Positions 1-64,000 of a stretch of DNA of 64,000 nt are shown here, piece after piece (the stretch's first letter is position 1; every line of letters starts with the position of its first letter). A model generated the notes under the pieces. It saw only the letters and a program-made list of their open reading frames with translations. It made no database searches and was not told the origin of the DNA. The DNA comes from Botrytis cinerea B05.10 (lineage: Eukaryota; Ascomycota; Leotiomycetes; Helotiales; Sclerotiniaceae), in the NCBI RefSeq assembly GCF_000143535.2, contig NC_037314.1, forward strand, positions 62,001 to 126,000, given 5' to 3'. The position numbers and the translations under genes are program-made.

Positions 1-664
1 GAATGCTCGAATGCAGTTATGATGTTTGCAAAGACTGGATACGCTACTGGTCAGAGCTTGTTGCTTGCAGGGGGATTAAATCATAAGTAGATGGCCTTTG
101 GCAAAAATGTTAGGAGCTCGTTACAATCCTATCATAAGAGGTGACATATGTGGATAGGATCGCATTAAGAATGGCACTGTCAAATACCTAGATTGAGCTC
201 GCTAGACCCATGAAAAGATAATAGCAAGAAAATCGATCTCCTTCCAACATCGAAGCGAACATTAGATATTCACGTTTGAGCATGTGCGAGGGCATTTTAT
301 AAAATGTGAATCACTTGAGTTGTGAGCCTTCGAAGGCACTCTGGTATCCGATTGTCCATTTTCAATCTAGACTTCCTGAAGCATTATGAAGCATGTAAGT
401 CCATGGGAAATTTAAACTCGTTATATTCTCAAATGATTAAAATGATAAGGCAAAATGGCAAGACGAAAAGAGGGTATCATCCCCACATCCCACAACGGAA
501 AAGACCATCAAAAGTACTACTCCAATGTCCCATTCCGTATTATTGAAAGAAATCCCATACCCATCAGCTTCCTTGACTTATTTTCCCCCATGCAAAGTTC
601 TATAGTACAAGTGATACTCCATTCCCAAAACAAAGGCAGATGGAGGATGTAAATGCAGAGGTTT
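1..664. other. Gene-free left edge, 3' flank of the LITAF-type gene
   Basis: I see only short overlapping frames with no recognisable protein. The right end presumably holds the 3' untranslated region of the minus-strand LITAF-type gene that stops at 665. Confidence 0.5.
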
Positions 665-1439
665 TTAGACACCAGGTACTTTGACATCCGTTCTACCACT
701 CCTGTGCCAAACCGCCAATAATGCACCACAATGCCCGCATTTATGATCAACGTCCTTGAGACCGGAGACAAGATAGGGTATACATCCTAAACAGGTGACT
801 GCGCAGCAAAGAAGCGCGATAAGACTAATGTAGGGTCAGTATATATTGTATATTGCCTTCTGAGAGGCGAAAGAGATAAACTTACTGTGTAGTCATTCCA
901 CTGTGATTTTCAACAGCTGTTACCCCTCTGACACCGCAAACAGGGCAGTCTACAGGAGCAGGGCCGGCTTGGAGTGCACGGATAGGCATAGCAGTGGGAA
1001 AGGCATTCCTTCCTTGGTTGATATTTGCTTGGGGCGGAGGTTGGACTGGATAATGTTCTTGATGAGGGTATTGACCTTGAGGAGGTGGAGTTTGATATTG
1101 ACTCTTCTCATTTGTGAAACCCTCTTGCTGAGGTGGGATTTGTTGTGATGCCATTGTATTTTGATTATGATTGACGGCTTCGATACCTTGGTTAGATTCG
1201 ACGACTTCGATTCCTTGATAAGCCTCCGGTTTGATGTTCTGTTGAGTTTGATGTATTTGTGGAGGTATATTAGGATGTGGTTGTTGTTCGATATTTGAAG
1301 TAGATGTGTTGGTGATACCGGTTACTTGTGGAGAAATGGACATAGGGTTATGACTGGCTGAACCGGTGTTTTGAGGTGATGTAAGGGGAGAAATCCCATC
1401 TTGATAGGTCGGTGGAGGTGTGTTATTATATCCGGACAT
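665..1439 (-). CDS. LITAF-domain membrane-associated zinc-binding protein
   Basis: The protein has 237 residues in two exons (1439-886 and 824-665). The intron has a GTAAGT donor and a TTAG acceptor, and joining CA|T keeps the frame. The first 150 residues are a Pro/Gln-rich, probably disordered tail with a PPTY motif near the start (PPxY class, known to bind WW domains). The C-terminal part is a LITAF/SIMPLE-type domain: a CPVCG knuckle, a hydrophobic stretch beginning LIALLCCAVTCLG that would dip into the membrane, then a second knuckle CGHCGA followed by LLAVW. In this family the two knuckles bind one zinc and the hydrophobic segment anchors the protein to endosomal or lysosomal membranes. 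The start at 1439 is preferred because it gives MSGYNN directly before the tail; an in-frame ATG lies 7 codons upstream at 1460. The exact cellular role in fungi is not known to me. Confidence 0.85.
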
Positions 1440-1910
1440 TGTCAGACGTTGTTTGGTCAATTGAGTTGAAAGATTGAAAGGGGCTGCACAAAGGGCTGTG
1501 GAGGCGCGTGTAGGCGTGGAATGTATGATGTATGATGTGCGGTATGATGTCGTCTCTTTTCAGCTAAGGCTCACCAATAACTTGATCTCGTGGAATGCAC
1601 AACGACTATTTCAAGCATTCGCCGAGATTTCTGAATCGTGTTTGATAATGATTGTGGCTTGTAGATTGATCCTTCGTGAAGTTTGATTGCACGTAGATGA
1701 AATGTTTAATGAAGTTCCGGGAGTTGGCTCCGATGATATTTGTTGTGTTGCTGGATGCCCTTCACACCGATGGATCCTAATTTTCCAAATCGAAGCTGGG
1801 AAAAAGATTTCTCAAAGAAAAGACAGGTTAGGTTGGAGTCTGTATGGTAGAGTGGCAGAGAGAGAGAGAGAGGGAAGAACGGAGCGAAAGGACGCTAGCA
1901 TTATCTATCA

Positions 1911-1963
1911 GCTCCCAGCTCCCAGCTCCCAGCTCCCAGTCCCCAGTTCCCAGTTCCCTCCCA
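1911..1963. repeat. Imperfect 7-bp tandem repeat, unit CTCCCAG
   Basis: About seven units of CTCCCAG and variants (CCCCAG, TTCCCAG) run head to tail. It directly follows a purine-rich GA tract. Both strands stay open through it, which explains the short overlapping frames here. Confidence 0.85.
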
Positions 1964-2266
1964 GCTATCCACCGAGCCACCCTCCCACCGAGTCCACCTA
2001 CCCAACTTGTTCTTTTTGCTAAGTTGCTACCCAGACCTCGGATCAATCGAAGAAGCCAAACGTTGCCGGTTTGAGTGGCACACACGGCACAGTCCTGAAT
2101 AAAGCTCACGCTAATGCAATAAATTATGTCAAAAATGGATATATACCCAGCACTGTAGGATATTACATGGAAAATGTGAAGTATCTCCACCATTTTAAGT
2201 TGGGCTAATCTTCACAAAATCATTCGATTGGCGGTTGGAAAGCAGGATGGAGATGAAGAAGGAAAT

Positions 2267-2310
2267 GGATCAGCCCTGGATCAGTCCTGGATCAGCCCTG
2301 GATCAACCTT
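2267..2310. repeat. 11-bp tandem repeat, unit GGATCAGCCCT, four copies
   Basis: Four consecutive 11-bp units, with single-base changes in copies 2 (GTCCT) and 4 (AACCTT). Confidence 0.9.
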
Positions 2311-2410
2311 GGCACCTTGGGTCGACAACTGAAACTGGAGAATCGAGAGAAGAAATCTTTAAATTTGATGAGTGGTGGCATGGGTGTGCATGAAGTAAAG
2401 GGTCGCCCGT

Positions 2411-2437
2411 GTGGCTCATGTGGCTCATGTGGCTCAT
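2411..2437. repeat. 9-bp tandem repeat, unit GTGGCTCAT, three copies
   Basis: Three perfect head-to-tail copies. Confidence 0.9.
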
Positions 2438-2683
2438 CTTAGCACGTGTTAGGGCTGAGTCCAGGTTGATGATCGTGAAGTCTACGGTGGCGAGTCGGGT
2501 CGGTAGAAAGGCCAACTCTCCAAAAGAATACCTCCACTCAGCTCCAGTACCTCCTACAGTCTCCAATGAAATCTTCCCACATCTCCCGAGCCTTGCTACT
2601 ATAATTCATCTCATTCATCCAACCCTCTGCTCTTGCAACAGCGACTCATTAGAATGAATGTTTCTCGCAACACCGTCCCCTAA

Positions 2684-3132
2684 TCATACACACCATGAAG
2701 GATAGTGTGGGTACGGCATTGCATAAATCGGATATGTTTGAATTGGACTCGACCATTGTGAGGCGTAATCATACATGAACGCTTCATCATGTTGATGCTC
2801 AATTTGCTCTTCTTCTTGTTCTTGTTCGGATCGCTACCAGGTTTCAAAGTAAGCATTTTGTCGAACTTGATGATGGAAAGCAACAGTATTGCTACTCTCG
2901 CTCATTCGCATGTCGTCAGACAGACAGCTTGTAGATTTTTACTTACAATGGGGCAATCCATGTGAGCCAAACTTGTTTGTTTTCTTGGTCGAGATATACT
3001 GAATTCTCCACATCGTCTGTGACTGACAATCTTCTTGTGGTTTCTTTGCCATCTCTTGAGCTTCGAACAGATGTAAACGCTGGTGCTTGATTCATTGCAT
3101 CCTGTACAACGAACTTCTTGCTCTACACACAT
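2684..3132 (-). CDS. Small cysteine-containing protein of unknown function, two exons
   Basis: I do not recognise the family. Exon 1 (3132-2947) starts MCVEQEV and holds paired cysteines (CTGC, then isolated Cys and a final DCPI), a basic middle and no hydrophobic signal peptide. A GTAAGT donor follows the codon for Ile. The best acceptor is the TAG ending at 2834, which opens a frame with Gln/Glu-rich sequence, then a Tyr/Pro-rich tail ending in PSWCV (exon 2, 2833-2684). The product would be 111 residues, or 118 if translation begins at the in-frame ATG at 3153. The exon 2 frame is not open upstream, so it appears only after splicing. The acidic Gln/Glu stretch and the tail rich in Tyr, Pro and Trp look like coding sequence, but there is no homology support. 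Upstream exons are possible. Confidence 0.5.
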
Positions 3133-3153
3133 CTTGATAGCGAGCGATTTCAA

Positions 3154-5740
3154 AAAGACTTCAATGATATTGGGAATTTGATCGAATGACTTCGTTAAAT
3201 TGTTCGGGGGTAATTGCTACATTTGCGGAATGCCTTTCAGGAATTCATGATCTGCACCGTAGGAATCATCCGGATTTCAAAAGTTTGGAATCGAAGAGAC
3301 AATACTTTGTATTTATTTCCACAACTACTTGACGAACGTCCCATTTTATCTGGTAAAAACACATAAAATTTATACACGTATCGCTCAGAAACCAAGTGGT
3401 CCAATTCTACTCGAGCGCAACAACGCACAAAAGATGACAAGGCATCTTAATGGCGGTTCGCACCCCACCCTTACTTTTATCGGCTAAGTCATTATTCAAA
3501 TCATTCACCACTTTGATACTCATGTAACCACAATAAATGATATCGAATAAGCTTCATTATTCTCTCATTTCTTAATTGAGATCTGACCAACTATCAATTG
3601 GAACCAGAACAACCCGTACAATACTTGGATCGATTGTTTTGAGCACCATTGTGACAAGCATCGGCATGTTTACGTCCTCTCTCTTCTGCTTTCCGCTTCC
3701 GAATGGACGAGGGCGAAGTACATATGTGAATGGAACAAAGCACGGGACAGATACATACGCGAAGAGGCACGTAGGATCCAGGAGCCATATGGCCGAATAT
3801 GAAAAGGATTCCTAAATTCGTGAATGAATATCTCAGGAGGTAAGCCAGGTAACGGCGGATGCGGAGGTTTATGGTTTGGGAACTGAGACCTGAAGCTTGG
3901 GCGCGGGGGAAAGGTAAGAGTAATTGGTCTTATTGACTGAATTGACATTTGTTACAAGATAATGTGTGACTCTTGAATGGCATTTTCTTTGATTTTCACT
4001 CTTCCCCATCTCCTTCCACGACTGAATCGATTCACGAGTAGTTTAAGTGGTTGTGCTATGTCTCCACAGTGGTTCGATACCTTTTTTTTTTTCATGATTG
4101 CTATTTACAGAGAGCTTCCCATGCCACTCACTACTCAAATCCTCTGTAACTATCTGGAAGTTTGATATCTATTCGTCCCCGGATAAAATTCGATTACACA
4201 ATACATCATTCATTCATACACACGCACCGCACCACCTCAGAACGCATTACGATAATCGACTACCTGTTCTCTCTACAAAGTGAAATGAGCAGTTGAGCGT
4301 GACTTCTCACATCGAAATTGTCAAAACTTCAAGCCTAATATTGAGAATACAGTATATGTGCAGAAGACGGATAAAGAGTTTCACGTGTGGGAAGATCGAC
4401 GAGCGGGATCTGCATTCCCCTATTCTTTCTTGGGAATGACACGAGAATACAAGTAGAAAACGGAATGGGAGGGATGGCCCGGATGGGGAAAGAGTTCAGA
4501 TGAGTGGAAAAGGGGAGCAATGGTGGGAAAGGCCAAGACGCTAAAAGCTAAATGTTTCTGGGGATGGAGAGGTGAAATGGAGTGGAACAGGGGTGTATTA
4601 GAAACAGGTAGACATCAGAGCGGTGGAGTAGACTATATAGGGAAGAGGGGAAAGAGTTGAAAGCTCTAGAGAGACTGGCTTGGTCAGAGTGTCTTAGTTT
4701 ATATCTTAGACCATAGATCCTTAGGGAATACACATACGCTATGCTTTTATGGAACGTTACGACTGCGAAATCTAAAGTGATATTGAGGGTGCGCATTTCA
4801 CACATTGTTTGAGAGCCCTTACGTCTGGGAGTGAGAGCGGCAATGGGAGCGAAGATACAAAGAGGAACCCATTCTTGTTCTCCCACCCCGTGCCGATGGG
4901 CTCATTATCTCCTACAGAGACGTAAGACGCGACACTTTCAGTCACCCAAATCGGGTCAGACACGAAAACACCTACGACTTTTATTTAACTTACGATCTGA
5001 TCTCGCAATAAATATGAAGTAATCTGGTGTAGAAGGCACCGTTCGAGGTGCAGTCGGTATTCCTGACAGTATTGTACGGGGTACGAGAGCACATTGAACA
5101 TTGAACATTGAACATTGAACATTGAACATTGAACATTGAACATTGAACATTGAACATTGAACATTGAACATTGAACATTGAACATTGAACATTGAACATT
5201 GAACATTGAACATTGAACATTGAACATTGAACATTGAACCTACCTAACCGTTGGAAATCAGTTTAATAACATTTGGAAGCACCATCCAAGCTACATCCAT
5301 GATAATAAATGGCGGCAATCTCCCTTTAACTAATTGGATTGAGTTTTAGAGAATTGATGATTTTATGTTCCATTGATTTGAAATCCAATTAGATGTGTGG
5401 TTGTGGTTAAACTTTCAAGCTGTTTCGCTGCTGACGTACCCCATCGACTGACGTAGAGCCGCACTTGGGTGCTTAAAATCTGAGGGCCTGGTTCGTTCGT
5501 TCTTGAGCCTGGCCTGGGATTTTGGTTTTAGCCAGATCATATATTTATTACCTCAACCTTATCGTATCGCACCATATCATCTTGGTATTCTTTGGCCCTT
5601 CTCCCTCTTCCTCTTCTCCTCCTCCCACTCCAAGACAAAATTTAATTGCCTTTGTTTCATTATTCGCATTGTCTCGCCTCATTGTGATTGTGATATTCCT
5701 GTCGAGCTCACATGCCTTCTTCCATAAATAAGCATCGGTG
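3154..5740. other. Long spacer before the mannosidase gene
   Basis: I find no convincing gene. The notable content is the 7-bp satellite at 5091-5237. The last 250 bases before the GH47 gene are pyrimidine-rich, as in many fungal promoters. Confidence 0.45.
5091..5237. repeat. 7-bp satellite, unit ACATTGA, 21 perfect copies
   Basis: Twenty-one uninterrupted copies span 147 bp with no substitution. Because 7 is not a multiple of 3, every frame of the minus strand repeats the same heptapeptide FNVQCSM, so all three minus frames stay open. No gene is implied. The perfect array suggests recent expansion and likely length variation between strains. Confidence 0.97.
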
Positions 5741-8700
5741 ATGCCCCTGCGATGGCTACGAGGTTGGCTGGGCTTCCCTCCCAGTAATCAGTCAACATTT
5801 ACCTTCAGATCAAGATGGTTCCTATTACTTCTTCTTGCAATATGGCTACCTCTGGGCAATGCAATGACGCCTGCGCGCATTGCAGAGTTACGAAAAGAGA
5901 CGGTCGAAATGTTTTATCATGGATTTGACAATTATATGGAGCTGGCATTCCCGGAAGATGAGGTTCGAATAATGTTAAAGGTTCAGAGCATCTATAGCTA
6001 ATCTTTCTTTTTAGCTGAGGCCGGTATCGTGTACACCACTCACTCGAGATGCCCAAAACCCGCGACATCTCGAATTGAACGATGTACTCGGAAATTATTC
6101 TCTCACTTTAATTGACAGTCTATCGACTCTCGCAATTTTGGCATCTGCCCCTCCAGATGTAGAAGAAACCGGCGCAACAGCACTTCAAGAATTCCAAAAT
6201 GGTGTCGCTTCTCTAGTATTACAATATGGTGATGGAACAAGCGGAGCATCCGGAAAAGGTCTACGTGCTCGAGGTTTTGACTTGGACAGCAAAGTCCAAA
6301 TATTCGAGACGGTAATCAGAGGTGTAGGTGGGCTACTTAGTGCTCATGAATTTGCCGCTGGAATTCTACCAATCAATGGATACAAACCAGAATCTAGCAA
6401 GACCTCAGGAAAGACTTCGAAATTACATCAACCTTCGATTTTATGGCCGAATGGGTTTAAATATAATGGACAACTTCTGCGCCTAGCCCTAGATCTGGCT
6501 GAACGTCTACTACCTGCTTTCTACACCGCGACCGGTATGCCATATCCCAGAGTCAATTTACGACATGGTATACCATTTTATGTGAATTCCCCTCTACACA
6601 AGGGATCTGGGCGTGGCGACTATGTGCAACAGGACGCTCCTGAAATTACCGAAACATGTAGCGCAGGAGCAGGTAGCTTGGTTTTGGAGTTTACTACTTT
6701 GAGTCGTCTTACCGGAGATCCAAGATTTGAGCAATTAGCGAAGCGAGCATTCTGGGCGGTCTGGAATAGACGGAGTAATATTGGACTCATTGGAGCAGGA
6801 ATTGATGCAGAGAATGGCCAGTGGATTGGTTCATACGCCGGCATAGGTGCGGGTACAGACAGCTTTTTCGAATACGCATTCAAGACCCACATTCTACTTT
6901 CCGGACAGAGCACTCCTAATATAACGACACATAGACAACAACAAGATGAATCATGGTTGGATCCAAATACAATATACAATGAATTGAGTGAAGAGGAAAA
7001 TTCTCCAGAAGCATTTCTTGCAGTATGGCACGAAGCTCATGCAGCAATTAGGAGGCATCTATATAGTTCTACTCACCATCCGCATTACGTCAATGTTCAT
7101 CTTATGACTGGCTCTCCGCAGGCATTCTGGATCGATAGTCTTGGAGCTTATTATCCCGGTTTATTGGCTCTAGCTGGAGAGGTTGAGGAAGCCATTGAAA
7201 CTAGTCTGTTATACACCGCATTATGGACGAGGTATGCAGCCCTTCCTGAAAGATGGTCAGTACGCGACGGGCATGTAGAAGGAGGGCTCGGTTGGTGGCC
7301 TGGTCGCCCTGAATTTATCGAATCGAATTACCACCTTTACAGAGCGACAAAAGATCCATGGTATCTTCATGTCGGAGAAATGGTTTTGGAAGATATCAAA
7401 CGCAGATGTCGGGCAACATGCGGTTGGTCAGGTCTACAGGATGTGCGTACTGGAGAAAAGAGCGATCGTATGGAAAGCTTCTTTCTTGGAGAAACGGCCA
7501 AATATCTCTACCTACTCTTTGATCCAGATCATCCAATGAACAACCTCGATGCCGCTTATGTCTTTACTACTGAAGGACATCCTCTCGTGCTTCCTCAAGA
7601 AAAGTCGAAGCCTCCTGGCACACCTCGTACGCCGGTAACAACTAAAGCAGTTCAGTCAACGAATAGGGCATCTCTACGAGATACTTGTCCTGTACCCCCT
7701 TCGCCAGTACCTTTTACTGTTTCCAATACAGCTGCTAGAAAGGACGTATTTCATGCTTCTAGTTTAATAGGCTTACACATGATACCAAATCATCGTGCTA
7801 CGATGGATGGTGAAAATATCAAGGTCAACAATCATACATATTTCCCATGGACTTTACCAATCTCAATGATTCCAAGTAATGGTACTTGCGATCGTCTTCC
7901 GATAACTACAACTTTCACAATTGAGTTTCCTAATAATAATCCTTTGAGCACTCAATCAGCTAAAAATGGTTTCAATCTTATCTTTAATATCCCAACAAGT
8001 CTTGACCGTACAAGTGATGGTAGTATATTGGTCAAGAGTTTATCCGGTCTGAAGATGGGCATGATACATGAAAGTCAATCACATTCTTCTGGAACCAATC
8101 AACAACTCTCAGGATCTTGGAGAGTGGGTAGTATTGCCAATATACCGTTAGGACGAGATGAGCAGATATTGATACCCCGGGATGTGATTGGGGATCTTAC
8201 AGATCCTTCATTCTCGCGTATAAAAAACCCAGTCATGCTTGACATAGTCATACAACTTGAACATGTTCATGATCACAACCAAAATATGTCAGAGAGTGTC
8301 GAGGAATTATTTGAGGAGGAATCAATATACGGAGATACACCGGCTTTAGCATTGGAAGAATCGATTAGTAGTCCAGGGTTAGCAGAGTACAGAACTTTGC
8401 TAAGTTCTCTCCTTCAGCAAGTGACATCTGCCCTTCGCGATCCGGCTGCTACTCTACTTCCGCAACCCCAGATTGCTCCGACGTATACATACGTAACTCT
8501 CCCGGCTGTTTTACCGACTGGTAAAGGTGCGCATCTCTTGATTAATGCACCAGAGGCTCCCGATCCTATGTCCGCCAAGACTTCATCAGCCACTCTTTCC
8601 TTCGAAAGTATTTTCTTCGCGGGTGAAGCTTGTAATGGAAAACTTCCCGATGAAGCAGTCAAATTGCATCATGTTATAGTCATGAAACGTGGCGGCTGTA

Positions 8701-9047
8701 CTTTCTCCGAGAAGCTAGCCAACATCCCCAGCTATACGCCCACATCTAAAGGCCTTAAATTAGTTATTATGGTTTCAGACGACAAAGACGATGTGGAGCC
8801 AGGCGAGGAAGATATGGGGGATGGAGGGGGCTCTCAGAGAGGAGAGCAAAACCTCATCAGGCCACTATTAGACAGACCACAACTAACACCAGGTGGCCTT
8901 TTGAGACATCATCAAATTAGTATGATAATGATTGGAGGAGGGGATGAAGCTATCGAGGCTTTAAACCGATCTAAAAGTGTCGGAATCCGTCGAAGATATC
9001 ATGTCGAAAGTCAAGGACTAACGGTTAGCAATATTTTTGTGGTTTGA
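5741..9047 (+). CDS. GH47 alpha-mannosidase-like ERAD protein with PA domain (Mnl1/Htm1/EDEM type)
   Basis: The protein has 1084 residues in two exons (5741-5962 and 6015-9047). Joining GATGAG to CTGAGG restores the family sequence FPEDE-LRPVSCTPL. A hydrophobic segment near residues 25-40 is a signal peptide or signal anchor. The GH47 domain runs about residues 45-590, with acidic motifs in FETVIRG, PEITETC, DSFFEYA, PEFIESNY and FFLGETAKY and the closing TTEGHP. A region at about 895-1075 with RGGCTFSEK and a late SMIMIGGG resembles a protease-associated (PA) domain, as in EDEM3. Members of this family trim mannose from misfolded glycoproteins in the ER and hand them to ERAD. There is no C-terminal HDEL-type signal. 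The donor GTTCGA is weak, but the branch GCTAAT and the pyrimidine tract are good. It faces the Ero1 gene. Whether it matches yeast Mnl1 or Mnl2 cannot be settled here. Confidence 0.92.
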
Positions 9048-10581
9048 TTTTACATATGAACAAAATTAAATATATGAAGTAGATGATCAAGAGCATTGTG
9101 GAAATCTGGCGTTAGGATATCCTATTGGGTTGGCATGGTGCACTGAAAAATGAGGAGGCCACTTCTTATAACGTTTGGGGTACTCTTACTTCACAACTTA
9201 TCATCTTGTAGATATCATCGATGCTTGATTTTGCATATAAGCATACTTACATATACATCTTGTACTTTTGTACTAGTGGCAGGGTTTCCAATAGTTCAGA
9301 CTGCAGTCCGATAATTAAAAGCTTCGAAACTTTACAGAAATGTTTGCAGCTTATTCTAGATCAAATGATATTTGGATTACTTGTGATCGTTCCCGCTTTC
9401 AAGAATGTCCTGTGAATCCGGGGATATGTGCTTCGATTCCATATGCTCAAATAATAAACATCTATACGGTTGTTTAACTGCACTACACCCGGAACAAGAA
9501 ACAATTCATAGTCGTGCGTGTGTGTGTGTGTAGCCACTCGGTAGCAAAATACTTTGACTACTTGCTCCGTTATAAACATAATGCTATATTCACACCACGC
9601 TTGATCAAACTAGAATCTCGACTCCTTCCTCCGGAATGTAATCACCACTGAAGTAAAATAAAATAAAATAAAACCACCCATCGATTTGATTACCTGAGGG
9701 TGCATCCACCGCCAACGATACTACTTATTTTTGAATGTCCAAGAATTTAACATCTGTCTGGTATGATGGTATGTATCCCTTGCAGTAGAAAATTGAAATT
9801 CCTTGTATCTTTTCGAATCCCAATCCAACCCAATCCAATGCTACTCTGATCTGATCTGATATTTCGTCAAACGCTAATCATCTTCATCTGCATCATCTCA
9901 TCTCCTCATCTCCTCGTCTCCCCAGCGGGACTAAGTTTTATCCCTCATTCCTCATCCCTCGTCACGACAATGTAGGTAAACTTTGATCTACATCTCACTC
10001 AGCTGCTGCTGAGATTAACTCACTTCTACCGATTCTTCAAGAAAAAGAAAAAAACGAACCCTCATCGACAATAATATGTATATATAAATCATCGTTTGTT
10101 GGATGAGTTCCGAGTTGGAAGCATGCAGGTATGGGTTAGAAGAACGCTAGCAATTTATCCCATCCACAGGGAATTGAATCTTGATCTAGGGGACAAACTT
10201 CAATCATGATATATTATTTGACAAATAATTGTATTCGGGATACTTTTGGTACTCCTAGTCTCCTACTTCTCAACTCGCCCTGTAAATTTGTCCATTGCTC
10301 GCTCGGATGCATGCATTCTATCTCATCGAAAGACTCGAGGAATATTCAAATTCACGTCCCAAGAGGGAACATGTGTACAACAGAAGTATCATCTAATTTC
10401 AAATTTATCTATTGAACATTTTCGATACGCTATCAAAATAAACATCCCTTTGAGATAGAAACCCATCTATGCAAAGGTCATCCCAAGAGGAAACATGAGA
10501 TCTCCAAAGTAAAAACTCCAAACGCTATGCTATTTCTCACAACCCTTAAAACTCCATACATTTTAGTCTTCTCCCAAAGCT
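9048..10581. other. Spacer between the convergent GH47 and Ero1 genes
   Basis: It contains a GT microsatellite (about 9514-9531), a short AAAAT repeat (about 9655-9673) and CATCTC/CTCATC-rich stretches around 9890-9950. No gene is visible. Confidence 0.5.
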
Positions 10582-12508
10582 TTAAAGTTCGTCAAAATTT
10601 GGTGCCACAATCGTCCATTTTCTAGGACTGACTGGAAGCCCAATATAATATTCCCAAAATCGTGAGATCTCGAGGACGAAAATCTCCCATCTGTAAGAAT
10701 ATGTAAGCATTTGCATTAAAGGATGTAAGAATAAATAGCGGGAGACATACAAAGTGAGAGGAGATCTAAACCATCCCCAAAGAACGTATTTAGTGATGTT
10801 CCACGTCAATCTTAATTCCATCGAGAATAGTTCCGCGATAGTAGGCTCCTTTCGCTTCAACTTCACCTCCTCATCATATTCCGCAAAATCTTTTTCTATT
10901 GGATCTTCATGAGTTTCTTCAGGAATAACATGATGTGGTTTCGTCACACGATCCGTTAGTTTGACGGCCTCTTCGGCCTCGCTCTCTTCCGCCTCCACCA
11001 AGGTTCGGAACTCATTGATAGCGCGGAGAGAATGGGAAATACGGCCCAATGTATTAAACAAAGCGACAAGTTCAGTTCGTTTCAATATCGGGACATCCAA
11101 TGAGTTGTTGTCGGTTTCAAATAAAACTTTTAGCGCTGCTCCGTAGCCTGCGGTTTGAACTTTGCCCCACAGTCGACATTTATCACAACCTACACAATCC
11201 ATGATACGACTAATATTTCTGAATCGATTGCGGAAATCTTCTTTCAAACTTGGACCTTCTCCATTAACAAACATCAAGCCTTCATCGAAGATTCGAGTCT
11301 CTTTTGATGCTTTTGAAATCAGAGTTTGTACTTTGGATTGGGTAAGTTGATCTTGAGCTGGATCTCCAGAACAGAAAGTGTACTCCTTAAGCGAAGGGCC
11401 AAGTTTTGTGACTGCTCGTAGAACAAGAGCGTAATTGAAGTAAAGATTCGAAACACGTTCTGGATAGCCATGTAGGCGGTCTTTATAACATTCAACATTC
11501 ATGCCCCATTCACCAGTAATTTGATTCAAATACTCGTAACAGAGATGTGTGCTGATGGAAGTGTGCATGCCGGAAATGACTCTGTAAAAGACACGCTTCT
11601 CCAAACACTCATCCTCCAATTCAAGGCCAGTCTCTGCTACAAATGGGAGATTTGGGAAATGCTCTCGCTGTTCTTCCAGTATGTGTTGACGACCATGTTG
11701 TTTGAGAACAGACTTGAGTTCATTTGCCGCGGGCTCTTGCAGAGAAAACGGAGAGTGACCAAGGGATTCCGAATGTGGGAAGGATGATTTCGAAAAGCAA
11801 TTCTCTCGATAGATGGCATCCCAAACTTGTTTGGTACCCTCACCAGCATATCCTGTAAATCTCTCCGGGTTGTCTACCAAACTCACATAATCTCCTTTTG
11901 ATCCTGCGCCTTCATCGTCCGGTACACAGTAGTCTCTCTCGTCACATTCGTCATCGTATTCTACCACACAACTCTCTCCGACATCCTCGCCGAGCTTTCC
12001 TTGAAGTGGTTTCTTTGGGCGCTCTTGTTGTAATTTCTTTCCCGGATGGCCGGCTTTTGGACCTTCTAGTTTTCCCAATTCCTCTGCCCTCCATACCAGT
12101 GGTATATCCTCTTCATTGTCCAATGTATTTACGGCGCAGGCAATATTTCCACACATGCCATTTTCATCGTTCCAGAATGGACATTCCTTGCCGAATAAGT
12201 TCAGACGGTAATATGCAAAGAAATCGGTGGTTCGTGTGAGGTCGTCCAAGGAAGGTGATATTTCTCGGTTCAGGTCATCGAGGGTAGCATATGTTGTACA
12301 TGCATCCGAAACAATAGCTTTTGGGGAGATCTGAGTAATGGCATTAGACACATATGCCTGGCAAAAGAAAAGTGAAGCATACCGCGCAAACATCTGGACT
12401 TTGAACAGTTTTGGATTTAGATGAAGAATCAGAAGCTTCTGCATGAGAAGTACAAGTACTCAAGAGAGTAAATAACCCCAAGTAGAAAGCTCGAGCGGCG
12501 GTCTTCAT
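10582..12508 (-). CDS. ERO1: Ero1, endoplasmic reticulum thiol oxidase
   Basis: The protein has 604 residues in three exons (12508-12383, 12330-10751, 10690-10582). Exon 1 supplies a signal peptide beginning MKTAARAFYLG and the first conserved Cys (DVCA). The exon 2 frame is open back to 12444, but an initiation there would lack a signal sequence. Ero1 is an FAD enzyme that reoxidises protein disulfide isomerase with O2. The shuttle-cysteine region ECPFWNDENGMCGNIAC and the active-site motif CVGCDKC are present. The second intron is 60 nt, a multiple of three and without stop, so an unspliced message would add 20 residues; family continuity (PLTL-WEIFVLEI) favours splicing. The C-terminus is FDEL, which resembles an ER retrieval tetrapeptide. 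It lies convergent to the GH47 gene. Confidence 0.95.
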
Positions 12509-13919
12509 GATGAGACTGACACTTGGCCTCTTGTTTGATATCTCAGATGAATTTCATTCAGGCACAAGTAAGAAGCTTCGGAGTTTCCGAAGTAGGATGT
12601 TGAACTATCCAGAGATATGACAGGTTGGGAATATGAGGCAGTTGATGTATTGAGACCCTATTTTGTCGATATCTTGTAACTCTGAAAGGAAGGTCAAGAT
12701 AAATATAGCTTGTGTAAGGTGGGAGAACAATGACAACCTTTCCGAGCAGATTTTTCTAGATGATAAACTAAAGACACCTTTCAATAAACAGATGGAGGGT
12801 AAAAGAATGAAGCTTTTGTTCTTTATGTTTTTGATATTGATATTGATATTGATATTGATATTGAATTAAATACACATGGTCCTTTATTACTAGTTGGAAA
12901 GTCTACATGTTGATTTGAAAGCATATGATGTTTCGAGTGTTTTTACAATCTGTCCATTTAGAAGGAGCTGGAGTGGCTCGAGAGTTGAGGGTGGTTCGTT
13001 ATCAATCATCCAATCCAGCATCTGTCGGATCTTCAGCCCGGAGATCAAACAGTGCCACTTAAAAGCCATGGAACGTTTAATGGAACATCTAATGGAACAT
13101 CTAATGGAATACCCAACCGAATATCCAACGGCCCGGATCCATGGTATAGATGGCATCAATAGACTCCTACCTAAGATTGCCATTAATGGAATCGGCTTCT
13201 GCATTGTCTTGTGCCAGATCTGCATTTGAAGGTGCCGGTGTCCACCCTCCTGTTTCTGCTTCTGTGCCTCCTAATTGAGACATCCAAGTTCAAAGGTTGC
13301 CAGGTGCCTGGGTATGCACCAAGCACCGCATCAAAGGACTCGTGTGAGAATCATCTGTTATCAAATATCATCATCACCTTATATCGAGTTGACGTACGAC
13401 TATTTCCTCGTCTCATCTCACCGAGCGCAGAATAGCCGTCACACAATCACATTGCACTGAAAACATACACGTAGATATGATTTATTGTTTTTTTGGTAAA
13501 CCCTTGCCTTCTAATCAGAGTGCAATAACCTGAGAACCGACATCCCCAATTGTGCCCCCTTAATCATCCTCCCGTTTTGCATCTACCTATGCTGAACCTG
13601 CCACCATACATCATCCGATCCTCAGTATTGGGTTATTTTCTGCTTTTCTACACTCCCTAGATCCATTGCAACCAGCCCTGAAAAGCCTTGCTATCGTTAA
13701 CTTCCCAAGATGAACTAGGACTAGTATATAGCAGTGGAGATGATGTTAATTAATCCTGATCTAATACATCAAACGAATAATTGAAACCCATAAAGTGTAA
13801 GTCGTGTAAGTTAAGAGAGACATCAGACGTAACATCGTCAAAGCATATGTCCTCCTGTATAAGGTGTTATGCTGAACCAAAAGACTCGTTGAGACCGAGT
13901 TTGATCAAATGCAGCATGT
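12509..13919. other. Spacer between Ero1 promoter and the 3' end of Cks1
   Basis: It holds the Ero1 upstream region, a TTGATA repeat and a short AATGGAACATCT duplication (about 13079-13110). A 111-codon frame exists on each strand over 12890-13229 but neither resembles a protein. Confidence 0.5.
12831..12863. repeat. 6-bp tandem repeat, unit TTGATA
   Basis: Five and a half perfect units in a row. Confidence 0.95.
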
Positions 13920-14451
13920 TTACTGTTGTTGCGTTGGTGGCTGATAATTAATTGATCTCCTGAATAAATCCATTAGCGTTTGATGAAGGTTTGGGTGTGT
14001 CCTGGCAACGTACTTGAAGAGTAGAATATGTGGTTCTGGCTCATGTACCTCATAATGTTCCCAACCAAGACTCTATTTTTACCTGGTTAGTCCCGTTTCT
14101 TCTGTTGTTTAGCTTTTCTCTACATACCTGTGTTATTCCCAATGCTCTCCATTCTTCCTCCCACAATAGCTTCAAGGTACCAGTTTGGGGATCATGGTAT
14201 TCCTTTGGGATAACTTTCAGCATAGCTTTTGGAAGCTGAACATGTCGGTACTCGTATTGATCATCGGAGTATCTATAAGAAAACATAAGTGTTTGCGCGA
14301 TGGAAGAATTGAGGCCCAAGTTTTGCGCCATAGCTTGTACTGACCTTGCGGAATAATGAATTGCATCGATAAATTCATCTAGACGCTCCTTCTCGGCCTC
14401 GGAAAGCGGCCTCGCGTACTTGTTTCTTCTAGTGTAGTCTATTTCGGCCAT
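13920..14451 (-). CDS. CKS1: Cks1, cyclin-dependent kinase regulatory subunit
   Basis: The protein has 116 residues in four exons (14451-14345, 14272-14128, 14072-14014, 13959-13920). Cks proteins bind Cdk1 and a phosphothreonine on its substrates to promote multisite phosphorylation in the cell cycle. The spliced product shows the hallmark segments in order: [39 protein letters not shown], then [12 protein letters not shown], the conserved beta-hinge region. It ends with a Gln tail (NYQPPTQQQ). Introns 1 (72 nt, GTCAGT donor) and 3 (54 nt, GTACGT donor with a CGCTAAT branch) are stop-free and multiples of three, so naive gene callers would read through both. Removing them restores the family alignment exactly. 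The gene is divergent from the bromodomain gene. Confidence 0.95.
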
Positions 14452-15690
14452 TGTGCTCTGAATTCTATTCTAATGTTGTAGTCGCGATGGATGGGTATTG
14501 TCAAACGTGTGGGTGGGGCAACAACGCGACACCAAGTATTTTGAGGGTTGAATCAACAGACTCGGAGGTTGGCTGATTGTTCTATTGTGTACGAGGTCTT
14601 GTCTTATCAAGACCGATGGCGATTATAAGATTGGCGCCGGCGCAAATGTATATGGTATTCGAGGTAGGAAGGCGTCGAGGGGTTGATTGGTTTTAGATTG
14701 CGCTTCTTTTGCGGTGAAGAAAAGTATAACTATATGCGAAAGGCGAAGAGACGTATTGGCAGAAGTGATTGTAAAATGCAGTGGAAGACAAAAAGATTCC
14801 TCAAGCAAAGTCTAGTGGCTGCAAATAAGTCGCGTGTTTGTGTATTGTGCTGTATGTGATGCGATTTGTGGTGAAATTGAAGTGAATTGATTGAATTGAG
14901 TTGCGAAGGGTTTATTTTGTTATTGAGATATCGGAAGTGGACTCGGGAGGGGGGTGGTGGTGGTGTAAACAAAGTGACTTTCTACTGCGTACGTGCTCTG
15001 CTCGTAGTTGTCTGTGTGAAGTGGAGTACAGCCTTGTTGGAGAGGTTGAAGGACAGCCTTGTCCTGCTCATTACATGTATCCAATCAAACCACCAGCGCA
15101 GGGCCGCAGTAGCGTCAGCACGCCAAGACTCGCAACTACAGCCTAAGGCACCATTCACACATGGCCTTCTCTCGAACGGTCATGTGATACAGCCCTCCAA
15201 TTCCAATCCATGGCCAGTGGCTCTGTATGTTTTATCGCTTCAGTGGATGTTGGAAACTGTTGATTGATTGAGTTGAAAGTTGAGAATACAGATGCAACTT
15301 TCCTTGAAACAGATCTCTCCAGCATTGAATACCAGAGAATTCTCGCCAATTTCACGTATTCCATGATACTCGTCCAATATTCAGAATAAGAAACATTATC
15401 GTATCTTCATCCTTGCTGCGTTGTGAATCGCAGCAAGCCAAATCAAAAGATCATTACCCCTGCATATCTCCCCATCAGTACTTCGAAGTTTGTAAAGCTT
15501 CAGAACGCGCATATTCGGCCTTGACGCGTCCCCATTCTTCATTGGAATTTCGCATCGGCTCGCAGATTTGATTCAAGTACATCTGCAAAAAAGTACACGG
15601 AGAATCGTCCTACGAGATCGCACCGTACGATACAATACAACACAATACGGCACAGCACAGCACAGCACAGCACCACAGTACGATAGTAAG
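14452..15690. other. Shared divergent upstream region of Cks1 and the Rsc4-like gene
   Basis: About 1.2 kb lies between the two start codons. It includes a G-rich tract near 14947-14965 and a CACAG repeat just before the plus-strand gene. Short frames on both strands are not protein-like. Confidence 0.45.
15651..15673. repeat. 5-bp tandem repeat (CACAG) in the 5' leader of the Rsc4-like gene
   Basis: About four and a half units end 17 bases before the ATG at 15691, so they probably lie in the leader. Confidence 0.85.
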
Positions 15691-18336
15691 ATGGATCCAA
15701 AGAGAAAGGTTAATGGTGAAGGTACTGCGGATCAAGATGATGCGGATCGCGCTGCAAAGAGAAGAAAGCTTCCCATTGTAAGTTTGCGCCCATTTCATTG
15801 TTGATATTATTGCGATTCGGTGTAAGAAAGAAGATTCAAAAGTTTGGGTGCATTGCTCGTGGGGTTTAAATATCTACCAGCTCTTTCTCCATTGGCGGCC
15901 AGGGAAGTGAGCCGGCGCACAACCACTTCTTCTTATACTTTCTGTCAATCATTCTTCATAAATACTGTGGATGCGAAAATGACCAGAGAACGAGACTGAC
16001 AACGAATAGAATGGCGATCTGAGCCAAGGTCAAACACCAGAAACAACAACTTATTATGGATTGATACTTTTGAATCAACTGAGGACGGGTCTGGATAAAC
16101 AGTAAGTTAACCTCTCTAATGATTTCTTTTCGCGACAGATCTGCTTTCTCAACACTCTTTCGCATGCGATGGAGGGGTTGACATGTACGCACATTTGACT
16201 ACCACCACGATCAACACCTCTGCTGCTCTGAATTCACAACTTAATGTAACTCCTTCAATCCGCAGTACAACCCACTAATAGCTTTATCTTCTTATAGGGG
16301 ACGACCTTTCGCGACCAACTTCCTCACCCTCCCCGATAGAAAAGAATTCGCCGCATATTATGCCGTTACGAAGATGCCAATTGCCTTTGACACTATTCAA
16401 GAAAAGTTGGACAATTTTGCCTTTGCTACTTTATCTGAACTTGAGAGTTTCTTCAAGCGTTTGGTAAAAAATGCAAAGGATTACAACGAACGAGAATCTA
16501 TAATTCATCGGGATGCTGAACGGATACGAAAGGCAGTAGTCAAATTCATGACGGACAATAATCCGGAATATAAGACAAATCCGGGAATGAAGTTAGAGCC
16601 TACGCCTATTGAAGCTCTCGAACCAATCGAATATGCCCCGGGTTCCAAACCTGTCGGTTCTATACCAGCACACCCTAAGCTTGTTGAGCCAACGCCGGTA
16701 CCGATTGTGCAAGATGATAGCGATATAGATGCGGAAGGAGAGCCGGAAGATTTTGAGGCGGAAGAAATAAAGATTGAACCACAACCAGTCATAAAACGAA
16801 GAGGTCGACCCCCGAAGAATCCTTTGGCACCACGTAAGAGTACTACTCCCGCCGTGTCTGATTCACAATATGCTGGTATCAGCTTTGCGGGACTTAGTTT
16901 CCAACAGGCGCAAGAGAAGATTTTAGCAGATGTTCTCTCACACAAAGAAGACCCATCGTAAGTGAAACAATTTACATTATTGACCTACGCTAATACTGAA
17001 ATCAGTGATGACTTCTTTGAGTTTGAACCATTTGTTACATTACCTCCACGTAGTCTGAAGGACTATTATCAAGTAATTCCAAACCCACACTGCTTGAGGG
17101 ATTTGCAAAAGCGTGTCAAAGGAACTTTTGGGGGAAAGAATGCCACGGGTGTTAGCGATTTTAAGTCATGGGCTGCGCTTGAAGAAGATGCAAGTTTGAT
17201 ATGGAAGAATGCATATCACTACAATGAAGACGGAAGTGAAATCTTTAATCTAGCAAGAGATCTTGAGGTATGTACTTGCGTTCCCATTTGCTACTTCTTT
17301 ATTAACATTCACCAGATTTTTCTCAAGAAAGCTTTGGGAGAAGCTAAGAAAGTTGTACCCGAGCCTGTGATTCCAAAGATAAAAATCAATGTTAAGGCTC
17401 CCGAGCCTACCCCAAAGATCACTTTGAGAGTCGGGGTAGCTAGAGCAGCGGACTCACCGGCTCCATTAACTAGTGGCTCCAACGGAACTGTAGCTTCTAC
17501 AGCCTCCTCCAACAGCGAAACCCGTAGAAACCCATTTGGTGGCTCCCACTCAGTTGCGACACCTGCTCCAAGACTAGACCAATTAGAAAGAGCTAGGAGT
17601 ATGTCAAATTCTGCAGCATCTCCAACTCTTTCTAAAAGTGTACTTGTAAAAGGCGAGGAAGCTTCACGCGATTCGCCTACGCCTATTCTAAGGCCCATCA
17701 ATCAAACAGGTTCGACGCCAACACCGGCTCCGAGTGATATGCTTCCACCAAATACACCCAATGCATCTAATCAAAACTCGTATAATCAAGGTGGCTATGC
17801 ACAATCATTTAATCACCAACCAGCAAATCTTGGTTTAGATTCCAAGTTCAGAGCGCCAGGGAAAAGTGAGTATTATTTTTAATTTCGCTCAGATATAATG
17901 CTTACAAAATTTAGATGCTTCTCATGCTATGATCACAAATTTGAGTATCGCAACTCATCCACGTCTTAATGTTTCTCGTCATTTCCATATGGATTTGCCC
18001 CCATCTGCAACATTGGCGCAACAATCTATCACGATCAACCTCCCTTCCACGCATTATTATCTTCAAATCAAGCCAACAATCGCTCAAGCTTTACTCGAGC
18101 GTCAATATAAGATCTTTGTTACGTCTGGAGTAACTAGATTGCATGCTATACCACTCATACCAAATCATGGAGTCGATCCCCGACAACCTCTTTTTGAAGC
18201 TCGACTTGTTCCTGGTGTTAACAAAATTGAAGTTGAATTGATTGCAGCTCTTCCCAAGGGTACAGTAAAGCCTGCTGGTGGGCCTGAAGTTGAGATAGAA
18301 AAGGTTACAGTGTTTGCTAATTTGATGAGAAACTGA
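15691..18336 (+). CDS. Rsc4-like double-bromodomain chromatin remodeller subunit
   Basis: The protein has 690 residues in six exons (15691-15777, 16010-16101, 16298-16957, 17006-17267, 17316-17865, 17915-18336), all boundaries in frame. Exon 1 is short and basic (KRRKLPI). Bromodomain 1 spans about residues 30-150 (GRPFATNFLTLP, FAAYYAVTKMPIAF, NAKDYNERE with the acetyl-lysine-binding Asn). An AT-hook-like RRGRPPKNP follows near residue 227. Bromodomain 2 spans about 280-370 (VTLPPRSLKDYYQVIP, NAYHYNEDGSE). A Ser/Thr/Pro-rich linker leads to a conserved C-terminal domain starting NASHAMITNLSI. RSC remodels nucleosomes at promoters, and the bromodomains read acetylated histone H3. There is no BAH domain, which argues against Rsc1/Rsc2. 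Intron 4 is 48 nt, stop-free and a multiple of three. The assignment to Rsc4 is by layout. Confidence 0.88.
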
Positions 18337-21300
18337 GATGAATATTGTTTTGTAATTCAAGTCTATGAGACTAACCTACGGTAGCAATGGTAGGCGTTAT
18401 TTTGGCATTTCAATTTTCTGAGTTTAAGATTAAATATTAGGGGGCGTCTAAGAGGCCTATCGCAATTCTGTGGTCTGGCATATGGTGAGGTTCGGCATTG
18501 TACGAGTAATTTATGTATCATAAGGAAATGGGGATGGTCTATGATATGATAATAGAGCTGTGCTAGATATTCAGTTCTAGAGTTGGAGAAGGAGAAGAGG
18601 CACATCTCCTTAGCGCGCGCCATATAGGTACTTTCAATATTCAGTAGAAATATGAACAGCGAAGAAGCCCAGTTTCACAGTTATTAAGCCTGAGTTTTCA
18701 AGATTTCACGTTAATCTTTCCAAGCTATTAGATGAGTAGTAGTCGGCCTTCGATGACTCGGCCAACTGGCTCCAACTCTTCCGCTGGAAAATCGATCATG
18801 AATCATTACACATAAATTTGGTTATTGTCAAATCATTTGACTAGCTGTATCAAATTTCATCAAATTCAAGCCCTTTGACACTTCTATCCAGACTAATTCC
18901 TAAAACTTTCTTTCCTTCGACCGAGCTTAGTGCTTCTGATATCCAGACTTCAATTGAATTTCATTTTCAACGTTTAAAAGGATCCAAATCTTTCAGATTT
19001 TGGGGTTATTTAATTGCAAGCAGGGCAATTGGACACTTTGGCCACAGGTAGACAGACAACATCTCTACTTTAATCCGCACCAAGGTACACACAGCTTAAA
19101 TCTATCTTTCTTGTCAAGTACCCGTGAGTGATCGAGACTTAGTACTTCACCGCTTCAACGAGTGTGAGCTTAGGAATCGGTTTGGTTTGGAAAGGTGTGG
19201 GGGAACGGTTGTTGGATTTGTGTAGATGCAATGTTTGAGGTGTATTAAAACATTGGAGGTTCCTGGGTAGTTTTGAACTTGGTCTTCGCTGCTAGAGGTA
19301 ACTACTTGTTTTACACGAGTGAACCTTTGATGGGAATGGATATGCGACAGCAAGGAGACCTCGGCTAAGAGAAGGGGGGAGGGGGTCTGTTATAGTAATG
19401 TTATCACTCATTTATCAATACCAAGAACGCTAGCATTTTGTGTACTGATGGGTCTTTTCTGTCTCGCTCTTCAAACTGGTCAATATATTTGCATTTATAG
19501 AAAGGATCAAATCTGTCAGCTAAATGTAAATAACGATTTGCACAGCGCATTTTGAGAAAGAGTTAAGAACCTGGTCTGGCTTTCATAGCTAGGGATTTAA
19601 TTATAAGAACTCATTTCTTGAGGGAGGAGAATACATTTTAAATGTTGCCTTTTACGAGAGGCAGCTGGGACCGAGTCTCCTGATGCGCCTGCTAAAACAT
19701 GAACATGAACACTTCCAATTGCGTTACCAGGGATGTGGAAACGGCATGTACATTGAGGCTTTCGTGAATGAGAACATGTTGCATGCAACACTCCACGAGA
19801 AGCATTAGAAAAAATCGAGACCCCTATCACGCCGGCCGGAATATCGAGTTCGTTGTCAAGAATAGCGATTGAAAAAAAACATCCGGAACCCCAGATCTGA
19901 TTCCGCCGGCGAAATCGAAGGCAGCAGAAAGTTTAATTGTGACACTTTCTGAACATTGCCATGGCAACAGGAAGCATCAAGGAATCAAGAGATGACCTGA
20001 TGTAATTTCTTAGAGCCCTTAAACTTGGAGGTACGAAGAGGTCTCTTCCCCGAATTAAGTTCGGATGGTGCGAACCATGCGATCGCATGATAATCTGCAT
20101 AGGACAGGAAAAATATGATGTATTTCGGTCAACAGACCCCCAGAGTTGCCTTTGCACAATGATTTCTTAGCAAACTGTCAAAGGCCCGGGTTTGTATGAA
20201 GAGGAAAAACTTGATTTCCTGAATTGGTGTATCTACAATAGATGCACAAGATGATTTTCTCGCTAGGTGTGAAATACATATTCCCAATCACCGATAGTGT
20301 ATCTTGGGCATATCTTTCATTCTTGACTGTTATTCTCTTAATCATGTATCATTTTTTCCTTATTTTTACTTGTTCAGTTTTGTCTACAGTTATCTGGATG
20401 CAGAGTTCAGGAGGAGATGAATGGAATAGCTCCCTCATCCTAAACACTACCCTCTCATCACTGTTTCATTACCAGCATAGGCCACTCTACCCTTACTTAC
20501 CTTCCATGCATAGACCACTCATTTGTCATTGTTAACTATCCTCCCACAACATCGACTATTCAATTCAAACCCTAATTATTTCACATTTTCCAAAGTTTAT
20601 TCCGGCGATGTACATCAAAGAACCCCTAACTAGCGAAGCGACATTGAAGCGAGAGAGGGGGAAGACCAGAAAATGTGTATGAGATTGTAGACCTATCGGC
20701 AATTGCTATAGTGATCAACGATATGATTATTAGCACCCTTTCCATTTCAGAAACTCCCCCTTCAGGCATTGAATCTTATTTGCAAGATTTTAGATCTCAT
20801 GGTTCCGTTGATCTGAAAATGTTGAGGAAGCGAGGTGGACACACGGTTTGCTTTGGTCAATCGAGAAATTATGTCATCCTGATGAATTGTGCAATCAATA
20901 CTCACTCGACCTGCTTGTCAATGAGTGGGCGTCTTTACTGTATTTCCACAGATTCGCAATATGAAGGCCCTTATGAGATTGGAACAATTTAATACTATAT
21001 ATAAGTCTAAATTTAGTCACAAATCTAAATGAAGTGATAAATGCAGATTTCCCTCCTCTGTCTGCAAGTTCATAGACATGGTTCCGAAACCCTAGCCCTA
21101 AAGTATTACTAGGGGGGCGAAATGATTATGGAGATTATCCAAGGAGATGTTCATCGATTGAATGTGAAAGATAACCAATTCAAATTCAAGAACGATATAT
21201 AGAATATTCAAGCAATCAGATGCTATGGACTACTTAGTATCTACCTGCGATTGTTTGCAAGATTCCTCTCCCCGTTATCCCCCCGCTATCGCTATCGGCA

Positions 21301-21734
21301 AAGAGTGAATTTTTATAGGCAGGTCAGCCATGGGAATTCAGCCATTTAGAAATTCCGAAGTTGATTGATGGTTCCACATTGTGCAATTGAACACCAAGCA
21401 TTGGGCACGGTAAATGTAGGAATGGAGTCAAGGGACCTGAGTGATTCCTATAATAGCTTAGTAAAAGTAAATGCTTAGGGAAAAAAATCTAGCAATTTTT
21501 TGCTTGTCGTGAAAATTTCTATAAAGAAAATCACGTGTAGAGTGGGAGCGAGGCGAAAGGGCACGGACGAAGAAATTAGCTCAATGAAAAATCCCACTGG
21601 CTTTTGGTAAATTTATCTTCTCCCTCCCCGCGATCAAATTTCAAACTTCTTCTTTTTCTCCCTTCCTCCATACCGTCTTCTTTGAAGTTTTTTATTACCA
21701 TAAATTCTTCTTCTACCCTAATACAACCTTCAAG
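18337..21734. other. 3.4-kb spacer before the Hsp70 gene
   Basis: Short frames occur on both strands, but none shows a domain or a plausible exon chain. The last 200 bases, with pyrimidine tracts, are the likely Hsp70 promoter. Confidence 0.45.
21532..21537 (+). promoter_or_regulatory. CACGTG palindrome upstream of the Ssb gene
   Basis: A perfect E-box-type CACGTG lies 198 bases before the ATG. Such sites bind bHLH factors in fungi. Long CT-rich tracts follow (about 21614-21700), as is common in strongly expressed fungal genes. Function is inferred from position only. Confidence 0.35.
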
Positions 21735-24700
21735 ATGGCCGACGAAGTTTACGAGGGTGCCATTGGTATCGATCTTGGTAAGATAAGAGTTTTTCCGAAT
21801 TTTGAGGATGGTGGATGAGGGGCATAATTTTCTCTTTGTCAAAATCTTCAAAAATCTCGCAACACTTCTTCAATATCAATAACGAATGCTAATCTATCTA
21901 CCGCGCGCAGGAACCACATACTCTTGTGTTGCTGTATACGAGGGAACCAATGTTGAGATCAGTACGTATTCCTCCTCTCCCGGAAAATCGATTTCGCAAA
22001 TTGGGCTTCGACAATCGAGATTTATACTGATCGATATCACCAGTTGCCAACGAGCAAGGTAGCTTCACCACCCCATCTTTCGTTTCCTTCACCGACAAGG
22101 AGCGTTTGATCGGTGAGTCTGCTAAGAACAATGCCGCCATGAACCCAAAGAACACCATCTTTGATATCAAGTCAGTATCTCGACTTTCGCGACGACAACA
22201 AGGTATTAATGAATCTACAGGCGTTTGATCGGAAGAAGATTCGATGACCCCCACACCACAAAGGTATTTACACGATTTTATTTCATCAAGATTGTCATGC
22301 ATCGAAATATTTTGGATTTTGCAACAGAAATTCTTCAATTTTCTCCCGGATGCCTTGTATCAATTAGCAGCCACTAACACATCCTCTAGGATATTCAATC
22401 ATGGCCTTTCACCGTTGTTGACAAGGATGGATCCCCATTCGTTCAAGTTGAGTATCTCGGAGAGGAGAAGACCTTCTCCCCACAAGAGATCTCATCTATG
22501 GTTTTGACCAAGGCAAGTTTTTCACACCCCACTCCTCAGTAGCGAGTTTGCTAACAATACTTGAATTACAGATGAAGGAAATCGCCGAGGTTAAGTTGGG
22601 CAAGAAGGTCGAGAAGGCCGTCATCACTGTTCCAGCTTACTTCAACGACAACCAACGTCAGGCTACCAAGGATGCTGGTGCCATCGCTGGTCTTAACGTT
22701 CTCCGTATCATCAACGAGCCTACTGCTGCTGCCATCGCTTACGGTCTCGGTGCTGGAAAATCCAACAAGGAGCGTAACGTTCTCATCTACGATCTCGGTG
22801 GTGGAACTTTCGATGTTTCCCTCCTTAACATTCAAGGTGGTGTCTTCACTGTCAAGGCTACTGCCGGTGACACCCATTTGGGAGGTCAAGATTTCGACAC
22901 CAACCTCCTTGATCACTTCAAGAAGGAGTTCACCAGAAAGACCAAGAAGGACTTGTCTAACGACCCCCGTGCTCTCCGTCGTCTCAGAACTGCTTGCGAA
23001 CGTGCTAAGAGAACTCTCTCCAACGGTGCTTCCACCAACGTTGAGATCGATTCCTTGTTCGATGGTGAGGACTTCAATGCTCAAATCACCCGTGCCAGAT
23101 TCGAGGACCTCAACGCCAAGGCCTTCTCCGGTACTTTGGACCCTGTTGCACAAGTTCTCAAGGATGCCAACATTGATAAGAGCAAGGTTGACGAAATCGT
23201 TCTTGTCGGTGGTTCTACCCGTATCCCAAAGATCCAAAAGCTCTTGAGCGAGTTCTTTGACAACAAGAAGTTGGAGAAGAGCATCAACCCTGATGAGGCT
23301 GTTGCTTACGGTGCTGCTGTTCAAGCTGGTATCCTTTCCGGAAAGGCTACCTCTGCTGAGACTGCTGACCTCCTCCTTTTGGATGTCGTCCCACTTTCCC
23401 TCGGTGTTGCCATGGAGGGTAACATCTTTGCCCCTGTCGTTACCAGAGGTCAAACTGTTCCAGTATGTTAAATCTTTACAAATTCTTTAAAAAGCAATAC
23501 TGACTCATTTACTCTAGACTATCAAGAAGAGGTTAGTTACAAACATTTCACGACTCATTAACACATTTTTTCAATGTTCTATTCTATTTCAATGTCTCAT
23601 CCCAAATTCGGCACTCTCATTTTGTTCAAGTTGAATTTACTCATTTGCTTTCAATGTTCATGTTTATTTCAACATTTATCTTTGGCCACCAACCCCATTT
23701 CCCCTCTTTCTTTCGTTCTTTCTATTCTCCGGCTTTTTTGTTCAAGTTAGCCACCCAGTCACCCTCCCTGCCTTTTTCTTTTCCGGCTTTTTTTTTCGGC
23801 TAGCCACCCCTCGGTGTAAAAACCGTTGTAATTATGTCGTCGCTCTTTCCCCTTGTGGAGACGTTGTTGGAGCTTCTTGTTCTGATTGTCTGGACGTGTT
23901 TGAGCAACCAGAAGTGGAAGAATTCGGTCTTTTTGACTGTTTTCCCGGATAAAGATGCGTTATTAGACGTCAAATCCGCCACTGGTCTCTCTTTCGCTCC
24001 TGCCCTCTTCGGAATCATGCAAGCTGCCACTCTCACCATTTCTTTCTTCAAGTCGCTCCCTCCTGTTTTGGACATGAAAGTCTGGGCCGTTTACGTTCTG
24101 GTCTTGGAAAAGCCGGGTTTTAAACCCTCCCTTTACTGTGGGTCAGGGACCGCCTCCGTGACGGGAGTTCGAAGCCGATTCGCCAAGTACGACAACGGCG
24201 GCGCCTTACCACGATATGTCAAGTGGGCCCAAGACAATGGATTCTCCATTGTCCACAAGGGACTCGTAGTTTGGTGTCCGATTCCGGAACCTGTGGACCG
24301 ACCCCGCGTTCGTGTGCTCTTTCTCGCTTTGGAAGCAACCCTCTCCTTTTTCTTCTGGACAATGAAAAGCTCTACCAAGGATTACAACATGGGTGAGTGT
24401 TGCTACTGGGCTCGAGACTCCTTTCCTTATGGTGGTTTGTGTTCACATTCCGCACTTTGGGAAGGAGTCGAGGGCCTAGAGCTCACTCCCCAGGAACTCT
24501 CCGATATCGCTGCTGCCTTGAAAGTCAAGAATAAGGAACGGCATAGTGCCTTCCATAAGAAGCAATTGGAGGAGAATCGCCCCGCGTATCGCTCCCGTCA
24601 AAACAAGAACTCAACCTCCTTCCGAAAGAAGAATGTGGACAAGGTCCACAGAACCAATGGCGAGTCCGCTACCAAGGCCAAGGATTCTGGTCGCTTCTCT

Positions 24701-25473
24701 TGCGGTACTTGCAACTTCTCCTTTAAATCGCAGTCCGACCTCAATCGGCACAATGGCAAGGCTAGGCACTTAGCCAAAGTGGCTGCCGCTTCCAAATCGG
24801 GTTAGCGCCCTCACTTTTTTGGAGTTTGCCGAATTTCCCAATGTTCGAAACTTCGCTCAACAATCGCTTTCTCATAAATGTTCAACAACAACGACGACGA
24901 TAGCTAATTAAACCCTTTAGAACCTTCACCACAGTAGCAGACAACCAGCAAACAGTCCAGTTCCCAGTTTTCCAAGGAGAACGTGTCAACTGCGAAGACA
25001 ACACCTCCCTCGGAGAGTTCACCCTTGCTCCTATTCCACCAATGAAGGCTGGTGATGCAGTTCTCGAGGTCGTTTTCGAAGTCGATGTCAACGGTATCTT
25101 GAAGGTCACTGCTACTGAGAAGACTTCCGGACGTAGCGCCAACATCACCATCGCCAACTCCGTCGGTAAACTCTCATCCTCCGAGATCGAGAAGATGGTT
25201 GCAGATGCAGCTGAGTTCAAGAGCAGTGATGACGCTTTCAGCAAGAGATTCGAGTCCAAGCAACAACTTGAGTCATACATTTCAAGAGTTGAGGAGATCA
25301 TCTCCGACCCAACTATGTCCATCAAGTTCAAGCGTGGCAACAAGGAGAAGATTGAGTCTGCTTTGAGCGATGCTATGGCTCAACTCGAGATTGAGGATTC
25401 TACTTCTGATGACTTGAAGAAGAAGGAACTTGCTTTGAAGAGAGCTGTCACCAAGGCCATGTCCACTCGTTAA
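21735..25473 (+). CDS. SSB1: Ssb-type ribosome-associated Hsp70
   Basis: The protein has 614 residues in eight exons: 21735-21777, 21911-21961, 22044-22170, 22221-22263, 22390-22512, 22572-23462, 23518-23531, 24921-25473. Ssb chaperones bind the ribosome with the RAC co-chaperone and fold nascent chains. The nucleotide-binding domain shows [14 protein letters not shown], the [13 protein letters not shown] phosphate loop, [11 protein letters not shown] and [11 protein letters not shown]. The substrate domain begins at TIKKRTFTT, and the C-terminus KAMSTR is of Ssb type, not EEVD. Intron 5 (22513-22571) has a GC donor (AAG|GCAAGT). Exon 7 is only 14 nt. The last intron is 1389 nt and houses another gene. 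Codon use is strongly C-ending, as expected for high expression. The exon chain is continuous in frame and matches the usual family length of about 613. Confidence 0.96.
23729..23815 (+). repeat. Duplicated motif ahead of the nested ORF (CCGGC-T run, then TAGCCACCC)
   Basis: Two copies, beginning at about 23729 and 23783, each have CCGGC plus a T run, then TAGCCACCC. They are 54 bp apart and end just before the nested ORF's leader. They may be an internal duplication within the insert or promoter elements. Confidence 0.6.
23834..24805 (+). CDS. Intron-nested GIY-YIG-like / C2H2 zinc-finger protein (putative homing-type nuclease)
   Basis: This is an intact 323-codon ORF in the sense direction inside the last Ssb intron. 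Residues 1-80 are hydrophobic and unassigned. Residues 85-106 read AVYVLVLE followed by YCGSGT, resembling the two GIY and YIG strands. [10 protein letters not shown] (111-120) offers the usual Arg, and the Glu in [12 protein letters not shown] (E167) is a candidate metal ligand. Next comes a CC-YW-RD and GLCSHS segment with possible zinc-binding Cys (189-203). A basic linker then leads to a finger C290-x2-C293-x12-H306-x5-H312. GIY-YIG enzymes cut DNA, and fingers commonly add sequence binding. The ORF looks more GC-rich than the flanking intron. A TAG lies in frame shortly upstream, so ATG 23834 is the first start. I recall similar layouts as a multicopy family in Leotiomycetes, but could not verify this. 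Nuclease activity and mobility are inference. Confidence 0.72.
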   Translation: MSSLFPLVETLLELLVLIVWTCLSNQKWKNSVFLTVFPDKDALLDVKSATGLSFAPALFGIMQAATLTISFFKSLPPVLDMKVWAVYVLVLEKPGFKPSLYCGSGTASVTGVRSRFAKYDNGGALPRYVKWAQDNGFSIVHKGLVVWCPIPEPVDRPRVRVLFLALEATLSFFFWTMKSSTKDYNMGECCYWARDSFPYGGLCSHSALWEGVEGLELTPQELSDIAAALKVKNKERHSAFHKKQLEENRPAYRSRQNKNSTSFRKKNVDKVHRTNGESATKAKDSGRFSCGTCNFSFKSQSDLNRHNGKARHLAKVAAASKSG

Positions 25474-27753
25474 AGTGTGATTTGAGTTATTGGGTGGTGG
25501 AGTGGAATGTGGAAGAAGTTATTGATGCATATGAGTTCATGACACGGATGAAATGGACTGGACCCTCTGGTCACAGGCTCATATTGGGTTTACAAAAAGT
25601 CACTTATCCGTTATTTGCATGGTCGTCTGGCTATTTTACGGTTCTGATATTTCTTTGATGTTTGTCTACAGGCATAACAAGATTGTCCGTATACCAAGGG
25701 GTGTTAATAAGCAAAAAAATATCAAATTGATCACGTTAAAAACTTTATATTTGTTCCAATTATGTGCTCTATGGTGTTCATGCTTCGGTGTTAATGCTTT
25801 GGTGTTAATGTTGATGAAGCAAATCTAAGAAAAAATGTGACAAGGAAAGTATTCCAACTCAACAATCGAATGTCAGTCTCAAATTGAGATAATATAGGCA
25901 TTTCAAATGTCTGGTCTACACTACGAGAAGGCAAAAGGATAGGTTCAAATCTCACAATGAGAGCGTAAAACCGCTTCATGCTTAGAAATACTTGAATGTC
26001 TGTATTATATTAATAACATTATGAGAATTACCGAGGTGTGATCTAGAGAACAAGAAGTATGAACTAAGAGGATACAGGGTTTGAAACAAATGAGACTGTA
26101 GTTACACTTGAGAACCCAAACTCAAGAATGGCATACGCGGTATCAAACTCCCATCAACATGTCTCTTCGGGTTTTTTAACAATATGATTTTCATATGTCT
26201 CAACGAACCAACTACCCTCTGAATCATTTCACTTCCGATCAAGCAATCGGCTCACATCATATACTTGTTGTCTTCTCCAAAGTCCTTCCACTGCTCGGCC
26301 ACCATGCTTCTACACACCCTAACCTCGCATGTTCTAAGGTGACATCCTCAAGATGGCCTTTTAGAGCAAGCCATACTTCGATACATAAACCTCCAGGTGA
26401 AAGATGATTGACTGGGTGGTGATTGACTGGGTGGTGAGGATGAAATTCTTTAATCCAACAATTGGAGGCACCTTCTGCTACGTATACATGGAAAATTCGG
26501 AATTTTCCTTTGTGGATATAGTCGGATAGTGTTTGGAATAGGATATCAAGTTTGGACTATTGCGCTTTGCTGATTTTTAATGAGTGAATCAAATTTAGGA
26601 CATGTGAAAAATATGGAAGAGGATCTGCAATTGATGAATTCGGTATCGACGGTGCATGAAAAAGAAAAAGGAATGCAAGGCATAGTACAGGCGATGAGTT
26701 TCGGAGGAAATAAATCGATTGGCTAAGAGGAGACAAATTCGAAGTGGTTGCCGATTACTTTCCTCCATGGTTAAGATAGTATGGGGAGAGAGACATGGTG
26801 GGTTTGAGAATATGGTCTTCGGGGAGGGGGAAGGGGGAAGGGCCCGGCTGGTTGGAAGGCGAATATGCTCAATGTCTATGTACCAAGACTTTTCGTGAAA
26901 GGGCGGAGGGTTAGGGGGGGCGAGAACGACTCAGGTGATGATATTGATTAAGATTTCATAAGGGAGGTCTGAGGCCGCGGGTAGGTGTTGGGATGGATGT
27001 CATCGTGGAAATTCTGCCAATTACTTTTGGAGTTCGGAGATGGCGATTGTTGAAAAAGTTGAGACAGATAAATTTGCCGTATACATAAGAAAAGATAGGT
27101 ATATGCGTCCTCACTTAGTAGTATACAAAATACTATGACGTTTGAGATAATAGTACACCCTGCTGTCGAGTAAACCAACCCAAACCTCCTTTTCATGAGA
27201 TTAGACGAAGTTAACCGTACAACTTTGTAGAGTTTCATCATCTTAACAAAAATAGGCAATGTCAACATGGGAGTACATAGAAATCATGCAATGAACCCCC
27301 TCTCCGATACCATTAGGAGAAGCATCACATCGGGACAAACGAACAGAACAATAACACTAGAACAGCACCCGCCAGGTGCACCCTCTCACATTTGATGTGT
27401 AGGTAGAAATACATTGGATCAGGCAATCAATGTTTTAAAATTGAGAATCAAATAATGTTTCAGCAAAACCAATTTCATGACCATCGAAAGATCATGTGTC
27501 ATCGAATTCAAGTTGTAGCCATTACAATATCTCAATACATACTTAAGTGTTTTCAAGATGTACCTACACCCTCTGAGGCCATCTCGTCATCAAGTTGAAG
27601 CTCGCTCAAACGCACGCACCAACCCCCGCAATATGCAGATCCATTAAGGCTGAAATATTATTTTTACAAGACAGACGAGGCCTCAATCCCGCCTTGTCTA
27701 AAATTCTCACAATCACAATTTAATTCTCCATTGATCCTCATATCCCTCACAAA
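25474..27753. other. Spacer between Ssb and the mitochondrial recycling factor gene
   Basis: It contains the Ssb 3' region, a duplicated GATTGACTGGGTGGT at about 26406-26437 and a purine-rich tract near 26820-26850. No gene is visible. Confidence 0.45.
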
Positions 27754-28714
27754 ATGCCACCTCGTATACCATTTCGTTCTGCCCAGGCATTAAAACGCAA
27801 CCTCCTAAGTTCCAATTCACAAAATGTGTCGATTTTAGAGATTAGACCCCTCCAATTGAGCATACCCACTCGATATCAAAATACCCCTCACCACCGTTCC
27901 CTGAGCAGTAGCTCTTTTCTCCAACTCCATTCTACTCCAACACTTCTCAAGAAAAAAGACAAGGGCAATAAAAACACTTCTTCCGAATCAGATAGTTCCT
28001 CCAACTCTTCCTCCGCAGCAGCAGAAGATAATGATCCTTTTGATTTTTCCACTCTACAAGCTGGAATTGACAAATCTCTCGAGAAACTCAAGAATGATTT
28101 AGGGAAATTACGAACTGGAGGAAGATTCAATCCAGAGGTATTAGAGGGGTTGCGAGTTAAGTTAGGGAAAGATGCAAAAGAAAGTTTTCGGTTAGGTGAT
28201 TTGGCGCAGGTGTTGCCGAAAGGGGGACGAAGTGTCGTTGTGCTTGTTGGGGAGAAGGCTGTATGTTGACAATTTCTTCTTTTTGTGTTCTGCGTTCTTG
28301 TCCTTCGAATTTCTATATCCCTATCATTTACTCTTTGATTACAACACAAACTAACTCTCAAATTAGCACATCAAACCTATCCTCTCTACTATCCAATCCT
28401 CCACCCTTTCCCTCCAACCCACGCCCGATCCACAGAACCCTCTCGCCCTAAACATCCCCATACCACCACCCACCAAAGAATCCCGCGATGCAGCACTACA
28501 AGCAGCTTCGAAAGCAGGAGAAATAGCCAGTAATGGGGTACGTAATGCGAGAGGAGCGATGCAGAAAAAGTTAAGAGCGATGGAGGTAAAGAAGACGGTT
28601 AGACCTGATGATTCAAAGAAGGCGCATAAGGAGATGGAGAAAGTTGTTGAGAAAGGGAATGGAGAGGTGAAGAAGATCGTTGAGGCGGCGAGAAAGGGAA
28701 TGGAGCAGGCCTAG
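27754..28714 (+). CDS. RRF1: Mitochondrial ribosome recycling factor
   Basis: The protein has 284 residues in two exons (27754-28260 and 28367-28714). The donor is GTATGT, the acceptor is AATTAG, and the join is in phase 0 between Ala and His. The N-terminus is basic and Ser/Thr/Gln-rich, as expected for a mitochondrial presequence, then low-complexity Ser. The RRF domain begins near residue 95 (AGIDKSLEKLKNDLGKLRTG) and contains PKGGRSVVVLVGEKA, LNIPIPPPTKESR and VRNARGAMQKKLR, which correspond to the conserved core of bacterial Frr. The protein splits post-termination ribosomes in mitochondria. It is convergent, 212 bases apart, with another probable mitochondrial translation gene. Confidence 0.93.
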
Positions 28715-28926
28715 AAAATCAGGGAAAAGGAGCTTTAGATGATGAGAGTGGAGTTGTTAGAAGCGATAAAATGGCCTCGGAGAGATGTATGTTCAAAAAA
28801 AGATTTTACAAGCTGGGACTGTAATGTTATGGAGATTTAAAAGTTGAATTTTTGACGGTGTATGATCTTTTGTACAATACCATTTTTATATTTTTATGAA
28901 TACACTATGTAGGACATAGAATTGAC

Positions 28927-30193
28927 CTATATTGTAGGTCCCTTTGCCTTTGCTATTTTGGCTACCTCATCAGCGGGTAACATGCTCTGTAGTTTTTCCG
29001 CAAATGACCTCGAATCATCTTGCAAGAAAGTCTCGTTCTTTCTCGAGAGCCTTTCAATTTCACCATATATGTTTTTCTTGACATCTCCTGGTTTTGCGTA
29101 CACACCCGCAACCATTTCCTTCAAAAGCGCCTCTTTCTCTTCCTCCTTCAGTCCCTCAACCTTATAATCTTTATGAACCTTCCACCTAGCCTCATTTCTT
29201 GACGCCTCCTCCCCATCCCTCCATTTCTCCAACGTCTCCTTCTCCTCTCTACTCTCAAATACCGTACCCATGCCCCTTTCCAAATTCGCCAAATGCCTTT
29301 CTGGCGGCGTCGGTACATCTCTTTGTGCCAATGTTCCGCTCACAACTTGCATCTTATAAATTATCGATTCCTTCAATCCATTTGTACTCGAACTTGTCGC
29401 AATTGCCGGTCCCCAGCTCTCCAAATCAGACACCGAGGTGACTGGATTGTAAAAGACCCATTCTCCTCCTTCTTGACTATCCAAATATTGTTGTTCTTCA
29501 ACTGTATATGGAGGATCATATTCGTCTAATTCCACATCTGTGGGTTTAGGTCCTGCACGAACACGAGGTTTTCCTCCGCGTCCTCCACGCCCTCCTCGTC
29601 CCCCTCGTGCAAAAGCTCCTCTTGCACCACCGGGTCCACTTCTCATACCTCCTCTTCCAGCTCCGGCCCCAAATCTTCCAGTACCAGCTCCTCCAGAAAG
29701 CGCACCACCTCGTCCGCGATAATTGGGACTGTGAGGGGCGCCAGGTGCTCGAACTCGCGGACCACTATCATCGATACGGCGGGAAATAGTAAAAGTTTGA
29801 CCAGGAGGAGGACGTGCTGCTAGTGAGCGAGCGTCGATTCCGCGGGAGGGTTGTGATGCGAGGGAGGAAATGTCGGCTGTGGCAATGGAGCTGCGTTCTG
29901 CGCGAGTGGAACGTGGTTGAGCTGACCATTGTTAATTTATTATAATTCTTACCCATAAGCTAAAGTTCCAGATTCGTTGCTTCCTGATCGTACTGAATAC
30001 TGAACAGAAGCTTCAAATGCCCCGAGGAAAGATAAAAAAACTTACCATTATCATTGCCCTTCCCCTCCTCACTCCTCCTAACAGAACTACTAAAAGCCCT
30101 CAAACTCGCCTTAATACCCTCGGACACCCTCGTCAAATCATGTCCCAAAGGCCTACCACCTCCAATCGCTGATTGCACATGCCGTGTAAACAT
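28927..30193 (-). CDS. Gly/Arg-rich probable mitochondrial ribosomal small-subunit protein (mS46/Rsm28-like?)
   Basis: The protein has 380 residues in two exons (30193-30046 and 29921-28927), split by a GTAAGT intron with the phase-1 join G|CT. The N-terminus MFTRHVQSAIGGG with Arg, Ser and no acids, then SLRAFSSSVRRS, looks like a cleavable mitochondrial targeting sequence. A repetitive RGGRGGRGG stretch follows, then a conserved-looking folded part with PPYTVEEQQYLDSQEGGEWVF-type sequence. The C-terminus, DDSRSFAEKLQSMLP, has the feel of fungal mitoribosomal proteins. I suggest mS46 (yeast Rsm28) from length and general make-up only; another mitochondrial protein is possible. The neighbouring convergent gene is a mitochondrial recycling factor. 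An exon 2-only start at 29646 would lose the targeting signal. Confidence 0.7.
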
Positions 30194-30825
30194 GATGTGT
30201 AGCGCTTCTTGTCGGTTATCAAATCGTCCTCTCTCCCCTCCATCAATCTGGAGATTCTAAGAAAATATAATATTTGCCTTAGGCATTATTGCATATCAAT
30301 CAGTGAATTTAAACGCTAAAAGCGTGAGGCTACCTGCACCGTGGTTCAATGTAAGCAAGGCAAAACAGTAGCCTTTCACAAAATCTTCAATACGCCCCGA
30401 ACGATTGTTCAACAATACCGCTTACAGAATCTCCGGGATAGTTTTTTCTTTTTGAGATTGTAGAGATCTGAAGTTTTGAACCTGCAAGAACAATTATACT
30501 TTTTGTAAAAGCCCCATATTTGGTAGTCCAAATCGACGTGCAACAAAAGTTTTGGAGAGACAGTGACCCCCATGTTTTTTCAGCCTTGGATTGTTTAGGA
30601 TATCAATAACATACTACCACATCGATATCAATTCTGAGAATCTTGTTTTCGCATACGGCTTACAATTTGCTACGACTATAGTGGAACTAGAGAGTTCTTT
30701 TTTGGCAGAGAAGTAGACGAGGAACTATATATTTGCTATCGAACACCCACCGAACCCAACATCAAATTACCGCCACAAATCACGATTCCATCTTACAACC
30801 TTTCTCCAGCCATCTCACTCCCACA
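30194..30825. other. Divergent upstream region of the mitochondrial protein gene and Cdc26
   Basis: This is a 632-base shared promoter region. An ATG at 30733, in frame with Cdc26, would add 31 residues of no conserved character. Confidence 0.5.
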
Positions 30826-31302
30826 ATGCTCCGCCGCGCCCCCACTACCATAACTCTCACTACAGAAGACATAGCGATCTATGAAGACTCCCGGCAAGCC
30901 GAACGTGACGAACAAGCAGAGCGAGAAGTCATGGCAGCAGCAGCACGCCACAGAAAAGCAAGACAACGACAAGATTTTGGAGCTGTCAAAGGGGATAAAT
31001 ACAGGGAATCACAGGCGATAGCTGCGCAGAGGAGAGTCGATGCTGCGAGAGAAAGAGCTGCTGGGAGGGCAGTGGATATGGAGGGAGATGGAAATGCGGA
31101 AAATGAGAATGAAATAAGTGAGGATGAGGATAGACAGATTTTGAGGGAGAGGGAGGAGAGGGCGATGAGGGAGAGACTTAGGGAAAGGGAGGGACAGAGA
31201 CCTACTAGGGTATTACAGAGAGCAAGGGAGGAGAGGGAGCAGAGGAGTAGAGAGGAGAGGTTGGGATTAGGCGGTGGGAATGGCAGCGCGTTGGGGAGAT
31301 GA
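30826..31302 (+). CDS. CDC26: Cdc26, anaphase-promoting complex subunit
   Basis: The single-exon protein has 158 residues. The start at 30826 is chosen because the family begins exactly with an MLRR-x-PT motif, here MLRRAPTTITLTTEDI, followed by a helix (YEDSRQAERDEQAERE). In the APC/C ubiquitin ligase this N-terminal peptide inserts into the TPR groove of Cdc16/Apc6 and stabilises it. The rest is a highly charged Arg/Glu helix rich in REREER patterns that looks disordered or coiled. An in-frame ATG at 30733 would hide the conserved N-terminus behind 31 residues and is less likely. It is longer than yeast Cdc26, but a charged tail is plausible in filamentous fungi. Confidence 0.82.
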   Translation: MLRRAPTTITLTTEDIAIYEDSRQAERDEQAEREVMAAAARHRKARQRQDFGAVKGDKYRESQAIAAQRRVDAARERAAGRAVDMEGDGNAENENEISEDEDRQILREREERAMRERLREREGQRPTRVLQRAREEREQRSREERLGLGGGNGSALGR

Positions 31303-32500
31303 TTTGTGGTGATCAAATGTCCCGATTTCTTTGTTCAATGATTTCATGAATACATTGGGGTAAAAGTATAGGCTGTGGATATTTGAGTGTATGGATACTG
31401 GAGTATATTTGGATTATATGGTTGGATGCAAAGGCGCAATGGAGTCATACACGATGGTCGAAATAAATAATGCTCCCAAAAAGTATGCAATTCGAAAATT
31501 TGAACAAGGCGACTCGTTCATCGCAGTCCAATTGAAAATATTAAGCTATCTTATGCTGGCTCAAGAATCCTCACAATTATTGAATATAAACCGGACCACT
31601 GAAAAGCGTTAAATCCATTGCGTGATATTCTACCCTCCTTGAACTTTTTCATTATCCTAACCGGACTTTCACTCCTGCATTCCTTTCAGCCCTTCAATCA
31701 TTTACAGCTACGGTATACTACCTCCATGATACCAACCGGGTCTTGATATCTAAAAGCCCAAGACTATCCGCATCTGTATCTGAAACTTGAAACTAGGAAC
31801 TTGGAATGATATATTGAGAAATATTCCTCTAGGGCGTTACTTCGTTTCATATTAAAAGAGTGCATGCTAGAGATTGAGACTCGAATCCAGATGATGGCAG
31901 GGAAGGTGGGAAGGCAATGGCAAAAATTTACCAAAAGTAAAGAGCAAGTGATTTGATTAGGACTCTCGATCTAAATGATAAATAGAGAAACGCGTCTTAT
32001 GTTATACTGCACTCCCTGCAAACCTCCGCCCTGTGAAATTTTCAGGGAAATTTGAGCAATTCAACTGCGGAAACACTGATCGATTTTCCAACCCATCACA
32101 TACAGTTCACGAAACCAATATGAAATACTGATTCATCTGTATTTATTAACTAACTAATAATTTAGAGTATACGTTTACTCAGCATCTTATAATCCTCCCA
32201 TCCACACTTTTAGAGAATCATTCAGAGGACAATGAAAGCCCAAGATATCTACGTTCTCGTCATGATCGATTGCGATTATGTGGCAAAAACAAGCTCTCAC
32301 AAAAACGCCCCCATGTTCTCCTTCCTTCCGGGTTTACACCTCTTAAGAAGCCAGCCAATCCAGCCTCCCTTATTTACAAATTTGCGAAATCATTTATAAC
32401 CGAGACGCCTTTTCGCTAAATGCAGATCAATTGATGCCAAAGGAAAAAAGCAAAGTAGAAAATATAAAGAGGAAAGAAAGAATATTGTTCTTCAATTCTA
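31303..32500. other. Spacer between convergent Cdc26 and Taf2
   Basis: I see no gene and no clear repeat; it holds the two 3' flanks. Confidence 0.5.
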
Positions 32501-35500
32501 TTAAGAGAACGAAGGCTTGGGTCTGGGTTTGAAATTGAGTTTAATGGTTGGTTTTTTGGGTACTGCCGGCGCATCAGCAGGAGTGGGAGGTATCTGCGAA
32601 AGATTTTGTGCCGAATCCGGTAAAGGTTTTCGGCCTTCGGGGAGAGGTTTTCGAATAGCTGCTGAGCCCGTAACCGAAGTGGTTGACTTCTTGAAGTTGG
32701 AAGATGTATGGGTTGAAGAACTGGATGAGGTAGAAAGGGCAGGACTAGCCCTAACCGGTTGTGCGGATGAAGGTCTTGGGGAAGGTCTCGGAGACGGTCG
32801 TTTTGGGTTCGAAGTGGATTGGGATGAAGGATGGGATGATAGTGAAGCTTTTGTCGCAGGATTGGGGGTTGACGCAAGAATATCTTTTAACTTGGATGGA
32901 GAAATCCTGAGTCTAACCATCTTTCTCTGTTTCTTCTCCTTGTGTAGCGAGTTTGGAATTTCATAATGCTTTCTATCTTTATGTAACGAGCTAGAACCCT
33001 CATATGGTTTCTTGTCCTTGTGCAAAGAATTGGAACTCTCAGCAATATCAGGTGGAAGAGGTCGTTTTGGTGGTTTCATATCACCGGATGAACTAGAAAA
33101 TTTAAGTGAACCAGAAGATTTCGATGTGCCTGAGGAAGGGTGCGTAGAACTAGAATATTTCGATGCACTTGAAGAACTTGGAGGAGGCTTAAAAAGTCCA
33201 GATGATGATGCCGAGGAACCTGAAAACTTAGGATTTGTGGATGCTGATCCTGAAGAAGTTGAAGGTTTGGGAATTCCGGATGATGATGATGCTGATGATG
33301 ATGATGATGCTGAGCTAGAATGCTTAGGGACCCCAGAAGATGATGTGCCTATTTTAAGCCCACCAGATGAGTTGCCAAACTTAAGACCGGACGAATTATT
33401 AAGCTTGATAGCAGATGGTGACCCAAGCTTTATGGCAGATGATGGGGTGCCAAGTTTAATAGAAGATGAATTGTTGAGCTTGAGAGCAGATGAACTACCA
33501 ATTTTCAACTTGAGTGGTAGCGATGGTCTTTCTACCGTTGGCACTTGGACTGGTTGAGCGACGGTGGAGGATTCTACTGGTGGATGAGGCGTAGCAACAG
33601 TGGCTGGTTTGATTTTGCGAACGTTAGTCCGAACTTTGTTGGTGTGTTTGAAGACCAATCGACCCTATGTATGATTAGCACAAAGAACATCAGTAAAAGA
33701 ATCATGTAACATACCTTGCCACGATGCTCGACTTTCCAATAACGAGGTAACCTTAGCTTCAAGGTCAAAGACTCCTTGGGGTAACAGAACATTGTGCAGA
33801 GTTGAAGAAAATCCATTTGTTCTGCCACTGTGATAACGGGAGAGAGAACAGCTTTCCACAAGGCATTTTTCAAGTCAGTATTCCCCCCGACTTCCAACTT
33901 GAGAGAAGCTAGTGCGCCGATCACGTTACTGCGCTCTGCTTGTTCCTGACGTGCAGACGTGGAAGCTTCTTCGATAATCAAGCCATCCTTCGCTACAGGA
34001 GCGGCAACTCGTTTGTTTTTGTATTCGCCAAGTCCGAGGACTCCCAGTCCATAATAGAACACCTTTGTCAGCTCCTTTCGGACCCAGGGTGATGGATCTG
34101 TGCTCGCAGCAGTCACAAGTAAACATGCTACAGCAGTGCTCTTCAAAAATCCAAGGTCGGCAAGTGCCCAAGCAGCCTTAATTCGCACACGTTGAGCACT
34201 GCCGTCATGAAAGTACTGAGCAAAGTCGAGTGCATCCACTTGTATCACCCCAGCGTTCATCAACTTCAGCTTACACTCTATGGCTGTGATTGTGTAGATA
34301 TTTTGGTAAGAATCTATCCACTCATCCATCCTACTATATCTGTCAAGCTCATCCAAAATAAGCTTTCGGTAATCTGGATCTTCTTTCTTATCTCCTCCAT
34401 CTTCTTCAGCGTCGTCAAGCTGAAGCACGTCATTATTGACGCCCTTCGCACCAGGAATCAAAGAGTCTGCCAATGACTTTAAAATGTTCGCAATCTTGAA
34501 ACTGTCTGAGTAGGGATTGTTGCCGTTGTCGTTGAAGCGAAGAACGTCAAAAATGAAACGTCGCGCGGTTGAGGGGCAAGTAGAATCGTACATGCTTCTG
34601 ATCCTTGACACTGCCTCAACAATGGCGCATTCAATCCAGTATGCTTGCTTGTCAGAAAAGTCGTTTGCCTTGGGCGTTTTTCCACCTGGAAAATAAAAGA
34701 ATTCAAGGTAAGCTTTTTCGAGATGCTTAAGGCCTATCCATTTTACATCCTTCTCTACTGCATGCTTAGCAAGAGATTTTGCAGCCATTGCTCGAATGCC
34801 ATAGAAATAACGCCTGTCCATTAACGTTCGAATCAGGAACGTAGCAACGAGTGGATGAGGAGGAGCATTATCAAGGTATGCCATAGATTCATATTGAGCC
34901 GAGATATCGCGATCTTGTTGAAGCTGGGAAACATACATGTATGCTTCCATGCCAGTGAACTTCTTATCGCAAATCCATTCAAAGTCGGCGTCAACACGGA
35001 TCCACTCGTATGATTCAGCTTCCATCTTCGCTTCTGTGATCGGGTCCCAATCTCGCAAACCCCACTCTTGCATATCTTGCGGTGACTGCAGTACATCCCC
35101 TAAACAATAAATGAGAGCGTCATCATGATTTTCGAGACCATCTATAGCGGTTCCTGCATTTGCACGTTCCTTCATACGCCGATTACGCTTGAGGCGCTTG
35201 TACTTTGTATTATACGGAATTTCAATCCTTGATGTCTTCTCTCTGATCATAACGATATGTTCATAGGGTGTACCATCAGCCTCATGAATTCGAATTGTCA
35301 ACGGTCCGGTGAATGTACTTTGTGTTTTTGGTTGACTGACTCCACCATCCAACTCCTTGAAAGCCCTGTAAAAGCCATCCTTGTGCAATTTAGGTTCTGT
35401 CTCCAGGTGTGCCTGAGTTTGTGTAATTGTCATTTCAACACATAATCTCTTCTTGTTGAACTTTTGGGTGATAGTAAAGTGTGGACATCCTGAGCCATGA

Positions 35501-37308
35501 ACCCATTGAGCGAAAAAGGAGTCGGTATCTCTATACTTGGTGATTTTCTCACAACTTTTGCGGAATCCTTCTGTCGATATTGTAGAATCGGTGCCTCCAT
35601 TAGCATTTGCGTTCACAATCATCTTGGAAATGACTCTTGATATACCAGTGCCTCCTTGAGCTTTCGCAATACGCTTGTCCAAAATGAAAAGAACCAGAGG
35701 AGCTTTTAATTCCATGAAATCTCGGAAATCATCACATACACCCACAATCTCACCAAGGGCTTGCAGGGACGGTCGGTCAATGTCCAACTTGACAAGTCGT
35801 TCTGTATTTAGTTTTTGACGGAACATGAATTCGTTATTTCCACAAAGATTTTTCATGAAAGTGTTTGTCATGAAATGAGAAATGCCGGCAATGAGCCATC
35901 TATCAGAACGACGGTCTGGCACAATACCAACGCCAACGTATTGGCTAGCAATGGCGTGAACCAGTTTTCTGACAATATCCATCTCTGGATCGATGATATC
36001 TTCCGGGAATAGAAGTCGATTACTGCAAATGGATAGAGATGCGGTGTGTTCCGTGTCATTTACCTGATCATCAACAAAGACAAATTTTGACTCTGAAAAT
36101 GGGAAACTGCCCAAACTAAGTACAAAGTGATCAATGGCATGAGCCAATGGTGCACAAGTATTCCTCAATTCTTCTGACCTTCTGGGGAGGCAATAGCCAT
36201 ATATTGCAGTTGACTGACCTTGCCCAAGTCGTTCTTCATCTTCTCCCTCTCTATATTCTGACAAATCGACTTGTTCAAAAGGACCAATAGAGAAACCTAC
36301 ATGTGTTGCAGCTATATCAGAAGTGCATTGAAATGATACAATCTTCTTAGAACTATCATCCAAATCAATCACTTCATCGACTTGTTCACCAGAACAGATC
36401 ACTGCCATCTCAAGTAGCTTCTCTTCGTCGTTGAGGAAGACTTCATCAATGTCTGTCTTCTGAGAACCTGCACTTATGTGCCCTGATTTGTGGTTCTGGA
36501 TGTTGGGTCGTCGCTTGAGTGCATCTCCAAGGGTTCTTGAACACTTGATGGAAATATCCCACGAACATCTCATCGCTGAATCATCAACACAGGGGAAGAT
36601 ACAGCACGCCACACCTCGCTCTATAGAATGTTTGGTATAAACATGAGGGAATCTCACATCCCCCTCTTCAACTCCTACGAATTGTAGGCCATCTCGAATT
36701 TGTGTAGTAACGAAAGGAATAGTAACAGTCAAAGGCTTGAATCTAGATGCCTGTTCTGCAGCCGTCTTGACGGCATAAACAGGGAGAGGGGCCGAACCTC
36801 CCTCAAGCGCAACTGATGAGTTGCGGGCTGCAGCGACACCACCACCACGTTGAGTGATCGGTGTTGCTGCTTTTTCCGAGAACGGATCGATTTCTTCAAT
36901 TTTCACACTATCCGGTAGCTCGATCTCTATCGTACCTTCTAGCTTGTTGTCCGAAGTCATGAACTTCACTCTTTCGCTTTGCATCTTATGCGATTCTGCA
37001 TCCCATGAATAATACTCGGGAACTTCCAATTTCTTGTGAGGATCTTCGTACGAGAAAGACGCAACCCGACCATTCACCAAAACCTCTCTCTGTGGTATAG
37101 AGCATTGTCGTGCATGTATGTGTATGGTCTGAAGTTCTTTTGTCTGTGGAAGAATTTCAATGTGGGTTTTACCCCGCAAACTCTTCGTCGAAAAATCAAT
37201 TTCAAGCTCGACCTTTTGATGTACTACTATGAAGCCATAATCCGCAGGATCTTCCTTCACGGTTGGCGCACCTTCACGGCCGTCGTGATTCAGTAATAAC
37301 GCAGGCAT
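32501..37308 (-). CDS. TAF2: Taf2, TFIID subunit with aminopeptidase-like fold
   Basis: The protein has 1585 residues in two exons (37308-33715 and 33664-32501). The 50-nt intron has GTATGT and ACATAG ends, and the join AAG|GGT gives HRGKGRLVFKHTNKVR. Taf2 binds initiator DNA within TFIID and helps place RNA polymerase II. The N-terminal part resembles M1 aminopeptidases (HQKVELEIDFSTKSLRG, FVFVDDQVNDTEHTASLSIC), but the metal site is degenerate: LVHAIASQYVGVG stands where HExxH would be, so no peptidase activity is expected. A HEAT-like helical region follows (RIKAAWALADLGFLKS). Exon 2 is mostly a Ser-rich tail with repeats of IKLG-x-PSS type, ending in a basic, Pro-rich KLNFKPRPKPSFS. This tail is much more repetitive than the core and is likely disordered. 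Confidence 0.95.
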
Positions 37309-39490
37309 TTCGAAAGTATCTTATCGGTGTCGCCACGTATCTTATGGTGGGTTCAATTTCTCTGGTTTGATTTGAACAAAGCGCACTACTAATGTGTGAT
37401 TTATGCGACTAGAACTTGCGCTGGCTGGTCTCCCGAAGGCGAGAGCCAGCAAGACTTGAGGCCGTGCCGAACCAAACTACCTCCACGTATACTATCCTCG
37501 CTATGCCTTATTGGTATACCCTTGGTGTGTTATGAACAAGTCGCAATGATGCGGCACAGAAGCAAAGGGCGTCGTCGTTCGCGGGATGGTGAGAATGGCA
37601 AATTGTGGCTTGTAAGATTGTCGATTAGGTAGTCGAGGCTGTACTTCTGAAAGAGAAAAGTTGGTCTGCGAAGATCGTGGCCGTAAGATTTCAGTAGGAA
37701 AATTGGTAGAAAGTTACAAGCCCTAAGAGGGGTGTTAGAAAGAAAGTGAATGTTATGATAATTATTAAACTCTAGGTAGTGTGTAGCTATCGTGTCCCAC
37801 CAATGACGAAGGTATCAAACTCTAGCTTGTACGCGCATAAGAAATTTTGGCGAAGAAAAGTTGCGACGATGTGCGCAAGCAATTCCTAGAGGTAAAATAC
37901 GGTGATATCGAAATCGTACGGACGTGAAAACGGCTGTCGCAGCTGTTGCGCATCGCCTTGGTATTATGTATGAGGGTGTTGAGGAACGCGAGGCTGAGGG
38001 TGCCGCGGTAGCTTTGACGCGCTAGGCGATGCACAGAAGCGTACACGCGGCCCCGCTTATTCTTAGCATATCACATTTCGGACAGTGATTGTCACCTGAT
38101 ACACCATTTTACCCAAGTCAACAACAGCTTGTATTCTTTTCCTACAACCAATCGAGACATTAATTTATAGTCTGATGAATCAAGGATCGGGCTCTAACAT
38201 TATCACGGTGGGTTAAACACCAGTCATCGTTGATATTTGTATTGGTGGATGAATATGTTGCCATGTTCAACTGTCCTCCCGATTCGAGTTTCCAATGACA
38301 TAGCCTGCAGTGCAGGAAGATGTGTTCTAGAACCATACTCTTCGGTTCTACCCCAAGACCAATGTGAATACAAAGGACGCTTCATTTATGCAATGAATCC
38401 AAGTCGATGAGGGGAGAGAGGAGAGGATAGGGAGAGCAGGGTGGCGAATACAAAAGGGGAGTGGAAACCAGAGCAGATGACTGAATGAGGTGAGAACAGA
38501 GGAGTACCAAAGCCCCAGCACAGGTAGTCTTTGTATGACCTTGAATAAAAATATTTCTCAATGCTCAAATCCCAATATCATCCGAACCAAGACGTCTGAA
38601 ACCACCGGCAACCCCCAGGCTGTTACAGCAGAAAGCTTATTTTCCAGTATCTAAGTCGACTTGGACACCAAGGAACGATTCATATAGTTGCTGAGAAGGT
38701 TGGCTCTTTAATCTACGAAGCTATGGCTATGCAAACCATTGATCGACACTGCTGAAAACTAGAGCGCAATCGAGCATCATTCCGTGCAGTCTTCCATCTC
38801 AATTGTCCTCTTGCAAGAATATTATTCCCACGAGCACAAGATACGTTTTGATGATAGGAGAAGCCCCCTTTCCTCCCCCTTTTAGTTTGTACATGACAAG
38901 CGCCATGACGATATATCGCCATGCGCTTGTGAATAGTTCTGGTTGAATGACCGCGGACGGATTACCAAGACGTCGATGAAAACGAAATAGCCCTCTGCCA
39001 AAATACGTACGGTGGTTCGATTTTAGCGTGTGTAGGTGTAAATGCTAGTGGTGTGTACTGCGTTGGACGTACTGTCCAGATTATATAAATGCGTGTTACC
39101 CTTAACCACTTGTACCCATAATGATGAAATGCCGAGCGATAATACAACAATTACAAGTGAATCTTCAAAAATTGAATTGAATGGAACAATTGCATTCTAT
39201 TACAGCAAATTGTTCCAAATCTGCTGAATCTTTTTATTGTCAAGATATAACCCAAACAATAGAAAAAAGATCATTTTCGCGATCAATAGAAAATTTATTT
39301 TCTGCCGTGCAATAATAACATTGTACCTTCCCTGCGCGCGTGAAGAAGTCCCCAAAGTTGAACTGGTCGCTTGCTATTGCCCGTACCATATTGGACATTA
39401 CACCTCCAGACACTAACTGATATTTAATTGAACTTACGTTGGATTCTATCTTCAATCAAATAATATGATCTGCGAACATCACACTCTTCA
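37309..39490. other. Divergent spacer between Taf2 and the SAS4-domain gene
   Basis: It includes a small GC-rich hairpin-like GCTGGCT/AGCCAGC (about 37418-37455), but I could not fold it into a tRNA. Otherwise there are no recognised features. Confidence 0.45.
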
Positions 39491-41061
39491 ATGTCTTTAA
39501 ACAGAAGAACTACAAGAAAATCCGAAGCTCTTACAAGTTCATCTGGAAACACAATCGCGATGGCTCCAGGCGTCAACCACAACCATGGATCGTACACACA
39601 CACATACTCGCAGTCCAATATGAATGGCAGAAAACGGGCACGAGAATCTGCTGATAGCGACGATCATCTATTATCCAAAGCGAAGAAATCAAAGCTCGCC
39701 ATCGAGATACCAGCTCCAAAATTAAAATCGCTTCCACCAAGAAAACGATCAGGCGTCATCAAGTCGAACGCGAATCCCGACTCTGCGAACTCCGTGCAAC
39801 ATCCACAAATAGCAACAACAGCAGATGTACGAACAGCACATCCATCATCCCAGAATTCACAACAACAACAACAACCACCTCCTACAAAACACCAGAACAA
39901 AGTTGCCAATGGCATCAAACACGAGCTGGATAGGTTACAGGACAAGCTTTTACAGGCGGACAAGGCCGATTTGAAGGATGAAAGGCGGAAGCTTCGATCT
40001 CAAGAAGGGACAAAATTCAAAAGTGAATTGTCTGCATATTTCCCAGAGTACGATGAAGTCATTGGAAATGTTCCCAAGGAAGAACGTGAGTTTTTTCTTC
40101 AATGTGAAAATTGGTGCAGCTACAGTCTGACTCCTTTCCAGATTTCTTAGATGTCGATACGCCAATCATTATAATCGATAGCTCCAAGCCTTCTTTCAAA
40201 CCTCTGCGTGCCTCCAAGAAGAAGGAACCAAACAACGAATATGCGGTGAAAGAATACCCATCCTCTCTCTTCACCAATCTTCATGGCACATACAAAGTGG
40301 ACTTTTCCGAATTTACTCCTATGGACTGCGATGAGGACCCTCTATCTGAGGAGCACTTTAAGACACTCCACAAACGGCCAGAACGCCAAGAAAAAGCTGT
40401 GCGAAATGCAGACAAAAGCCGAGCTCAACATGAGAGAGATTCAGTCATTCGACTGATGGAAGGACTACAAGGGCCGGACTGGCTGAAGACCCTCGGAGTT
40501 AGCGGCATTACTGAGGGTAGGAAGAAGGAGTTCGAATCAGCACGTCAATACTTCATCAAAGGGTGCGAGTCGATCCTTGAAAAATTCCGGATCTGGAAGG
40601 ATGATGAGAAGCAAAGAAAGTTGAAGAAAGAGCGCGCCGTAGCCGAAGCACAAGCAAGAGCTGAGGCAGAATCACAAGCAGGCGAGGACTCAGATGATGA
40701 TCTCGAAAGTAACGGTGATCCTCCTGACCTTAGCGATATCGATGCCTCCGCAGCAAGACAATTGCACGATGAGGCAATTGCCAGTTCTACTCCTCGACCA
40801 AAGGCTAGAACAAACTCTATACTTGCCGGTACACCTGCTGTTGAGAAGGAATTTAAATCATTCTTCGCAAAGCCATATTTGCGCGAAGCCGCACTTGGAA
40901 AGCACAGGCGTAGTGGTAGAACTGTCGCCGCCTGGGGACATCCTGTTCCTGAACTTCCAGAAGTAGCTGAATTCGATTTGCCGGAGGAATTTCTTGATGA
41001 GGAAACATTAAAAACTCATGCGAGAAAGAAGAGAAGAGACAGGAGAATTGCAAAAGATTGA
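39491..41061 (+). CDS. SAS4-domain chromatin silencing/acetyltransferase complex protein
   Basis: The protein has 504 residues in two exons (39491-40085 and 40142-41061) with a GTGAGT donor and a TTTCCAG acceptor, joined C|AT. The N-terminal half is basic and Gln/Ser-rich (KRARES, KAKKSKLAIEIP, a Gln run). The C-terminal half carries a conserved block starting DPLSEEHFKTLHKRPERQEK and continuing through RLMEGLQGPDWLKTLGVSGI to a long charged helix, which I match to the fungal SAS4 domain. In yeast, Sas4 is a core subunit of the SAS-I histone H4 K16 acetyltransferase complex. A downstream in-frame ATG at 39560 (MAPGVN) is an alternative start. The C-terminus is strongly basic (ARKKRRDRRIAKD). 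Confidence 0.85.
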
Positions 41062-44000
41062 ATATGCAGGTCCAGGCGAATATAGGGCTGGGGAGTATGG
41101 GAGAAATGTCAATTTGAAAGTGCTTCAGTTGACTTGGGATGTACAATATGGTGGGTTGGGTATGCATGACCATGGAAAATTGGTCCTGGGGAGTTATATT
41201 TGTTGACCTTTGCTAAAATTACTTGTATAACTTGTACACTACTATGGAACTAATGGAAGGCAAGGTTGTGTTAGATGAATACTATATTATTGTCTCCGAG
41301 ATTCTGAATCCTTTCTATATTTGTAATCTGACTTTTTAACCGTGAGACTTGAGTGTACGGGCATAATTGGCGTGATCTATTATTTGAACTGCAGTCGCTA
41401 TCGCAAATCTGATGCTGCTACTGCTTGATTCCTACCAATTCGATTGATGATACATTATGGGATTCAATAGGGCAATATGGATTTTCAAGAGGTGTTTTGG
41501 ATTCATACCAGCTACTATGTGAAGACGGGGATCGCAACGTGAGGTACGCGTGTATGGTTGGGGACTGAGATTCGTGCATAGAAGTTCTTTATGTTAGAAG
41601 ATGGCGAGGTCATATATAGTCTATGGAATTTGAATGTTGTGGAATGAATGCTGAAATGCTGAAATGAGATATGTATGTGATGAGGGGGAATGGAGTGGGA
41701 TGTAGGATGTGGGATGATGTATATTATGTTATGTTTTGGGGGAATGGTATGGTATGGTGAGTGTGTTTTGTGTGAGTAGAATCGTAGATCGGTGGATGGG
41801 TTGAGGTTGGAATGTGATGTGAAGATGGTAGATGGGGTTGGTGGGTTTGTTTGGTAGGTGGGTGGGAGGGAGAGAAGAAGGAGAAGGAGAAGGAGAAGGA
41901 GAAGGAAACCGATGTGAAAGTAAGACTTCACTATCATTTAGTACTGCACCTTGCTTAGTTTGTGAGTATATTTTTCTAGCCATTTTTATTGCGCATCAGA
42001 AGCGGCCTCGCATCTTTTTTGCGATAGCGTAGTAGAGTAAAGGGAAGTAAAGGAAGAGATCGAGACAAACCAGTCTAGAAGTAGAGAAAAATAAACGACT
42101 ACTTGAGAATGGAATTGAGCTTCATATGCTGCACTCTGCGTTAGGTGTATAGTATTGGATGGACTATCGTAAAGTTGCTATGGCGGTGGTGCACCGTTGC
42201 AGTCCACTATTATGAGATTCTTACTGTCGAGAAACTTATGGATAACTCTCTAAGAAAGATGATGCGTAGCGATTTTATTGATGCCGTAGATCGAAGATGT
42301 TTGAATGAGAATATTTACTCAGCTCCATCTACAACAATCCGTACGATATCAACCATACAACATTCAGAAGAGATATATGATTGATGGCGTAAATTTGACA
42401 AGAATTCCAAATACATACCACCTGTTTGAACCATGGGTAGCTTTCTCCTGACATCCGAAGACTCGGAATCAAAGTCTTCGATCTTTCAGGCCAGTTACAC
42501 CGTTCGTTCTATCATTATGAATTTTACTGTCGCCATACGGATTGAGATGGTAATGACACATTCCTCTTGGAATCAGAATTTGAGTATCTGGAGATGTTTT
42601 CCGCGCGGCTATGGTGCATAATTTGTGATGGTGGGGTTGAGAATATACTCAGTGCAAGCTAGTCTGGAGCTCTTGGCTGTGTTTACCCTTTTTCGTCTAC
42701 GTATTCTGCACTCCAGATTCTACATGGTTCCTTGGGTATGGCTTCGGCAGTTGTTACTCATTCCTCCATAAAGTCAGATGAGTTGTTTGAATATCTCTTT
42801 TTGACATTTTGGTTTACCTTTTATTGCTCTTTTGAGCTTCAAGGTAAGTTGGCGGTTTTGCACAATCTTTCTTTGTAGATCTACTTGGTTGATATATGAT
42901 ACTCGATTCTCCATGGATCAACTGCCTTGCTCCAAGTCGGGGAGAGTAAGTGTCCCTGGAAAGCAAGTGTCCCTTTGAGGGAAGCACACTAAAATCACAC
43001 CAAAATAGATAAATACCATTTGAGATATGAGGTTAATCCATGGAGAACCGGCTACTAGGCCAATGGTTGAAGAGCTCAGATGATGGACTTGACATTACAT
43101 TCCCGACAGTCTTACACATTAGGTATTCACAGGTACGGATAATTGACCGGAGATCCTGGGTTGAGGAAGTACATATCATTCTTGAAAGTATGACGATAGT
43201 GCAAATTCGTTGTGACACCATGTGTGAGAAGAATTACCTAGGTATGCAAATTCTTTGGTCAAAAGGTACATATATTCGGCAACAAGCGTACTTTGACCTA
43301 TTGGTGTCCTTCGTTGAGCAACAGCAACTGCAAGCCCTCGAAGTTCCTACCAACTCACCTAAACTTGCCACATCTCATGTATTTTTGCCACTGCTGAGAG
43401 ATATAATGGTCACTCGATATCATTTATAGTAAAGACACGAAGACTCTCTGCACTGGTTGTTGCATAACAGACGTCATCTCTGTCCTTTTACCCCCCCTTA
43501 CATTTCATAACCAAAGTCTCTACTTGTTTGGACAGCCTTGCTATTCCAGATTGGCCATAAAAGATTGAAACCTTCAAAAAATTTGAAGTTACTTAGAATC
43601 TTCAACAATGAATCATTGTATAATCATAGATTTTCAAGCATTGAGAGCTTTCACGTCTACATCCTCGTCGGCTTGAGAGCCGGAACAAGAGCAGCAACTC
43701 GGGCAAAGGATCCATCTGACTGTGAAGAATAACGATGCAAAGCTAGAAAATTCTTGGCTGAAGTTATCAGGCCAACTTTAGCCTCGAAAGCAAAAAGATC
43801 GTGAAGCGAAAGATAGGAGTAAATAGAAGAATCCTAGGCTTGCGTGGATCGTGGGCAATATTCGGGGTCTCGGAGGGTTGTCGTTGAGCCTCAGAAGACC
43901 ACATGAAGCAAGCTAGAAAGTGCTACCGAAATATCAAATGATTGGTTCTCCGCCTTTCATTTTTAGGATAACAGGATGAGGATTAACAACTTGTTGTTTC

Positions 44001-45708
44001 TTGGCCAACGGATATGGGAGACCAAGCCCTCATAGAATTGATATTTTCTGTTGTGGCGCTGGTAACAATCATCATTGTATGTTCAACTGCGTATCTGCTT
44101 TGTAATTCTCTTGTTTGATCCAACGGAAGGGCAGGGTGGGCGATCAAACAGACGCATTGTTCCAGACTATGTACGAAATAATGTTATGAACTTATAAGAC
44201 ATACATGAGTGTTTAGCGCCATTCATTTCCGTGGCAAGCGGGAAGACAAAACCAATTCCTGAGAATGTGAAACGATACGGAAAAGGATCCTGGTGATCAA
44301 TCGATAGTGTACAGAGTCTAATCAACACTTTCCTCACGCTTTCTTTTGGCTGATGAGATTATGGATTATGGATTCGACTTTTGAGAGAATTACTTTTCGT
44401 CACCGGAAAGTATAAATGAGATTGTCGATGTAACCCTGAGTATGGATGGAATGGAGTATGTGCCCTCGAGGTGCCGAGCCATCCCAAAATCAATATCACA
44501 AATGGACGGCCACCAGGGCCATATTTTTATTGATTCGCAAGCCTTTTGATATCCAGGATGTCAATGCAGATGCAGCACACGCACAACGACACCATGTCCG
44601 CAGATGTCGGCAAGGATTGCCGGGAACGAGCCTGTTTAAGATGGAGAAATCTTATGAATTCATGTGCTCGTACAGACAGACTCGAGACAGGGTAGCTTTG
44701 AGGGGGAGGGGGGTCGATTGCCCAGGAATGTGGTGGACTATTCGAATATCTTTCAAGTCCCAGCTATCTCGATCCAGTCGCTGGCAGTAGGTAGATATGA
44801 GATGGGCAAACAAGCAAGCAAGGTCTGTCTATCAATTGCAAGCCATAACCACTCTACTGTGTAGGATCATGGGAACGCATTGACTTTGGAACATGGAGAA
44901 CGTTATAGACGTGAGCATTGTGAGACGAGATGAGGTCCCTGTCCATTTGTAGAGAGACTCAGAGGGACTAGCAGATTAGCAGACTCGAGAGACAACACGA
45001 CTTCATTGACTTTCTGTAACTTGAACATCAGAATGAATGATTCATGACTAATAATTGCTTCTCGTACGTACAACAGAAGAACGAGAGAAAAGACGGAGAG
45101 GGGTCACACAAGCCGGGGCCTTTGTAACATCTTCGCTCCAAAAGTCCCTCGGTCCTCCTACAAACACTTTGTCTTCTTCTTCTTCTTTTTTTCTTTGTGG
45201 CTCTTCCTTTTTGCATTTCCCTCGAACATCTTTCTTGTCTTGATTCGTTCGTTCGTGAATATTGATTTCGAATATCCATTACCAAAAATACATTCTTTTC
45301 CTGGGCCTCAGCACTCCTCCACAAATCAAATATCAGCTGCTTTCGGGCGTCACCAAAGTCAACACCTCCCGCATATTTCTTAGCAGATATTCGGCATTCT
45401 GATATGACGAAAGCCGCACCAGACGGAACAAATAATCCATAAAGGATTATCCCAGGCGGAAGCAGGCTTCTGTTATAACCTTCCTTCTTCATATACTTGT
45501 TCATTTTTAGGTTTGTTGTCCATCAATTAACTTGCTCAATCGATAAACACCCTTGTCCAATGCAACCGTCCACAGGCGATACATGCAGCTGACGGAACGC
45601 ACAGTAATACGGGTTTCGGAGAGCACAGATTAATCCGATACGATATTGATACATAAGTCAACCTACCCTCCCAGCTGCTCCCAGCGTTTGCAGCTGTAAA
45701 CTGTAGAA
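41062..45708. other. 4.6-kb gene-poor spacer before Ccc2
   Basis: Several frames of 60-160 codons exist but none has domain features. The stretch includes a GAGAAG repeat and GGTATGGT/GGAATG-rich simple sequence (about 41640-41870). The last few hundred bases would serve as the Ccc2 promoter. Confidence 0.45.
41873..41907. repeat. 6-bp tandem repeat, unit GAGAAG
   Basis: About six units. On the minus strand they encode a Leu/Ser run that gives a false signal-peptide-like frame. Confidence 0.9.
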
Positions 45709-48700
45709 ATGGCTCCGAAATATTTGAAGGTTTCTACGGGCAGCACAGGCTCGAAGAGTCTTGCGACACCAACCGCGCACATGGCAACGACAACTGTGAA
45801 GGTTGGTGGCATGACATGCGGGGCGTGCACATCTGCGGTGGAATCAGGATTCGATGGTGTAGATGGCATTGGAAATGTATCAGTAAGCTTGGTTATGGAG
45901 AGAGCTGTAATTATTCACGACCCAGAGAGAATAACGGCCGAGAAAATACAAGAAATTATTGAGGATCGCGGTTTCGATGCGGAAGTACTGGCTACGGATT
46001 TACCATCTCCCATGTTCGATAGGGATGAATACATCGACGATACTGGCGATAATTCCGACCATGACGAGTCAAATAGTGCGCCCATAACTACTACAACGTT
46101 GGCCGTAGAGGGAATGACATGCGGGGCTTGCACTTCAGCAGTAGAGGGGGGATTCAAGGATATTCCGGGAGTGAAGACCTTCAGTATTTCATTACTATCA
46201 GAAAGGGCAGTGGTCGAGCACGACACCCAAATATTGACTGCGGAACAAATCGCAGAAATCATTGAGGATAGAGGGTTCGGGGCAACCATCGTCGAATCAA
46301 ATACAGCTACCCCTCCTGCACGAACACGTAAGTCGCGCCGCGATAGCTCTTCGAAGAAAGAAAAGGTTGCTACAACTACTATTGCTATTGAGGGGATGAC
46401 TTGCGGTGCATGCACATCCGCGGTTGAAGGTGGATTTAAGGATCTCGATGGCCTTGTGCAGTTCAATGTCAGTTTACTTGCAGAGCGGGCTGTAATTGTC
46501 CATGACCCCTCCAAACTATCTGCTGAGAAGATTGCCGAGATTATCGAAGATAGAGGGTTCGATGCCAAGATTATATCCACACAATTAGGTTCCAGTCAAC
46601 AGTCGGCAGCCACCACATCACAGTTCAAGTTATTTGGAGTAGCATCGGCTGCTGATGCGACCGCTTTGGAAGCCAAACTTTTATCACTACCGGGTGTCAA
46701 TTCTGTAACAATAAGTCTCGCCAAGAGTCGGTTGACTATTTCTCATCAACCAAATATTGCTGGGCTGCGAGCTCTCGTCGATCTCATCGAGGCTCAAGGC
46801 TACAATGCTTTGGTCGCTGATAATGACGACAACAACGCCCAACTCGAATCTCTTGCAAAGACCAGAGAGATAACCGAATGGCGTACCGCCTTCAAGACTT
46901 CCCTGAGCTTTGCTATTCCAGTCTTTGTAATCAGCATGGTGTTTCCGATGCTCATCCCGTTTTTGGATTTTGGAAGTTTTGTTGTCATCTTCCCGGGATT
47001 GTATCTTGGTGACATTATTTGTTTAATCCTCACGATACCCGTTCAATTCGGCATTGGAAAGCGTTTTTATGTTTCTGCATACAAGTCTATGAAGCATGGT
47101 TCACCTACGATGGATGTACTAGTTGTTCTTGGAACATCTGCTGCTTTCTTTTTCAGTGTTGCAGCTATGATCGTTTCTGTTCTTCTACCCCCCCACACTC
47201 GACCAAGCACTATCTTTGACACAAGCAGTATGCTTATTACCTTCATCACTCTGGGACGATTTCTTGAGAACCGAGCAAAAGGCCAGACCTCGAAAGCACT
47301 TTCTCGCCTCATGTCTTTGGCGCCTTCTATGGCAACCATCTATGCCGATCCAATTGCTGCAGAGAAAGCAGCCGAGGATTGGGATACCAAAGATTCTAAA
47401 GCCGATCAAGCTCAAGAAGGAAATGCTACAGAGGAAAAGGTCATCCCCACTGAACTTATACAAGTTGGCGACATTGTCATTTTACGACCCGGTGACAAGA
47501 TTCCTGCTGATGGAACTGTCACTCGAGGAGAGACCTACGTGGACGAAAGTATGATTACCGGCGAGGCGATGCCAGTACTGAAAAAGAAGGGAAGTCTACT
47601 CATCGGTGGTACCGTCAATGGTGCTGGTAGAGTCGATTTCCGTGTTACACGTGCTGGTCGCGACACTCAGTTGAGTCAAATTGTAAAGTTGGTCCAGGAT
47701 GCACAAACTACACGGGCACCAATTCAGCGACTAGCTGATACCATTGCCGGCTACTTTGTTCCATTCATTCTTTGCCTCGGGTTTCTTACATTCACCATTT
47801 GGATGGTTCTAAGCCATGTTCTTTCGCATCCGCCAAAGATTTTCGTGGATGAAAAGAGTGGTGGGAAATTCATGGTTTGTGTCAAACTTTGTATCTCGGT
47901 CATTGTTTTTGCCTGTCCATGCGCTTTAGGTCTTGCAACACCAACTGCTGTAATGGTAGGGACTGGCGTAGGTGCAGAAAACGGAATCTTGGTCAAAGGT
48001 GGTGCTGCTCTCGAGACGGCTACTAAGATTACACAAGTCGTCCTTGACAAAACTGGCACAATTACAGAGGGTAAAATGAGCGTTGCAAAGATCAATTTGG
48101 TTTCCTCATGGAAGAGTAATGAATCACGTAAGAAGCTATGGTGGACAATCGTTGGCCTTTCCGAAATGGGCAGTGAACATCCTATCGGTAAAGCTATTCT
48201 CGCTGCTGCCAAGGAAGAACTCAGAGTTGGCCCTGAAGGCACTATTGATGGGAGCATTGGCGATTTTGAAGCTGCCGTTGGTAATGGTATCAGCGCTTTA
48301 GTTGAGCCTGCTGTTAGCAACGAACGCACTCGTCACAGAATCTTAGTCGGAAATGTTCGCTACCTAACAAACAACAATGTATCTATACCCCAAGATGCGA
48401 TCAAATCTTCCGAAGAAGCAAATGTCAAAGCTGCTGGATCCTCTAAAACTTCATCAGCTGGCACAACCAATATTTTCATTGCCATTGACGGATCTTATTC
48501 TGGTCACTTGTGTCTTGCGGACACCGTTAAGGATAGCGCTGTCGCAGCCATTGCCGCTCTTCATCGCATGGGCATCAAAACTGCAATTGTCACAGGCGAT
48601 CAACTGCCAACCGCGCTTGCGGTTGCACGTATCGTTGGCATACCATCTGAAAATGTTCACGCTGGAGTCACCCCTGATCAAAAGCAGGATATTATTCGCA

Positions 48701-49254
48701 AGTTTCAATCTCGTGGAGAATGTGTTGCAATGGTAGGAGATGGAATCAATGATTCTCCTGCTCTCGCCACCGCAGATGTTGGCATTGCTATGGCCGGGGG
48801 TACTGATGTCGCTATGGAAGCAGCAGACATTGTTCTCATGAGACCAAATGATCTGATGGATATCCCCGCGTCAATTCAACTTGCCAGGTCAATCTTTAAT
48901 CGCATTAAGCTTAATTTAGCTTGGGCATGCGGTTATAATATCGTTGGTCTTCCTTTTGCCATGGGCATCTTCCTTCCTTTCGGATTACATCTACACCCAA
49001 TGGCAGCAGGTGCAGCAATGGCTTTCAGTAGTGTGAGTGTAGTAGGCAGTAGTTTGTTATTGAAGACTTGGAAAAGACCTAGGTGGATGGAAGATGCTTT
49101 GTTAGAAGAAAAGGGACAATTGAGAAAGAGGGGTCAAGGCTGGGGTTTCGGAGGCTGGAGTGGAAAGGTTACGGATGCTTATAGAGCTGTTATTGGAAGA
49201 GGCAGAAGTGATGAAGGGGGTTATGTTCCTTTGAATACTCTGGAACCGGTATAG
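45709..49254 (+). CDS. CCC2: Ccc2-type copper-transporting P1B ATPase
   Basis: This single-exon gene encodes 1181 residues. Three heavy-metal domains carry GMTCGAC at residues 34-40, 135-141 and 229-235. A fourth at about 305-370 keeps the fold pattern (FKLFGVASAADATALEAKL) but lacks CxxC. The membrane core has the CPC copper site (736-738), the actuator loop motif SMITGEAMPV, phosphorylation site DKTGT (D780), the SEHPIGKAI histidine-proline motif and GDGINDSPA (about 1010-1018). Such pumps load copper into the late Golgi for multicopper oxidases such as laccases and Fet3-type ferroxidases. Botrytis CCC2 is known to matter for melanisation and virulence, which is established for that species and not shown here. 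It has full length and no break. Confidence 0.97.
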   Translation: MAPKYLKVSTGSTGSKSLATPTAHMATTTVKVGGMTCGACTSAVESGFDGVDGIGNVSVSLVMERAVIIHDPERITAEKIQEIIEDRGFDAEVLATDLPSPMFDRDEYIDDTGDNSDHDESNSAPITTTTLAVEGMTCGACTSAVEGGFKDIPGVKTFSISLLSERAVVEHDTQILTAEQIAEIIEDRGFGATIVESNTATPPARTRKSRRDSSSKKEKVATTTIAIEGMTCGACTSAVEGGFKDLDGLVQFNVSLLAERAVIVHDPSKLSAEKIAEIIEDRGFDAKIISTQLGSSQQSAATTSQFKLFGVASAADATALEAKLLSLPGVNSVTISLAKSRLTISHQPNIAGLRALVDLIEAQGYNALVADNDDNNAQLESLAKTREITEWRTAFKTSLSFAIPVFVISMVFPMLIPFLDFGSFVVIFPGLYLGDIICLILTIPVQFGIGKRFYVSAYKSMKHGSPTMDVLVVLGTSAAFFFSVAAMIVSVLLPPHTRPSTIFDTSSMLITFITLGRFLENRAKGQTSKALSRLMSLAPSMATIYADPIAAEKAAEDWDTKDSKADQAQEGNATEEKVIPTELIQVGDIVILRPGDKIPADGTVTRGETYVDESMITGEAMPVLKKKGSLLIGGTVNGAGRVDFRVTRAGRDTQLSQIVKLVQDAQTTRAPIQRLADTIAGYFVPFILCLGFLTFTIWMVLSHVLSHPPKIFVDEKSGGKFMVCVKLCISVIVFACPCALGLATPTAVMVGTGVGAENGILVKGGAALETATKITQVVLDKTGTITEGKMSVAKINLVSSWKSNESRKKLWWTIVGLSEMGSEHPIGKAILAAAKEELRVGPEGTIDGSIGDFEAAVGNGISALVEPAVSNERTRHRILVGNVRYLTNNNVSIPQDAIKSSEEANVKAAGSSKTSSAGTTNIFIAIDGSYSGHLCLADTVKDSAVAAIAALHRMGIKTAIVTGDQLPTALAVARIVGIPSENVHAGVTPDQKQDIIRKFQSRGECVAMVGDGINDSPALATADVGIAMAGGTDVAMEAADIVLMRPNDLMDIPASIQLARSIFNRIKLNLAWACGYNIVGLPFAMGIFLPFGLHLHPMAAGAAMAFSSVSVVGSSLLLKTWKRPRWMEDALLEEKGQLRKRGQGWGFGGWSGKVTDAYRAVIGRGRSDEGGYVPLNTLEPV

Positions 49255-50150
49255 TTTAAGTTGAATATTGAGTTGAATGGAAGAGCGCTGGGTTTAATTT
49301 GTTATTGCGAGATATCCTCTTTGGTGTTGGGGCGTTATTACGAGTTTGCCATCGAAACGAAATCGTTGACGAGCATTGGATGGCTGCAGCTATTTACTGG
49401 TTTGGTGTAGTAAAATTCTAGTTTCTTTCTTGGTCTAGGCCCAGATGTGTTGATTTGGCTTCTCTTATAATTTTCTGCACAAGATAAGATCCGAAGTGAT
49501 ATGATAATGTGACTATGATGAAGAAGGACGCTTCCCCATTCTCGTACACTCAAATACTTACCTAGCATGTAATGGATCGCCATGTAACCGTAACGCTACC
49601 TAAGAAAGCGAATTCTTCTCATTCACAGTCGTGATCAAGAAGTGTTTCGATCTCGACCTACATTTCACCATTTAGAAATAGGCAATGGTATCCGAGTTCT
49701 CACTTCGAGTAGAGTGCCATCATGCTACGTTCCACCTAGCAACTTTCAATCACGGACATCCGAACTCTCTCACCTCTATTGCCTTGGTGTAAGATTAATT
49801 TCTTTATAAGTTAGTATTTTTTCTTTTTTGAAGACAAAATATGTGTTGATAGGATAACAGTCTTCTTATACGTGCAAATATGATACCGCATACGATTTAT
49901 ATTTGGTGATCCGGATTCTGGAGGTTAGTAGTAGAAGTAATAGTGGAGAAGAAGTTGCACTTTGGAATTGGAATTGGAGTTAAAGTAGAAGATTTGAGTT
50001 GCGGGATTTGCTAGCTAAGCTATGTAGATCTTTCGATTTGTACTCGAGTATTTCCTCTCCCCTGATATATACCTCTTGTATTCAGCTGCCTTATATACTA
50101 CACAATCTTGAGATCTTCATCTAGTAACGCCTGATTCTGCCTCACCAGTT
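49255..50150. other. Spacer between convergent Ccc2 and the DUF3112 gene
   Basis: I see no gene and no structured repeat. Confidence 0.5.
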
Positions 50151-51263
50151 TCATTGCCTAACTTTCTCAACATCGATATCAACATCCACTCGACTTCCCA
50201 CTGCCTCTGGTGTAACCTCTCCACTAGCGATACTACCCACCGCTGTCTCTGCATCAGCCTCTCCATCCCCAACCTTGATATTTCTCTCCGAAAACACCTC
50301 ATCATCCCCTTCAACACTCCACTCCCTCCATTCCCCCTTGAAACCCCTCATCCATTCCCACCTAACTTCTTTCGCTCCTTCTTTGCCTTTCACGGGAATC
50401 CCTCCCAGCCCCCCTTTCCTGAAATCTCCCTGCATCTTTGTGCGGTTCGGAACGATAAACCTCCTATCCACCCTCATAACCGCAAATAAAAAGAGCACCA
50501 CAATTTCAATCCCAAAATCAAAGACATAAAAGCATGCTTTACTATGATACCACGCCGGATCATCAACGCTTCTCGGTACATATGCCGTTCCTGCTCTGAA
50601 AGCCGCTCCGAGAGTAAGTAATACGGATGTTCCAAGTACCAATTGAACTTTCGTTCTTAATTTCCCGGTCCCGAATTTCTCCACCTGGTGTTGAGGGAGA
50701 AGAAGTCGCAAGAGCAGGAGCGGAATGGGAGCGAATGCGAAGATGGCAAAATACGTACTGACAACCAATATTACAATCCGATCGCTCCACAACACGTGTG
50801 GATCTAGAGTAAAGAAATTTTCTACAAGAACCGATATATTTGCGATCAATCCTGCGAATAAACTCAGATACCCTACGCGAAAACAAGTCCGGACCGAATG
50901 CTTCCATGCCCACGGATGATGTGCCCTCAATAAACGACTCATGAAAATGATGTTGATGAGGTATAATAATATCGTGCCTGCAGCGACGAAGACTTGAGCT
51001 GCGAGCGCGAGACGGATGTTGGAAGGGTAGGATGCCCAGATGATGCGAAGAGCGCAGGTTATGACGCGGGAAAAGGAAAAGCCGAATGCCATGCCGGACA
51101 TGAGGAATTTCTGGCCGCGACGGAAGTTTATTTGGAGGAGAGACATGTGGATGATGGAGGAGAGGAGGAAGAGCAGCATGAAGATTGTGGTGACGGGTGT
51201 ATCGATTGGGTGAGTGGGTATGAGGCCTATGATGGCGGATTTTGGAGGGTAGGGTGGGGACAT
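50151..51263 (-). CDS. Seven-helix membrane protein, DUF3112 type
   Basis: The single-exon protein has 370 residues. Seven hydrophobic segments can be placed: FMLLFLLSSIIHMSLL, MSGMAFGFSFSRVITCAL, RLALAAQVFVAAGTILLYL, VGYLSLFAGLIANISVLV, VILVVSTYFAIFAFAPIPL, VLGTSVLLTLGAAFRAGTA and FYVFDFGIEIVVLFLFAVM. A hydrophilic acidic C-terminal tail of about 100 residues (cytosolic if the N-terminus is outside) follows. I recall this layout as the fungal DUF3112 family, whose function is unknown. GPCR-like architecture is possible but no G-protein motif is evident. The start at 51263 gives MSPPYPPKSA just before helix 1, without a cleavable signal. Confidence 0.85.
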   Translation of the reverse strand: MSPPYPPKSAIIGLIPTHPIDTPVTTIFMLLFLLSSIIHMSLLQINFRRGQKFLMSGMAFGFSFSRVITCALRIIWASYPSNIRLALAAQVFVAAGTILLYLINIIFMSRLLRAHHPWAWKHSVRTCFRVGYLSLFAGLIANISVLVENFFTLDPHVLWSDRIVILVVSTYFAIFAFAPIPLLLLRLLLPQHQVEKFGTGKLRTKVQLVLGTSVLLTLGAAFRAGTAYVPRSVDDPAWYHSKACFYVFDFGIEIVVLFLFAVMRVDRRFIVPNRTKMQGDFRKGGLGGIPVKGKEGAKEVRWEWMRGFKGEWREWSVEGDDEVFSERNIKVGDGEADAETAVGSIASGEVTPEAVGSRVDVDIDVEKVRQ

Positions 51264-53292
51264 CTTGATGGTGTGTTAGTTTAGTACTTGGTCGTCAGAA
51301 GGGAGATGGTGTAGCAGAGACAGGAGGAGGAGAGGAGGGAAGCGACGAAGGGGGAAAGGGTTGATGAGAGGGCCATGGAAGGGCAAAAAGAGAGCAAACT
51401 TACATTTGCAGTATTCGAGGCCATCTGGCTTCTCAATTGAAAACAAAAGAAGAGAAATCTTGACGTGGCTTGCACCAAAGATCTATTCCTTCAGGCCCCT
51501 TTTCTCAAAACGAAGAAGAAGAGAAACAGTTCTATAAGATCCTTTCGTTATGACAACACAATTATCACATACCATTTCGCAGCAATGAAGCGAAAGTGAA
51601 ATATGTTCTGGGAATCCAAGCTCTTATATTAAACTTCACTTCACTTCATCGACAAACAAGATGATGATAAAAGAGCAGAGATGAAGCAGACTGCTTAATC
51701 CAATGTAGTACAAGATAGAACGAATGTCATGAAGCGGAACTCCCACATCTTATAAGATACACCAGCTCCTAGACAGGATATTGGATTCGTCTAGTAATCA
51801 TCTTTGGTTGCCTTGCACCTCGATACACAACATTCGATATTGGCTGTAGCCATGTTTCGTACCTTATTAATCATCCAACCACAGAACAGAACAGAACAGA
51901 ACAGAACTCAAGACCAAAGACACATGAATCTGCAGTTATAAATCTCATTGCTACTTCCATGTTCACCTCCGCTCGAGTTCCCCTACCCAAATACCGTCTC
52001 CAAGTCCAGTTTAGCCCCAATCCTCACCATGTAGTTGTTGGTCACATTGTCATTTCCAACCAACAGTGAATACTACCCAGAAACCGGAATCTCGCCCTTC
52101 CAAAAGACCGGTTTTCGTATATATATTTATACTTCACCAGTAAAATACTCCATCTTGATTGGTTTGTCCTCCTTTCCCCACCAGAAGATTCTATGTTGTC
52201 CATTTCCATCCGATTTCTTACAACTAGAACCAGGGGCCAGGCGAGAAATAGATCCCGAGTACCGACATCTACTTATATACTCTCAATGCCCCCGGTCACG
52301 CCGCTGAATGTTAGGCATCGGGGAGTTAACGTTGAGCTATCATCTGGAAAATCAATGATCTACGTAAAACGCCCTGATTGAATGAGTATAAGCTTTAACT
52401 ACTAGGTGTACAGATTGATTTTCGTGAGGAGGCGTTCTTGTGCGAGGGTTCAAGCATTTGCCAGCTATCTTGGGCCGTTTTGCAATCTGCTGTCCTACAT
52501 CGCTAATGTTGGGTTCCACGATACGAATACGGAAAATATATCAGATTTGGTCCTGGTATTCTTGTTACTTGCTCAATATTGCCAGTGATAAGTAGAAATA
52601 CGTGCAATACTGGCCCCCGAACAAATGGAATACACCTGCGAATACTCGTGAGTCTACATATCCAGACCCCCAAGCGATTGCAGTCACCTCCATGTGACTA
52701 AGATTGGAGCAAACTCCATTAGGAACATATGCGATGAAGAACCCAACAAGCATATGGAAGCTGGTTCTTTGGAGAGAGAGTTGTTCTGCATCTGGGTGCT
52801 TCAAAGAGAGGCACTCTTCTGGTGATATAGAACGTCCATGTTGGATCCAGTGTTCAAGTTTGGTTCAATATCAAGAGTTCAATAGCCATGATAGAAAAGA
52901 CAGCTGAAGCTACAGGAACTGAAACGCGCTGTGCGACTCTGGGTTGGTCGGAATCCCTTGCTTCTTTGTGGCCGGTGTTGTGTGTGTAGTGTAATAAGTG
53001 TGGTAAAGGAGGCTTGAAGGGAATTTCATGGGAGGTTTGGCTGATGGCAGAATAAAGGCGGTGTACGCAGCCGTTTTGACATATGACGTTTTGAGCCTGT
53101 ATCCTTGCACTATTTTATGCACGCAGGCGCCCCAAGCACAAGCCAAAGTGCGACAAGCTCTATTTACTACAGAACATGACTTCCAAACATCCATCCATAC
53201 ATACACACATGCGATTTTGATTGATATGATTACAAGTTTGAATATAATTTCGCTCCCGTTGAAACCTCAATTGATCTCCGATTCCGATCAAA
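51264..53292. other. Divergent spacer between the DUF3112 and DUF155 genes
   Basis: It contains an ACAGA repeat and no credible gene. A long open frame starting at 53028 is continuous with the downstream gene only by chance: exon 1 of that gene uses another frame. Confidence 0.5.
51882..51907. repeat. 5-bp tandem repeat, unit ACAGA
   Basis: About five units in a row. Confidence 0.9.
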
Positions 53293-55189
53293 ATGGCAAG
53301 TCCGGCTGGAAAACGCGGACCGTCAGTCTTGGTATGAGCCCAACCAACACTAAATTCCATTTGATAATTACATTTTTGCTAATTTTGTCTCAGGTTACTG
53401 ATTCTCGGGAACGACAACGCCCTTCCACAGCACGAAATAACCCTCAACGACCAAATGCCAATGGCTTGAATGCGCCTAGACCGACAAGATTCATATCAGT
53501 AGACAATGTTCTACAATATGCCTCTCAAATCCCATCAGGTCAAGCTCGAGGACCACCGGCCGGGCGAAGACCTCAGGCTCTAGATCAACGTCGCGCAAGT
53601 GGTCCCATATCTGCTCGCATTGCACAGCAGAACGTTCCAGGTCGGAGTACAAAAATTAGCGAAAAATTGGTTTTGATTCCAGATACGGTGGATGAAAAGG
53701 ATGATTCAGAAACAGAAGAGATTCTTGGGGCTGGAAACCAACAGCGATTCGACGGTGGTGGGGGACCCCCGACAGATGCTGAAAGGGATATATTAAAGAA
53801 GAGAGGCGGAATCAGAGGGAAGAGTTACGCAGAACGTTTGCCCAAAGCAAGTAGAGCGAACGAATTGGCTAGAGTTACTGCATATTGTACGGCACAAGCA
53901 TATAAAACGAAGGCCACGGCTGCATTCGTCAAGGAACGGCACGGAGCCAAGACAAAGTTGTACGATGATTGTCTCTACACAGTTTACCATTTACCTTTGT
54001 TACCAGGTACCGAAGGATTCAGAGTACGAAGTAGCCCGGTTCTGAAAAGCCCAGGTGGAAAAGCAGTCCTAGACGAAGAGATAGAGAGGAGTGAGAACCG
54101 AGATTATCATGAGGGATATTTCGAGGATACGGATACATACGGTGTAAGGGGAGGAGAAGATAGTCCACGAAATGAAACCGACGAAGAAAGAATCAGAAGG
54201 GAAGAAGGAGCCCGAAGAGGTAGAGAGGAAACCCATATCTTTGAACAAGGCAAAAGAGCCGACAGTCCAAATCGAGTCGCTCCGGATGCGAAAACTTTTG
54301 CAGAAATGTTTGTCTTCTCGTATGGAGTGGTGGTGTTTTGGAATTTCACCGAGCACCAGGAAAAAGATATTCTGGCAGACTTGACATTTGCTGCACACAA
54401 CACAGATGTATCACTTGTTGTCCGGCCTCAAGAGGAAGAAGATCTGGAAACAGAGGAGCTTCATTTTGAGTACAACTCCTTCGTTGATAGACCACGAATT
54501 TTTAATGATATGATAACCTTAAGAAGTGGTGATCATATGATTAAGCTAGCAATGAGTCATGCTATTGCCCAAAGTACAAAACTGAGCTTCTTTGAGGAGC
54601 GAATGTCGCAGACTATGCTTAGCGCAGAACACATTCCTAAGCATTTGGCCTTAACGGGTCAACTTGGTATGTCTCGTACGGAAATTCTCAAGATTCTTGG
54701 ACGTCTCTTCAAAAGTAGGGTGGATGTCAATCTTTGTGAGCTATTCCGTTTTTTTGTCGCTTGAGTTCTTGCTAACATTTTCAAGCATCAAATATTCTCG
54801 ACGTACCGAGTTTCTTTTGGGATTCCGAACCCACTTTACATCCACTTTACGAAGCTATTCGAGAGTATCTAGAAATCGGTCCTCGTATCACGACGCTGAA
54901 TGAACGTTGTCGAGTTTTCTTGGACTTAGCAGAAGTTTTAAGTGACAGTATCGCAGATACAAAAATGAGCACAATCACATGGATTGTCATTATCCTAATC
55001 ATCATTAGTATAGCAGTAACAGTCACAGAAGTAGGTTTAAGATTCATTATACTGGAAAAAGCAGGTGCAAGCGGGGGAAATCCTACAGTGGGAATGGGTC
55101 TTATGGATAGGAATTGGTCGAGATTTGATTTCAGTAAGCCTCAGCTGGAAGCTATTTGTGGAGTGGGACACACGATTACGGAGCTTTGA
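53293..55189 (+). CDS. DUF155/YagE family protein, Sif2/RMND1-like, with C-terminal membrane anchor
   Basis: The protein has 594 residues in three exons (53293-53331, 53394-54735, 54786-55189). Exon 1 encodes only MASPAGKRGPSVL; the first intron has a GTATGA donor, GCTAAT branch and CTCAG acceptor. The second intron joins T|CA and restores VNLSSNILDVPSFFWD. The N-terminal 200 residues are Arg/Pro/Gln-rich and disordered. The DUF155 domain runs from about residue 280 (FVFSYGVVVFWNFT, TQMTLR-like LRSGDHMIKLAMSHAIAQS, FFEERM) to VFLDLAEVLSDSIAD, and a single transmembrane helix (ITWIVIILIIISIAVTVTEV) follows. Relatives include S. pombe Sif2 (Sad1-interacting) and human RMND1, which supports mitochondrial translation. 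No clear mitochondrial presequence is visible, so a Sif2-like role is more likely. Confidence 0.9.
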
Positions 55190-56673
55190 ATTGAGGACTG
55201 GGAGGATGTTAATATTGCATGCGGGGTAGATACTTTCTTCTTTTTGTATACTGGAAGGTTTGGCGTGGACATTGGGAAGGGTGTTAAGTGTGTATAGAGT
55301 AGCTTGTGTATAATGTGCCTGTAAATATCGCCTAATGAGAGCCAGCGTTCATATTAATTATAATCTAGATGAGCAGATCGGGATTTTGCCCAAATTTTTG
55401 CTGTGGGCTCTTGTAATGAGTAGTTATTGCACAATTGTTTTGGAAGCTAGAGGCTCGCTTATAACTTGATTGGTTGCAAGTAGGCAAGGCCGTTTTTGTT
55501 TGGTTGACTTGAGATTTGTGTATATTTCTACCGTTGATGGTATGCTCTTAGTAGATGCATGTTTAAACGATTGGTTTTCAAGCGCCTCGGAGACACTAGT
55601 CATGAATTTGTGGAAATATTGATCTTTGTCAAGGATCTCGATGGTAGTTCGTCTGTTTCTTGCTGAGTGTTCTTTGAAACTTGGTTGTTCAATGAAAGGG
55701 GAGGGAAGCCGATGGAAACTTCGAGTTCGAATATCAACTGATCAATGAGTGAAACAGAATTTGAATTATCAGGGGTGTTTCAAAACCAGGACTTCTTCCT
55801 TTCACCAAAGATTACATCAAGTCCGTAGCCGGCTAGTGACTTAGGGTCTTTTTCTTGAGCCCTAATTTGTTGATGGGTCCAATCAAAAGAGTCGAATAAG
55901 ATTCTTCTAGTCACTTAGATACTGCATTGTACTGCAACACAGAGTTCTTTTGAATTTGATCGTTTCTCTTCCATTGTTCACAATCGAATCGTTTTTCAGA
56001 AACACATGGAATTAGAAGATCTAGAAGACTTTTTGTTCTATCCATTTAATCTCTACATGAACCACACAAGATGTCAAAATAACATCGTAGCCGATCAGAA
56101 AAGCATCAACATCAAGATGTACGAATAGCGGATGAATTAACCGGACTAACTTCTCCAGTCAATTCAAACTCCCAGAGATATATATCCGATATTCCTTCAT
56201 CATGATGCCCACAAACCCAGATTTCAAAGACTTCTCCCTATCTTCATACCCAAAAAATGCTTCTACCCAGAGATCCGTTCATAAATCATGTACTCGTAAG
56301 TCATGAGTTCATGAATACATGGGCTACCATAGCCATATCCATTCAAAGAGACGTCTCAGAACACACAAGTATGGCGGTCCTTGATTCAATGCCGTTCTCA
56401 CAGATCTCGTCTTTGCATACCCTATTCGCGACCAAAAAAATAATTGAAGGAGTATTGGCGGTCGATCCGAGTGTGTCGCCCCAAAATGCGTTGTCCTGAA
56501 TGTAGTTGAACGATGTCCTTTGACTTTCTGTCTAGATTGCGAGATATCGACTTGCCGAGTCGCTATCATTGACCAATAATCAACAACAAATTCTCAGGAT
56601 CCCAACCTCGATGGTCTTCATAAATATGGGTAAGATGATCGCTGCCACTATGCCAGACTATGCCCCCTACGTG
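55190..56673. other. Spacer between convergent DUF155 and Cys-rich genes
   Basis: No gene or long repeat was recognised. Confidence 0.5.
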
Positions 56674-57024
56674 TCATTTTTTTCGGGTAGCCGCAGCTTG
56701 CTGAGCCGCAACCTTGGCCTTGCAATTCTCGGCCTTTGACTTTGCGGCAGCTTCCTTTGCCTTCTTCTCAGCAACTTCACGGGCTTTAACATTGTCCTTG
56801 TGATCTGGGTGTTTATATCCACATTTGTTGGGACAGGAGTCGGAAGCGCGAAGGAATGAATAGTCCTTCTTGAGTGGACTAGTAGCGCAAGTGGGGCAAT
56901 AGCATTGGTGAGTGAGGCAGTATATGAGTCCCATGTTTGGTGCTTTTCCCTCCATGCGACAGTTACCCGGCATTCTCTTCAAATCAGGGCAGTGGTGAGT
57001 CTTGGCGGTACGTCCGGCAGGCAT
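56674..57024 (-). CDS. Small Cys/His-rich protein with basic Ala/Lys helix (paralogue A)
   Basis: The single-exon protein has 116 residues and no signal peptide. The N-terminal 72 residues hold Cys 12, 22, 36, 41, 43, 46, 64, 68 and His 11, 39, 72 in a pattern that could bind two zinc ions. The rest is an Ala/Lys/Glu helix (about 78-112) with the look of a coiled coil. The segments THHC, GNCR and YC-x2-H recur in the divergent neighbour starting at 57997, so the two are paralogues. I do not recognise a named family, and no function is assigned. Nucleic-acid binding would fit the Cys/His and Lys content but is only a guess. Confidence 0.75.
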   Translation of the reverse strand: MPAGRTAKTHHCPDLKRMPGNCRMEGKAPNMGLIYCLTHQCYCPTCATSPLKKDYSFLRASDSCPNKCGYKHPDHKDNVKAREVAEKKAKEAAAKSKAENCKAKVAAQQAAATRKK

Positions 57025-57996
57025 GATGGATTTTGGATGTTGTTGGAAAGTGGAAGATTTGGTGTATCATTGTGTTTTTGGTGTGTTTGAAAATGATGAG
57101 TTTCGTTAATGAGAATTCTAATAGATGGTGGATAACTTCGAGTTTATAATGGAGGGAAGAAGGAGACGAATTCCCTAGTGACAAGATATACAGCCACCAA
57201 AGGCATCTTGATTGAACACCGTACCATTGATAGAAATCATAATCACAAGTTGAGGTAGCAGTAGCAATGTTAGATTGTTGTATTAAGATTACGGTGATGA
57301 TGTTATTGGTTAAGCGAGAATTGAATCTGGGGCGAGCTTAGACGATATAAACGGCTCATGCCGTATAAGCAAATAACAAGCGCAAAAATTAATTTACGGT
57401 AGATCATAATAAAGACATAGTAATCGAGGGAAAATCGAACAATTCCAAAAGGAGCAGCTATGAGATATTCCTTCTTCCGTACCAAATATTGAACAAGAAT
57501 AACGCGGCTGAGAAATGCATGCCTTCATGAGCACCAGTGAATGGGCTGCTAGAAATATGAATCAAAATTCGGTATTACTGTGATTAGGGGAGTTGACAGA
57601 CTGTTCTTGAGAAATGGTAGCATTCACGTTTACGGCAACGCTATTCATCCTGGTGCAATCTTAATGCGGTGTATACGGTTATGTTCATCAGATCTACAGC
57701 TCTAGCGAAATCATCGTCGTAGCTGGAACGTTTGCGTATCTTATAAGCTCCAGCTTGGACATCTATTTTCAGCAGAAAAACCATCTACTTTACAACTTCT
57801 ACAAAGATATCTACCTGAACTACTCGTCTCCAGTATCGATAATTACACAATCTTTTCTCTGCGATTCAAGTTGTTAGCCTTAATATCTAATCCTATCCCT
57901 TAGGTTAGCTTCTTTCGGTCATTAATACAAGTCCTTCATCTAAATTCACATAGAGAGCCCTCACTTTCTTTGAAATCTAGCCTAGCAATCAATAAG
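57025..57996. other. Divergent region between the two Cys-rich paralogues
   Basis: About 970 bases between the two starts; presumably both promoters. No repeated block shared by the two sides was evident by eye. Confidence 0.5.
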
Positions 57997-58338
57997 ATGG
58001 CTAAACAACATGGAACAACAAACCACCATTGTATTAGGGCAAGTGAAGGAAATTGTCGCCAATCTAAGACGCCTGGAAACAAGAAATATTGCAGTGTCCA
58101 CATGCAATACTGCAAGGAACCAGGTTGCGAAATGGGTCTCCCGTATGGCTTGAGACAATTTTGCAAGGTTTGCGAAGGCAAGGCTGATAGAGAGGAAAAG
58201 CTGAAGCAGGAGACCGACGAAAAGGAACTCAAGAAAAAGGAAGCCTCTGATGCTCTTGCTAGTGCTAATAAGGGAAAGAAGAAGCCGAAGACCGTGAAGC
58301 AGGGCCAGAACACTCTGGTGTCTGTGGCCGAGATTTGA
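57997..58338 (+). CDS. Small Cys/His-rich protein with charged helix (paralogue B)
   Basis: The single-exon protein has 113 residues. Cys are at 12, 20, 32, 39, 44, 56, 59 and His at 10, 11, 35. It shares NHHC, GNCR and YC-x2-H spacing with the minus-strand gene at 56674-57024, and ends the Cys region with FCKVC. A Lys/Glu-rich helix (about 62-85) and a basic tail (KKKPKT) follow. The ATG at 57997 is preferred because both paralogues then start the same distance before HHC; an in-frame ATG lies 9 codons upstream at 57970. No named family is recognised. Confidence 0.75.
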   Translation: MAKQHGTTNHHCIRASEGNCRQSKTPGNKKYCSVHMQYCKEPGCEMGLPYGLRQFCKVCEGKADREEKLKQETDEKELKKKEASDALASANKGKKKPKTVKQGQNTLVSVAEI

Positions 58339-58568
58339 GATGGTATTACTGTTTTTATGGCGGCTGGGGTTTGTCTTCGTATGGGATTGAGTCTGGGACT
58401 GATATAAGAAATTGACCATGAGCGCTCTGGAGTTTGGTTTACTCGGTGTTGGGCCATATCGTTGACCTATGTATAGGCTGATTACATCTTTGGATATAGG
58501 ATCTTGGGAATTACAGTTGAAGATCTAAAATCAAAATGAAAATGACCCATCTTCAAGAATCATATTTA

Positions 58569-59011
58569 GGGCTCGTTCGAATCGAGTTTTTTTGACATTA
58601 GACCCAATATATCAGAAATTTTAGCCCAATGAAAATATTTACTGAACACAGTATTGAACTAAATATATATTAGATCTAAAATATAGGAGAAATTAGTCAA
58701 ATATCTTTGAAGTGAACACAATATTAGATTTAATAATCTCAAAATAACAAATACATTAATTTTTTTTTCAACTTTCCTCATACAATAGCCTACAAAAACT
58801 TTTGAAATACTATTGAACGAATACGTTTAAGAAAAAGCAATAACTCCTTCATTTTCAACTCAACTTCGTACATCTCAATGTTATTTCTAATACATTCGCT
58901 TTTGGTCAAATATACCCAATATATATTAGCTTCAATATTTCAAACATGCTTGCCGTTTTATCATTATTAGAGATTTCATCAAATAAAAATAAAATCGATC
59001 TGAACGAGCCC
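58569..59011. mobile_element. PIF/Harbinger-type MITE, 443 bp, flanked by TTA
   Basis: The ends are inverted: GGGCTCGTTC at 58569 and its complement ending at 59011. About 21 of the first 25 positions pair (arms 58569-58593 and 58987-59011). A TTA triplet flanks both sides (58566-58568 and 59012-59014), the target duplication size and sequence typical of PIF/Harbinger elements, whose ends also start with GGG. The interior is very AT-rich and has no transposase frame, so it would be non-autonomous. Subterminal CCCAATATAT-like sequence recurs near both ends. Confidence 0.78.
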
Positions 59012-59300
59012 TTAGTGAGTTGGTGATTATCAAAAAGAGTTTTAGTCTCATAATTGAATATTTGGTTAATAAGATAGTTAATCAATCGGTTAATTATAGA
59101 AATTGATTTTGATAGTAGTAACAATAACAAATCTTGAAATTGCCGATAAAATGATTGTAGTCTGTCTGTAGTGAATTTTAGTCTGAATTATTTTTATCGT
59201 CAATAATAAGATTGAGGTTAGATTGATATTGAAAACAACTAATTAGGATAGGGAGCGGGTGTGACAGCCTTGCTTTCCCCGGATAGGTCAAAGCATGCTA

Positions 59301-59356
59301 TGCCGTATTTGGGCATCCTCATTTTATAGGTAGAAGTGAGATGCCCAAATACGGCA
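59301..59356. repeat. Perfect 17-bp inverted repeat (hairpin)
   Basis: TGCCGTATTTGGGCATC at 59301-59317 is mirrored at 59340-59356, with a 22-base loop. With one base gap the pairing continues a few bases into the loop. No clear target duplication flanks it. Confidence 0.9.
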
Positions 59357-60185
59357 AAGTGTAGGAAGTAGCAGGTTACTGATTATCCACTTCTTGTCTT
59401 CTTGTATTTCTAGTTTTTTATCATTTATCCTCGAACCATCACAGAAATGTGTGCCCAGAGATTCAAGACGAGTTTGTACAACCTTCTAACAATCAAGAGA
59501 CATGAAAAAATAAATGTAATGCGATATAACGTTACTGATGATCAGGGAATTTAGCTGCATTCTTGGGAGCTTTTTTGGCGCAGCTGTATGAATTTGTATC
59601 TGGCAACGAACACTTGGTGCCGCATCTTCCATTTACATAACAACCTAGTCAATCATGCATATCTGCACTGCGCCATCAGATATTCGTGTATATGCGATAT
59701 CAATATTTGTCAGGTTGTCAGGGGCTAGTTACGCTTACTGAACATGGCCCCTGTTCATTTTAGAATTGATCTAAACAAAATAGCTTCAAGGTTTGCACTT
59801 TGAGTAATGAAACGTGAAGAAATTTATGTGCATTCTTACCTATTTAGCGCACTATTTACACAAGTCTCGAGCCAAGCAGGCCCTAAGCCATATCGATTTC
59901 TTCATTTTCTAATTTTGCCTATGAATTGTGATAAAATTTCACGTTAAGTCATGTCTAGTGCTTTTCTATACTTAGGTGAACTAAAATCAAGTTTCAAGTA
60001 AAACACAGACCATATTTTGGACATGGAGAAAAATCTTGACTCATTATTAATGTACCTAGGTAGTCTCTAATACTGACTGTTGGAAAAGACAGACTCTCGC
60101 CTAATCTCGGAACTGAAGGCTGGAAGATCCACTCTTTCGTTAATATGGACGGGCCTGATTTGACACTAGTAAAGCTTCTAACATA

Positions 60186-60431
60186 CCGTATTCTCTTGAA
60201 AAATTGGTCATGCGCTAGCAAGGAATCAGAATTTAAGCTCATCGTGGATTAGGGTAGTGGCAAGCACCAGAGGCGATTGATTCGTTAATTTGATAGATTA
60301 TTCATCACATACCTTGAATTTCAGTTGAATTATTCTATTTTGAGGCGTTTTACTCTGTTTAAAAGGAAGCCAATTGACCTTAAAAGTAATGACCCTTGCT
60401 AGCGCATGGCCAATTTTTCAAGAGAATACGG
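60186..60431. mobile_element. Mariner-type MITE, 246 bp, 38-bp terminal inverted repeats flanked by TA
   Basis: The 38-base arms 60186-60223 and 60394-60431 begin CCGTATTCTCTTG and match at 37 of 38 positions (one T/C difference). TA dinucleotides stand directly outside both ends, matching Tc1/mariner target duplication. The 170-base interior has no coding capacity. The nearly identical arms suggest a fairly young insertion. Confidence 0.78.
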
Positions 60432-60980
60432 TAGTAGCGTTAATAACATGAGAAAGAAGAGAGAAAGCCCGTGTATAAAATTTCATTTTAATGATAATAA
60501 GAAAAACTACCTGATGCAAGGTTCATTTTGACTCAAGTTAGGTCTGAATTTAACATGAACGTAGCTAAATTTTTTAGAAATTAATAATTTTCTGATATAG
60601 TCTGCTACTATGAGTTGGATAATGGAATCGAAGCTAGAAAATACGTAAAATGATTGAGGCTAATACGATGATACATCTTTATAGATTTAGCATATTAGGG
60701 GAGGCGAATACTGCGTTTGGGGAGACATCAATTAGTTATATAGATTGTACACAGCATGTAGATATATGAGACATTCACAAAGTTCACTCATCGAATCGTA
60801 GTTCGTAGAACACTGTTAATAAGATTATGTGTATTATCTTGAAATCTACCATTTCGCCATATGAATATTATTATCTACTTAGACATTACATTCCCCATCA
60901 TGATTTCAAACTCCATAAAATATAATCCCAATCATGACTCTTCTCCCTAACAATTTAATCTAGCCCTCAACAGCGATTAA

Positions 60981-63900
60981 TTAATCCGATGACTCACTTC
61001 CTCCTGATTCTTGCATCGCTAAGACATGACCGTCGTAGTAATTTCCCCAGTCCTTCAAAAGTTTATCACATCTCTGAAAATCGGAGGTAGTGCTAAACCC
61101 AGTTTGCGTAATCTTAAACAATCGACGAATCCAAACACCCCTAAAATAGGTATCATTCATATAGGTGGGATCGGCTTGTTGCATGATTTGATCAAAGTGA
61201 TTTTTGATTGCAAGTTCATCTTCGGTGAGTGCTCGTTCAGGAGGAGTTTCGCGGTCTCCATCCCAGCATTCAGTACGCTCATCATCATCAAACCAGAGCC
61301 AGGTTCTGGGTATCCTAGTAATGACACGAGGGACTGACATGACATCATCCCAGTCGATGGTTCCAGTAATCTTCCACCCACCACTTGTAACTTGAGTTTG
61401 ACCATCAGGAGTCTGAGAAGGTTCATCTTCAATATCAGCCTCACTTCCAGTATTTTTGTCGTCCAAATTATCAGGCTTGGGTGGCTGTGTGGTGTCTGAT
61501 GTCGACTTTGAACAGGGAACAATGGGCGTTAGAGAATCATCTCTGTCAATGAAGATATGTCTAGAGCAGATGTCCCAACTCCACAAGATGTTTGTCGAAT
61601 CGGAATCCTTGAAGAGGCCAACCTGATCCATCTGCTTTAAAACATCTAGAAGCTGGTTCCATAATGAAACCACGTTAGGGCACATAGAATCATATTTCTT
61701 CTGCTCGATGATAAGATTGAAAAGCAAAGATTCAAGACCTTGCTTTCGGAGGGGTGGGCCGACTGTCATACTGTTGAGAGGGAAGCCTGATATTACTGGC
61801 GGTGAACTTGATTGATGAATAGATGTGGAAACCCATGGCAAGAGTTGTGCACCAGAAAGTATACCGGGATCTTCAAAGGTGATGTCCTCCATTTTAATAA
61901 AGAGTTGAGCCACGACAGTCGTAAGTTCAAGCTTTTCAGCAAGCGGAAGAGTGGAGAAAACATCTGAGAGAGATTTTCCGGCAATTTTCTTTTGCAGAAC
62001 GAACTGAGATGCAATGTCATTGTCCACGGTAGTATCGATAGCTGCAATAGTTGGCACACAGAGAAAATCGAATTTGTTGAGAAACAAGAGTGTGGCAGCC
62101 TGGTCGCGTATTTTATGCAATTGATCATCTTCAAATGGATTGCGTGGAATGCGGAGAACAAAATTTCGATCTTCAGACGGTCCCGGAAATGTGAGCCCGA
62201 TGACTCGATTATAGCTTCCACCTTCCATTCGCTCAACATTCGATGGAGAACCGAATCCGATGTTCTGACAAAGCTGGGTGACTTTCAACTTGTATGTTTC
62301 AAACGGCTCCTGTGCATATTCATAAGTCGACGATGCACTTGATTGATTTGTCCGATTCGAGTTTCTTGAAGTCTGAGATGAGCATTTCTCAGCAACACTT
62401 GTTTCATCTTCATCAGCATTCGAGCCATCTTCATTATCTTCATCATCCGTATCTGTATCTGTATCAAATCCGAAAGATTTATAATACTTATTCCAGTCCC
62501 GAAGCAATTCCTGATACTTGTCGAAGTCTTCAACAGCGGTGATGCCACGAACAGCAAAATGTCCTAATCGTCGAATCCAAACTCCACGGCCATAAGTATC
62601 CGCCATATAATTTGGATCAGCACATTGCATGATCTGTTCAAAGTAGCCCTTGAGAAGAAGTTCCTGTAAAGTGAGTGCTCGCGATGGTGTGATTTCTTTA
62701 TCACACAGCCCTTGAAACCATCTAGATGAACGATTACCTTCATTGCACCAAATCCACACAGCAGGAGCTCTAGTCAAGACCAAGGGCACAGATTTAAGCA
62801 TATCCCAGTCCAAAACACTTGTGACCTCCCATTTTCCCAATGTGTTCTTTTCGATCAAGATGTTACGAAATGCGATATCCCAGTGCCACATAACACAATC
62901 AGTGTCACGTTTTGAAAACAACCCGGCTGTTTGCATTTGCTTCGCCATATTTGAAAGACCGTCCCATAAGTCATCGGTGTGAAACCATTCTCTATCCTCG
63001 TCATACTGCTTGCGTGTCTTAAAAGCGTGGGTTAAAAGTGATGCAAGAGATTGTTTCTCAAGGGTGGCCATGTTCGTTGATGTCCCGCAATCTTCAAATC
63101 TATAGCCAGTAATATCGATATCGGTAGGTGTGGTGATTGGACCGTTCGAAAGAGCGGGAAAGGAAGGGCCTGCAACAAACTGACCAGGACGATCGGTCTT
63201 TACGGCGTTCAGCTTCTTGATGATATCAGCAACCAAATCGATGACTTCGATCTTCTCATTCTCAGGCAAGTCATAGTAGACTTCTCCAGCATTTCTGCCC
63301 CTAAGCTTCTCTTGAAGAATATATGAGTTCTCAATGACATTTTCTCTAGTAGGATCGAAAGCCAGAACTTTGGGAACTGGCATTAATGGGGCAACATGGT
63401 GAAGAACAGCAGCCTGATCCCTGGGGCTTTCATCGGCAGGGAATGTTCGACAAATTCTAAGAACGTACTCTTCATCATTGATAGAATTCTTCGCGGGAAA
63501 TGAAAGAGAAATGACCCTATTATTGCTACCTCCACTCATACGCTTGACCTTTGAAGGCTCCCCAAGACCAAGATCATGACACAACTTAATGACTTTGGGT
63601 GTGTATGTCGCAAACGGTTCCTGGTCATCATACTCCCATGTGGAGCCGGAACCCTTTGAGACATGGGAACAATCAGATGAAGATGATTGCGAACCTGCGT
63701 TGGATTGTATACATTGCTGCAATCCTTCAAGAGTGCCTTCAGAAGGTTCAGGAATTTCCATGGTTTCATCTGAAGAGTCGGAGTCAACTATAGCTGGTGC
63801 TGACTGTGGAGTTTGAGGGAATTCATGATCAAAATTGGAGGAACCATTGACCATGGTGATATTGAGTGTTGATGCGTCGTCAGAAACCGAAGGTGGTGGG

Positions 63901-63989
63901 TTTTTTTGCATCGACTTTGAGACTTTGAATTGGATTTTAGATTTGATTTTGGATGCGACTTTGCGCAGAAGAGTCGATATGGAAAGCAT
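60981..63989 (-). CDS. Tandem phosphotransferase (APH/kinase-fold) protein, two domains
   Basis: The single-exon frame has 1002 residues and an N-terminal Ser-rich linker with a basic start. Two homologous halves each begin with a Trp/Tyr-Glu-x2-x-EPF segment (DQEPFATYTPKV and AQEPFETYKLKV), then GGS-NRVI-L-FP and VLRI. Half 1 (about residues 115-520) keeps the catalytic loop HWDIAFRNIL with H, D and N, plus metal-binding LDWD. Half 2 (about 560-990) has SWDICSRHIF: His and Asn are replaced, though IDWDD remains. Fungal APH-family kinase-like proteins phosphorylate small molecules or unknown substrates. Half 2 may be a pseudoenzyme. Each half ends with the same RGVWIRRL motif. The start lies 11 bases from the window edge with no stop visible upstream, so a longer N-terminus cannot be excluded. 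Confidence 0.85.
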   Translation of the reverse strand: MLSISTLLRKVASKIKSKIQFKVSKSMQKNPPPSVSDDASTLNITMVNGSSNFDHEFPQTPQSAPAIVDSDSSDETMEIPEPSEGTLEGLQQCIQSNAGSQSSSSDCSHVSKGSGSTWEYDDQEPFATYTPKVIKLCHDLGLGEPSKVKRMSGGSNNRVISLSFPAKNSINDEEYVLRICRTFPADESPRDQAAVLHHVAPLMPVPKVLAFDPTRENVIENSYILQEKLRGRNAGEVYYDLPENEKIEVIDLVADIIKKLNAVKTDRPGQFVAGPSFPALSNGPITTPTDIDITGYRFEDCGTSTNMATLEKQSLASLLTHAFKTRKQYDEDREWFHTDDLWDGLSNMAKQMQTAGLFSKRDTDCVMWHWDIAFRNILIEKNTLGKWEVTSVLDWDMLKSVPLVLTRAPAVWIWCNEGNRSSRWFQGLCDKEITPSRALTLQELLLKGYFEQIMQCADPNYMADTYGRGVWIRRLGHFAVRGITAVEDFDKYQELLRDWNKYYKSFGFDTDTDTDDEDNEDGSNADEDETSVAEKCSSQTSRNSNRTNQSSASSTYEYAQEPFETYKLKVTQLCQNIGFGSPSNVERMEGGSYNRVIGLTFPGPSEDRNFVLRIPRNPFEDDQLHKIRDQAATLLFLNKFDFLCVPTIAAIDTTVDNDIASQFVLQKKIAGKSLSDVFSTLPLAEKLELTTVVAQLFIKMEDITFEDPGILSGAQLLPWVSTSIHQSSSPPVISGFPLNSMTVGPPLRKQGLESLLFNLIIEQKKYDSMCPNVVSLWNQLLDVLKQMDQVGLFKDSDSTNILWSWDICSRHIFIDRDDSLTPIVPCSKSTSDTTQPPKPDNLDDKNTGSEADIEDEPSQTPDGQTQVTSGGWKITGTIDWDDVMSVPRVITRIPRTWLWFDDDERTECWDGDRETPPERALTEDELAIKNHFDQIMQQADPTYMNDTYFRGVWIRRLFKITQTGFSTTSDFQRCDKLLKDWGNYYDGHVLAMQESGGSESSD

Positions 63990-64000
63990 GTTAATGCAAA

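Follow-up and report, generated by a model that had tools for sequence, protein, structure and literature searches.

Spliceosomal introns are generally regarded as passive. The last intron of the Ssb gene of Botrytis cinerea B05.10 raises the question of whether such an intron can carry a gene for its own spread, since a sequence-only reading of this locus had proposed a selfish, homing-type gene nested in it. The locus lies in a stretch of 64,000 nt (the window), to which all coordinates refer; all features given with coordinates lie on its forward (+) strand. The intron is very probably a nuclear spliceosomal homing intron and belongs to a family found in filamentous ascomycetes.

Host gene and intron structure

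The host gene (21735..25473) encodes Ssb, the ribosome-associated Hsp70, in eight exons. Exons 1 to 4 are located at 21735-21777, 21911-21961, 22044-22170, and 22221-22263, and exons 5 to 8 at 22390-22512, 22572-23462, 23518-23531, and 24921-25473. The spliced coding sequence specifies 614 aa and matches Chaetomium SSB1 (7olc) over its full length (1-614 in both). Compared within Ssb only, the seven introns measure 133, 82, 50, 126, 59, 55, and 1389 nt. Exon/intron assembly placed the last, element-bearing intron at exactly 23532..24920, with the length first read from the sequence, in phase 2, and with the ends GTTAGT...TTTAG. A branch-point-like CTAAT (24904..24908) starts 17 nt before the end of the intron; in the ATP2 and VMA1 introns, which carry further copies of the element, it starts 23 nt before the end. 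All three introns are spliceosomal by their GT-AG or GC-AG ends and the CTAAT near the 3′ end, and their removal, as predicted splicing, restores the host frames over the parts assembled.

GIY-YIG enzymes are the classic passengers of group I and group II introns. A self-splicing intron of this kind that moved into nuclear genes together with its endonuclease would account for the type of enzyme encoded here. Rfam yielded no match at E up to 1 within 23400-25100 and none at the gathering score in the window, L007, and L008, i.e. no group I or group II catalytic RNA core was detected. On these searches a self-splicing intron was rejected; the splice-site ends and the CTAAT also argue against it, and we regard this origin as extremely unlikely.

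The nested open reading frame

Inside the intron, an uninterrupted ORF of 323 codons runs from ATG to stop (23834..24805), as had been proposed. It has its own stop and is out of frame with both exon 7 and exon 8; an Ssb isoform, which the sequence-only reading had named as a refuting case, was rejected as a read-through product because the frame differs from those of the flanking exons. In Alternaria, a model that unites the ORF with an exon of Ssb appears to be a fusion introduced by gene prediction. A first-order Markov model of the intron was used to generate 5000 random sequences, none of which reached 323 codons. The longest random ORF had 321 codons, so homology is a stronger argument than ORF length, and a chance ORF was rejected on the homologues and the simulation taken together. 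A bacterial-type promoter scan was also run, which is not informative for a fungus.

Inteins are LAGLIDADG/Hint proteins that are removed at the protein level, and the VMA1 intein site differs from the VMA1 intron site found here. An intein lies in frame with its host protein; the ORF nested in Ssb does not. Among nuclear genes of fungi, VMA1 and PRP8 are known to host inteins, which are like the present elements in being selfish and in occupying conserved sites of conserved genes (PMC2814812, PMC1508164).

Predicted nuclease domain and zinc finger

The structure model of the window protein is confident and comprises a helical part, a GIY-YIG-fold domain (aa 82-211; 24077..24466), whose best PDB match is the catalytic domain of I-TevI, and a C2H2 finger after it. 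All motifs named from the sequence were found. The GIY/YIG motifs (24086..24142) are present as AVY (aa 85-87; 24086-24094) and YCG (aa 101-103; 24134-24142), followed by Arg115 (codon 24176..24178) and the putative metal-binding Glu167 (codon 24332..24334), which sits in helix 153-173 of the model. In GIY-YIG nucleases, roles are assigned to the GIY/YIG tyrosines, the Arg, and the Glu. Conservation across the family is high for Y87 (89/89), Y101 (84/89), R115 (89/89), and E167 (86/89), and the predicted alpha/beta fold with both tyrosines, the Arg, and the Glu in the following helix is that of the superfamily.

Sequence profiles gave a different result. PF01541, which serves to detect rather than to define the superfamily, matched neither the window protein nor any of 10 further members, nor any of 13 core pieces, and was absent from the 25 of 139 Pfam families listed in a scan of 88 members. 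Searching the genome itself with PF01541 gave no match at E 0.001, although intron-split genes may escape this search. NCBIfam yielded no family at all, and PHROGs a single weak match, an unknown. Searches of the PDB by sequence and by profile returned only zinc fingers or weak unrelated chains among the best 60 of 272 matches, and no sequence similarity to I-TevI-type enzymes was detected in them. Foldseek gave no match to viral models at E 0.001 or better; the first entry listed, at E 0.01, was a homing endonuclease of a phage, and several other entries bore GIY-YIG or homing in their names. The comparison of structures and profiles suggested for this protein thus matched I-TevI by fold but not PF01541 by profile, and the proposed GIY-YIG identity is supported by the predicted fold and the kept motif residues, not by sequence profiles. 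The nested gene is accordingly classed as an endonuclease gene by predicted fold and motif.

The putative DNA-binding part, a C2H2 finger (aa 288-312; 24695..24769), displays C290, C293, H306, and H312 by eye. The single finger noted earlier has a Pfam match at 288-306, but this falls below the cut-off (19.4 versus 25.2 bits). A zf-C2H2_jaz match at E up to 1 was obtained for 76 of 88 members, and zinc-finger structures matched residues 268-323 of the window protein.

Repair enzymes such as Slx1 and UvrC also belong to the GIY-YIG proteins, and these two are among the structural matches of the window protein. The ORF might be a nested host gene kept for a cellular job such as DNA repair, with no homing involved; its intactness and the motif residues kept across the family would fit. 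Such a gene does not predict the seven host genes, the homologous sites in ATPase paralogues, the empty sites in the same genome, or the recoding restricted to filled sites that are described below, and we consider it improbable.

The YCG of the window copy, which replaces YIG, suggests another possibility, namely a former homing element that is now fixed and inactive here. Decay after fixation is expected of homing endonucleases, with exceptions, according to PMC1654191. The window copy has neither stop nor frameshift, keeps Y87, R115, and E167, and yields a confident model, which argues against decay. Inactivity of this copy, a sub-case of the homing-intron explanation and not exclusive of it, is therefore proposed only tentatively.

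Family members, host genes, and insertion sites

The search for paralogues in other introns suggested by the sequence-only reading identified two more full-length copies in this genome, within introns of the conserved genes ATP2 and VMA1; this count is a lower bound, as only the best candidates were scored. A partial copy is located on C7. Weak matches on C6, C12, and C14 are confined to the C-terminal part of the query, which bears the finger, and were left out of account. In filamentous ascomycetes, seven different conserved genes were found to contain members. Scoring in the second protein search was limited to the 7996 candidates with the most words in common, and the family set was compiled without P0034 (a fragment) and P0035 (the ATP2 ORF of this genome). 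A core stretch was obtained from 89 of 90 proteins. The tree has 88 rows, P0087 being left out; its core is shorter than 120 residues, and CPA2 is therefore absent from the tree. Known hosts cluster only modestly on it. Viral (IMG/VR) and prokaryotic contigs gave four and one pattern matches, respectively, none of which was confirmed by tblastn.

Target genes and sites are specific, as seen in four of the host genes. The cases comprise (i) the ATP2 site, common to this genome and to Elsinoe and Alternaria models; (ii) the VMA1 site, shared with a Cadophora model; (iii) the 3′ junction in Ssb, common to Alternaria; and (iv) an ATP1 insertion at about the homologous position. ATP2 and VMA1 are entered at the same codon-level target, and ATP1 at about the same one. 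Filled sites are thus homologous in ancient ATPase paralogues, and empty sites occur in the same genome.

Outside the ORFs, no convincing similarity was detected among the Ssb, ATP2, and VMA1 introns. Since their non-coding parts lack clear shared sequence, it is conceivable that different introns entered the same spots. Spread could then have proceeded differently, either by introner-like DNA transposition or by reverse splicing together with reverse transcription, the nuclease being a passenger or a break-maker only. The partial copy on C7, which shows that pieces can land elsewhere, would also agree with this. When the Ssb intron and 50 nt of flank on either side were searched for repeats, no terminal inverted repeats were found, which argues against such a route; inside the intron there were only four short inverted pairs (12-21 nt, 76-92%), two of them bracketing the ORF, and, 5′ of the ORF, weak direct repeats. 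The target shared by ATP2 and VMA1 (and approximately by ATP1), together with the recoding of the 3′ flank, fits break repair at a recognized sequence instead, and another route of spread appears unlikely.

Recoding of the 3′ exon flank

Immediately 3′ of the Ssb intron, a tract of 15 codons (24922..24966) uses the rare codons ACA, GTA, GCA, and CAG and may be a co-conversion footprint. The codon test covered Ssb in full but ATP2 and VMA1 only in part, over 413 and 537 codons, respectively. Among the 605 windows of 10 codons in Ssb, the one downstream of the intron ranked 7th from the bottom and the one upstream 464th. Recoded 3′ flanks were present at filled sites and at none of four empty sites. 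Recoding keeps the protein sequence in Ssb and VMA1, and nearly so in ATP2.

Proposed homing mechanism

Taken together, the further copies, the homologous sites, the pattern of filled and empty sites, and the recoded flanks support the homing-type, selfish nature proposed for this gene of a nuclear spliceosomal intron; homing itself we infer from these comparisons. Since the intron carries the ordinary spliceosomal signals GT-AG and CTAAT, little harm to the host gene is to be expected, provided that it is spliced in vivo as predicted. The nuclease, if expressed, would recognize the conserved coding sequence of an intron-free allele and cut it when both alleles meet in a cross or heterokaryon. 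Recombination would copy the intron in and co-convert the adjoining 3′ exon, whose recoding, altering the DNA while keeping the protein, may block re-cutting. New genes would be reached via similar target sequences, VMA1 and ATP2, two related ATPase genes, being the clearest case. On a bolder reading, conserved nuclear genes of filamentous ascomycetes harbour a class of homing introns that is active and retargetable; a spliceosomal intron concealing the insertion, a GIY-YIG/C2H2 nuclease cutting the empty allele, and a recoded, cut-immune piece of 3′ exon restoring the protein would have passed together between VMA1 and ATP2 via their shared target, and perhaps separately to ATP1. We regard the case for this reading as evenly balanced.

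Comparison with known systems

In November 2025, GIY-YIG and other homing endonucleases were described in spliceosomal introns of mirusviruses, termed shintrons (PMC12768974). In the passages of that paper, shintrons resemble the fungal introns in having donor and acceptor sites of the spliceosomal kind, an endonuclease gene nested inside (GIY-YIG being one of four endonuclease types), the lack of a group I/II signature, and a preference for particular conserved host genes, and their homing is likewise inferred. Shintrons reside in viral genomes, whereas the fungal introns occupy chromosomal genes of ascomycetes, encode proteins with C-terminal C2H2 fingers, lie at homologous sites in paralogous ATPase genes, and have a recoded 3′ exon flank. 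No relative was confirmed among IMG/VR contigs, and any common ancestry with shintrons would be conjectural. I-TevI-type enzymes belong to group I introns of phages and mitochondria. The fungal intron, in contrast, is spliceosomal, and a helical part precedes and a C2H2 finger follows the nuclease domain.

The angiosperm mitochondrial cox1 group I intron (PMC3192709) also leaves a homing footprint in the exon just 3′ of it. That intron is mitochondrial and self-splicing and its tract marks donor conversion, whereas the fungal tract consists of codons hardly used by the host genes. The nuclear genome of another fungus, Ustilago maydis, likewise contains the sequence of a GIY-YIG homing endonuclease, there as one broken copy that stems from the mitochondrion and lies within a telomeric helicase gene (PMC7593156); the word 'spliceosomal' is absent from the main text of that paper. 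The Faustovirus capsid gene contains two introns with GIY-YIG ORFs, and both group I and potentially spliceosomal introns (PMC6247863). This case is viral and has non-canonical splice sites, and the passages of the paper leave the class of the ORF-bearing introns unstated.

Among the matches listed from open PMC papers, no report of such introns in cellular nuclear protein genes was found. The earlier description of the arrangement as largely undescribed needs correcting for the precedent in the mirusviruses (PMC12768974).

Implications

If the homing-intron explanation is true, it would provide a concrete route for intron gain at conserved sites and for the sharing of introns between distant species, and intron gain by homing would become testable in culturable fungi. 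The shintron idea would be carried from uncultured viruses to cells. Odd 'fusion' gene models (ATP2, aconitase, carbamoyl-phosphate synthase, and pyruvate carboxylase) would be explained, and the nucleases would form a new group of GIY-YIG enzymes with C2H2 fingers. Finally, on the bolder reading, the three-part element of intron, nuclease, and recoded exon would be a natural counterpart of a 'home-and-rescue' design.

The Ssb intron and its nested ORF

The gene encoding the ribosome-associated Hsp70 Ssb comprised eight exons (21735-25473), and its 614-residue product could be aligned end to end with Chaetomium SSB1. As the sequence-only reading had held, its seventh and final intron (23532-24920) was exceptionally long (1389 nt vs 50-133 nt for introns 1-6 in the exon assembly) and contained an intact, uninterrupted ORF of 323 codons on the sense strand (23834-24805), encoding a predicted nuclease with GIY-YIG fold and C2H2 finger. 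Splice sites and branch motif of this intron were ordinary, and an Rfam search of it returned no matching family. As the ORF differs in frame from both adjoining Ssb exons, a simple Ssb isoform was ruled out. A short Ssb intron (23463-23517) ends 14 nt 5′ of the element intron, leaving a very small exon beside the element. Two inverted pairs bracket the ORF, i.e. 23604-23618/24822-24836 (15 nt, 87%) and 23668-23679/24874-24885 (12 nt, 92%); they could be due to chance or could aid pairing of the intron ends.

Related elements in the same genome and in other fungi

The search for paralogues in other introns, proposed along with that reading, was successful. Across the B. cinerea genome (42.6 Mb, 18 contigs), at least two further full-length members were detected in introns of ATP2, the F1-ATPase beta gene (2164 nt), and VMA1, the V-ATPase A subunit gene (1715 nt, GC-AG). 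Removal of these introns left the host frames continuous over 413 (ATP2) and 537 (VMA1) assembled codons. The ATP2 ORF shared 48% identity with its VMA1 counterpart and 33% with that of Ssb; weaker matches elsewhere were confined to the finger-bearing end. At the ATP2 locus (L007), the ORF (L007:3865-5592, minus strand) begins with ~195 additional N-terminal residues in which segments recur (the DNA has internal repeats), not seen in most relatives inspected, and a 59-nt intron starts 40 nt 3′ of the element intron, again leaving a very small exon.

A partial copy of the Ssb element (247 bp, 87% identical) was located at C7:310919-311165, within the stretch G000:C7:306500-315500 (L009). It matches 23682-23930 of the window and comprises the 5′ flank and the first 33 codons, with 92 of 97 coding positions and 130 of 143 non-coding positions identical, the latter plus 16 gap columns. 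The fragment sits inside a putative MFS transporter gene; a deposited B. cinerea gene model nearly the same as this stretch (P0034) starts at the fragment's ATG.

Beyond this genome, hosts were assigned from deposited gene models, ten of which fuse a member to host sequence. These hosts comprise (i) Ssb in Alternaria alternata (P0015), rejoined at TFTTVADNQ as in the window; (ii) ATP2 in Elsinoe (P0037), Ascochyta (P0044), Elasticomyces (P0056), and Alternaria (P0064); (iii) VMA1 in Cadophora (P0058); (iv) aconitase in Lachnellula (P0078); (v) carbamoyl-phosphate synthase in Fusarium (P0087); (vi) pyruvate carboxylase in Oculimacula (P0089); and (vii) ATP1 in Lachnellula (P0090). These fungi belong to several classes of Pezizomycotina. 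For P0071 and P0075, which are additional to the ten, the host is indicated by the protein name only. The core domain matched P0074 of Colletotrichum kahawae (UniRef label: GIY-YIG domain-containing) twice, at aa 106-225 and 249-426, perhaps because gene prediction merged two elements.

Family tree and target sites

The family tree fell into two halves (100 SH-aLRT each), one with all labelled ATP1, ATP2, and VMA1 members, the other with the Ssb, aconitase, and pyruvate carboxylase members; Alternaria and Lachnellula occurred in both. P0075, named pyruvate carboxylase, lay in the opposite half from P0089. Among labelled rows, one branch separated the two Ssb members from the rest (87) and another the two VMA1 members (80). 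The VMA1 pair fell within a supported 20-row set (96) alongside two of the five ATP2 members, and the ATP2 label required two changes. All host labels together required five changes, the lowest number possible, and 4 of 200 shuffles were as low. Single host groups were weaker, with shuffles as low in 14 (ATP2), 46 (Ssb), and 42 (VMA1) of 500; 40 of 84 inner branches were unresolved. The ATP1 member clustered with P0071 and P0075 (95), away from ATP2 and VMA1, which may mean that its site was reached independently.

The ATP2 and VMA1 introns occupy the same place in the motif TG|LTI.E.FR of two paralogous proteins, after ACTGGC and ACTG, respectively (offset 2 nt). The ATP1 insertion was at an about equivalent position, APFT(G)|(T)SMGEWFRD, precise only to one or two residues since it is known from a gene model. 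The alpha, beta, and A subunits diverged before eukaryotes arose; a single inherited intron therefore cannot account for these common sites, whereas recurrent insertion into a recognised sequence can do so.

Three sites are filled in B. cinerea. All four sites filled only in other species were uninterrupted here: aconitase (SGWATPKDIILKV), CPA2 (DTADKLYFEEL), ATP1 (APFTGTSIGEYFRD), and pyruvate carboxylase (VRLDGGNGFAGAV), where all but the ATP1 site could be slightly off because the foreign models show one insert junction only.

Recoding of the 3′ exon flank

Codon weights were derived from the three host genes, the codon window concerned being excluded each time. The first ten codons 3′ of the insertion ranked 7 of 605 (Ssb), 2 of 404 (ATP2), and 1 of 528 (VMA1) from the bottom, vs 464, 92, and 380 for the ten upstream codons (Fisher's combined p = 1.6e-5 downstream vs 0.66 upstream), all these figures being approximate because windows overlap. 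The lowest window of each host gene started at most three (10-codon windows) or four codons (15-codon windows) from the insertion. The downstream value was 0.46 at the Ssb element intron vs 0.65-0.83 at the other six Ssb introns; the next ATP2 intron, 14 codons on, gave 0.52 and an earlier VMA1 intron 0.82. The four empty sites yielded 0.58, 0.93, 0.67, and 0.50 (ranks 26/203, 300/320, 174/459, and 49/296), none being the lowest of its frame (combined p = 0.28).

Just 3′ of the insertion, ATP2 and VMA1 have the rare pair ACG ATA in common; outside the tracts, each codon occurred once among those analysed. Around the insertion 35 of 48 nt were identical, which partly reflects the protein similarity of this region. 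The ATP2 protein itself was altered in this conserved stretch: LTIAEEFREQ-GQDV has one residue fewer and several changed relative to LTIAEYFRDEEGQDV (five PDB alignments shown), and also differs from the Elsinoe, Alternaria, and Elasticomyces models, which have EYFRDEEGQDV.

One explanation of the tract is that it was copied from a gene of another species. In strongly expressed genes, ATA, TTA, and similar codons are generally a poor choice, so copying explains it less well, and we infer that selection against re-cutting is the better explanation. For the homing cox1 intron of plants, a downstream co-conversion tract is described as a known mark (PMC3192709).

Proposed mechanism and comparison with known systems

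Most likely, the host would transcribe and splice the element intron normally, and the nested gene would be expressed. The nuclease would bind the intron-free sequence, presumably via its finger and helical parts, and the GIY-YIG domain would cut it; repair from the intron-bearing allele would then introduce the intron together with the recoded flank. Motifs that are conserved in important proteins hardly change, which makes them good targets.

Among the open-access papers searched, the nearest described system is the spliceosomal homing intron, or shintron, of mirusviruses, whose authors state that such an association had been unobserved until then (PMC12768974). In this literature, one relevant paper uses the term shintron. 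No relative was confirmed among the viral and prokaryotic contigs searched, and a common origin with viral shintrons is therefore not claimed. In cells, the counterpart of mirusvirus shintrons would be the fungal elements, which have C2H2 fingers, occupy homologous sites in paralogues, and are flanked by a recoded exon tract.
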